A DNA stretch of 40,256 nucleotides from the NCBI RefSeq assembly GCF_028330525.1, contig NZ_JAQMSD010000101.1:1-40256 (forward strand), read 5' to 3'. The translations under genes were made by a program, and so were the position numbers. Each line of letters starts with the position of its first letter. Positions within the stretch are counted from its first letter, which is position 1. Below the pieces are notes generated by a model that worked only from the letters and a program-made list of their open reading frames with translations, did not search any database and had not been told where the DNA came from. The stretch comes from Spirulina sp. CS-785/01 (GTDB taxonomy: Bacteria > Cyanobacteriota > Cyanobacteriia > Cyanobacteriales > Spirulinaceae). This document shows positions 1 to 40,256 of the stretch, piece after piece.

Positions 1-75
1 CGAGGCAAACCTTACAGTTTAACTGAGTGGCTGAAGAAGCCCTTACAATCATGTGCAATTACGCATTTCTCATAA
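1..75 (+). other. possible 3' end of a gene cut by the window edge
   Basis: One + strand frame is open from base 1 to a TAA at 73-75 and would encode 24 residues ending in AITHFS. The other two + frames stop within the first 25 bases. It is too short to recognise a family and may be chance. The rest of the leader, 76-218, shows no clear promoter or hairpin before the DUF4079 gene. Confidence 0.15.
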
Positions 76-218
76 CCCTGCCCAAAATCAAACACCTTTG
101 AAACCTGTTCATCCGGCACGGGCCAGAAAACTCCAGGAGGGGTATAAGTAGGGCTTTGTAGCCTAATGTCCAAAAAAGTCAAGTAAATCGCCTACTAGAG
201 GTTAACCCAGCAAAACAG

Positions 219-689
219 ATGATTGAAAATATTCCAGACCCCATTAAAACCTATTCGCAATTTTTCCACCCTCTGCTCATGTGGGTATTGCTCGCTGTCT
301 CCTTCTATGCCTTGTACTTAGGCAGCAAAATTCGTCAAACCCGTAACGCAGACTCCGAAACCCGCAAGGAGTTGGTGAAAAAGAACTTCAAAACCCGCCA
401 CCACCAGATCGGGGCGGCTCTCCTCGCCTTGTTGGTGTTAGGCTGTATTGGGGGGATGGCTGTCACTTACGTTAACAACGGCAAACTTTTTGTCGGGCCT
501 CACCTCATTGCCGGGTTAGGCATCACCGGGTTAGTGGCCATTTCTGCTTCTCTCGTTCCTTTTATGCAGAAAGGCAATGATATCGCCCGTTATACCCACA
601 TTACTCTCAATATTGTCCTCTTGGGCCTCTTTGGCTGGCAAGCCGTCAGTGGCACGCAAATTGTTCAGAAAATCCTGAGTAGTCTCTAA
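219..689 (+). CDS. DUF4079 family integral membrane protein
   Basis: The 156-residue protein is a small polytopic membrane protein. Hydrophobic segments lie at roughly residues 15-35, 62-82, 94-115 and 124-145, consistent with four helices. Histidines sit near helix ends (FFHPLLMW near the N-terminus, RHHQIG before helix 2, a GPHLIAG segment, YTHITLN before helix 4). This pattern resembles b-type haem-binding four-helix membrane proteins, but haem binding is my inference. The family is widespread in cyanobacteria and has no firmly assigned function. The ATG at 219 follows a weak GAGG element. The gene converges on the DUF1997 gene, and a long hairpin separates them. Confidence 0.8.
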   Translation: MIENIPDPIKTYSQFFHPLLMWVLLAVSFYALYLGSKIRQTRNADSETRKELVKKNFKTRHHQIGAALLALLVLGCIGGMAVTYVNNGKLFVGPHLIAGLGITGLVAISASLVPFMQKGNDIARYTHITLNIVLLGLFGWQAVSGTQIVQKILSSL

Positions 690-703
690 TACTCTAATAC
701 GGA

Positions 704-754
704 GTCAAAGCCAGTTGGGGTAATTCTTAAATTGCCCCAATTGGAGGGTTTGAC
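704..754. terminator. bidirectional hairpin between convergent genes
   Basis: The inner stem pairs CCAGTTGGGG (711-720) with CCCCAATTGG (735-744), with one G-T wobble. An outer stem pairs GTCAAA (704-709) with TTTGAC (749-754). It fills the 76-bp gap between two converging genes and probably serves both. Confidence 0.6.
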
Positions 755-765
755 AAGTCCTCTAA

Positions 766-1530
766 CTATTGCTGTTGTTCGTTGTCTGTATTCTCCGTTG
801 TTTCCGAGTCTTCTGTTGGGTTTAAGCTCACTAACTTGCGGGACTTTTTGGGGGGGAGGGGAAGCTGCATTCGGTCGTGGAAGTCTTTTTGTACCTTGTA
901 GGTGAGACGGGGAGAGATTTGGCGGACGATTTGGGATAACACGCGATCGCCCGTTTTTTGTAAAATATGATTGGGTAACTTATAAATAAACTGGGGAAAT
1001 TGAATTGTCACCCCTAAATGCAGTTGCCACGTTACCTGCGTCACCACAGGGGAAACTTGGGGTTTGGCCTTCCACTGCACGTCCGAGGGGTCCATCTCGG
1101 CCAATGTCATCGAAGCATGATAATCGACATCATATCCCGGTGGGGTATAGTCGGGAATGACCACACTATACATTTCATAAACCCCGTTTTGTGGGGGGTC
1201 TAATTTTACGGCCATCTTGGGTTCAACTTCATACCCAAATGCCCCAAATTGTCCTACAGTGAGAATATAGCCGTTCTCTCCTAATGGTTCTGCGGTCATG
1301 GGTTGAGCGCAACGACAAAACCACCCTTCATGGGCATCTAAATATTCTGCCACGGTGTCGGGGGGACTGTACATCCCCATACACCCTTGAAAGTGCGTTT
1401 CAAAGGTAAAGGAGGTGTGGGGGGTTTCTGTGTCTTCTGGGGGTTCGGTTTGTGCTGAGGAGGATAGTTCGGGGGTTTGTGTTTGATCTACACTCTGAAA
1501 TGAGCGATCGTCAGCAAATTGCGACTGCAT
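766..1530 (-). CDS. DUF1997 family protein
   Basis: The 254-residue soluble protein has a low-complexity Gln/Ser/Thr/Glu-rich N-terminus (about 1-38). A conserved core follows, from FETHFQGCMGMY through EVEPKMAVKLDPP and the VTWQLHLGVTIQFP segment to about residue 225. The C-terminal tail is polar (NPTEDSETTENTDNEQQQ). This matches the cyanobacterial and plastid DUF1997 family, whose fold resembles lipid- or ligand-binding START-like proteins; no biochemical role is established to my knowledge. The ATG at 1530 sits just inside a HIP1-like stretch. It is probably monocistronic, since the upstream spacer carries a heptamer array and the end of an unrelated methyltransferase. Confidence 0.75.
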   Translation of the reverse strand: MQSQFADDRSFQSVDQTQTPELSSSAQTEPPEDTETPHTSFTFETHFQGCMGMYSPPDTVAEYLDAHEGWFCRCAQPMTAEPLGENGYILTVGQFGAFGYEVEPKMAVKLDPPQNGVYEMYSVVIPDYTPPGYDVDYHASMTLAEMDPSDVQWKAKPQVSPVVTQVTWQLHLGVTIQFPQFIYKLPNHILQKTGDRVLSQIVRQISPRLTYKVQKDFHDRMQLPLPPKKSRKLVSLNPTEDSETTENTDNEQQQ

Positions 1531-1590
1531 AAGACACCCTTGGGCAAAATGAGCTTTATTGTCTCACTTTAGCGAATATTTTGGGGATTG

Positions 1591-1644
1591 GGTCATAGGT
1601 CATTGGTCATTGCTTACTGTTTACTGCGTACTGCTTACTGTTTA
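1591..1644. repeat. heptanucleotide tandem repeat array
   Basis: This is a degenerate 7-bp periodic array. It begins with GGTCATA/GGTCATT units and continues with TTACTGT/TTACTGC/GTACTGC units. Read on the minus strand it is a run of ACAGTAA/GCAGTAC-type units. The stop codon of the restored methyltransferase frame (TAA at 1635-1637 on the minus strand) lies inside it. Confidence 0.7.
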
Positions 1645-2281
1645 ACCCCTTCCACCCCAAACGCATCAATAAAACTTTCTGGGTGTTCTACCTCCGCAAA
1701 ACGGGAGTCGGGCCAGTCTCCGTATTCGCAAATGCGGACTTGTTGAAACCCGTGTTCTACAAAGGCGTTTTTTAACGCAGGGGAGTCCCACATCCATTGA
1801 TGACGATTGTTGCTAAACTCTCTTTAAGACGGGATAACAGGCTTTTACGGCTGCCTAGATGACCCATGAGGGAGTTCTGCATTAAGTTTCCTGCTGCTTG
1901 AATGGCTAATTCTGGGTCTTGTTGTTCTTTGATGTAGGTGGCAATTAAGTTCCCTAAGTCCGGTACAATGGCGCGGAAGACTCCTCCGGGTTTTAAATAG
2001 CTGTAAATGTGGTCCATGGCGGTGTGGAAGTCTGTTAGGGTGAGGTGTTCGAGGACGTGGGAGGCATAAATTAAGTCGCAACTGTTGGATTTTAAATTTA
2101 ACCCCTTGACAATATTCCCATAATGTGCATTACTTGACCAATGGGGTAGTTTGAGGGTTTTGGCCATCATCGGCCCAAAGATGGGGAGTTTACTCAACCG
2201 GAGGGTGGGGGATGCGTCGATATTGTACCAGTTTTCGGCGATGATTAAACCGCAACCTATATGCAGACAAAGACCAGTCAT
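1635..2281 (-). pseudogene. class I SAM-dependent methyltransferase, frameshifted
   Basis: The start is the ATG at 2281-2279, which overlaps the glycosyltransferase stop in an ATGA. The product begins MTGLCLHIGCG, a SAM-binding motif I. YASHVLEHL follows near residue 70 and LKPGGVFRAIVPD near residue 95, typical of methyltransferases in polysaccharide or glycan clusters. The frame seen on the sequence runs on to 1772 with an unnatural tail (SLATIVINGCGTPLR). A second frame gives the expected C-terminus: FSNNRHQWMWDSP, then a segment through EHGFQQVRICEYGDWPDSR to a TAA at 1635-1637. The two frames join at a GAGAG near 1822-1826, as if one AG were extra. It may be a decayed gene or a sequencing error. 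Loss of the last 60 or so residues would probably damage substrate binding. Confidence 0.75.
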
Positions 2282-3489
2282 AGAGATAGTTTGGGGGGGG
2301 CTATAATGTTTTGATAAATGGGGATGAGTTGTTGGACAATGGCTTGCCAAGAGTAGCACGATCGCACTAATTTTTTCCCATTCTCCCCCATTTTGTGCCG
2401 TTGTTGGGGGGAGGAGAGGAGTTGCGCGATCGCAGCAGCTAATTCCCCTTGTTCCCCTTGTACCACGATTCCGGCCTCGGTGGCAGCAATATCGGGGGCA
2501 ATTTGAATGTTTGGCGTTACAATAACGGGGAGACTAGCGGCCATGGCTTCTGCTACGGCAATGGCGAAGTTTTCTGCATAGGAGGGTAACACGAAGAAGT
2601 CGGACCCCTGTAAGACTAATGCTTTGTCGTCTCCTGACACAAACCCGGTAAAGGTGACTTGCTGTTGTAACCCCAGTTGGTGGGTGAGGTGTTGCAGTTT
2701 CTCTAAGTATCCCTCCTCGGTGGCAGTTCCCGCAAGGAGGAGGTGAAAGTTATAGTCGGGTTGCAGTGTTTTTAGGGTTTCGAGTAATAATTCGGGCCGT
2801 TTTTTGTAGTGAAGACGGGATAAAAATAAAATAATTGGGGTGTCGGGGGGGATAGAATAGCGATGACGGAGTTGGTCTTGTGCGTCGGGAAGGGGTGGCG
2901 GTGGTTCTACACCAAGGGGTAAGATTACAGTAGGACGGGTGACACCAAAATTGCGCACGTCTTCGGCTTCCCCAGAGGAGGTACAATGAATGGCGGCAGC
3001 GTGGTTTAAGTTAGACCGTTCGAGTAGCCAAGCGTAGAGTTGTTTTTTCCGTTGACTTTGCCCTAGGGCCCAAGGGGAGAGTTGTCCCATGGTACGCACA
3101 GTATAGGGGATGTTTTGCCTTTGGGCAATTTGGGCGGCGCAGGTTGACCCGTAGGAAAATAGATAATGATGGTCTAAAATGTCGTAGTGGCGGAGGTTAT
3201 GCCATAACCATTTTGTCCACGGGAGGGAAAATAAAAAACTCCGGTCTCCCCCTAGACTAACATGGTTCGTCGGGGCTTCATAGCGGGGGAAAAACCAAAC
3301 CGGGACTCCCTCATAGTTTACGGGTTCACCCAAGGGGACATCAAGGACTGAGGGGCCATCGTCGTTGGTTGCGGTAATTTCTGCCTCAATGCCTGCTTCT
3401 CGCAGCGATCGCACCATATTCAAAACCACCTGGGTCGGACCACCGCGAATCAGGGAAACCGAGGGGATAACGTGGAGAACTTTAAACAT
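2278..3489 (-). CDS. glycosyltransferase family 4
   Basis: This GT-B fold transferase probably adds a sugar from a nucleotide-sugar donor to a lipid-linked or surface glycan. The N-terminal domain begins FKVLHVIPSVSLIRGGPTQV, with the Gly-rich acceptor loop. The C-terminal domain carries ILFLSRLHYKKRPELL and the retaining-GT E-x7-E motif (ENFAIAVAE), followed by MAASLPVIVT. I chose the ATG at 3489, which gives 403 residues and puts the first beta strand directly at the N-terminus. An in-frame ATG at 3540 would add 17 residues with no family similarity. Neither start has a good Shine-Dalgarno. The stop overlaps the start of the downstream methyltransferase, so the two are coupled. Donor and acceptor cannot be read from the sequence. 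Confidence 0.85.
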   Translation of the reverse strand: MFKVLHVIPSVSLIRGGPTQVVLNMVRSLREAGIEAEITATNDDGPSVLDVPLGEPVNYEGVPVWFFPRYEAPTNHVSLGGDRSFLFSLPWTKWLWHNLRHYDILDHHYLFSYGSTCAAQIAQRQNIPYTVRTMGQLSPWALGQSQRKKQLYAWLLERSNLNHAAAIHCTSSGEAEDVRNFGVTRPTVILPLGVEPPPPLPDAQDQLRHRYSIPPDTPIILFLSRLHYKKRPELLLETLKTLQPDYNFHLLLAGTATEEGYLEKLQHLTHQLGLQQQVTFTGFVSGDDKALVLQGSDFFVLPSYAENFAIAVAEAMAASLPVIVTPNIQIAPDIAATEAGIVVQGEQGELAAAIAQLLSSPQQRHKMGENGKKLVRSCYSWQAIVQQLIPIYQNIIAPPKLSL

Positions 3490-3782
3490 GAATGGGGAAG
3501 GGTAAGGAACATTGGACACAGTGACCCACCATACTTTCATTTTTTACCACATGATCACCCATTTTGACAAGGGGTTGCCCAAATAACAAGAATCGGGAAT
3601 GATAATAGAGGAGTCCGTTGCTTTTCTTAGGCAACAAATGCCCTAATTTTCGAGGGTTTAGTCCGAGTTTCCCCCCTTACCATTCCATCAAACTGACCGT
3701 GAGGGGAATGGAGTTGAACTCGCTCCCTCAAAAGGTCAATTTTTTCGTTAAAATAACTGTAGTTTTAGTAAAATTACCCCCC

Positions 3783-4283
3783 ATGAAAAAAATAGCAGTT
3801 GCTGGGACTGGCTTGGTTTTTCCGTTATTACTGGGATATTCCACTCCGGTTATTGCCGAAACTCAGAAACCGGTTTCAGAAAGGCAAATGATAGCTCAAG
3901 CGGTGAGTCAGAGTCAGATAGAAACCTTTGCAGAAATTTGGTTTATTGTTCGCAATATTAATTTATTGGCGTTAGAATTAACCAGTCGAGTTTTACGCAG
4001 TGAAGGCATTCCCCGTGAACGAGCCGTGGCGATTGTCGAAGGATTTTCAAATCTTGATGACTTGGAGCCGCCTTTAACTGACCAAGAAGAACAGACCTTT
4101 GAACGAGTCGCGCCTTTAATTCGTGGAGTTTCTCAGTTTAGACAATTGGCCGTTAGGGATGAAATTCAAAAAGCCGGGTTAACTGTAGAAGAATATGAAG
4201 AAATTCGCCAACAAATTGGCGAAAGTGAAGCCTTACAACAGCAGTTTCAGGAGGTTTTACAACGGCTAGTACAGGAACAGTAA
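3783..4283 (+). CDS. exported DUF4168-type protein
   Basis: Starting at the ATG at 3783, the 166-residue product opens with a signal peptide: MKK, a hydrophobic stretch, then an Ala-rich end near TPVIAET. A helical domain follows. The C-terminal part (RDEIQKAGLTVEEYEEI followed by a Gln/Glu-rich helix) matches the DUF4168 consensus of a GLTVEEY turn between helices. The protein is probably periplasmic or outer-membrane associated, and its function is unknown. The open frame extends upstream to 3618, but that part lacks a signal peptide and codes for unlikely sequence. The gene is divergent from the glycosyltransferase, so 3490-3782 should hold both promoters; I see AT-rich sequence (TAAAAT near 3770) but no convincing -35. 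Its stop codon lies inside a heptamer array. Confidence 0.75.
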   Translation: MKKIAVAGTGLVFPLLLGYSTPVIAETQKPVSERQMIAQAVSQSQIETFAEIWFIVRNINLLALELTSRVLRSEGIPRERAVAIVEGFSNLDDLEPPLTDQEEQTFERVAPLIRGVSQFRQLAVRDEIQKAGLTVEEYEEIRQQIGESEALQQQFQEVLQRLVQEQ

Positions 4284-4306
4284 ACAGTAAACAGTAAATC
4301 GTAATC
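4274..4306. repeat. heptanucleotide array (ACAGTAA units)
   Basis: Three to four copies of ACAGTAA lie in a row, degenerating into ATCGTAATC. The first unit supplies the TAA stop codon (4281-4283) of the DUF4168 gene. The unit is the same family as the array at 1591-1644 read on the other strand. Confidence 0.7.
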
Positions 4307-4320
4307 AACCACCAAGAACA

Positions 4321-7300
4321 ATGGCCTTTTCTGCGGTAATTCGGACAATTGCAAAATCTCCCCTAACTCAAGAACTCAGCGAGAAACTGACTCAACAACA
4401 AAGCCTCCATTTAAATGGTGTTCCCCGTCTGCCTAAAGGGTTAGTTTCTAGCGCGATCGCGCAACACCAAAACAACCATCTCCTCGTCCTCTGTGCTACC
4501 CTCGAAGAAGCCGGACGCTGGACAGCGCAATTAGAGGCCATGGGGTGGTCGAGGGTGTTTTTCTATCCCACCTCCGAAGCGTCTCCCTATGAGCCATTTG
4601 ACCCAGAATCAGAAATGATTTGGGGACAGATGCAGGTCTTATCTGCATTAATGGAACAAGATAAACCCTGCGCCATTATTACCACAGAACGGGCCCTACA
4701 ACCCCACCTCCCTCCCGTAGAGCAATTTCAATCCTACTGTATCTCCCTAGAAGTGGGGATGAATTGTGAGAGCAAAGAATTAGACCGTCAATTGGCGAAA
4801 CTGGGGTATGAACGGGTGTCTCTGGTGGAGACAGAAGGCCAATGGAGTCGTCGGGGGGACTTGGTGGACATCTTCCCTGTGTCCGCAGAACTTCCAGTGC
4901 GGGTAGAATGGTTTGGGGATGAAATTGAACGTATCCGGGAATTAGACCCCGCAACGCAACGGTCTTTAGATAAAATTGAACAATTAACATTAACTCCCAC
5001 CGCGTTTTCTCCCATTATTACCCATGCGTTACAGGAACAGGAGAAAATTGCAGAATTATTCACCCCAGAAGAACAAGAGGGAATAGCAGAGGGAAATAGT
5101 CCCGAAGGAATGCGTCGCTTTTTGGGAGTTGCGTTCCCGAAACCGGCATCAATTTTGGACTATTTGCCTGAGAATAGTATAGTCGCCATTGATGAAATTG
5201 AACAATGTCGCGCCCATAGCGATCGCTGGTTAGACCATACCCAAGATCAGTTTAATCATATCGCCGCAAAACAGCAATTAGTCCCCACTCACTACTCCCT
5301 GAATACCCTCTTAGAGTCCAGTAATAAAACCTTTCCCCATCTCTATCTCTCCGAAATTGTTGAAGCAGGGGATAACAGTGCAATTAACCTCTCCAGTCGG
5401 CCCATTCCTACCACTCCCCATCAATTCGCCAAACTTGCCGAAATCTTACGGGGAAAGCGAGAAATTTATCAAGGACTCACCCTTAGAAATTATAACACTT
5501 TGCTCATTTCTGCCCAACCCTCTCGCTCTGTGGCACTGTTACAAGAACATGACTGTCCCGCACAATTTGTTCCCAACCCCCGCGACTTTTTAGCCATTGA
5601 ACGGTTACAAAATCAACGCACCGCAGTGGCAGTAAAATATTCTGGACTGGCCGAATTAGAAGGCTTTATTTTACCTACCTTCCGTCTCGTTGTTGTCACC
5701 GACCGAGAATTTTTTGGTCAACACGCTTTAGCCACCCCCACCTACATCCGCAAACGGAGACGCGCAACCTCAAAACAGGTTGATCTTGATAAACTTTCCC
5801 CTGGAGACTATGTAGTTCATAAGAGTCACGGGATTGGCAAATTTTTACAATTAGAAACCCTCAACTTTCGGGAATATTTAGCCATTCAATACGAAGATGG
5901 GGTGTTGCGTGTTCCCGTGGATGCTATGGATACCTTGTCCCGATATCGTCACCAGGACAAGAAACCCCCGACTCTCAATAAAATGTCCGGGAAAGCGTGG
6001 CAGAAAACTAAAAATAAAGTCCGCAAAGCCGTTAAGAAAGTTGCGGTCGATTTATTGAAACTCTATGCGCAACGGTCAAAACAGAAGGGGTTTTCCTATC
6101 CTCCGGATACTCCTTGGCAAGAAGAAATGGAGGATTCGTTTCCCTATCAACCGACTCCGGATCAACTAAAAGCCACGCAAGATGTTAAACTAGATTTAGA
6201 GAGCGATCGCCCCATGGATCGGTTAGTGTGTGGAGATGTGGGGTTTGGTAAAACTGAAGTGGCTATTCGTGCTATTTTTAAAGTGGTGACAACAGCCCAT
6301 AAACAAGTCGCAGTTATCGCTCCCACCACCATTTTAACCCAACAACATTATCACACCATCAAAGAACGCTTTGCTCCCTATCCCATTAATGTCGGACTCT
6401 TAAACCGTTTCCGGACGGCCTCGGAGAAAAAGGACATCCTACAACGGTTAAAAACCGGAGAATTAGATGTTATTGTTGGGACACAGCAACTCCTCGGAAA
6501 AAGCGTCGATTTTAAAGAACTAGGACTCCTCGTGGTGGACGAAGAACAACGCTTTGGAGTCAATCAGAAAGAGAAAATCAAAGCCTTAAAAACCCATGTG
6601 GATGTCTTAACCCTAACCGCAACCCCCATTCCCCGCACCTTGTATATGTCTTTATCAGGTATCCGGGAAATGAGTTTAATTACCACTCCACCCCCCTCCC
6701 GTCGTCCCATCAAAACCCATTTATCCCCCTACAACCCGGAAGTCATTCGCACCGCAATTCGCAATGAATTGGACCGGGGAGGACAAGTCTTTTATGTCGT
6801 CCCCAGAGTAGAAGGAATTGAAGAAGTAGGGGGACAACTGCGAGAAATGATCCCCAGTGCGAGAATTGCCATTGCTCACGGACAAATGGCGGAAACTGAG
6901 CTAGAATCAACGATGCTGACCTTTAATAATGGGGACGCGGATATTTTGGTTTGTACCACGATTATTGAGTCGGGGTTAGATATTCCCCGTGTCAATACCA
7001 TTATTGTGGAGGACTCCCAACGGTTTGGTCTATCGCAACTATACCAGCTACGAGGCCGGGTGGGACGGTCGGGAATTCAAGCACACGCTTGGTTACTGTA
7101 CCCCCAACAGAAAACGCTCTCAGAGGCAGCTAGGAAGCGATTACGCGCCTTACAAGAGTTTACACAACTGGGATCGGGTTATCAACTGGCAACGCGGGAT
7201 ATGGAGATTAGAGGGGTAGGTAACTTGTTGGGGGTGGAACAGTCGGGACAAATGATGGCCATTGGGTTTGACCTTTATATGTCCATGTTACAGGAGGCCT

Positions 7301-7800
7301 TCCAAGAAATCCAAGGCCAAGAAATTCCCAAGGTGGAGGATACTCAGGTGGACTTGAAGTTAACTGCGTTTATCCCTACAACGTATATTGCAGATATGGA
7401 GCAAAAAATGTCCGCCTATCGGGAGGTGGCCAGTGCCAATTCTACGGTAGAATTGGATCGCATTGAGGAAAGTTGGCGCGATCGCTATGGTCAAATCCCC
7501 GCTCCGGCCCTACAATTAATTCAAGTGGTGAAACTGAAACAAATCGCCAAATCCCTTGGGTTTTCCCGCATCAAACCCGAAGGAAAACAGCACGTTGTTT
7601 TAGAAACTCCTATGGAAGAACCCGCTTGGAAATTGTTACAAGAAAATATTCCGGAACATTTAAAATCCCGTTTTGTTTATTCTCCCAAAAAAGTTACGGT
7701 TCGCGGTTTAGGGGTTCTCAAACCGCAAAAACAATTGGAAAACCTCATTGACTGGTTGAGAAAAATGCAAGGGGCATTACCAGATACAGAAAACGTTTAA
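4321..7800 (+). CDS. mfd: transcription-repair coupling factor Mfd
   Basis: Mfd is an ATP-driven DNA translocase that pushes or removes RNA polymerase stalled at lesions and recruits UvrA for nucleotide excision repair. The 1159 residues match the usual length. The N-terminal UvrB-like module spans about 1-350. The RNA-polymerase-interacting domain begins near 495 ([14 protein letters not shown]). The RecG-like helicase motor has Walker [10 protein letters not shown] near 640, DEEQ near 740, a [10 protein letters not shown] motif, and the [12 protein letters not shown] motif VI region. The C-terminal TRCF domain follows ([11 protein letters not shown]). The ATG at 4321 is 37 bp after the DUF4168 stop, across a heptamer array. 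Three HIP1 sites and one near-match lie inside the gene. Nothing suggests truncation or transfer. Confidence 0.98.
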
Positions 7801-7927
7801 AAAACAATCCTTTATTCTTTGCATAAGTGTAAATTGTTTGCAAAAAATTGAAGAGTCACTCATGACAATTCAATTAAAAAAGGTTAAGATTTTCTGTAAA
7901 TTAGGACTATGAAAACTATACTGAATA

Positions 7928-8055
7928 TATAGCATTTTCAAATGAGGTGTAAAACCCCATGAGGTTTTACACGAACACTAAAAAAAAACTGTATACCTGA
8001 TTCCCTATTCCCTTGGCCAAACAAGTCAGTTTACAACTCTGATGAAAATGCTATA
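7928..8055. mobile_element. MITE-like element with 13-bp perfect terminal inverted repeats
   Basis: TATAGCATTTTCA at 7928-7940 is perfectly inverted at 8043-8055. The 128-bp element has no ORF of useful length. It contains a second perfect hairpin, GTGTAAAACC (7947-7956) with GGTTTTACAC (7963-7972) around a 6-base loop. TA dinucleotides at both ends fit the TA target duplication of IS630/mariner-type transposases. It lies in the 338-bp gap between mfd and the chemoreceptor gene. The rest of that gap is AT-rich, and I see no other gene in it. Confidence 0.55.
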
Positions 8056-8138
8056 GTGGGCTTTGTTCTTGTCGAAATTTACCTAATTTGATTAATTCTT
8101 CAATTGCAATTTAACAGCCTTAAATGCTGCGGAGGCTT

Positions 8139-9791
8139 ATGTTTTTTCGCAAACTCAAGTTACCAACCCAACTGCTTGTTACCTTTTTATTCATGGGATT
8201 AATTGTGTTAATTGTCGCGCTCTTAGGTTGGACAGCAAATTATAGACAAAATCATAATTTTGATATCATCGTTAATGATACCTTTCCAGGAGTTGTTGCC
8301 CTGTGGAAAATTAACGAGGGACAAACCCAAATAGAATCAGCCAGTCGCTTACTCCTGAGTGTCGATGCTTCTCCCGAAGAAAAGCAAAAGTCTTTAGCCC
8401 GGATTGAAACCGCTTGGCAACAAATTCAAGAAGGATTTGTAACCTACGAAGAAACGAAACAAACCAATCTTGAAGCCCAAGAATATCAAAACTTTTTACA
8501 AAATTGGCAAGCCTGGAAACAACAACAAGAGGAATTTTTAGACCTAGAAAAGCGTTATCGAGCCTTAAATATTCAAAATCCTTGGAAACGACAACAGGAA
8601 ATAGATAATGAGAATGCCAAAGCGGTAGCGAACGTGCAACAAGCCTTAGAACTGCGATCGCAACTTGATCAAATGCGCTCAACCATTGTTCCCCTCTTTC
8701 AAGAAGCCACAGACTCCGCTTTAACCCTATTAGAAATCAACGAAGAAAGTGTCTTAGACATCAAAGCAAAAGCAAAGACAGAAATGGAACGGGCTAATTT
8801 TTGGGTAATCATCGGGTTACTCATTGGCCCCCTTACTGCGATCGCACTGGGATGGAGTCTCAGTCGGGGGATTGTCAATTCCCTGAGTGAAATTATTAAT
8901 ATTATTGCTAGTTCTTCGATGCAAATTGTGGCTAGTGTGGAACAACAAGAACGAGTGGCTGATGAACAGGCAATTTCAGTCAACCAAACAACAGCAACGA
9001 TGGACGAACTCCGCACTTCTAGCCAACAATCTGCTCAACAAGCGGGAGCAGGATTAGACAACGCTCATCAAGTCTTAAATGTTGCCGAAGAAGGCTCTCA
9101 AGGGGCCCATCAAGTCCTCACATTAGCCAACGATGGAGCGCAAATTGTCGATGATACCTTAGCGGGAATCACCCACCTCGAAAAGCGAGTCCAAGAAATC
9201 AGCGATCGCATCACTCAACTGAGCGATCGCACCAGCCAAATTAGCAACATCACCAAACTGGTAAGTGATATCGCCAACCAAACCAATATGTTAGCCCTTA
9301 ACGCCGCCGTAGAAGCTGTCCGCGCCGGAGAATACGGCAAAGGCTTCTCCGTCGTCGCCACAGAAATTCGTAAATTAGCCGATCAAAGTAAACAGTCCGC
9401 CGAACAAATTAACCAAATTATTGTCGATATTCAAAATACAACTTTAACCACAGTGAGTGTGGCCGATGATGCTAAAAAAGAAGCCAATAATAGTATTAAC
9501 CTTTCCCAACAAACGACTAAATCCTTCCAAGGGGTTCGGAAAGCTATTAAAACTATCGTCCTAACCAATCAAGAAACCACCCTCAATGCTGTAAACAAAA
9601 TTGTCGTCAGTAATAAACAAATTTCCTTAACTGCTCAACAACAAGCCGTCGCCGTCGAAGAAGTCGTTTCAGCCATGAATGAAATTAATAATGGAGCGCA
9701 ACAAACTGCCAATGGAATTAACCAAACTCGTCAAGGCATTCAAAAAATTAACGAAGCCTCCCAAACCTTAAAAGGCATGACAGGCAGTTAA
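8139..9791 (+). CDS. methyl-accepting chemotaxis protein
   Basis: This is a transmembrane chemoreceptor that would control a CheA-type kinase, in cyanobacteria often for phototaxis or pilus motility. TM1 lies at about residues 10-33. A periplasmic helical sensor of about 180 residues, 4HB-like, carries no obvious ligand motif. TM2 lies near 220-242. A long cytoplasmic coiled coil follows. The hairpin tip ([21 protein letters not shown] near residue 380, then [15 protein letters not shown]) is the conserved CheA/CheW contact. A canonical HAMP domain after TM2 is not evident. I chose the ATG at 8139 because GCGGAGG precedes it; an ATG at 8124 would add five residues. No che genes are adjacent, so it probably works with a remote array. 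Confidence 0.92.
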
Positions 9792-9889
9792 GGTAAAATA
9801 CTTTCATTTGGGAATGTCTTAAAGCTGAAGCAATGCGCGATCGCATAGAATTGATTTGACCACTCTACCACCCACAACCCACAACACAA

Positions 9890-10918
9890 ATGATCTATCC
9901 CGTCATCTGGCAAAATAACCAAGCCATCCTCATCGATCAAACCCGTCTCCCCGCCACCTCCACCACCGTTGCCATTGACACCTACAACGCCATGGCCAAC
10001 GCCATTAAAACCATGATAGTGCGCGGCGCCCCCGCCATTGGCGTTGCGGCAGGATATGGGATGTATTTAGGCGCAAGAGAAATAGACACCGAGAATAAAG
10101 CCCAATTCCTCCAAAAACTGGAAGCAATCGCCCAACATCTGCGCCAAACCCGCCCCACTGCGGTTAATTTATTCTGGGCCATTGATCGCCAACTACAAAC
10201 CGCCCACCAGCATTCGGGACCCGTTGCAGAAATTAAAGCCACCCTCCTGGAAACCGCCCAACAAATGCAAGCAGAAGATGTGGCAACTTGTCAAGCCATT
10301 GGGGATCATGGCCTCACCGCCCTCCCCCAAACCCCAGAGCAACTCACCCTCCTCACCCATTGTAACGCCGGAGCATTGGCCACAGCAGGCTATGGGACCG
10401 CTTTGGGGGTAGTGCGATCGCTCTGGCGAGAAAACCGCCTCCAGCGCGTTTATGCCGACGAAACCCGGCCCCGCTTACAAGGGGCCAAACTCACCGCTTG
10501 GGAATGTGTACAAGAGGGAATTCCAGTCACCGTCATTAGTGATAATATGTCCGCCCATTGTATGCAGCAAAAATTAATTCATGCAGTAGTCGTCGGAGCA
10601 GATCGCATTGCCGCTAATGGCGATACCGCCAACAAAATTGGCACTTATGGACTCGCCTTAATTGCCCAAGCCCATCAAGTCCCCTTTTACGTCGCCGCCC
10701 CCCTTTCCACCATTGATTTTAAATTAAAAAGTGGAGCAGAAATCCCCATCGAAGAACGGGATACTACAGAATTATATCAAGTCGGAGAAACCCGCTTATG
10801 TCCCGATGGCGTGGACTTTTACAACCCCGCTTTTGATGTCACTCCGGCTCATTTAATCACCGGAATCATCACCGAAAAAGGAGTCGTAAACCCCGGAGAT
10901 TTAGAGCATTTAAAATAA
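9890..10918 (+). CDS. mtnA: S-methyl-5-thioribose-1-phosphate isomerase
   Basis: MtnA converts methylthioribose-1-phosphate to methylthioribulose-1-phosphate in the methionine salvage pathway. The 342-residue length is normal. The fold is shared with the eIF2B alpha family. Visible motifs are [16 protein letters not shown] near residue 45, [15 protein letters not shown] with the catalytic Cys near 156, and [19 protein letters not shown] with the catalytic Asp near 236. The gene stands alone, without other mtn genes beside it. A hairpin with a T-rich tail begins 25 bp after the stop. A HIP1 site lies in the spacer before it (about 9837), the only one I found outside a gene. Confidence 0.97.
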
Positions 10919-10942
10919 TCGAACTCCAGTCCTTTAAATAAT

Positions 10943-10967
10943 TTCGTAGTAAGCCCTTTAGGGCTTA
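10943..10967 (+). terminator. repeat-derived terminator after mtnA
   Basis: AAGCCC-TTTA-GGGCTT (10951-10966) forms a 6-bp hairpin followed by ATTTTAATT. The whole block, TTCGTAGTAAGCCCTTTAGG and on, recurs near 21065 and, in part and inverted, near 25751. It is therefore a dispersed palindromic repeat that happens to serve as a terminator. Confidence 0.6.
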
Positions 10968-11038
10968 TTTTAATTCTGAACTGTAACGGCCTTGAATAGT
11001 TTTGTAGGTCACTGTTTTTAACCGGTTTTAGCGATTAA

Positions 11039-11058
11039 CCTTGGGTTTAAACCCAAGG
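11039..11058. repeat. 20-bp perfect palindrome in the mtnA-ABC spacer
   Basis: CCTTGGGTTTAAACCCAAGG is a perfect palindrome. It sits in the 377-bp gap between mtnA and the first ABC transporter (10919-11295). Apart from this and the terminator repeat, the gap holds AT-rich sequence without a gene that I can support. Confidence 0.5.
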
Positions 11059-11295
11059 CTAAGTCTATGTACTTTGTTCATTAACAATAACTTCCATTTT
11101 CACAATTTTAAATGCAATTTTTGCGGCTTTTTTGTTCAATGAAACGTGAACTTTGGTCAAGGGTGAACCCCTCCCTAATTATCGGGTTTTGCCCACCAAT
11201 CCAAACACTCCTGCGCCGAATCACCAAGTTCTCGATTTCCCGCTAAAATAAAAAATCACGACAATTGCCCATCTACAGATTTCAACCCAAAACTC

Positions 11296-13077
11296 TTGTC
11301 CACTCCGAGCCAAAAACATCCCCTCCAGCGTCTCCTGCGCTACTCCCGCAAGTATCGTCTCCCCATCTGGCAAGCCTCCCTTTGTTCTATTCTCAACAAA
11401 CTCTTTGATCTCGCCCCCCCCGTCCTCATCGGGGCCGCCGTGGATGTGGTAGTGCAACAAGAAAACTCTTTAATTGCCCGTTTTGGCTTCCAAGATATCT
11501 TCCCCCAACTGGTCATCCTTTCTATCCTCACCGTCCTCGTTTGGGGGTTAGAATCCCTGTTTGAATACGCCTATAACCGCCTTTGGCGGAACTTAGCCCA
11601 AAATATCCAACATGATCTCCGTCTTGATGCTTACAGTCATTTGCAAGAGTTGGAGATGTCTTTTTTTGAGGAAAACAGCACTGGGGGGTTAATGTCGGTG
11701 CTGAGTGACGATGTGAACCAATTAGAGCGTTTCCTCGATGTGGGGGCTAATGAACTATTACAGGTGATCACTACGGTGATTGTGATTGGTATTGGCTTTA
11801 TGATTTTAGCCCCGGATGTGGCTTGGATGACAATGCTGCCTATCCCCATTATTGTGTGGGGGTCAATTCTCTTTCAACGGAAACTCGCCCCGTATTATGC
11901 CGATGTGCGGGAAAAGGTGAGTTGGTTGAATACCCGTTTGGCGAATAATTTAAGTGGGATTACGACGATTAAAAGTTTTACCACCGAAGCCTACGAAATC
12001 CAACGGTTGGCCCAAGAGAGTGAAGCCTATCGTCAGAGTAACCAACGGGCTATTATGCTGAGTGCGGCCTTTGTGCCACTGATTCGCTTGGTGATTCTTT
12101 GCGGCTTTACGGCGATGATGTTGTTTGGGGGGTTAGCGGTGGTGAATGACACCCTAGCGGTGGGGACGTACAGTGTTTTGGTGTTTATGACGCAACGGTT
12201 ACTGTGGCCGCTGACTCGGTTGGGACAAACCCTGGACTTGTATCAACGGGCGATGGCCTCCACAACACGGGTGATGAATTTGTTGGATACAACGATTAAA
12301 ATTCATTCGGGTCATGTGGCGTTAACGGCGGTGAAAGGGGAGATTGTGTTTAATCAGGTGAGTTTTGCCTACAATGAACGGGAATCGGTGTTAAAAGACT
12401 TGTCGTTAGAGATTCCGGCGGGGAAAACTATTGGGATTGCGGGATCAACGGGGTCCGGGAAAAGTACCTTGGTTAAGTTATTGTTGCGCTTTTATGAGAC
12501 GCAACAGGGACAAATTACTTTGGATGGGGTGGATATTCGGGAAATTCCCTTGGCGGACTTGCGCCAGTCTATTGGCTTGGTGAGTCAGGATGTGTTTTTA
12601 TTTCATGGGACGGTGGCGGAGAATATTGCCTATGGGAGTCCTGGGGCGACTTTTGCAGAGATACAGGAGGCGGCGCAGTTGGCGGAGGCCCACGGGTTTA
12701 TTGAGACCCTTTCTAAGGGGTATGAGACGATTGTGGGGGAACGGGGCCAGAAACTTTCTGGGGGACAACGACAACGAATTGCGATCGCGCGAGCCATTCT
12801 CAAAAATCCCCCCATCCTGATCCTTGATGAAGCGACCTCGGCGGTGGATAATGAGACAGAAGCGGCTATTAGTCGCTCTTTAGACAAGATTACAGCCCAT
12901 CGAACTACGATTGCGATCGCGCACCGCCTTTCCACCATCCGCAACGCCGATTGCATCTATGTCCTCGAACAGGGCAAAATTGTCGAGTCCGGCCAACACG
13001 AAGCCCTTTTAGACCAAAACGGCGTTTACGCCAGTCTCTGGCGCGTACAGACCGGACTGAGAGCCTCGATTGTCTAG
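11296..13077 (+). CDS. ABC exporter half-transporter (MsbA/MDR type)
   Basis: The 593-residue protein fuses one membrane domain to one nucleotide-binding domain and should act as a homodimer exporting lipids, peptides or drugs. The six-helix membrane domain spans about 1-320. The ATPase carries Walker [10 protein letters not shown] near 385, [14 protein letters not shown] near 490, Walker [11 protein letters not shown] near 507 and the H-loop [10 protein letters not shown] near 542. The start is a TTG at 11296 ([20 protein letters not shown]), which agrees with the family start; no ATG occurs upstream in frame. The first third is C-rich on the + strand and the middle G-rich, a codon-use change worth noting. 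Substrate unknown. The alpha/beta hydrolase follows by 55 bp and may be co-transcribed. Confidence 0.93.
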
Positions 13078-13132
13078 GGGTTCACCTAACCCCATCCACC
13101 CCAAACCTATCCTCCTTCATTCTCCAAAATTC

Positions 13133-14047
13133 ATGTTTCCTGACTTCCTCCCCCCCCAAGTCCTCAACCTCCGTGAAGACACCTCCATCACCCTCGCCCA
13201 AAACATCCAAAAAACCCAACTTCCCACCCCCCTCAGTCCCCACCCCATCCCCACCACCTACGTTAAAACCCCGGCAACCACCAACCCCGACGTTTCCCCC
13301 TTCCTACTCTTACACGGATTTGACAGTTCCCTCCTAGAATACCGTCGTCTTTTCCCCCAACTCGCCCCCAACGCCCCCACCTGGCTGATAGACTTATTAG
13401 GGTTTGGCTTTACCGAACGTTTCCCCGACATTCCCTTTAGTCCAGAAAGCATCAAAACCCACCTATACGCCTTCTGGGAAACCTGCATTCAACACCCCAT
13501 GATCTTAGTCGGTGCATCCATGGGAGGGGCCACCGCCCTCGATTTTACCCTCACCTATCCCCAGGCCGTTGAGAAACTCATCTTACTAGATAGTGCAGGT
13601 TTAGCCCAAAAACCCATTATGAGTAAATTTCTCTTTCCCCCCTTGGGATTTTTCGCCACAGAATTTTTACGCAACCCTAGAGTTAGAGAAAATATTAGTC
13701 GTGCCGCTTATTTTGATAAAAATTTTGTCACCCCTGATGCCAACCTCTGCGCCAGTCTTCATATACAATTGCCCCATTGGAATAAAGCCTTAATTGCCTT
13801 TACCAAAAGTGGAGGCTATGGGGGCTTTTTAAATAAATTACAACAGATCAAGCCAGACACCCTCATTATTTGGGGAGCAAATGACCAAATTTTAGGGACA
13901 AAAGCCGCCTATCAATTTCAAAAAAGTTTACCCAATAATCAATTAGTTTGGATTGAAGAATGTGGCCATGTACCCCACCTCGAAAAGCCAAAAACCACAG
14001 CAGAAGTTATGTTAAATTGGGTAATGGGTAATGGGCATTGCTGCTAA
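13133..14047 (+). CDS. alpha/beta hydrolase
   Basis: This is a serine hydrolase of the alpha/beta fold. The oxyanion region is LLLHGFDSS near residue 60. The nucleophile elbow is GASMGG near 128, the acid is in IIWGANDQ near 246, and the catalytic His is in CGHVPHLEKP near 277. A complete triad is therefore visible. The start is the ATG at 13133 (MFPDFLPPQVLNL); the longer TTG frame at 13070 overlaps the ABC gene and adds unlikely residues. The early part is extremely C-rich (long Pro/Thr runs). The last codons (WVMGNGHCC) and the stop are formed by a TGGGTAA heptamer array. The substrate cannot be inferred; cyanobacterial relatives are generally annotated only as hydrolases. Confidence 0.88.
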   Translation: MFPDFLPPQVLNLREDTSITLAQNIQKTQLPTPLSPHPIPTTYVKTPATTNPDVSPFLLLHGFDSSLLEYRRLFPQLAPNAPTWLIDLLGFGFTERFPDIPFSPESIKTHLYAFWETCIQHPMILVGASMGGATALDFTLTYPQAVEKLILLDSAGLAQKPIMSKFLFPPLGFFATEFLRNPRVRENISRAAYFDKNFVTPDANLCASLHIQLPHWNKALIAFTKSGGYGGFLNKLQQIKPDTLIIWGANDQILGTKAAYQFQKSLPNNQLVWIEECGHVPHLEKPKTTAEVMLNWVMGNGHCC

Positions 14048-14182
14048 TTTCAAGAATCTTGTATTTTGTCAAGTCTCAAATATAGAGTCAACGGAATTCA
14101 AAAACACTATTTCTGGACTGTTGAAGATTGAAAAAAATGTTTTTTTCTGTTCCCAGTTCCCAAGTTCTCTGTTCCCTTTGTC

Positions 14183-14213
14183 ACAAACAACAAACAACAA
14201 ATAACAAACAAAC
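14183..14213. repeat. heptanucleotide array (AACAAAC units) abutting a start codon
   Basis: About four AACAAAC/AACAAAT units end directly at the ATG of the second ABC transporter, so no Shine-Dalgarno is possible there. The same unit appears inverted right after that gene. Just upstream (14150-14180) is a GTTCCCA-type array. Confidence 0.65.
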
Positions 14214-16022
14214 ATGACTCAAACGAGACGAGTGTGGGATATTATCGCCACCACACCCCGTTTAATAAAATTAGTCTGGGAAGCTACCCCTCAATGGTTG
14301 TTGCTTTCCCTTGGGGTGACGGGAATTCGGGCGTTTTTACCTGCGTCTCAGTTGATTATTAATAAGATGATTGTCGATCGCGTGATTGCTATGATCGGGA
14401 CAACCCCCATTATTTGGCAACCGTTACTTATCTTAGTGGCTGTGCGGTTGGGGTTGAGTGTGTTGTATGAAATCCTCAATCAGGCGAATTCCTACGTTTC
14501 TAGAGTCTTGAGAGATGAATTTACACTGTATGCTAATGCGGTGTTATTACAACAGGCCATTCGTCTCGATGTTGGCCATTATGAGTCCTCTCAATTTTAT
14601 GATACGCTCTCTCGCGCCCAACAGAGTGGCAGTAATTACCCGGTGCGGGTGATGGATACGTTAAACCGGATTTTTGGCCAGATTATTAGTTTAGGGAGTT
14701 TGCTGGCTTTATTATTGCGTTTTAATCCTGCGATCGCGCTTCTTCTCCTTTTTACAGCTTTCCCGGCCTTTTGGGTAGGGGTGCGCTATTCGGGGAAACG
14801 CTTCTGGATGCTACGACGGGAAACCCAAGCAGGCCGACTGGCAGACTATTTACAACAAGTGTTAACTCAGCAAGAGTTTGTTAAGGAAATTCGCCTTTTT
14901 AACCTGGGAGACTATCTACAACAACAATGGCACACCATCCGCACCCGTTTTAACCGCAAATCGGCGAATTTAGCCCGACAACACGCGACGATGCGCGGAG
15001 TGGGGGGATTAATTAGTAATATTGGCTTTTATGGGGCTTATATTTGGACTCTGGTGCAAACGGTGCGGGGGCAAATCTCTCTAGGAGACTTTACCATGTA
15101 CACCGGGGCGTTTAACGAGGCACAGAATTTAATTCCTGGACTGTTGGAGAATATTGCCTCGGTGTATGAGTCAAACCTCTACGTTTCCCAATATTTCGAG
15201 TTTCTCAACCTCAAACCCACGATTTTAAACCCTGCTAACCCTAAACCCTTCCCGCAACCGTTACAAGAGGGATTATCCTTAAAAAATGTCAGTTTCACTT
15301 ATCCAGGCAGTGACTCTCCGACTTTACGCAATCTTAATTTAACGGTAAAACCCAATGAAAGTATTGCGTTGGTAGGGGTGAATGGGGCTGGGAAAACGAC
15401 ATTGTTAAAACTGATCACTCGTCTTTATGATGTCACGGAGGGGGAGATTACATTTGATGGTATTCCCATTCAAAATTTTGAGTTAACGGATTTACGGGCC
15501 AATATTGGGGTGCTGTATCAAGATTTTGCCCGTTATTACTTGAGTGTGCAGGATAATATTGGCTTTGGCAATCTCCCCGAACGGGAAAATCTGCCGAAAA
15601 TGGAGGCCGCGGCCCAAAATGCAGGGGCCGGGGAAATTATTGATAATTTGGTGGCCCGCTATGAGACGTTACTGGGGAAAACGTTTAAGGGGGGGATTGA
15701 GTTATCGGGAGGCCAATGGCAGAAAATTGGCATGGCCCGGGCGTTTATGAGTGATGCCCCGATTTTAATTTTAGATGAACCAACGGCGGCTTTAGATGCG
15801 ATCGCAGAGTTTGAACTTTTCCAAAAATTCCGTACTCTCACCCAAGGTAAAATGACGTTTTTTGTCAGTCACCGTTTTTCTACGGTGTTATTAGCAGATC
15901 GCATTGTGGTGTTAGAAAACAGCGAAATTGTCGAAATCGGTTCCCATCAAGCGTTAATGGCAAATAATGGCTTATACGCCCAAATGTTCAATTTACAAGC
16001 CTCTAGTTATATGGAGAATTAG
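14214..16022 (+). CDS. ABC transporter, fused permease and ATPase
   Basis: This 602-residue half-exporter belongs to a different subfamily from the one at 11296. The membrane domain spans about 1-330 and includes the EIRLFNLGDYLQQQW coupling segment. The ATPase has Walker A GVNGAGKTT near 390, a Q-loop in VLYQDFARYY, the signature LSGGQWQKIGMARA near 497, Walker B ILILDEPTAALDA near 518 and the H-loop FFVSHRFSTVL. Close relatives are found beside natural-product and peptide clusters, but no precursor or biosynthetic gene is visible here, so the substrate is unknown. The leader is an AC-rich heptamer array with no Shine-Dalgarno. A matching inverted array follows the TAG. Confidence 0.92.
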   Translation: MTQTRRVWDIIATTPRLIKLVWEATPQWLLLSLGVTGIRAFLPASQLIINKMIVDRVIAMIGTTPIIWQPLLILVAVRLGLSVLYEILNQANSYVSRVLRDEFTLYANAVLLQQAIRLDVGHYESSQFYDTLSRAQQSGSNYPVRVMDTLNRIFGQIISLGSLLALLLRFNPAIALLLLFTAFPAFWVGVRYSGKRFWMLRRETQAGRLADYLQQVLTQQEFVKEIRLFNLGDYLQQQWHTIRTRFNRKSANLARQHATMRGVGGLISNIGFYGAYIWTLVQTVRGQISLGDFTMYTGAFNEAQNLIPGLLENIASVYESNLYVSQYFEFLNLKPTILNPANPKPFPQPLQEGLSLKNVSFTYPGSDSPTLRNLNLTVKPNESIALVGVNGAGKTTLLKLITRLYDVTEGEITFDGIPIQNFELTDLRANIGVLYQDFARYYLSVQDNIGFGNLPERENLPKMEAAAQNAGAGEIIDNLVARYETLLGKTFKGGIELSGGQWQKIGMARAFMSDAPILILDEPTAALDAIAEFELFQKFRTLTQGKMTFFVSHRFSTVLLADRIVVLENSEIVEIGSHQALMANNGLYAQMFNLQASSYMEN

Positions 16023-16028
16023 TTTTTT

Positions 16029-16051
16029 TGTTTGTTGTTTGTTGTTTGTTT
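16029..16051. repeat. inverted heptanucleotide array (TTGTTTG units)
   Basis: Three units of TTGTTTG (the reverse complement of the array at 14183-14213) begin seven bases after the ABC transporter stop. Together the two arrays form an inverted pair flanking the gene. Confidence 0.6.
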
Positions 16052-16074
16052 AACTCCTGAGCATTTCATTATCT

Positions 16075-16187
16075 ATTAAGCGAAAACACTTTTAAACGAG
16101 GTTTGTTTAATTGAACCAAAAACTCTAATCTCTTGCCTGTTTCCTGTTCCCGACTATTACATACCAATTTCAATGCACAACAGCTTA
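16075..16187 (-). repeat. dispersed repeat, copy A
   Basis: Read on the minus strand, this stretch runs AAGCTGTTGTGCATT, AAATTGGTATGT, a GGAACAGG block, ATTAGAGT, TTTTGG, then GTTTAAAAGTGTTTT and CGCTTA. The same blocks in the same order occur on the + strand at 31405-31536. Together with the heptamer array and the hairpin at 16257, it occupies the 301-bp spacer 16023-16323. I see no gene in that spacer. Confidence 0.55.
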
Positions 16188-16256
16188 TCAATTACCAATT
16201 ATTAATTATACTGAATCCGGTATCAAAAGACCCTAAAAAATCATGAAACGCTCTCT

Positions 16257-16275
16257 GGGTGGGCATTGTCCACCC
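16257..16275. terminator. GGGTGGGC hairpin repeat between convergent genes
   Basis: GGGTGGG-CATTG-TCCACCC forms a 7-bp stem with one G-T pair. GGTGGGCA...TGCCCACC hairpins are a common cyanobacterial dispersed repeat. Lying between two convergent genes, it may end transcription from either side. Confidence 0.4.
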
Positions 16276-16323
16276 TACTATGATTAATTTACCATGATTA
16301 ATCTTTTTACTTATTCTCCCTTA

Positions 16324-16923
16324 TTAATTCTCCATTGTTAAAAACGCATTAATAATAGCCGCAGCAACGGAAGAACCACCTTTGCGGCCAGAAATGCGGA
16401 TTTGGGGGATTCTCAGGGTGGCGAGTTGTTGTTTGGACTCTACCACATTGACAAAGCCGACGGGGACTCCTATGACTAAGGCAGGGGGGTGGAGGGTTTG
16501 GGGAATAAGTTGACATAAGGCCGATAATGCAGTAGGGGCATTGCCGATCACATAAATGCCATGGGGATATTTTTCAAAACAACGAATTAACCCGGTTTCG
16601 GTGCGGGTTTTACCGGGGAGGGGAGAATTGCCGGAGTCAATGGCGGTGATAATGGGGTTTTGATAGGTTTGTGCGACTTTATTGGCGATGCCTTGGCGAA
16701 CCATGGTTACATCGACAATGATGGGGGTTTTTTGTCGTAGGGCCCGTAGTCCGGCATCAATGGCATCGGGACTAAATTGGACGAGGTGTTTATAGTCAAA
16801 GTCGGCGGTGGTGTGAATGATCCGCCGAATAATGGTATATTCTGCGTCATTGAAGGAATGTTCGCCGATTTCTCGATCAATGATGGCAAAACTTTCTTGG
16901 ACAATGGGATGGTCTGGGGTCAC
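16324..16923 (-). CDS. cobH: precorrin-8X methylmutase
   Basis: CobH/CbiC moves the C-11 methyl to C-12, converting precorrin-8X to hydrogenobyrinic acid (or the cobalt equivalent) in corrin synthesis. The 199-residue length is slightly short but complete. The N-terminus HPIVQESFAIIDREIG, the proposed catalytic His37 in RRIIHTTADFDY, IIVDVTMVRQGI and the VIGVPVGFVNVVESK loop are all present. The C-terminus RKGGSSVAAAIINAF is also typical. The ATG overlaps the DUF1868 stop by 4 bp (16920-16923), so translation is coupled. No other cobalamin gene is adjacent, which is usual in cyanobacteria, where the pathway is scattered. Confidence 0.95.
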   Translation of the reverse strand: MTPDHPIVQESFAIIDREIGEHSFNDAEYTIIRRIIHTTADFDYKHLVQFSPDAIDAGLRALRQKTPIIVDVTMVRQGIANKVAQTYQNPIITAIDSGNSPLPGKTRTETGLIRCFEKYPHGIYVIGNAPTALSALCQLIPQTLHPPALVIGVPVGFVNVVESKQQLATLRIPQIRISGRKGGSSVAAAIINAFLTMEN

Positions 16924-17699
16924 AATTTTACGACGGGAAAGTTGGCTTCTCTATAATAGTGGGTCATATCGCTAAATTTGTGTAATTCCGCTTGCTGGAG
17001 GGTGAGTAAGTCGGGATCACGGTCTAATTCTGCGTCGTTGAGACGGTCTAGGGTTTTGGCGATGCGATCGCGGTCTAGGTGTTCTGGAATACTACCAAAG
17101 TACCCTAGGGTAATATGGGCGGTATAAGGATATTGTTGTTCAATCCCCAAGGCGATTAAGTCTGAATTTTGATAAATAGTCCGGCGGAGGTGTAATAGTT
17201 TTTGGTAGGCTTCCTCACTTTTTGGGAGTAAAGCAACAGACAAGGTTCGAGGCCGCAGGGTAAACCCTAAGATTTGCAGTTGGACGGGGTGGGGGGTTTG
17301 ATACTGTTGTTCGTATTGTTGGAAACTGTTGGCGATGCGATCGCGCAATTTCTCATCAAAATTCTCATCCCTCACCACCGCATCCCGATAGGTCTCCTCC
17401 CAGATCAGATCAGCAATGGTAAGATGGAAACTCTCCGGCGGCACAGGAATGATCATCTCGGTGTTAATTTCCCCTAAAAGTTGTTCTTGTAGGGTCTGGA
17501 GATGTTGATAAAACGCCTGATTCGCCGGATAATCATCTTGAGCCCAAGTCGGAGAGTTCACCGTGTATCCTGGAAAGGCCACCGCTTTCCCTTCCTTAAA
17601 CTTGGGAGAGGGTTGTAAATTGTGTAATTGAGTGTGATAACTAGCAGACCGAGTTAACTTAGCCACCCGGTTCAGATAGTCTTGATAGGTTTCGTCCAA
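16920..17699 (-). CDS. DUF1868, 2H phosphoesterase-like protein
   Basis: The 259-residue protein has the two H-x-T motifs of the 2H phosphoesterase superfamily: FHLTIAD with His92 and Thr94, and AHITLGYF with His195 and Thr197. Both are intact, so a 2',3'-cyclic phosphate or similar esterase activity is plausible. The DUF1868 family is characterised mainly by structure prediction, and its substrate is not known to me. Its gene is first in a two-gene leftward operon with cobH, joined by an ATGA overlap. The 83-bp gap to holA on the other strand must contain both divergent promoters; GGAGG lies close upstream of its ATG on the minus strand. Confidence 0.85.
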   Translation of the reverse strand: MDETYQDYLNRVAKLTRSASYHTQLHNLQPSPKFKEGKAVAFPGYTVNSPTWAQDDYPANQAFYQHLQTLQEQLLGEINTEMIIPVPPESFHLTIADLIWEETYRDAVVRDENFDEKLRDRIANSFQQYEQQYQTPHPVQLQILGFTLRPRTLSVALLPKSEEAYQKLLHLRRTIYQNSDLIALGIEQQYPYTAHITLGYFGSIPEHLDRDRIAKTLDRLNDAELDRDPDLLTLQQAELHKFSDMTHYYREANFPVVKL

Positions 17700-17782
17700 A
17701 TCAATATACCTCCATCATTTATCTTGATTGTAGAGTGGTCTGGTACGCTCAGAAATAGAAACGCAAATTTTCTTAGTGATCT

Positions 17783-18763
17783 ATGCCAGTTTATGTGTTT
17801 TGGGGTGAAGACGATTTTAAAATGGAGCAAGCGATCGCGCAATTAGAAGCCGAAGTCCTTGATCCCAACTGGACTCAATTTAATTATGACCGATTCGAGA
17901 GCAGTAGTATAGAACCCACCCTAGAGGGCCTCAACCAAGCCATGACACCCCCTTTCGGCATGGGAGGCCGTTTCGTCTGGTTGGCCGACACCATTTTAAC
18001 CCAAAACTGTTCCGAGTCCCTCCTCAAAGAGTTAAAACGCACCCTCCCCAACCTCCCCGAAACCTCTCACCTCCTCCTCACCAGTCGCAAAAAACCCGAT
18101 GGCCGCAGCAAAGCCACCAAATTCCTACAAAAACACGCCTCCATCCGTGAATTTTCCCTAATTCCCCCCTGGAAAACCGAAGAAATTTTAAAAAATGTCA
18201 AACAAGTCGCCCAAGAAAAAGGAGTCAAACTAACCCCAAAAGCCACCGACTTGTTAGCAGACTCCATTGGCAACAATACCCGCCAACTGTGGACTGAATT
18301 AGACAAACTGCAATTATACAATAATCAAGGAAAACCCTTAGATGATAAAATCATAGCCCGTTTAGTCGTAGCCAACACCCAAAACAGCTTACAATTAGCC
18401 GCCGCCCTTCGAGATGGGAAAAGTTCTCACGCCTTGGGATTAGTCGCTGATTTAATCAATAAAAACGAGCCAGCCTTACGAATTGTAGCAACATTAGTTG
18501 GACAATTCCGAATGTGGTTAATCGTCAAATTAATGTTAGAAAAAGGCGAAAAAGACCATAAAACCATCGCCTCTGCGGCAGATATCGGCAACCCTAAACG
18601 GCTTTATTTTATCCGAAAAGAATTAAATCAGATCACCGCAAAAAAACTAGAGAAATGTTTACCTATATTATTAGAATTAGAAGTCAGTTTAAAACGAGGC
18701 GCATCCCCTGTAGATGCGTTACAAACTAAAATTGTAGAATTGTGTGAAACGATTAATCGTTAA
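17783..18763 (+). CDS. holA: DNA polymerase III subunit delta
   Basis: Delta is the clamp-loader subunit that opens the beta clamp. The 326-residue length is typical. The N-terminal P-loop-like domain begins VYVFWGEDDFKMEQAI. The middle has LLLTSRKKPDGRSKATKFLQ. The helical C-terminal collar domain includes FRMWLIVKLMLEKG and ends LKRGASPVDALQTKIVELC. The degenerate nucleotide site is normal for this family. It is divergent from DUF1868-cobH and converges on the aldo/keto reductase gene across a hairpin. Confidence 0.95.
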   Translation: MPVYVFWGEDDFKMEQAIAQLEAEVLDPNWTQFNYDRFESSSIEPTLEGLNQAMTPPFGMGGRFVWLADTILTQNCSESLLKELKRTLPNLPETSHLLLTSRKKPDGRSKATKFLQKHASIREFSLIPPWKTEEILKNVKQVAQEKGVKLTPKATDLLADSIGNNTRQLWTELDKLQLYNNQGKPLDDKIIARLVVANTQNSLQLAAALRDGKSSHALGLVADLINKNEPALRIVATLVGQFRMWLIVKLMLEKGEKDHKTIASAADIGNPKRLYFIRKELNQITAKKLEKCLPILLELEVSLKRGASPVDALQTKIVELCETINR

Positions 18764-18811
18764 GCCTTCGTCATCAGTCCTTTTGAGGATTTTACCCTTT
18801 TATGGAAGTAG

Positions 18812-18834
18812 GGGCGCAATGAATGTTTGCGCCC
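18812..18834. terminator. hairpin between convergent holA and aldo/keto reductase genes
   Basis: GGGCGCAA (18812-18819) pairs with TTGCGCCC (18827-18834) around a 7-base loop. It sits mid-way in the 100-bp gap between the two stop codons. GGGGCGCAA-type hairpins are also common dispersed repeats in cyanobacteria. Confidence 0.5.
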
Positions 18835-18863
18835 AGCTTATATAGAAAGATCAATCCCTGACT

Positions 18864-19901
18864 CTAAGGAGTAGGATTCGGATAACGGGCGTGAACCGCG
18901 TCAATTTCCTGTAAGATCTCAGGAGACAGGGTAATCTCGGTACTCCTCAAATTTTCCTTGAGTTGTTCCATCGTCGTAGCCCCAATGATGGTACTATCCA
19001 CAAACCAACGCGATCGCACAAACGCCAACGCTAACTGAGCCGGAGTGATATTATACTTTTGAGCAATCTGCACATAACGTTCTATCGCCTCCCGTTGGTT
19101 CGGTTTATTGTACCGTTGGCCAAACCCTTCAAATAACGCCACACGGGAATTTTCCGGAATAGAATGTAGATATTTCCCCGTCAAAAAGCCAAAAGCCAAG
19201 GGACTATAGGGCAATAATCCCACCTTATGCCGATAACTGGCCTCCGCCAAATCAATCTCAAAGATCCGATTCACTAAACTATAGGCATTCTGAATAGACA
19301 CCACCTTGGGTAAATTTAATTGATCTGCCCAATGACAAAACTCGCAAACTCCCCAAGAAGTCTCATTACTCAGCCCTAAATAGCGAATTTTCCCCGCTTT
19401 CACTAAGTCCCCGAACACTTCTAACTGTTCCGCGATAGGGATGGTTTCTCGTTCATTTTTGGGGTCGTAGGGCGGTTGCCCAAAGAGGGGAACATAACGG
19501 TCGGGCCAGTGAATCTGGTATAAATCCACATAATCGGTTTTCAGACGCTGGAGACTATCATCAATGGCCTGTTCAATATTTCGACGGTCAAGACGGTTAT
19601 TAGCCCCCCGTATCCACGACATTCGAGAAGTCGGCCCGGCCACTTTTGTGGCAATAATCAACTTATCTCGTTGCTGGTTGACTAACCATTCCCCAATATA
19701 GGCTTCGGTTTTCCCTTGAGTTTCCGCCTTACCGGGGACGGGGTACATTTCCGCCGTGTCAATGAAATTCACCCCTTGGGAGGTGGCATAGTCTAATTGT
19801 TCTTTGGCCTCCTCTAGGGTGTTTTGTTGGCCGAAGGTCATGGTCCCCAAGCAAATTTCGGAGACTTGTAGGTTACTATCACCCAGTTGGTTATATTTCA
19901 T
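18864..19901 (-). CDS. aldo/keto reductase, Tas type
   Basis: This is an NADPH-dependent oxidoreductase of the AKR fold. Its 345 residues align closely in length and motifs with E. coli Tas: LGTMTFGQQNT, Asp48 and Tyr53 in FIDTAEMYPVP, Lys86 in LIIATKVAGP, and His131 in YQIHWPDRY form the catalytic tetrad. A downstream SNETSWGV segment and the NADP-binding TIIGATTMEQLKENL are also present. The physiological substrate is not known. The gene starts 22 bp after the gatC stop on the same strand and may be co-transcribed with it, though the pairing has no obvious functional logic. Confidence 0.93.
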   Translation of the reverse strand: MKYNQLGDSNLQVSEICLGTMTFGQQNTLEEAKEQLDYATSQGVNFIDTAEMYPVPGKAETQGKTEAYIGEWLVNQQRDKLIIATKVAGPTSRMSWIRGANNRLDRRNIEQAIDDSLQRLKTDYVDLYQIHWPDRYVPLFGQPPYDPKNERETIPIAEQLEVFGDLVKAGKIRYLGLSNETSWGVCEFCHWADQLNLPKVVSIQNAYSLVNRIFEIDLAEASYRHKVGLLPYSPLAFGFLTGKYLHSIPENSRVALFEGFGQRYNKPNQREAIERYVQIAQKYNITPAQLALAFVRSRWFVDSTIIGATTMEQLKENLRSTEITLSPEILQEIDAVHARYPNPTP

Positions 19902-19923
19902 GTTTCTCCGATCTAACTACATC

Positions 19924-20211
19924 TTAATCGTTTAAAATCTGCGGAACACGGAAGAAGTCGTCTTCTTGGGCGGGGGCTTCTTTCAGGAGTTCATCATGGG
20001 AAACGGTGGGTTGCAGTTGGTCAGGACGGGCAACATTGCTTAATTCAATGGCGCGAGTGGTGGGGGGGACGTTTTCGGTGTCCAATTCACTCAATTGCTC
20101 GAAATATTCTAAAATGCTGCTCAATTGTTTTGTAAAGGCCGCTTCTTCATCGGCGGTGAGGTCTAAGCGGGCGAGATGGGCGACTTTGTGGACTTGTTCG
20201 CGGTCAATCAT
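19924..20211 (-). CDS. gatC: glutamyl-tRNA(Gln)/aspartyl-tRNA(Asn) amidotransferase subunit C
   Basis: GatC is the small subunit of the GatCAB complex that converts misacylated Glu-tRNA(Gln) to Gln-tRNA(Gln), essential in cyanobacteria, which lack a glutaminyl-tRNA synthetase. The 95 residues show the standard opening [18 protein letters not shown], a [25 protein letters not shown]-type core split over helices, and the [10 protein letters not shown] end. gatA and gatB are not adjacent, as is usual in this phylum. A perfect AGTAATC heptamer array begins two bases upstream of the start codon and occupies the position of the ribosome-binding site. Confidence 0.97.
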
Positions 20212-20212
20212 T

Positions 20213-20279
20213 TCAGTAATCAGTAATCAGTAATCAGTAATCAGCATCCGAAGGCAGGAGGCAGAGGGCAGAGGGCAGA
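20213..20279. repeat. two heptanucleotide arrays upstream of gatC
   Basis: Four perfect CAGTAAT units lie at 20213-20244. GGCAGAG/GGCAGAT units follow at about 20252-20279. A short second AGTAATC pair occurs near 20371-20391 and GAACAAA units near 20428-20447. The 239-bp gatC-ycf3 spacer contains little else that I can identify. Confidence 0.7.
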
Positions 20280-20450
20280 TGTTGGAGAAAGGGTAAAGTT
20301 AACCTAAAAAGAAAGTCAGAAACTCATCACAGTAAGGCTTTTAGCCAACTTTCAGCGTTTTTTAGTTTCACCGAGAGTAATCAGTAATCAGCGTTTGCAG
20401 TTGATAGCGTCTGAAGGTAGAAGAGAAAGAACAAAGAACAAAGAACCAAA

Positions 20451-20972
20451 TTAAAAGAATACATCTAATTCAGAGCGTCCGGTGGTTTTGAGCCAGTTTT
20501 GGGCTTCGATGTAGTTGTTGGGGGCGATGCGGATGGCTTGTTTCCAGTATTCGGCGGCTTTGTCAAAGAGGGCTTCGGCTTCGTCACTGTCACCGACTTC
20601 TTTGGCTTTTTCCCCTTGATAATGATAGATGACGGCGACGTTATTTAAGGCTTGGGGCATTTTGGGGTTGAGATCCAGGGCTTCTTGGTAACGGGAGATG
20701 GCTTTGTTGTGTTCCCCATTACTGGCGTAGATTAGCCCCATGTTATACAAGATATAACTGCGATCGTTGGCATCTTCTTCAAGTTTTAAGGCTTCTTCGT
20801 AGTTTTCGAGGGCTTCTGCATATTCTCCCTCTGACTGCGCCGACATTCCATCCCGATAGTAGGCGAAGGCTTCTTTGGAGGCTTTATTGGTGGGCAGCAT
20901 TTTGAGGATAATGTCTGCCATGACGGTGAAACTTTTATCAATAAAGTTATCGTTTTTCTGGGTTCTGGGCAT
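20451..20972 (-). CDS. ycf3: photosystem I assembly protein Ycf3
   Basis: Ycf3 is a thylakoid-associated chaperone needed to assemble the PsaA/PsaB core of photosystem I. The 173-residue length is exact for the family. The N-terminus [20 protein letters not shown] is characteristic. Three TPR repeats follow at about 36-69 ([20 protein letters not shown]), 73-106 ([20 protein letters not shown]) and 120-155 ([16 protein letters not shown]). It is a clear marker of oxygenic photosynthesis. It is divergent from the histidine kinase operon; the 253-bp gap holds a palindromic dispersed repeat and presumably both promoters. Confidence 0.97.
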
Positions 20973-21064
20973 CGGTTCTTATATGGGGTATCTTTTTGAT
21001 TCCCCATTCTAGCTTACTGGGGGTGGGGGAGGGTCAGACAAGCGATAGATTTGCCCCTTTCTCG

Positions 21065-21110
21065 TTCGTAGTAAGCTCTTTAGGGCTTTAAGAAGGGCTA
21101 AAGCCCTTAC
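21065..21110. repeat. compound palindromic dispersed repeat
   Basis: TTCGTAGTAAGCTCTTTAGG matches the block at 10943 with one change. It is joined to a second hairpin AAGGGCT-AA-AGCCCTT-like segment at 21093-21108. It lies between divergent ycf3 and the kinase gene, so it is not acting as a terminator for either. Confidence 0.6.
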
Positions 21111-21225
21111 GGGTGGATTCTGAACTTCTACGGAATTTCTCGATTTTCGCTACAGTCGTATGTGACGGATTCAGGTGTTAAACGGTGCATCCTTATAGAT
21201 TCTCACGTTCAGGTCATCTTGTAGT

Positions 21226-23700
21226 ATGAGTTCTTCGTCTCCATTTGCGTTTTCTCGTTTCCAGTTATCCCCCCAAGGATGGCTGGGTTTAGTTAGCCTC
21301 ATTTTACTGGGTTATGCTGGCAATTATTGGCATTTTCCCCTATTTTTTGGGGTTGATCTGCTATTCGGCAGTATTGCGGTTTGGTTAATTATTTGGTTCT
21401 ATGGGGTGACATGGGGCGCGATCGCAACCGTAATTATCAGTTTACAAACTCTCTCCCTCTGGGGACATCCCTACGCCTTCATTAGTTTTATCGCAGAAGC
21501 CCTCATCACAGGCTGGTTATGGAAGAAAACCCAGCGCAGTCTCCTCGTTCTCGATGGCCTATACTGGCTGATCATCGGAATGCCCTTAGCGTGGCTATTT
21601 TATCGCCAAGTCATGCAGCTTCCGGTTAATTCTGCCCTACTCATTCTCTTTAAACAACCCATTAACGGCTTACTCAACGTTCTCATTGCCGTTCTCTTAC
21701 TCACCTATCTGCCGGAATTGTATCAGCGATTGACCGGACGTTCCCTGAAAACCCGCTTTTCTCTCCAACAAATTATTCTCCATCTCTTTGTCGCCTTCGT
21801 TTTCTTTCCCCTATTATTTGTCATGACCTGGGATAGTCGTTATGCCTTTGACCGTCTCAATGCGAAGGCCAACGCCATTTTTACCGCCAATACCCAAGGC
21901 ATTGCAGCGTTAATGGCAGAATGGTACACCACTCGACAAGACAGCCTCCAATTAACCTCCCCTAGGGATAATACGCCCTACTTTACCGACATTGAAAGCG
22001 TGGCCCGTCTCAACCAGGCTTGTTCCACTCTCCCCGACACAGAAACCCCCCAACTGCGTATCCCCCTCGATACCTCTCCCTCTGCTTGTCTCGTGGCCCA
22101 AGTGACCCCAAACAGCTTACAACAGCATTTACAACAGGGAAACAACGTAGAGGGCCTACAAATTATCCTACAGAATAACCAAGGGAAACCTCTGGCCAGT
22201 AACATCCCATCCCAACAGTTAATTGATGTTCAGTCTGGGGAAATTCAAACATTACCCCAGCAAGAGAATATTCAACTCTGGCAACCGAGTGGCAATTTAC
22301 CCACCATGGCCCGTTGGACTCAATCTTATTATGTCCAAGACCAAAATATCTCAGGAACACCTTGGCAACTCTCTGCTTTTCTTCCTGCCCAACCCTATAT
22401 TTTCACCCTACAAGGTCGCTACTTAGTTAATCTTGCCCTCATGTTGGGCATCTCGCTGTTCGCTTTGTTACTGTCTGGGACAATTAGTCGCCGTTTAATC
22501 GGGCCTTTGACCCGTCTTGCCCAGCTTACCACGAATTTACCAGACCGTTTGGGTGAGGATGACGTGAAGATTACCTTCTCCCCTAGTTCTGCCCAAGAAA
22601 TTAACACCCTAACCGACAACTTTCAACTCATGGCCGAACAATTGTCTGATCAATTCCAACAACTGCAAAACGCCAACACAACTCTCGCTACCCAAAAACA
22701 AGACTTACAAGAAGCCCTCAATAACTTAAAAATGGCGCAACAGGAATTAGTCCACGCTGAAAAAATGGCGGCCTTGGGACAATTAGTGGCTGGAGTTGCC
22801 CACGAAATTAATACACCATTAGGGGCAATACGCGCCTCGGTGGAACATATTTCTGAATTTCTTAATTATCACTTTTTGCAACTTCCTACCTTTTTACAAG
22901 GACTCTCCCCAGAACAGCAACAACAATTTTGGCATCTAATCCAACAAACTTATCAAGAGAAACCACAGCTAACCAGTAAAGAAAAGCGCAAAATTCGCCG
23001 TAAGCTAACCAAGGAACTCGAAGCAGAAAACTTAGATAATGCGGATAGTATTGCGGATACTTTAGTGGATATTGGTTTATACGAAAATCTCGACTCTCTC
23101 CTCCCTTTACTCAATAGCAGTCATCAAGAAAAACTGCTCAATCAAGTCTATGAGTTTTCCAGTTTACAACGGAGTACCCAAACCATTCTCACGGCCACAG
23201 AACGGGCAGCGAAAGTGGTTTTTGCCCTGCGCACTTATGCTCGACAAGACCATTCTGGGGAAAAAGTCAAAGCCAATATTTTAGAAGGCATTGAGACGAT
23301 TTTAACTCTCTATCATAACATCTTAAAACGGGGGGTTACGGTGCAAAAGCAATATGATGAATTACCCGAAATTTGGTGTTATCCTGATGAATTAAATCAA
23401 GTTTGGACAAACTTAATTTACAACGCACTGCAAGCAATGGATAATCAAGGGACATTAACCCTTACGGCCACCCAAGATAACGACACTGTTACGGTTACTA
23501 TTACCGATACGGGAAAAGGAATTCCTCCCGAAATTCAAGAAAAAATCTTTGACCCCTTCTTTACGACAAAACCCACTGGGGAAGGAAGTGGGTTAGGATT
23601 GGATATTGTCAAAAAAATTATTACGAAACATGAGGGGGAAATCACTGTACATTCTATTCCTGGTGAAACGACTTTTCAGATTAGTTTACCGATTCACTGA
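21226..23700 (+). CDS. membrane sensor histidine kinase with insertion in the dimerisation domain
   Basis: The 824-residue kinase senses an unknown signal and phosphorylates a response regulator. A multi-helix membrane sensor (about 15-165) resembles MASE-type modules. After a further helix near 185-205 comes a roughly 190-residue extracytoplasmic region, then a helix near 398-420, a HAMP domain (PLTRLAQLTTNL) and a coiled coil. The phospho-acceptor is His526 in VAGVAHEINTPLG. About 100 polar residues are inserted between the two dimerisation helices (about 545-645). The ATPase has an N box NLIYNALQAM near 728, DTGKGIP near 765 and GEGSGLGL near 784. It heads an operon with two REC genes, 17 bp upstream of the next. 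Confidence 0.92.
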   Translation: MSSSSPFAFSRFQLSPQGWLGLVSLILLGYAGNYWHFPLFFGVDLLFGSIAVWLIIWFYGVTWGAIATVIISLQTLSLWGHPYAFISFIAEALITGWLWKKTQRSLLVLDGLYWLIIGMPLAWLFYRQVMQLPVNSALLILFKQPINGLLNVLIAVLLLTYLPELYQRLTGRSLKTRFSLQQIILHLFVAFVFFPLLFVMTWDSRYAFDRLNAKANAIFTANTQGIAALMAEWYTTRQDSLQLTSPRDNTPYFTDIESVARLNQACSTLPDTETPQLRIPLDTSPSACLVAQVTPNSLQQHLQQGNNVEGLQIILQNNQGKPLASNIPSQQLIDVQSGEIQTLPQQENIQLWQPSGNLPTMARWTQSYYVQDQNISGTPWQLSAFLPAQPYIFTLQGRYLVNLALMLGISLFALLLSGTISRRLIGPLTRLAQLTTNLPDRLGEDDVKITFSPSSAQEINTLTDNFQLMAEQLSDQFQQLQNANTTLATQKQDLQEALNNLKMAQQELVHAEKMAALGQLVAGVAHEINTPLGAIRASVEHISEFLNYHFLQLPTFLQGLSPEQQQQFWHLIQQTYQEKPQLTSKEKRKIRRKLTKELEAENLDNADSIADTLVDIGLYENLDSLLPLLNSSHQEKLLNQVYEFSSLQRSTQTILTATERAAKVVFALRTYARQDHSGEKVKANILEGIETILTLYHNILKRGVTVQKQYDELPEIWCYPDELNQVWTNLIYNALQAMDNQGTLTLTATQDNDTVTVTITDTGKGIPPEIQEKIFDPFFTTKPTGEGSGLGLDIVKKIITKHEGEITVHSIPGETTFQISLPIH

Positions 23701-23717
23701 TCATGAGGTATTAATGT

Positions 23718-25079
23718 ATGTCTAAACCTGTTATTCTTTGCGTAGATGATGAAGCTACAATTTTAGAAAGTCTCAAGATTCAGTTTAAAAAACACTTGGG
23801 TCAAGATTACTTAATTGAAACCGTTGATAATGGCCCTGAAGCGATTGAGGTATGTGAAGAATTACAAGAAGATCATGAAGAATTGCCTTTGGTCATTTGT
23901 GACTACTATTTAGAGGGAATGCAGGGGGATGAAATTCTGGCAGAAATTCATCAACGGTTTCCCAAAACTCTGAAAATTATGTTAACTGGGAAAGCAAATT
24001 TAGAAATTGTTGAAAGTGCCATTAAAAAAGTGAGACTCTATCGCTATATTTCTAAACCTTGGGAAACCCAAGATTTGCTTTTAACAATTCAAGAAGCATT
24101 AAATAGCTATTGGCAAGATCGACAATTGGAAATGAAAACCGAGAAACTCGTGACTATGAATCAGGAGTTAGAGGAGTTGAGTACAAAGCAAGCAGAATTA
24201 ATTGAAGATTTACAAGAAAAAGAAAGAAAATTAATTCAAACTCAATTACAACTTATTCAAACTGAAAAAATGTCTAGTTTAGGGTATTTAATTTCTGGAA
24301 TTGCCCATGAAATTAATAATCCAGTGAATTTTATTTTGGGTAATATTCAGCATACCCGCGACTATATACAAGATTTAGTCAAGTTAGGAAAAATTTGTGA
24401 ATCTCACCAGTCTAAACTTCCGTCAGAAGTTGAATATTTTTTAGCAGAAATTGATTTTGATTTTATTGTAAAAGATTCTTCTAAGATTCTCGAATCTATG
24501 GAAGTCGGAGCAAGCAGAATTAATGATATTGTTTTATCTTTAAATAATTTTTCTCGGTTAGATCAATCGGATTTAAAATTAGTGGATGTTCATGAAGGAA
24601 TTGAGAGTACCTTAAACATTATTCAGAAGCAACTAAAAGGTAAGAGTTATAATATTGAAATTATTAAACAATATGGAAATCTTCCCCAAATTGAATGTTA
24701 TCCTCGTCAACTCAACCAAGTGTTTATGAATATACTTCGTAATAGCATAGATGCGCTCAAATGTCAAAAAAATAATGAGCCGAGAATTACAATTAAAACT
24801 GAGATTATCCCCCAAGAAGCATCGCCAAATCCTGATATTTTAATTAAAATTTGTGATAATGGGATGGGAATGGATGAAGAAACCCAAAAACATATTTTTG
24901 ATCCCTTTTTTACGACGAAACCTGTGGGGAAAGGGACGGGGTTAGGGTTGTCTATTAGTCATCAAATTATTGTCAAACAACATGGGGGTCAAATCTGCTG
25001 TAATTCTGTTCCCCAGGAAGGGACAGAGTTTATAATAAAAATTCCTAGTTGCTTATCTCAAGGAGGTTGTCATGGGTAA
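23718..25079 (+). CDS. REC domain fused to a histidine kinase
   Basis: The 453-residue soluble protein has an N-terminal receiver (Asp10/Asp11, phospho-acceptor Asp62 in VICDYYLEG, Thr90, Lys113). A coiled coil follows, then a kinase core: dimerisation helix with the phospho-His near 197 in GIAHEINNPVNF, N box NILRNSIDAL, DNGMGMD and GKGTGLGLS. It can receive a phosphate from the upstream kinase and probably also signals itself. About 45 residues are inserted after the His helix, a pattern known in cyanobacterial HEINNPVNF kinases. GAGGT lies 9 bases before the ATG. The stop overlaps the next gene by 8 bp, so expression is coupled. Confidence 0.93.
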   Translation: MSKPVILCVDDEATILESLKIQFKKHLGQDYLIETVDNGPEAIEVCEELQEDHEELPLVICDYYLEGMQGDEILAEIHQRFPKTLKIMLTGKANLEIVESAIKKVRLYRYISKPWETQDLLLTIQEALNSYWQDRQLEMKTEKLVTMNQELEELSTKQAELIEDLQEKERKLIQTQLQLIQTEKMSSLGYLISGIAHEINNPVNFILGNIQHTRDYIQDLVKLGKICESHQSKLPSEVEYFLAEIDFDFIVKDSSKILESMEVGASRINDIVLSLNNFSRLDQSDLKLVDVHEGIESTLNIIQKQLKGKSYNIEIIKQYGNLPQIECYPRQLNQVFMNILRNSIDALKCQKNNEPRITIKTEIIPQEASPNPDILIKICDNGMGMDEETQKHIFDPFFTTKPVGKGTGLGLSISHQIIVKQHGGQICCNSVPQEGTEFIIKIPSCLSQGGCHG

Positions 25080-25473
25080 ACCTGTTATTTTGTGTGTGGA
25101 TGATGAATCGGTGGTTTTGGATAGTTTGAAGATTCAACTTAAAAAAGCGTTTCAGGATGAGTATTTTTATGAGACGACGGAAAGTGCAGATGAAGCGTTA
25201 GAAATTATTGAGGAATATGAGGAGGAAGAGACTGAGTTAATTGTGATTGTATCAGATTGGTTAATGCCGGGAATCAAGGGGGATGAGTTTTTAATTCAAG
25301 TGCATCAAAAGTTTCCCCATGTGGTGAAGATTTTATTGACGGGACAAGCGAATGAGGATGCGATAGAACGGGCAAAAACGGAGGCGAAGTTGCATCGTTA
25401 TATCCCTAAACCTTGGAATGCTGAGGAGTTGGTGGAGTCGATTAAGTCAGGACTTAAAACAATTGATAATTGA
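25072..25473 (+). CDS. stand-alone receiver-domain response regulator
   Basis: The 133-residue protein is a single REC domain with Asp10/Asp11, Asp62 in VSDWLMPG, Thr90 and Lys113. It has no output domain. Residue positions are identical to the REC of the upstream gene, and both open with KPVILCVDDE, which suggests a tandem duplication followed by loss of the kinase part. It has the best ribosome-binding site in the window, AAGGAGGT four bases before ATG. It probably acts as the phosphate acceptor or shuttle of the three-protein relay. Its stop codon is provided by an AATTGAT heptamer array. Confidence 0.93.
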   Translation: MGKPVILCVDDESVVLDSLKIQLKKAFQDEYFYETTESADEALEIIEEYEEEETELIVIVSDWLMPGIKGDEFLIQVHQKFPHVVKILLTGQANEDAIERAKTEAKLHRYIPKPWNAEELVESIKSGLKTIDN

Positions 25474-25496
25474 TAATGGCTAATGGATAATTAGCT
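25461..25496. repeat. heptanucleotide array (AATTGAT units)
   Basis: AATTGAT x2 is followed by AATGGCT, AATGGAT and AATTAGC. The TGA stop of the receiver gene (25471-25473) lies in the second unit. A further degenerate GTTTGTTG-type array follows to about 25545. Confidence 0.65.
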
Positions 25497-25549
25497 ATGG
25501 GTCGGGTTGTTTTTTGTTGGTTATTTGTTGTTGGTTGTTTGTGGGTTGC

Positions 25550-25695
25550 GGCATACGCCTGGGGTTGACATTCAAGGCTAATAGCTGAAACCTGTTAAAA
25601 AGGGGTTGGGAGATTTATGATCAGGCATACGCCTGGGGTTGACATTCAAGGCTAATAGCTGAAACCTGTTAAAAAGGGGTTGGGAGATTTATGAT
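25550..25695. repeat. 74-bp direct tandem repeat, two copies
   Basis: A 72-base identical segment starting GGCATACGCCTGGGGTTGAC begins at 25550 and again at 25624, a period of 74 bp. Each copy contains the core AAGGCTAATAGCT (25574-25586 and 25648-25660), which recurs with similar flanks at 29872-29884. It lies in the 430-bp gap 25474-25903, which holds repeats only. Confidence 0.85.
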
Positions 25696-25750
25696 AGAAT
25701 TTTCAACTTAGCTGTTATGCTGTTATCCTGTTGGGGGTTAAAGATGCTCG

Positions 25751-25843
25751 TTTAGGGCGTACTACGAACCGATAATAATAAATGCTTCATTAATCAATCC
25801 ATTATAAGCAAACTAATGGTGCGTTACACTTCGTTAACGCACC
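25751..25843. repeat. two dispersed palindromic repeats
   Basis: 25751-25769 is a partial, inverted copy of the TTCGTAGTAAGCCCT repeat seen at 10943 and 21065. GGTGCGTTA (25818-25826) pairs with TAACGCACC (25835-25843), a hairpin motif that is very common in cyanobacterial spacers. Confidence 0.55.
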
Positions 25844-25846
25844 CTA

Positions 25847-25879
25847 CGAGTTATCCATTATCCGTTATCCATTACCCAA
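25847..25879. repeat. heptanucleotide array (TTATCCA units)
   Basis: Four degenerate 7-bp units (TTATCCA, TTATCCG, TTATCCA, TTACCCA) lie just upstream of the phosphotransferase-like gene. Confidence 0.6.
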
Positions 25880-25903
25880 TACTTTCTCCCTTGAACTGTG
25901 ATC

Positions 25904-28516
25904 ATGCAACATATCGCCTACTTCCGAGATACGCCGAACCCTGATAAAATGGGAGAGATAGGAAGTGCGATCGCGCGACTCCATCAAGCCAATTTTCTCA
26001 CTCCCCCAGGGTTTATCCTCACCCCCACTGCATTTAAAGCGAGTCTCACCCAACAGCAACTAGACCGCTTTGAACGACTCTGGCGAGCCGAGAATATAGA
26101 TATTGAGGAAGTCCAAGGAATATTAGCCTCTGTTACTCCCAGTGAAACCATCCAACTGCAAATTTTACAGGTCTTAGCCGACTTATTCCCCTACGGAGGA
26201 CTATTCACCGTTCGTCCGGCCCCTATTTTCTCTGAAACGGAAGCACAGTCGCCGCATTTAGACACCTTTTTCGCAGTTCCCCCGGAAGACTTAGAAGCTA
26301 AAATAACCGCAGTATGGCGATCGCTATACAGTCCCCAAGTGTTACGCTTTCGTCAACAGTATCGCAACTATCCCCTCCCCCACCCTCCGGCCATCGTTAT
26401 CCAACAAATGCTAAACCCCTCCGTCTCCGGGATGGCCTACGGGGCCGACCTAGGGACAGGCCGCCGCAATATCTTCATTATTACTGCCGTCTATGGCTTA
26501 GGCAAGGCCGAAGTCGGCAACTCGGACGCAGATAGTTATTATTTGCACCATAGCGGTAAAATGTTGCAACGGCATCTCGCCTATAAACGCAGTGTTTACC
26601 GCGTCCCCCCCCAACAAAAAGCCGGAATTCAAGTCCAACCCGTCCCCCCAGAGGTTGCGGCCAAAGCTGCTTTAGACGACACGCAAATTACGACCCTAGC
26701 GAGTTTAATTAAACGAGTGGGGCAAACCCTAGCCAGTCCCCAAGAAATCCACTGGGCTATCCATAATAACCAAGTTTACATCCTCCAAGCCCAACCCATC
26801 AGCAACCAGTCCCCCCCTCCTCAACACACCGGGAGGGAAACCCTGTGGGATAATCGCTATTTTGCCCCCCATTACCCCCAACAAACCACCCCTCTCACTG
26901 TCTCCTCTCTCCGTCGCAGTTATCCGCAGATGGTACAATCCCTTAATCAAAAACTGGGTCTTTCTCTCCCCCCCAGTAAACCCTATAAACTCATGGGCTT
27001 TCTCAACGGGAAACTGTACCACAACCTCAGCGAAATTTACGCCAGCTTACAACAAAATCCGGTCTTTCTCCGTCATCGTTCATGGTTGCAACCTGTGATT
27101 TTTGGCGAAGACTTCCCCCCTCCTGACCTGTCCCTTCCCGCCAGTAAACGCCATTTTACTATTCCTTTACTGTTAACGGAATTCCTTCTCCGTCTCCTCT
27201 GGCAAGGGTTCAAGTTGCCTGGCCAGATCAAATCGTTCCACAAAACCCTCAAAACGATTAATCCCGCAGACTATCCTAGCCTGTCCTTGGGGGATTTGAG
27301 CGATCGCTATCGAGAGATTGAGGCTAAACTCGCCCAGTATAGCCCATTAGCCCCCCTGAATACCCTCCTCGCATCCCTAGGCTATCACACCCTCAAAGTC
27401 CTCTGTCAGCGTTGGTGTGAGGACAGCGAAGGAACACTCCCTCCCCTCCTCCTCAGTCACACCTCCCCCCGACTCTCCCTCCTCACCCAACTCCGCCAAT
27501 TTGCCGCCCAACTGGCCCGTTATGAGGCCGTGGTCGAAAGTTGCCGTCAAGACCCCTTAGAGACGATTCTAGAGCAAATTGCGGAACATCCTGACCTGCA
27601 ATCCACCTATGACAAATTTCTCCAGCAGTGGGGGAATTTAGGGGTTTTTCCTCTCCCCCTGGAAACTCCATCCTTGCAAGATGATCCCCTTCCCCTCTTG
27701 CGTTGGGTGGCCCATTGGACCCAAGTCCCCTCTCCTCCTCCTCCTGACCCCCAAAACCTCGACCTTTTACCCGTCCGTCGTTCCCTCCGGGCCAAACCCT
27801 TGCGTCGTTGGGTGTTACATCGGGTGGTGGGATGGACCCAGAAGCGATCGCGCGATCGCGTCACCCTCTACCATGCCCAAACTCGCATCAGTCGCAAACT
27901 CCGTCAACTCTTTCTCGAATTCGGTCAACGCTTCTTTGTCCTAGACCAACTCAAAACCCCCGAAGACATCTTTTACTTAGAAATCGAGGAAATTCTTCAC
28001 CAAATCGAAGGGACGGCCACCTGTCAGGATAGTAAAAGTTTAGTCTCCTTACGCAAAAACGAACACCTCAGCGAGACCCCACACGAAACCTCAAGATCAG
28101 GCCATCGTCTCCTCACTCATCTCCTCCCCTCCCGTCCCACCCCTTTTGAGTTTACCCCAGACCTCCCCACCACCGACATCCGCCAAGGTATTACCTGTGC
28201 AGCAGGACGAGTCCGATCTGCGGTACGCTATATGGCGAACCCTCATCCCTTCCCAGAGACTCCCACCCACAAACCCATCCTCGTCACCCCCCATCCCCAC
28301 CCCAGTTGGGTGATGTATTTCCCCCTCATGGGAGGATTATTAATAGAACAAGGTGATCCCCTTTGTCTATTAGCCATTTTTGCCCGTTCCTATGGCCTCC
28401 CCATGGTGACTTCTTTAACAGGTTTAAAACAATGGTTACAAGATGGAGATTGGATAGAATTAGACGGGAATACAGGGAGAGTGTCCCGGTTCACCCATAA
28501 TTTAGGGGATGGGTAA
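25904..28516 (+). CDS. rifampicin-phosphotransferase/PEP-synthase-like protein lacking the catalytic His
   Basis: The 870-residue layout is that of rifampicin phosphotransferase: an ATP-grasp domain (about 10-300), a helical middle domain (about 320-745) and a C-terminal swivelling PEP-utiliser domain (about 770-865). Recognisable pieces are ANFLTPPGFILTPTAF, SGMAYGADLGTG, AVYGLGKAEVG and RDRVTLYHAQTRISRKLRQ with PEDIFYLEIEEIL. Key residues are changed. The usual VRSSA is VRPAP, and the swivelling motif GGxxSHxAIVAR reads GDPLCLLAIFAR, with Leu where the phospho-His should be. Phosphotransfer by the known mechanism looks impossible, so this is a likely pseudoenzyme or a changed activity. I chose ATG 25904; a GTG at 25898 adds two residues. 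It stands alone, and its stop lies in a heptamer array. Confidence 0.8.
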   Translation: MQHIAYFRDTPNPDKMGEIGSAIARLHQANFLTPPGFILTPTAFKASLTQQQLDRFERLWRAENIDIEEVQGILASVTPSETIQLQILQVLADLFPYGGLFTVRPAPIFSETEAQSPHLDTFFAVPPEDLEAKITAVWRSLYSPQVLRFRQQYRNYPLPHPPAIVIQQMLNPSVSGMAYGADLGTGRRNIFIITAVYGLGKAEVGNSDADSYYLHHSGKMLQRHLAYKRSVYRVPPQQKAGIQVQPVPPEVAAKAALDDTQITTLASLIKRVGQTLASPQEIHWAIHNNQVYILQAQPISNQSPPPQHTGRETLWDNRYFAPHYPQQTTPLTVSSLRRSYPQMVQSLNQKLGLSLPPSKPYKLMGFLNGKLYHNLSEIYASLQQNPVFLRHRSWLQPVIFGEDFPPPDLSLPASKRHFTIPLLLTEFLLRLLWQGFKLPGQIKSFHKTLKTINPADYPSLSLGDLSDRYREIEAKLAQYSPLAPLNTLLASLGYHTLKVLCQRWCEDSEGTLPPLLLSHTSPRLSLLTQLRQFAAQLARYEAVVESCRQDPLETILEQIAEHPDLQSTYDKFLQQWGNLGVFPLPLETPSLQDDPLPLLRWVAHWTQVPSPPPPDPQNLDLLPVRRSLRAKPLRRWVLHRVVGWTQKRSRDRVTLYHAQTRISRKLRQLFLEFGQRFFVLDQLKTPEDIFYLEIEEILHQIEGTATCQDSKSLVSLRKNEHLSETPHETSRSGHRLLTHLLPSRPTPFEFTPDLPTTDIRQGITCAAGRVRSAVRYMANPHPFPETPTHKPILVTPHPHPSWVMYFPLMGGLLIEQGDPLCLLAIFARSYGLPMVTSLTGLKQWLQDGDWIELDGNTGRVSRFTHNLGDG

Positions 28517-28556
28517 TGGGTAATTGGTCATGGGTGATGGGTTATGGGTGATAAAT
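28509..28556. repeat. heptanucleotide array (ATGGGTA/ATGGGTG units)
   Basis: About six degenerate units of ATGGGTA, ATTGGTC, ATGGGTG and ATGGGTT. The array starts within the last codons of the phosphotransferase-like gene and supplies its TAA (28514-28516). Confidence 0.7.
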
Positions 28557-28596
28557 AGGTAATAATCAGAGAGAAAAACCCAAAACAAATAACGCA

Positions 28597-29823
28597 ATGA
28601 ATTACCTTCGTTTTTCATCTCATCCTCTCAAATTCTTACTGTATCTAGAGTGGAGTTTACTCGGTCTTATTGCCATTGCAGAAACTCTGCGCTTTTACTG
28701 GTTTCATCTTCCCCGTTTCCCTTTGGCTAAATTTCCCTATCTGAGTTTAGGATGTTTAATTCTTTTTGGGGTTATGGGACTGCTATTACCCCAAAAGAGA
28801 ATCACCGAAAAAATTGCCTATACTGCCCTAGAATTTTTCCTCGTTTTTATGCTAACAGGAACAGGTTTTGTTCGTCTAGCTGCCTTATTATACATTGTCA
28901 TTGTTATTCGCAACTGTTTTATTTTTCAAGGTCACGCGAAAACCACCATCACAGGATTAGCTTATTTAGCATTTCTGACCACTCAAGTTCAGCGAATTCA
29001 ATATAGACCATTGCGACCAATGCCACCAAGAGGTAATGTTTTAGACATAGAAAGATTATTAATTTTAACCCTAATTTCTGCACTCTTACTAGGCTTAGTT
29101 TTGGTGGGATTACAATTATTAGTAACTGCTATTTTAGCCGAACGAAAAAGTCGAGAGAAGTTAATGATCGCTCACCAAAAATTACGTCAATATGCCCTAA
29201 AAATTGAAGATATCGCCACCCTACAAGAACGCAACCGCATTGCGAGAGAAATTCACGATTCCCTCGGTCATTCACTCACCGCTTTCAACCTCCATTTAGA
29301 GGCAGCATTAAGGTTACTAGAAACTAATCCCCAAGAAGCCCATAAATTACTCCAAGACGCTAAAGAATTAGCCGGAAAATCTCTCCAAGATGTGCGTCAT
29401 TCGGTATCAGCATTAAAGTCTGATCCCCTAGAAAAGAAAACTTTAGAGGAGGCTATTTTTAGTTTAATTGATAACTTCCAACGCTCCACAAATATTGTCC
29501 CCCAACAAACCCTTCAAATTACCACTTCTCTCCCACAACCTGTCAAAACTTCGGCCTATCGAATTATTCAAGAATCATTGACAAATATCTGTAAATATGC
29601 TAGAGCTACTGAGGTTAAAATTACAGTAATAACTAACCCAGATTTACAGGTTATTATTGAAGATAATGGTCAAGGGTTTAACCCCAACCAAAATACAACG
29701 GGGTTTGGGTTACAAGGAATGCGAGAAAGAGTCCACGCATTAGGGGGATATTTTACAATAGAAACTGCTCCCCAACACGGGTGTAAAGTGATTGCTGTTT
29801 TTCAATTAGCAATTAATAATTAG
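28597..29823 (+). CDS. sensor histidine kinase, LiaS/NarX type
   Basis: The 408-residue kinase has about five membrane helices in the first 185 residues with no large external domain, which suggests sensing within or at the membrane. A short coiled coil precedes the HisKA_3 motif ERNRIAREIHDSLGHSL, with the phospho-His at about residue 220. The ATPase carries RIIQESLTNICKYA (N box), EDNGQGF and GFGLQGMRERV. Partner: the NarL-type regulator 118 bp downstream. The last codons (QLAINN) and stop are made from a 14-bp-period AT-rich array. Confidence 0.92.
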   Translation: MNYLRFSSHPLKFLLYLEWSLLGLIAIAETLRFYWFHLPRFPLAKFPYLSLGCLILFGVMGLLLPQKRITEKIAYTALEFFLVFMLTGTGFVRLAALLYIVIVIRNCFIFQGHAKTTITGLAYLAFLTTQVQRIQYRPLRPMPPRGNVLDIERLLILTLISALLLGLVLVGLQLLVTAILAERKSREKLMIAHQKLRQYALKIEDIATLQERNRIAREIHDSLGHSLTAFNLHLEAALRLLETNPQEAHKLLQDAKELAGKSLQDVRHSVSALKSDPLEKKTLEEAIFSLIDNFQRSTNIVPQQTLQITTSLPQPVKTSAYRIIQESLTNICKYARATEVKITVITNPDLQVIIEDNGQGFNPNQNTTGFGLQGMRERVHALGGYFTIETAPQHGCKVIAVFQLAINN

Positions 29824-29853
29824 CAATTAATAATTAGCAATTAACAATTAAAT
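29813..29853. repeat. 14-bp period AT-rich array at the end of a kinase gene
   Basis: CAATTAATAATTAG-type units repeat about three times. The first supplies the TAG stop of the kinase gene (29821-29823). The period is twice seven, in keeping with the heptamer arrays elsewhere. Confidence 0.65.
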
Positions 29854-29895
29854 GCACTGGGTTGGAGAATTAAGGCTAATAGCTTAAAATCGTTC

Positions 29896-29937
29896 AACCA
29901 ATAACCAATAAATAACCAATAACCAATAACCAATAAA
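29896..29937. repeat. heptanucleotide array (AACCAAT units) before a response regulator gene
   Basis: Five AACCAAT units, one pair separated by AAAT, end four bases before the ATG at 29942. No Shine-Dalgarno is present in this leader. Confidence 0.7.
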
Positions 29938-29941
29938 AACA

Positions 29942-30592
29942 ATGATCAAACTTCTCTTAGCAGACGATCAAGATATTGTGAGACGGGGGTTGAAAGCGTT
30001 ACTGAAGACCGAATCATCCTTTAATATTGTGGGAGAAGCAGAGAATGGAGAAACTGCGATCGCGCAAATCCCCCTACTGCATCCCGATGTTATTCTAATG
30101 GATATTCGGATGCCTATTATGGACGGAGTAGCCGCCACTGAGATCATTTCCCAACAATACCCCACCATCAAAGTCCTCGTCTTAACCACCTTTGACGATG
30201 ATGAGTACGTCACCCAAGCCATACAAAATGGTGCAGTCGGGTATTTACTCAAGGATACCCCACCCGATGACCTCATCGCCGCCATTCAAGCCGTATCTAA
30301 AGGATACACCCAACTCGCTCCTGGAATAGCCCGTAAATTAATGCAAACTTCGGTGGCCACAAAACCCACCCCTCCCCCCGGATGGGAAACCTTAACCCGT
30401 CGAGAACAAGAAATCCTTGCACTGATAGCGAAAGGAGCAAATAATAAAGAAATTGCACAAACCCTGTATATCGCGGAAAAAACCGTCAAAAACCACGTTA
30501 CCAATATTTTAACCCGCTTGAATGTGCGCGATCGCACCCAAGCCGCCATTTTAGCCCATTCCTTCCTCGGCCATGAAACCGATACCCCATAA
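29942..30592 (+). CDS. NarL/LuxR-type response regulator
   Basis: The 216-residue DNA-binding regulator has a receiver domain (Asp8/Asp9, phospho-acceptor Asp54 in ILMDIRMP, Thr82 in VLTTFDDD, Lys104 in LLKDTPPD) and a C-terminal LuxR helix-turn-helix (LTRREQEILALIAKG, NNKEIAQTLYIAEKTVKNHV, about 150-205). It is the obvious partner of the upstream kinase and may control itself and the downstream thioredoxin-fold gene, which starts 32 bp later on the same strand. Confidence 0.95.
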   Translation: MIKLLLADDQDIVRRGLKALLKTESSFNIVGEAENGETAIAQIPLLHPDVILMDIRMPIMDGVAATEIISQQYPTIKVLVLTTFDDDEYVTQAIQNGAVGYLLKDTPPDDLIAAIQAVSKGYTQLAPGIARKLMQTSVATKPTPPPGWETLTRREQEILALIAKGANNKEIAQTLYIAEKTVKNHVTNILTRLNVRDRTQAAILAHSFLGHETDTP

Positions 30593-30624
30593 CGACTGAC
30601 GACAACTGATTACTGCATACTGCC

Positions 30625-31398
30625 ATGAATCCTTACTCTATCTTGTATCACACCGAACTCCCACGAGTGAGCAAAAACGGAAACTATCAACCCCTTTTCC
30701 AAGATATTCCCCCCACTGCTCAAAAATTAGTCGTGATGTTAACCCAACTAGGGGACTTTGATAGTTTAGAATATGCCTGGTGGATTCAACGGGAACGAAA
30801 TCGCCCAGAATTCCAGAATATCGCCATTCGTGCCGTCGGAATCGGCCATTTAGCCTCCGGCCAGAAATTTTGCGACTATACCGGGTTTCCCCCAGAGGAA
30901 TTATTCGTCACCCCCAATGGAGAATTACACCAAAAATTAGGACTATATTCCGGGTTATCTATGCAACTCCCCGGCTTATCCTCTGGACAACAGGCTTGGG
31001 TTAATTTAATGTTAATGTGTGCTGGAATGGGCAGTCCAGGAACATTAGGAGAAGTCTTACGGGGGTATTCCGGCGATCGCACAGCCCCCCAATTGATCGA
31101 TAATGAAGAAGTCATCAAAGGGACACCCCTCCCCCAGTTTAAAGGATCATTCTTCAAATTCGCCGGAGGAGAAGGCTTTCAGCGACCCTTTGAACTGGCC
31201 ACCCTCCGACTCCGCAACATGACAGAAGTTCTCAGCAACTGGAAAACCTACGTCCCCAATGCGGCCTATTTAACCCAACGGGGAGGAACATTTTGGTTTG
31301 ATAAACACGGAGAACTCATCTATGAACACCGAGATCAAGGGGTTTTAGGGTTTGCAGAAAATATGAATGATCCGTTGTCTTTTATTAAAGAAAGTTGA
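30625..31398 (+). CDS. AhpC/TSA-like (thioredoxin-fold) protein
   Basis: The 257-residue protein resembles the peroxiredoxin-like family with a thioredoxin fold: KLVVMLTQLGDFDSLEYAWW looks like the first strand and helix, and IAIRAVGIGHLASGQKFCDY with ELFVTPNGELHQKLGL looks like the central part. The C-terminal part (GTFWFDKHGELIYEHRDQGVLGFAEN) matches the usual final strands. At the place where peroxiredoxins carry the peroxidatic Cys I see LGDFDSLEYA with no Cys. The remaining Cys, near residues 83 and 132, are elsewhere. Enzymatic activity is therefore uncertain. Position after a kinase-regulator pair suggests it is their target. Family assignment is moderate. Confidence 0.65.
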   Translation: MNPYSILYHTELPRVSKNGNYQPLFQDIPPTAQKLVVMLTQLGDFDSLEYAWWIQRERNRPEFQNIAIRAVGIGHLASGQKFCDYTGFPPEELFVTPNGELHQKLGLYSGLSMQLPGLSSGQQAWVNLMLMCAGMGSPGTLGEVLRGYSGDRTAPQLIDNEEVIKGTPLPQFKGSFFKFAGGEGFQRPFELATLRLRNMTEVLSNWKTYVPNAAYLTQRGGTFWFDKHGELIYEHRDQGVLGFAENMNDPLSFIKES

Positions 31399-31404
31399 TT
31401 GTGT

Positions 31405-31536
31405 TAAGCTGTTGTGCATTTAAATTGGTATGTGATAGTAGAGAACAGGGAACAGGGAACTCCGGAACAGGGAACAAGAAATTAGAGTATTTTTGGCTCA
31501 CTTGAAGAAACCCAGTTTAAAAATGTTTTAGCTTAT
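31405..31536 (+). repeat. dispersed repeat, copy B, with internal heptamer array
   Basis: AAGCTGTTGTGCATT, AAATTGGTATGTG, ATAGTAGAGAACAGG, ATTAGAGTATTTTTGG and CCAGTTTAAAAATGTTTTAGC match copy A (16075-16187, inverted) block for block. The extra length is mainly GGGAACA heptamers (31441-31475) and small indels. It begins directly after the thioredoxin-fold gene stop. Confidence 0.55.
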
Positions 31537-31562
31537 TTGTTCTTTGTTGTTGGTAGATTACC

Positions 31563-31628
31563 AGAAACCGGGTTTCTTTATATGTGTTACCTCAAACACC
31601 AAACAATTAAAATAGAAACCCGGTTTCT
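31563..31628. terminator. paired palindromes between convergent genes
   Basis: AGAAACCGGGTTTCT (31563-31577) and its reverse complement AGAAACCCGGTTTCT (31614-31628) are each near-palindromic and can also pair with one another. AGAAACCGGGTTTCT is a frequent cyanobacterial spacer repeat. Lying just before the SpoIID stop, it may act as a two-way terminator. Confidence 0.5.
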
Positions 31629-31635
31629 CCCCTTA

Positions 31636-33222
31636 TCAATTATCCTCTGAATAATAAATCGTCTCCTCCGTAAGCGGTTCAACCGTTGCACCAGGATAAT
31701 AAAACTCTAAAATGCGATCATACCGCCATCCCTGCTTCGCCAGGGTATAAGAACTATACTGACTCAACCCAACCCCATGGCCAAACCCTCCCCCAACAAA
31801 ACGATAGGCCGTAACCTCCCCCGCACTATCCAAAACAGGATCAATATAAAACAGCGTACTCCGAGGCGGCCCAAACGCACTGCGAGCTTCCGTTTTTTCT
31901 AACTCAATAATCCCCTTATCCGTTTCCACCGTAAACCAACGAATACGCCCCGAAGAAGACCGTTCTGTAACCGCTAAATTAACAAGCTCTCCCACCGGAT
32001 GTAACGGGTGCTGAATGCGGTCTAAATAGCGGTTTAAATCCTCCGTTAACTCGCTGACACTACTTTGCCTATCCCAACGAAACACCACGCTATCAGACCC
32101 ATTAAACCCCTCCTGTAACTCGATAAAACGGCGGAAATTGGCCTCATCATCCAACGGGTTCTCCTCAATATCCCACTTCGGGTTAATACCATCCACTTTA
32201 GCCTGTAAATAAGGCCGCGGTTCTCCATTCCAGATATCCTCAAAAAAGGCCGTCACTCCCCCATTATGGGCAGAATACAGCGCATCAACCAACTCATTCT
32301 CATAGGTCAACACTAACCCCGATGTGGCCTCAATAGCACGGTCTGCATTCTCCACCGTCCCCGTTAACCCTTTATACACCTGACAATGAACCGTTGCACA
32401 GAGTTGATATTCATCGGCCTCAAACCGTCTCACATTGCGTAACGCATAGGTGCGAGCAATAATCGTTTGCGCTTCTACAGAATTATAAGGCGCGTTGGGG
32501 CCAATTTCGTGCGGCACAACCCCCCGTAAATAGGTCTCTAACGACACATCATTCACTAGGGTATAATTCCCATAGGCGTTGGGTTGAATGCGTAAACTCC
32601 CCCCAAATAATAAGCGATCTTCCCCGTCTGTCACATAGATGCGGTCATTAGGACTGGTGATTTCCAGTTCGGTGCGATTATAGCGATAATTGCCAATTAC
32701 AAAAGAAACAATGGGACTGGACTCTAATACCTCACTTTGGAGATAAACCCCGGTTTCTCCCTCGCTTTCTAAGGTTTCGACCAATTTTCGTCTCAAGGTA
32801 GGGGTGGCATAAACATCCCGTTTGGCCCACACTTGCCAACGGCCCGGTTGGGTGACTTCGGTTTCGATCCCTCGTTCTTCCCAGCGTTTCGCGCTATCTT
32901 CTGCCGTTTCAAAGGTAGCATGATCACTGAGAACCACCCATTCTTGGAGGAGGGGTTCATTGTGGGGTTTTTGGTTAATTTCTAAGGTGAGACTGGAGGT
33001 GGTGAGGGTTTCGGGTTCACCATCCCCCCCGGTAAATGTCACGGTTAGACGTTGGCCGGAGGGGGGAGTCAGGGTAAGGGTGTCGCTGGTTTCATCCCCG
33101 AAACGCTGGACAACCCCCACATCTAATTCAACCTCTGCTTGGGCTGGAGGCGCGAATAAGAGGGAACAGGAGAGATTAAGGGAGGTGGGGAGGAGAAGAC
33201 AGAGAAGGGCTTTTTTGAGCAT
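31636..33222 (-). CDS. SpoIID/LytB domain protein
   Basis: The 528-residue exported protein has an N-terminal signal peptide (about 1-29, ending near PPAQAEV), a sporulation-related SPOR-like middle segment (SDHATFETAEDSAKRWEERG) and a C-terminal SpoIID domain (about 200-520). The domain has NDVSLETYLRGVVPHEIGPN, AQTIIARTYALRN, a DALYSAHNGGVT-type segment and GGGFGHGVGLSQYSSY. SpoIID is a lytic transglycosylase acting on denuded peptidoglycan in sporulating bacteria; in cyanobacteria the domain probably remodels the wall during division or filament growth. It is last in a leftward group after the anti-sigma gene (85-bp gap with a hairpin). Confidence 0.92.
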   Translation of the reverse strand: MLKKALLCLLLPTSLNLSCSLLFAPPAQAEVELDVGVVQRFGDETSDTLTLTPPSGQRLTVTFTGGDGEPETLTTSSLTLEINQKPHNEPLLQEWVVLSDHATFETAEDSAKRWEERGIETEVTQPGRWQVWAKRDVYATPTLRRKLVETLESEGETGVYLQSEVLESSPIVSFVIGNYRYNRTELEITSPNDRIYVTDGEDRLLFGGSLRIQPNAYGNYTLVNDVSLETYLRGVVPHEIGPNAPYNSVEAQTIIARTYALRNVRRFEADEYQLCATVHCQVYKGLTGTVENADRAIEATSGLVLTYENELVDALYSAHNGGVTAFFEDIWNGEPRPYLQAKVDGINPKWDIEENPLDDEANFRRFIELQEGFNGSDSVVFRWDRQSSVSELTEDLNRYLDRIQHPLHPVGELVNLAVTERSSSGRIRWFTVETDKGIIELEKTEARSAFGPPRSTLFYIDPVLDSAGEVTAYRFVGGGFGHGVGLSQYSSYTLAKQGWRYDRILEFYYPGATVEPLTEETIYYSEDN

Positions 33223-33285
33223 AATTCAAGGGACTGGAGAAATAATAAGGGTTGGGTGAGGGTTAATCTTAGCGTTTTCTAAGAG

Positions 33286-33304
33286 GTGGGGTGACTTTCC
33301 CCAC
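33286..33304 (-). terminator. hairpin 4 bp after the anti-sigma gene
   Basis: GTGGGG-TGACTTT-CCCCAC is a 6-bp stem immediately after the minus-strand stop at 33308. The following sequence is only weakly T-rich, so it may attenuate rather than end transcription into the SpoIID gene. Confidence 0.4.
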
Positions 33305-33307
33305 AGT

Positions 33308-33799
33308 TTACGGGGAGTTGGAGAGGAAATGCTTACGCAAAAAAAGACAATTTCGATCTTGAGTGTCTCGGGTGTAGGTGAAGTCATCCATCAGGGCATG
33401 AATCCAGCGTAACCCACGCCCCCCCACTTGTAGGGGATTTTCTGGAGTTTGGAGGACTTCTGCGAGTTTGGCATCGAGATCGAAAAATTGCCCACGGTCC
33501 CAGATGCGAATTTCTAGGGTAGTGGGAAACAGTTTCATTTCTAACTCGATAGGGGTTTGGGGGGGTAAGTCGGCATGGGCATGACGGACGGCGTTGGTGA
33601 AGGCTTCGGCCAAGGCCATTTGGCATTCCCAGTAAATTTTCGTGGGTAGGGTGGAAGCGGCCAGTTTTTCAAATTGCTGTAAAACTTCCGCCAAGGCTTC
33701 TAAGTCCGTCGTGAGGCGGAGGTGAATTTGTTGGATTGGGGATTCATGTTTTTTCACCCGACTACTCGATGGATAATTGTCTAAACTAATATGCACCAC
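33308..33799 (-). CDS. anti-sigma factor / serine kinase, RsbW-like
   Basis: The 163-residue GHKL ATPase belongs to the SpoIIAB/RsbW family that binds a partner and phosphorylates a STAS antagonist on Ser. An N box (CQMALAEAFTNAVRHAH near 75), a G1-like motif (IWDRGQFFDL near 112) and a G2 motif (GGRGLRWIHALMDDFTYT near 135) are visible. The gene starts inside the STAS-sugar transferase gene (14-bp overlap), so the two are made together and are very likely partners. No sigma factor gene is near, so the effector could be the sugar transferase itself or a remote sigma factor. Confidence 0.9.
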   Translation of the reverse strand: MVHISLDNYPSSSRVKKHESPIQQIHLRLTTDLEALAEVLQQFEKLAASTLPTKIYWECQMALAEAFTNAVRHAHADLPPQTPIELEMKLFPTTLEIRIWDRGQFFDLDAKLAEVLQTPENPLQVGGRGLRWIHALMDDFTYTRDTQDRNCLFLRKHFLSNSP

Positions 33800-34781
33800 T
33801 GTTTTTTTGAAATAAAATCCAAACGGTTTTAGCTATTAATTTTAGGTCATACATCAAACTCCAGTTACGTTGATAGCGTAAATCTAAGCGAATGACATCT
33901 TCAAAATTGCGAACTTGCGATCGCCCACTGACTTGCCATTCTCCCGTCATCCCCGGTTTCACGTCCAAACGCTGCCATTCCGGGATTTGATAGGTGGCCA
34001 CTTCATCAGGAGTAGGGGGACGAGTCCCCACTAAGCTCATCTCTCCTTTTAAGACGTTCCAAAACTGGGGAAGTTCATCTAAACTGGTTCGGCGGAGAAA
34101 TTTGCCCACACGAGTCACCCGGAAGTCATTGGTATTTTTAAAAAATGACCCAGAGGCTTGGTTTTGCACCTGATGTTTCAGTCTTTCAGCATCGGGCCGC
34201 ATTGACCGGAATTTCCACATTTTAAAATGGCGGCCCAACCACCCACACCGGGTTTGGCCAAAGAAAATGGGCCCCGGACTATCTCGTTTAATGGCAATGG
34301 CCACAGGAATCAAAATTATCCCGGTAATGGCCAACCCCACTAAACTCCCCACAATATCAATCAACCGTTTAATGGGAGACCGCACCGAGGGATGAGTTTC
34401 AGGGGGACGTTGGGGGGGTTGTGGTTGGTTAGAATTTTCGGGAAGGGAGGCCGGGGTAATGTTTAACACTTTGTCGAGAGAGGTCATGGATAACACCGCC
34501 ATCACGGGGGGTGAAACTTGGTGTAAGATTAATGTCCCTCCCTGACTGACCACCGCTTTATGGGTACTCACTAAAGCCCCTACGCCACTACTATCCATGA
34601 ACATGGTGCCACTAAAGTCTAAAATCATCTCTTGGATCGGTTCATGATCCTCTAACAGAGATTGACAAGTGGTTTTAAAATCCACAGCTTCAATGACACT
34701 CAAGCGAGGAGGAATACGGATCACCGGAGTCCCTTCGGTGAAGACAATCGGAAATCTTTCATCTGGCGTTTGACTGGTCAT
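33786..34781 (-). CDS. STAS domain fused to a polyprenyl-phosphate sugar phosphotransferase
   Basis: The 331-residue fusion has an N-terminal STAS anti-sigma-antagonist domain (about 12-108) with the phosphorylatable Ser in FMDSSGVGAL (Ser64/Ser65, the SpoIIAA Ser58 position). A Pro/Gln linker (112-135) follows. The sugar transferase has one membrane helix (about 143-165), then KRDSPGPIFFGQTRCGW, KMWKFRSM, the catalytic Asp235-Glu236 in LDELPQFWNVL, and SLVGTRPPTPDEV. Such enzymes load the first sugar-phosphate onto undecaprenyl phosphate to start exopolysaccharide synthesis. The fusion suggests direct control of that step by phosphorylation of the STAS domain by the overlapping anti-sigma kinase. 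A 290-bp leader (34782-35071) precedes it. Confidence 0.93.
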   Translation of the reverse strand: MTSQTPDERFPIVFTEGTPVIRIPPRLSVIEAVDFKTTCQSLLEDHEPIQEMILDFSGTMFMDSSGVGALVSTHKAVVSQGGTLILHQVSPPVMAVLSMTSLDKVLNITPASLPENSNQPQPPQRPPETHPSVRSPIKRLIDIVGSLVGLAITGIILIPVAIAIKRDSPGPIFFGQTRCGWLGRHFKMWKFRSMRPDAERLKHQVQNQASGSFFKNTNDFRVTRVGKFLRRTSLDELPQFWNVLKGEMSLVGTRPPTPDEVATYQIPEWQRLDVKPGMTGEWQVSGRSQVRNFEDVIRLDLRYQRNWSLMYDLKLIAKTVWILFQKNSGAY

Positions 34782-35030
34782 TGCTCCCCACGATGTCAGG
34801 TGTGCCGTTTGTTTGGGTGATGGAGTGACTGGATTTTAACTCCATTATTGTTGTCTTGATTAAATCATGCAAAACGATAGGCTGTTTTGCCACTGCCATT
34901 GACAATACCCCTGCTTGACTTTTGCCTAGTCCATCAGAGACAGTAAATGCACACTATCTGATCCTACTCTGATACCCTATTTTGGGTTTTCTGTCATTGG
35001 CCGCTTCCACTGGGAGAGGAAAAGATAAAC

Positions 35031-35056
35031 AGACAAGAGGTGGACTCCCCTTGTCT
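35031..35056 (-). terminator. Rho-independent-type terminator after the DUF3318 gene
   Basis: AGACAAG (35031-35037) pairs with CTTGTCT (35050-35056), with an inner GG/CC pair. Read on the minus strand it follows the DUF3318 stop by 15 bp and leads into GTTTATCTTTT. Confidence 0.55.
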
Positions 35057-35071
35057 GAGGAGTGGCTTCCT

Positions 35072-35722
35072 TTAAATTACGGGTCGATTTTCCTGTTGAT
35101 TTTCCATTTTTGCTTTCGCTTTGGAGGCACTCCGACGGAGGGCCTGGAGACGAGTTTCGTAAAATCGCCGTTTTTTGCGGTTGGGGGTTTGTTCAATGAG
35201 GGTTTTTAAGCCACTCCCTAAACTTTTATAAGCGTTGGGGAGGGTATAACCGAAGCGGGTGGCCAAGGCAATGGCTTTTTCGTCTGCTTCGAGACTTTCC
35301 GCTAGGCGTTTATCCCCATTATTTTTCTGCCAGAGTCGAAACCCGGAGACTCCGCAGAGGGCTAAGGCTAAGAGTAATAGTAGGCCATCTTGGACCCACA
35401 GTTCTCCCACTGCTCCCCCTAAACCAATGGCCAAGGCGGCCATTTCCCACCCTTCACGGGGGATGGTGTCGTTTTGGATGCGTCCGACTTCATGCCAAAA
35501 GAGGAGGTTGCGTTGGTCGATGGCCAAGTTATCCCATTTGGCGAGGTCAATTTGAATTTCCACTTCATCTCGTCCGAGTTCTTCACATCGGATCAGAGGG
35601 GGGTTAACATCGGTGGCGGATTCCACCATCACCCAGCTTTGCAGTTCTGGGGGAAGGAGGCTTTTTAACCGCCTAAGTTCGCTCATTTCTGCACGCGCAG
35701 AAGCGGCTGCATAAGAGGTCAT
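35072..35722 (-). CDS. DUF3318 membrane protein
   Basis: The 216-residue protein starts MTSYAAASARAEMSELRRLKSLLP and has a soluble N-terminal domain with a QRNLLFWHEVGRIQNDTIP segment. Two hydrophobic helices follow (about 94-109 and 113-130), then a basic C-terminal domain rich in Lys/Arg. The HE in FWHEVGRI recalls short metal-binding helices, but there is no complete zinc-protease motif. The family is conserved in cyanobacteria and has no known role. It is preceded by 140 bp containing heptamer repeats and followed by a terminator, so it looks monocistronic. Confidence 0.75.
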   Translation of the reverse strand: MTSYAAASARAEMSELRRLKSLLPPELQSWVMVESATDVNPPLIRCEELGRDEVEIQIDLAKWDNLAIDQRNLLFWHEVGRIQNDTIPREGWEMAALAIGLGGAVGELWVQDGLLLLLALALCGVSGFRLWQKNNGDKRLAESLEADEKAIALATRFGYTLPNAYKSLGSGLKTLIEQTPNRKKRRFYETRLQALRRSASKAKAKMENQQENRPVI

Positions 35723-35802
35723 AAATATGTTTTCCCTTCTACTTTTAAGTTACTTTTATCTTAGATCGGTTCTTAGGGGTTTGTCTTGTTTTGGGTCGTT
35801 GG

Positions 35803-35871
35803 GGAGTTGGGAGTTGGGAGTCGGGGAAGATGGGGGAGAACCAAGAACCAATTAATTATCCATTATCCAAA
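35803..35871. repeat. heptanucleotide arrays between gmk and DUF3318
   Basis: GTTGGGA units (35803-35826) are followed by a short TTATCCA pair (35851-35871). Read on the minus strand, the second array (GGATAAT units) forms the last codon and TAA stop of gmk at 35863-35865. Confidence 0.65.
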
Positions 35872-36480
35872 AATCTCTTGTTCTAATTGAGCTAAGGCTT
35901 GTTCTAAGTCGTCATTTACTACTTGTGCATCAAATTCTTCGGTGGCGGAGAGTTCGGTTTTAGCCCGGTGCAGTCGTTTTTCGATGACTTCGTTGCTGTC
36001 GGTGCCGCGATCGCGCAATCGCCGTTCTAATTCATCCACCGAAGGCGGTAAAATGAAGATGGAATAGGCTTCCGGAAAGGTTTTTTTCACGAGCCTTGCC
36101 CCGACTAATTCTATTTCGAGGAGGACGGTTTTCCCGTCGGCAATTTGCTCGTTTACGCCGTGGCGAGGTGTGCCATAATAATTTCCGGCATATTCAGCCC
36201 ATTCTAATAACTCGCCCTCTTGAATCATGGCTTGAAATTGACCTCGACTTACGAAATAATAATCTCGGCCTTGTTTTTCTCCCTCACGGGGGGGCCTTGT
36301 GGTGGCAGATACGGATAGGTAAAGGTCGGGATGGCGGTGTAAAAGGGCTTTGACTAATGTTCCTTTTCCCACTCCACTCGGACCGGTTAACACCACTAAT
36401 TTACCTGTGGTTCGGAGGGTGTGGGGACTAAGAGAAGGGGTTGGTTCAAGTTGCTGAGTCAAGGTCATTAAAGAATTCAT
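35863..36480 (-). CDS. gmk: guanylate kinase
   Basis: Gmk phosphorylates GMP to GDP using ATP. The 205 residues include the P-loop GPSGVGKGT near 33, the GMP-binding [20 protein letters not shown] segment near 55-74, [14 protein letters not shown] and the lid region [17 protein letters not shown]. The N-terminal 25 residues before KLVVLTG are extra relative to E. coli, and a start at Met5 is also possible. It lies downstream of remA on the same strand, the same gene pair as in Firmicutes, but separated here by 235 bp containing a 15-bp tandem array. Its stop codon is made by a heptamer array. Confidence 0.97.
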
Positions 36481-36553
36481 CCGACTGCTTCTATTGGCTC
36501 AAAGAAACGGGTCATAAGAATATCTATTGTAGCCTTTCAAGGGTAAGATTTCT

Positions 36554-36694
36554 ATGAAGTTGGGGGATCGGCAATGGGGTTTTAGTGTTTTTTCTGCCGA
36601 TCAGGTTGCTCTATCCCCTAGGGAGATAGGGTTGAGCCAAAAAGGGTTGAGCCAAAAAGGGTTGAGCCAAAAAGGGTTGAGCCAAAAAGACTAA
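36554..36694 (+). CDS. candidate small protein with C-terminal GLSQK repeats
   Basis: This unannotated frame of 46 codons plus stop begins at ATG 36554 (MKLGDRQWGFSVFSADQ) and ends with four exact GLSQK pentapeptides, Asp and TAA (36692-36694). The pentapeptides are encoded by the 15-bp array at 36629-36688. It lies antisense to the remA-gmk spacer. A weak AAGGG lies about 15 bases upstream. The repeat itself is automatically open in this frame, so only the first 25 codons count as evidence, and chance is a real alternative. The parallel with the ORF at 38928, which has the same plan, is what makes it notable. Confidence 0.3.
   Translation: MKLGDRQWGFSVFSADQVALSPREIGLSQKGLSQKGLSQKGLSQKD
36629..36688. 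repeat. four perfect 15-bp tandem repeats
   Basis: GGGTTGAGCCAAAAA is repeated exactly four times. The period is 15, unlike the 7-bp arrays in most other spacers. It lies between remA and gmk. On the + strand it reads GLSQK in the open frame; on the minus strand it would be part of the remA-gmk intergenic transcript. Confidence 0.95.
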
Positions 36695-36715
36695 TAGGAT
36701 GATGAAGACCCGAAA

Positions 36716-36985
36716 TTAGGACTCTGCTTTGAGACTCCCATCTTTGTTGATCACAAAGCGATGGGCAACGGTTTCAGGTTGAATGGCTGAGAGGATGACA
36801 TGACTGGAATCTGTGATAATAACAGCACGAGTGCGACGGCCATAGGTGGCATCCACGAGTTGCCCGCGATCGCGGGCTTCGGTAATAATACGTTTTATAG
36901 GAGCAGATTCGGGACTGACAATGGCAACAATGCGATTCGCGGAAACAATATTGCCGAATCCGATGTTAAGCAACTGGATATCCAT
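36716..36985 (-). CDS. remA: DUF370 / RemA family DNA-binding regulator
   Basis: RemA is a small oligomeric DNA-binding protein that activates extracellular-matrix genes in Bacillus. The 89 residues show [55 protein letters not shown] and the [11 protein letters not shown] end, all typical. The basic central loop (YGRRTRAV) is the expected DNA-contacting part. The targets in this organism are unknown. Its neighbours gmk downstream and the STAS-sugar transferase 2 kb away, both on the same strand, are suggestive of a matrix or envelope role, but that is inference. Confidence 0.93.
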
Positions 36986-37140
36986 GAGGAAGGAACGGCT
37001 CTACCGTTTGAGAGGAGGTCAATAGGCTTCAGTTTTAATGTTAGCTAGAAAAATTTGGCTTTACAATCTTATACGCTACAAATTTCTTGATTTTCCTAGA
37101 TTTTTCCGGACTCTATTATTGTTGACGGAGAGGATATCCT

Positions 37141-38880
37141 ATGCAGTCGGTTGATTTGACAACGTTGGTGGCAGTGGCCCAAGATTTAAGGTCGCGCTGG
37201 ATTCCAGCCCGGACTGAGCAGATTTTTCAGCGCGATCGCTATACCCTTGCGATCGCCCTACGCACACTCCAAGGCCGCGACTGGTTGACCATTTCGTGGC
37301 ATCCCCAAGCCGCGAGACTTTGCATGGCTGATCCCCCCCCCAAAGTTCCCGACACCTTTACCTTTAGTGACCAACTCCGACACCAGTTAAATGGACTGGC
37401 CCTAATTGCCATTGCGCAACAAGACCCCTGGGAACGGGTCTTAGATTTACAATTTGCCCAACGACCTGGAGAAGACCCCCTCTGGCATCTCTATGTAGAA
37501 ATTATGGGCAAATATAGCAATGTCATCCTCACCGATGCCCAAAACCAAATTATCACCCCAGCCTATCAAGTGGGGAGCAAACAATCTTCAGTCCGGACCG
37601 TCCAAACCGGACAACCCTACGAACCCCCACCCCCCTTAATGGGCAAAATTCCCACCCGCGAAGAAACCTACTCCGACTGGCAAGAACGAGTCAGCCTAGT
37701 TCCGGGCCAACTGCAACGCCAACTCTGTAAAATCTATCGAGGGGTGAGTCCGGCGGTGGTGCAATCCCTCGCTAAAGGGGCAAATCTCGACCCTAAACAG
37801 AATACAGAAACATTAAGCGAGGCCGACTGGCGCAACGTATTTGCAGGTTGGCAAAAATGGCTGGAAATTCTACAAACTGGGGACTTTACCCCTGGATGGA
37901 CAGAGAAAGGTTACACAGTGTTACCCTGGGACTGTGTACAGCCTGTAGAGGACGTGCAAGACTTATTACGGGATTACTACCAACAACAGTTAAATCAACA
38001 GGCATTTCAGCAATTACGCCATCAATTAACCCAGAAAGTGAGTAATCTGTTAGGGAAGGCCAGACAAAAAGCCCAGACTTTCCGCGATCGCCTCCAACAG
38101 TCCGGAGAGGCCGAAGACTACCGCAGCAAAGCCGACCTCCTCATGGCCTACCTACACCAATGGCAACCCGGAATGGCAGAAATTACCCTCAACGACTTTG
38201 AAACCGGAAACCCCATCAAAATCCCCCTCAACCCCGAAAAAAACGCCGTTCAGAATGCCCAAGCCTTATACAAGCAACATCAAAAGCTAAAACGCGCCAA
38301 AAGTGCCGTTCAACCCCTCCTAGAGGACGTTCAACGAGAAATAGACTATCTGGAACAAGTCGAAGCCAGTCTCCATCAAATCGAAGACTATCAAAACCCC
38401 GACGACTTACAAACCCTCAGCGAAATTCGAGAGGAGTTAATTCAACAGGGATATTTAGAAGCCCACCGAGACAGCGATAAAAATAATCCAGAATCTCAGC
38501 CTTATCGCTATCCCACCCCCTCCGGGTTTGAGGTGTGGATTGGCCGAAACAACCGTCAAAACGACGAACTCACCTTTCGGATGGCCAACGAGTACGATCT
38601 CTGGTTTCACACCCAAGAAATTCCCGGTAGTCATGTGTTATTACGCCTAGAACCCGGTGCAGTGGCGGATGACGCTGATCTTCAATATGCAGCAGATTTA
38701 GCCGCCTATTTTAGCCGAGGCCGACAAAGTGACCAAGTTCCGGTAGTCTATACAAAGCCCAAATTTGTCTATAAACCCAAGGGCGCGAAACCCGGTATTG
38801 CCATTTACAAACGAGAACAGGTATTGTGGGGACGATCCTCTCAGGCCAAGCAACATTTACAGAAAAATTCGGAAAAATAA
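37141..38880 (+). CDS. rqcH: NFACT family ribosome quality control protein RqcH
   Basis: RqcH binds stalled 50S subunits carrying peptidyl-tRNA and directs addition of C-terminal Ala tails that mark the peptide for degradation. The 579 residues comprise an NFACT-N domain opening MQSVDLTTLVAVAQDLRSRW, a helix-hairpin-helix region (QLCKIYRGVSPAVVQSLAKG near 200), a coiled-coil middle (about 285-440) and the C-terminal NFACT-R segment NEYDLWFHTQEIPGSHVLLR near 485. It is often annotated as fibronectin-binding in error. GGAGAGG lies 8 bases before the ATG. No terminator follows until 39104, so the 3' transcript may include the small ORF at 38928. Confidence 0.95.
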   Translation: MQSVDLTTLVAVAQDLRSRWIPARTEQIFQRDRYTLAIALRTLQGRDWLTISWHPQAARLCMADPPPKVPDTFTFSDQLRHQLNGLALIAIAQQDPWERVLDLQFAQRPGEDPLWHLYVEIMGKYSNVILTDAQNQIITPAYQVGSKQSSVRTVQTGQPYEPPPPLMGKIPTREETYSDWQERVSLVPGQLQRQLCKIYRGVSPAVVQSLAKGANLDPKQNTETLSEADWRNVFAGWQKWLEILQTGDFTPGWTEKGYTVLPWDCVQPVEDVQDLLRDYYQQQLNQQAFQQLRHQLTQKVSNLLGKARQKAQTFRDRLQQSGEAEDYRSKADLLMAYLHQWQPGMAEITLNDFETGNPIKIPLNPEKNAVQNAQALYKQHQKLKRAKSAVQPLLEDVQREIDYLEQVEASLHQIEDYQNPDDLQTLSEIREELIQQGYLEAHRDSDKNNPESQPYRYPTPSGFEVWIGRNNRQNDELTFRMANEYDLWFHTQEIPGSHVLLRLEPGAVADDADLQYAADLAAYFSRGRQSDQVPVVYTKPKFVYKPKGAKPGIAIYKREQVLWGRSSQAKQHLQKNSEK

Positions 38881-38913
38881 GCAAATTTTTTTAAAAAAGT
38901 CCGTATTTGCTGT

Positions 38914-38919
38914 TACAAT
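38914..38919 (+). promoter_or_regulatory. possible -10 element
   Basis: TACAAT lies 14 bases before the GTG of the small ORF at 38928. No convincing -35 is found 16-18 bases upstream (the sequence is A-rich), so this is weak. Confidence 0.2.
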
Positions 38920-38927
38920 ACTCAATT

Positions 38928-39071
38928 GTGAAGAAATATTACGAGCAACACCCCCGGAGAGGGTATGGCTTCGATTTCCTCATTGACTTAAACGACAGAG
39001 ACTTAAACGACAGAGACTTAAACGACAGAGACTTAAACGACAGAGACTTAAACGACAGACTACGAACTTGA
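38928..39071 (+). CDS. candidate small protein with C-terminal LNDRD repeats
   Basis: This unannotated frame of 47 codons plus stop starts at GTG 38928 (KKYYEQHPRRGYGFDFLI follows the initiator). It then encodes four LNDRD pentapeptides and a fifth ending LNDRLRT, with TGA at 39069-39071. A TTG at 38907 could extend it by seven codons. The head is rich in Tyr, Arg and Phe. The tail alternates acidic and basic residues. A strong Rho-independent terminator begins 6 bases after the stop, which is the best support that this is a gene. A 180-nt RNA without translation, or the 3' end of the rqcH transcript, are the alternatives. There is no Shine-Dalgarno. Confidence 0.4.
   Translation: MKKYYEQHPRRGYGFDFLIDLNDRDLNDRDLNDRDLNDRDLNDRLRT
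38986..39060. repeat. five 15-bp tandem repeats
   Basis: ACTTAAACGACAGAG is repeated five times, with only the last base of the fifth copy changed (G to C). The period of 15 preserves reading frame; on the + strand it reads LNDRD and on the minus strand SLSFK. Confidence 0.95.
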
Positions 39072-39077
39072 GTCAAG

Positions 39078-39104
39078 AACCAGCAAAATGATGCTGGTTT
39101 TTTT
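39078..39104 (+). terminator. strong Rho-independent terminator
   Basis: AACCAGCA (39078-39085) pairs perfectly with TGCTGGTT (39092-39099) around a 6-base loop, followed by TTTTT. It ends the rqcH or small-ORF transcript before tRNA-Phe. Confidence 0.85.
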
Positions 39105-39156
39105 GTTGGGAGCATCCTCAATATCTCCTCACCATGAACAAATTTAGAAAATTTTG

Positions 39157-39186
39157 TTTGCAAAATTGATTTAGGTTTGCTATATT
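39157..39186 (+). promoter_or_regulatory. possible tRNA-Phe promoter
   Basis: TTTGCA (39157-39162) and TATATT (39181-39186) are 18 bases apart and would start transcription about 15 bases before the mature tRNA. Confidence 0.35.
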
Positions 39187-39208
39187 AAATAATTGTCAGT
39201 CAAAACAA

Positions 39209-39281
<73 letters not shown>

Positions 39282-39358
39282 TTTTTTTTATTATATTTTC
39301 TAGGTTAGCGAGTTGGCTTGAGGGCTAGTCTCTAGTCCCAGTTTACCGGAATCTGGAG

Positions 39359-39624
39359 TTAACGAGGCCGACGTTGCCACCACATCATGATACCTGTAGA
39401 TGCGATCGCCAGTAACCCAAACGCATTAAGAAACGGGTACACCATCTCCAGATTAATCCAACCAAACTTCCCTCGGTGCAACTCCAGCAACCACACAAAC
39501 TCATTAGCATTCCCCGTTATCACTGCCACCTGAAACAAAGACCCCGTAATTAAGGTTAACAAAATCGGCGCGATCATAATCGGGACTAAAAAAAGTGGAG
39601 ACGACGCAGACGCAATTTATTCAT
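39359..39624 (-). pseudogene. PepSY-associated membrane protein, frameshifted at a homopolymer
   Basis: From ATG 39624, one base after the upstream gene's stop, the frame reads MNKLRLRRLHFF and hits TAG. In the next frame LVPIMIAPILLTLITGSLFQ continues through ELHRGKFG to WWQRRPR and TAA at 39361-39359. Joined, this is a normal PepSY-associated two-helix membrane protein of about 87 residues (RRLHFFLVPIMI... LLELHRGKFG). The break is in a run of seven T on the minus strand; eight would restore it. Either the gene has just been lost or this is a sequencing error. A remnant starting at an internal ATG (39577) would keep the helices but lose the basic N-terminus. Confidence 0.75.
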
Positions 39625-39625
39625 G

Positions 39626-40048
39626 TCATGTCTGATAATACTGCTGTTTCAGGAAATGGAGAGCAAAAGGAGTCCCCAACAGGATAACGAAAAAGGCCAC
39701 CCCGATAATATCAGGAGTTAGAGAAGAATCCGACGTTGACGCACTCGTTTGAGTCGTTTCTATGGATGTTTTAGGAGTCGCAGGTATTTTATCCGTTGCA
39801 GGAGGTTGAGGAGAAGGTTGAGTCACATTCTCAGTAGAATTTTCAGTAGAAGTGGGTGTCTTCTGTGGTGTCTCCTCCGTTGCTTCTACGGGTGAAGATG
39901 GGGTCGTTGCCTCAGAGGAGTCAGCAGAAGAAGACGACGTGCTACGATTGTGGGAATGCCCCGTATGAGCCAACAAGGAAGTCGCAAACGTTAAAAACGT
40001 GAGTGTCGTCACGACAGTGAGAAAGAGAGAGGAAGTGCGCCAATTCAT
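39626..40048 (-). CDS. small exported/membrane protein with HTGHSH motif
   Basis: The 140-residue protein has a signal peptide (about 1-26, ending LLA), an immediate HTGHSHNRS motif that could bind a metal such as copper or nickel, and an 80-residue Ser/Thr/Glu/Pro-rich spacer. One C-terminal membrane helix follows (IIGVAFFVILLGTPFALHFL, about 113-132). I do not recognise a named family. It is the first gene of a pair with the PepSY-type membrane gene (1-bp gap); PepSY-associated membrane proteins are often linked to iron or other metal handling, so a metal role is a reasonable guess but not shown. Confidence 0.7.
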   Translation of the reverse strand: MNWRTSSLFLTVVTTLTFLTFATSLLAHTGHSHNRSTSSSSADSSEATTPSSPVEATEETPQKTPTSTENSTENVTQPSPQPPATDKIPATPKTSIETTQTSASTSDSSLTPDIIGVAFFVILLGTPFALHFLKQQYYQT

Positions 40049-40137
40049 ACACTTAACATCTAGATATTCCTACAATAGGCATAATAGCAATCATCTAGTG
40101 CCATTCATCCTTCGATTTCAACAAAAGAGCCGCGGGA

Positions 40138-40232
40138 CTCCCCCACCTCGGAACAGGTGGGGGAGGAAAGCGGGTGAGTCGATACCGCTTCTCCTGCGGA
40201 GACGCTGCGCGAACGATGCGGCTGAGACTCAC
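40138..40232. repeat. structured dispersed repeat at the window edge
   Basis: CTCCCCCACCT (40138-40148) pairs perfectly with AGGTGGGGGAG (40155-40165), an 11-bp stem with loop CGGAAC. A second, wider pairing joins GTGAGTC (40174-40180) to GACTCAC (40226-40232) around the segment CTTCTCCTGCGGAGACGCTG and on, a sequence type repeated in many cyanobacterial genomes. The region 40049-40256 contains no gene I can support. Confidence 0.55.
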
Positions 40233-40256
40233 AACCTCTTAGGCTACGCATAGACC

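Follow-up and report, generated by a model that had tools for sequence, protein, structure and literature searches.

Does the perfect fivefold repeat downstream of an rqcH-like gene in Spirulina sp. CS-785/01 encode a small protein, or does it form the core of a regulatory RNA? The question arises within a 40,256-nt stretch of contig NZ_JAQMSD010000101.1 (hereafter the window), for which an original prediction, made from the letters alone, had offered both possibilities. The locus sits between an NFACT/RqcH-like gene (37141-38880) and tRNA-Phe (39209-39281); the rqcH-like gene and every part of the RNA gene described below lie on the forward strand. Our analysis gives good support to reading the interval 38924-39104 as a non-coding structured small RNA gene. 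The second of the two possibilities, a small RNA with a repetitive core, is therefore the one supported, and it can be sharpened to an NsrR1-type sRNA whose core is the target-pairing box.

Layout, distribution and structure of the RNA gene

The perfect 15-bp array was confirmed at 38985-39059 (GACTTAAACGACAGA x5; TRF period 15, 5.0 copies, 100% matches, score 150). Its score is the second in the window, behind that of a perfect tandem pair with a 74-bp unit at 25550-25695 (score 292). The original prediction had set its period apart from a period of seven in nearly all other spacer arrays. Most other arrays listed by TRF do have a period of 7 or a multiple of it, but a second perfect 15-bp array (AGGGTTGAGCCAAAA, 4.1 copies) occupies 36628-36689, in the spacer upstream of the same rqcH-like gene. 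The frame proposed from GTG 38928 to TGA 39069-39071 is open over 47 codons and does carry the array, but the predicted five LNDRD pentapeptides need a small correction: the peptide reads VKKYYEQHPRRGYGFDFLID, LNDRD four times and then LNDRLRT, or five DLNDR when counted in those units. Any 15-bp array that lacks internal stops keeps its frame open automatically, and across 38985-39059 this holds for two of the three frames, so the open frame says little about coding. The perfect 8-bp hairpin (AACCAGCA/TGCTGGTT) was found as described at 39078-39099, six bases past the stop, with a T-run at 39098-39104. Stem and T-run make up an intrinsic terminator (39078-39104), the stem of which shows compensatory changes among homologs. 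A simple terminator scan of 38700-39300 listed no terminator, the likely reason being a clash between the scan's stem rule and the T-run.

A DNA search of the 13 genomes of the window's family revealed conserved blocks flanking the array position on both sides, with the repeated box single in the relatives read. Downstream of rqcH, many named cyanobacteria share one anatomy, consisting of TGTTACAAT, AAGAAAT, a hairpin with TTGGGAAC, GATTTCCTC, AACGACAACA and a CCAGC...GCTGG terminator. In the window, the RNA gene (38924-39104, its 5' end predicted to within several nt) includes a 5' hairpin domain at 38933-38978, in which folds and pair counts join GAAAT (38933-38937) with ATTTC (38974-38978) around a variable inner stem-loop. 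There follow a TTTCCTC box (38975-38981), conserved in alignments and reading TTTTCTC in most of the window's family, the array, a terminal box CTACGAAC (39060-39067) and the terminator. Among 87 homologs read, the tandem array of the pairing box is present in one, the window's own. Two loci (L112, L123) from genomes already included were omitted when homologs were gathered.

Two models were used to follow the RNA across genomes. The first, R1, was built from 31 named cyanobacterial rqcH-downstream sequences, none of its seeds bearing a Nostocaceae name. Of 80 named rqcH loci it found 41, its 31 seeds among them, and it also matched 106 of 291 phylum genomes, where weak near-threshold matches may be due to chance; on the window it matched the terminator alone (E 0.41) and missed the hairpin. 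The second, R2, comprises 26 sequences, includes the hairpin and excludes the window. In the window it picked out 38928-39019, at 35.0 bits (E 6.2e-5 with filters off; E 0.0082 at whole-genome scale), a modest score because the array interrupts the model. Within the window's family, 12 of the 13 genomes matched R2 at E<=0.01, seven of the 13 being seeds; the non-seeds are G000 (the window's genome), G003, G006, G007, G011 and G012. The thirteenth genome, G007, matched at 0.175, with boxes readable by eye. R2 also matched 78 of 386 phylum genomes under strict filters and 196 of 217 genomes of a family (f6) taken to be Nostocaceae. Among the matches listed for the phylum and f6, each genome has one, except G474 (38% contaminated). 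The RNA is widespread in the window's order.

Several variants were observed in this survey. Bridging forms in G003, G005 and G006 combine the canonical GGGAACGCGCAACA hairpin with the family-type AAACGACA box, and in G006 and G003 (L167, L168) the RNA so composed lies away from rqcH. The homologs of G011 and G012 (L018, L019) are longer by about 50 nt in the hairpin region and retain both conserved boxes. The 21 of 217 f6 genomes without an R2 match include seven of genus g162 (6.5 to 12.4 Mb) and three of g156; g162 is absent from the R2 matches listed. Membership in a known Rfam family was considered and rejected, as the gathering score returned nothing but tRNA in the window and in 13 RNA-bearing loci. 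A permissive scan of 38700-39200 gave three chance-like Rfam matches, all with E above 1.

Support for a conserved fold comes from pair counts in alignments of these homologs. The 5' hairpin was written by hand from single-sequence folds and its pairs were then counted, so the hairpin pair counts lean on that choice. In the 26-sequence alignment, 85.5% of cells pair, compared with 73.7% after shuffling, and 63 cells show double changes, compared with 24.5 (0 of 500 shuffles as high); sliding the structure along the alignment gave 14 to 27 such cells. With the window included in a 30-sequence alignment, the covariation score was 0.327 against 0.194 for shuffles (0 of 500). On this alignment (A2), however, neither the number of pairs changed on both sides (reached by 154 of 500 shuffles) nor that of further pair types (93 of 500) rose above shuffles. 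RNAalifold recovered the terminator stem alone on alignment A1 and no pairs on A2, and it never proposed the hairpin. Single hairpins fold mildly better than their shuffles, with weak z of -0.9 to -2.3; that of the window (38933-38978) reaches -13.9 kcal/mol by itself (z -1.13), and the whole window RNA, terminator included, has a fold z of -3.16. Mean unpaired probability is predicted to be 0.57 in the array and 0.38 in the hairpin.

Promoter and relation to NsrR1

The RNA appears to have a promoter of its own. A -10 box, TACAAT, lies at 38914-38919 with TG ahead of it, as also picked up by a promoter scan, and is present in most homologs. Across it runs an NtcA-type site of the form GTA-N8-TAC (GTATTTGCTGTTAC, 38903-38916), in a register common to homologs. 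Five of the 87 homologs have no -10-like box; 74 of the 82 that have one carry GTN10AC in this one register, including 13 of 13 in the window's family, while GT at other offsets was found in 1 to 34. The fuller pattern GTRN8TAC fits 11 of the 13 family promoters. The T directly upstream of GTN10AC, present in 51 of 82 homologs, is absent in the window, which has C there.

This arrangement resembles that of NsrR1, an RNA of about 110-112 nt from Nostoc sp. PCC 7120 that is repressed in nitrogen stress partly by NtcA (PMC6166021, PMC7281752). The NsrR1 promoter is described with a GTRN8TAC NtcA site partly overlapping the -10 box, and the T before that site is called conserved, not defining (PMC6166021). 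The two descriptions of NsrR1 have C63 and C66 of NsrR1 pairing with G-18 and G-21 of nblA and the region around U51 pairing with a second target, all1871, and they confine NsrR1 to heterocystous strains and close unicellular relatives (PMC6166021, PMC7281752).

We used 21 f6 homologs as stand-ins for nsrR1 of Nostoc 7120 in residue numbering. When the first C of GACAAC was set to 63, the next C fell at 66 and the implied start, a plausible one, 4 to 7 nt past the -10 box in all 21. Under the same numbering, U occupies position 51 in three of the 21 (L139, L184, L187). On the target side, nblA has G at -18 in four and at -21 in three of the five f6 genomes read. Residues 58-67, through which NsrR1 is published to pair, correspond to the conserved 3' box, which is the box repeated in the window, and R2, with f6 (Nostocaceae-type) sequences among its seeds, also matches the window. 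The window RNA ends in its terminator about 180 nt from the predicted 5' end, and it is this long instead of 112 nt because of the 75 bp of array. Family identity with NsrR1 is likely on these sequence comparisons and stops short of proof, given that C63 and C66 fit all 21 homologs but U51 only three, and that stand-ins were used. The literature searched, mainly open-access papers, contained no report of NsrR1 beyond those strains or of a repeated seed.

The nblA leader and the repeat array

The reading that we favour, and consider probable, is that of an NsrR1-type sRNA in which the seed AAACGACAGA has been amplified to five 15-nt units plus the terminal box, acting probably as a multivalent repressor of nblA. 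With nitrogen plentiful, the RNA would be made and would pair with the leader of nblA mRNA over the ribosome-binding site, and pairing would block synthesis of the phycobilisome-degradation adaptor (NblA). Under nitrogen stress, NtcA would shut the RNA off and nblA would be released. The array would lengthen the duplex and multiply the binding sites on each RNA molecule; we infer that its amplification has a regulatory benefit.

The nblA gene of this genome lies on the minus strand at G000:C300:577-726, with its start set to an upstream ATG by homology and with the leader AGTCTCTCGTTATAGTCTCTCGTTCGTAGTTTGGAGGAAATTATG. This leader contains an 11-bp direct repeat of period 13, the longest in 16 leaders, the 15 others having at most 8. 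In the predicted duplex, the RNA unit pairs with each leader copy and the junction AGAGACT pairs with AGTCTCT; the terminal CTACGAAC pairs with GTTCGTAG, and TTTCCTC with GAGGAAA in the Shine-Dalgarno stretch. Because an array in the RNA faces a doubled complementary site in the leader, the RNA-target pair is probably multivalent.

The computed energies are consistent with this pairing. The window RNA with its own nblA leader reaches -47.1 kcal/mol, a value that none of 120 other leaders attains (next -40.6). A simple ORF rule had picked these leaders, some from the window and the rest from nine stretches of the genome. The computation ignores internal structure and uses 101 nt of the window RNA, compared with 45 nt in the other RNAs; when the first 45 nt of this part were taken alone, the value was -37.3 with nblA and again none of the 120 was as low. 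Across the 15 genomes other than the window's, own RNA-leader matching was equalled by none of 20000 permutations, and for the 10 family genomes among them by 10 of 20000. In the swap table, the own leader ranks first for five of the 16 RNAs. The genome that best fits the published residues, G564, has an own nblA duplex of -16.8, at rank 5. In a class-level relative, G195, the nblA leader (L223) has an 18-bp direct repeat of period 20 opposite a single-copy RNA (L122), which is partly complementary to the doubled site (duplex -24.1).

At the scale of the whole window genome, a search for the perfect complement of the repeat unit found, at zero mismatches, the array itself alone; at two mismatches there were seven sites, and total counts were similar to those of the reversed control. 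Own nblA pairing had no advantage over swapped pairing in 16 more distant genomes (-13.2 against -13.65, with 14717 of 20000 permutations doing equally well), so nblA is not a universal target of the RNA, and a function in pairing with nblA throughout its range is not supported. In these distant genomes it may act on other targets.

The most serious rival accepts an NsrR1-like RNA and treats the array as a neutral minisatellite, produced by slippage in a tolerant single-stranded stretch and of no regulatory effect. It shares every step but the last with the favoured reading, and the probabilities of the two overlap. The genome does have many short spacer tandem arrays, the 15-bp one at 36628-36689 among them, and the seed array is present in a single homolog of a genus represented by one genome. 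Against neutrality, the unit contains the conserved target-pairing box, its five copies do not differ, and a tandem duplication in the nblA leader, not seen in other leaders, is complementary both to the unit and to the junction (AGAGACT/AGTCTCT). We therefore consider a neutral array unlikely, if still a real contender. Predicted duplex energy falls from -26.3 without units to -47.1 at four units and is flat beyond, and this saturation counts against the amplified seed that we favour. Complementarity at the junction exists only through the array, which suggests that both sides evolved together. A reciprocal amplification, in which the sRNA seed multiplied along with the tandem-duplicated leader site to give one multivalent pair, is a further proposal, which we put forward tentatively.

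Other readings and known systems

Three further readings dispense with the RNA, add a peptide to it or attach it to its neighbour. The first is a repeat protein of 47 residues (VKKYY...LNDRD) whose translation would begin at a leaderless GTG, the form in which the predicted repeat-expanding small protein would exist. Its frame is uninterrupted along the array, the period of which is divisible by three. Homologs were compared for this frame in 39 of the 87 cases, those without the 5' or 3' box patterns being dropped. In 11 of the 13 family homologs, a set with near-duplicate pairs in it, the spacing of the two boxes is divisible by three, but it is out of phase in the other two, and in the 26 homologs outside the family the phases number 5, 13 and 8. 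Within the same family set, the GTG position is a start codon in only four of 13 homologs, and five have a stop in this frame before the 3' box is reached. The conserved DNA, moreover, covers promoter, boxes and terminator, and the structure covaries. With start, frame and stop-free stretch unconserved across homologs, we reject a small protein gene as very improbable. A further reading makes the interval merely the 3' UTR and terminator of the rqcH-like gene before it. That gene lies outside the RNA but often accompanies it: here the two are neighbours that run in the same direction, and in 22 of the 30 best phylum R1 loci the gene is found upstream, on the RNA's strand, within a 1.5-kb flank. 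This reading is hardly credible given the RNA's own promoter with a conserved NtcA-type site, its position far from rqcH in G003 and G006, and the finding of rqcH in a 5.5-kb stretch at none of five loci in genus g14. A dual-function RNA, with a small peptide added to the regulatory RNA in this lineage only, would draw on a frame that happens to be open in the window, but the peptide is unconserved and GTG 38928 falls on, or a few bases from, the predicted RNA 5' end, so that a ribosome-binding site would have no space ahead of it, and we give this reading very little credence.

If an NsrR1-type sRNA with an amplified seed is the correct reading, the range of NsrR1 grows to much of the order, with the NtcA-type site in place. 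The locus would then offer a natural experiment in sRNA evolution, with a tandem seed and a doubled target site in one genome, and such doubling of seed and target would open avidity, stoichiometry and threshold effects to existing reporter assays. It also carries a warning that small open frames across repeat arrays can be RNA seeds.

Among known systems, Yfr1 and Yfr2 are comparable in being cyanobacterial sRNAs that are widely conserved and carry short unpaired motifs (PMC2662882, PMC4734099). The Yfr1 core motif was found in none of the 87 homologs, and Yfr2 was considered and set aside on its published description (PMC2662882). The heterocyst-specific NsiR1 is similar in being a cyanobacterial nitrogen-related RNA tied to tandem repeats, but by the title of its report it is encoded within an array of repeats, while here a short box is repeated within one RNA. 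The closest parallel is with NsrR1 itself (PMC6166021, PMC7281752). The window lineage is outside those given for NsrR1 there, and U51 is unreproduced in most homologs. Shared features are an NtcA site over the -10 box, the length class of the homologs, the terminator, and a GACAAC-type pairing box that is correctly placed and has the nblA leader as its computed partner. What distinguishes the window RNA is its tandem pairing box, its length of about 180 nt compared with 112, and its place between rqcH and tRNA-Phe.
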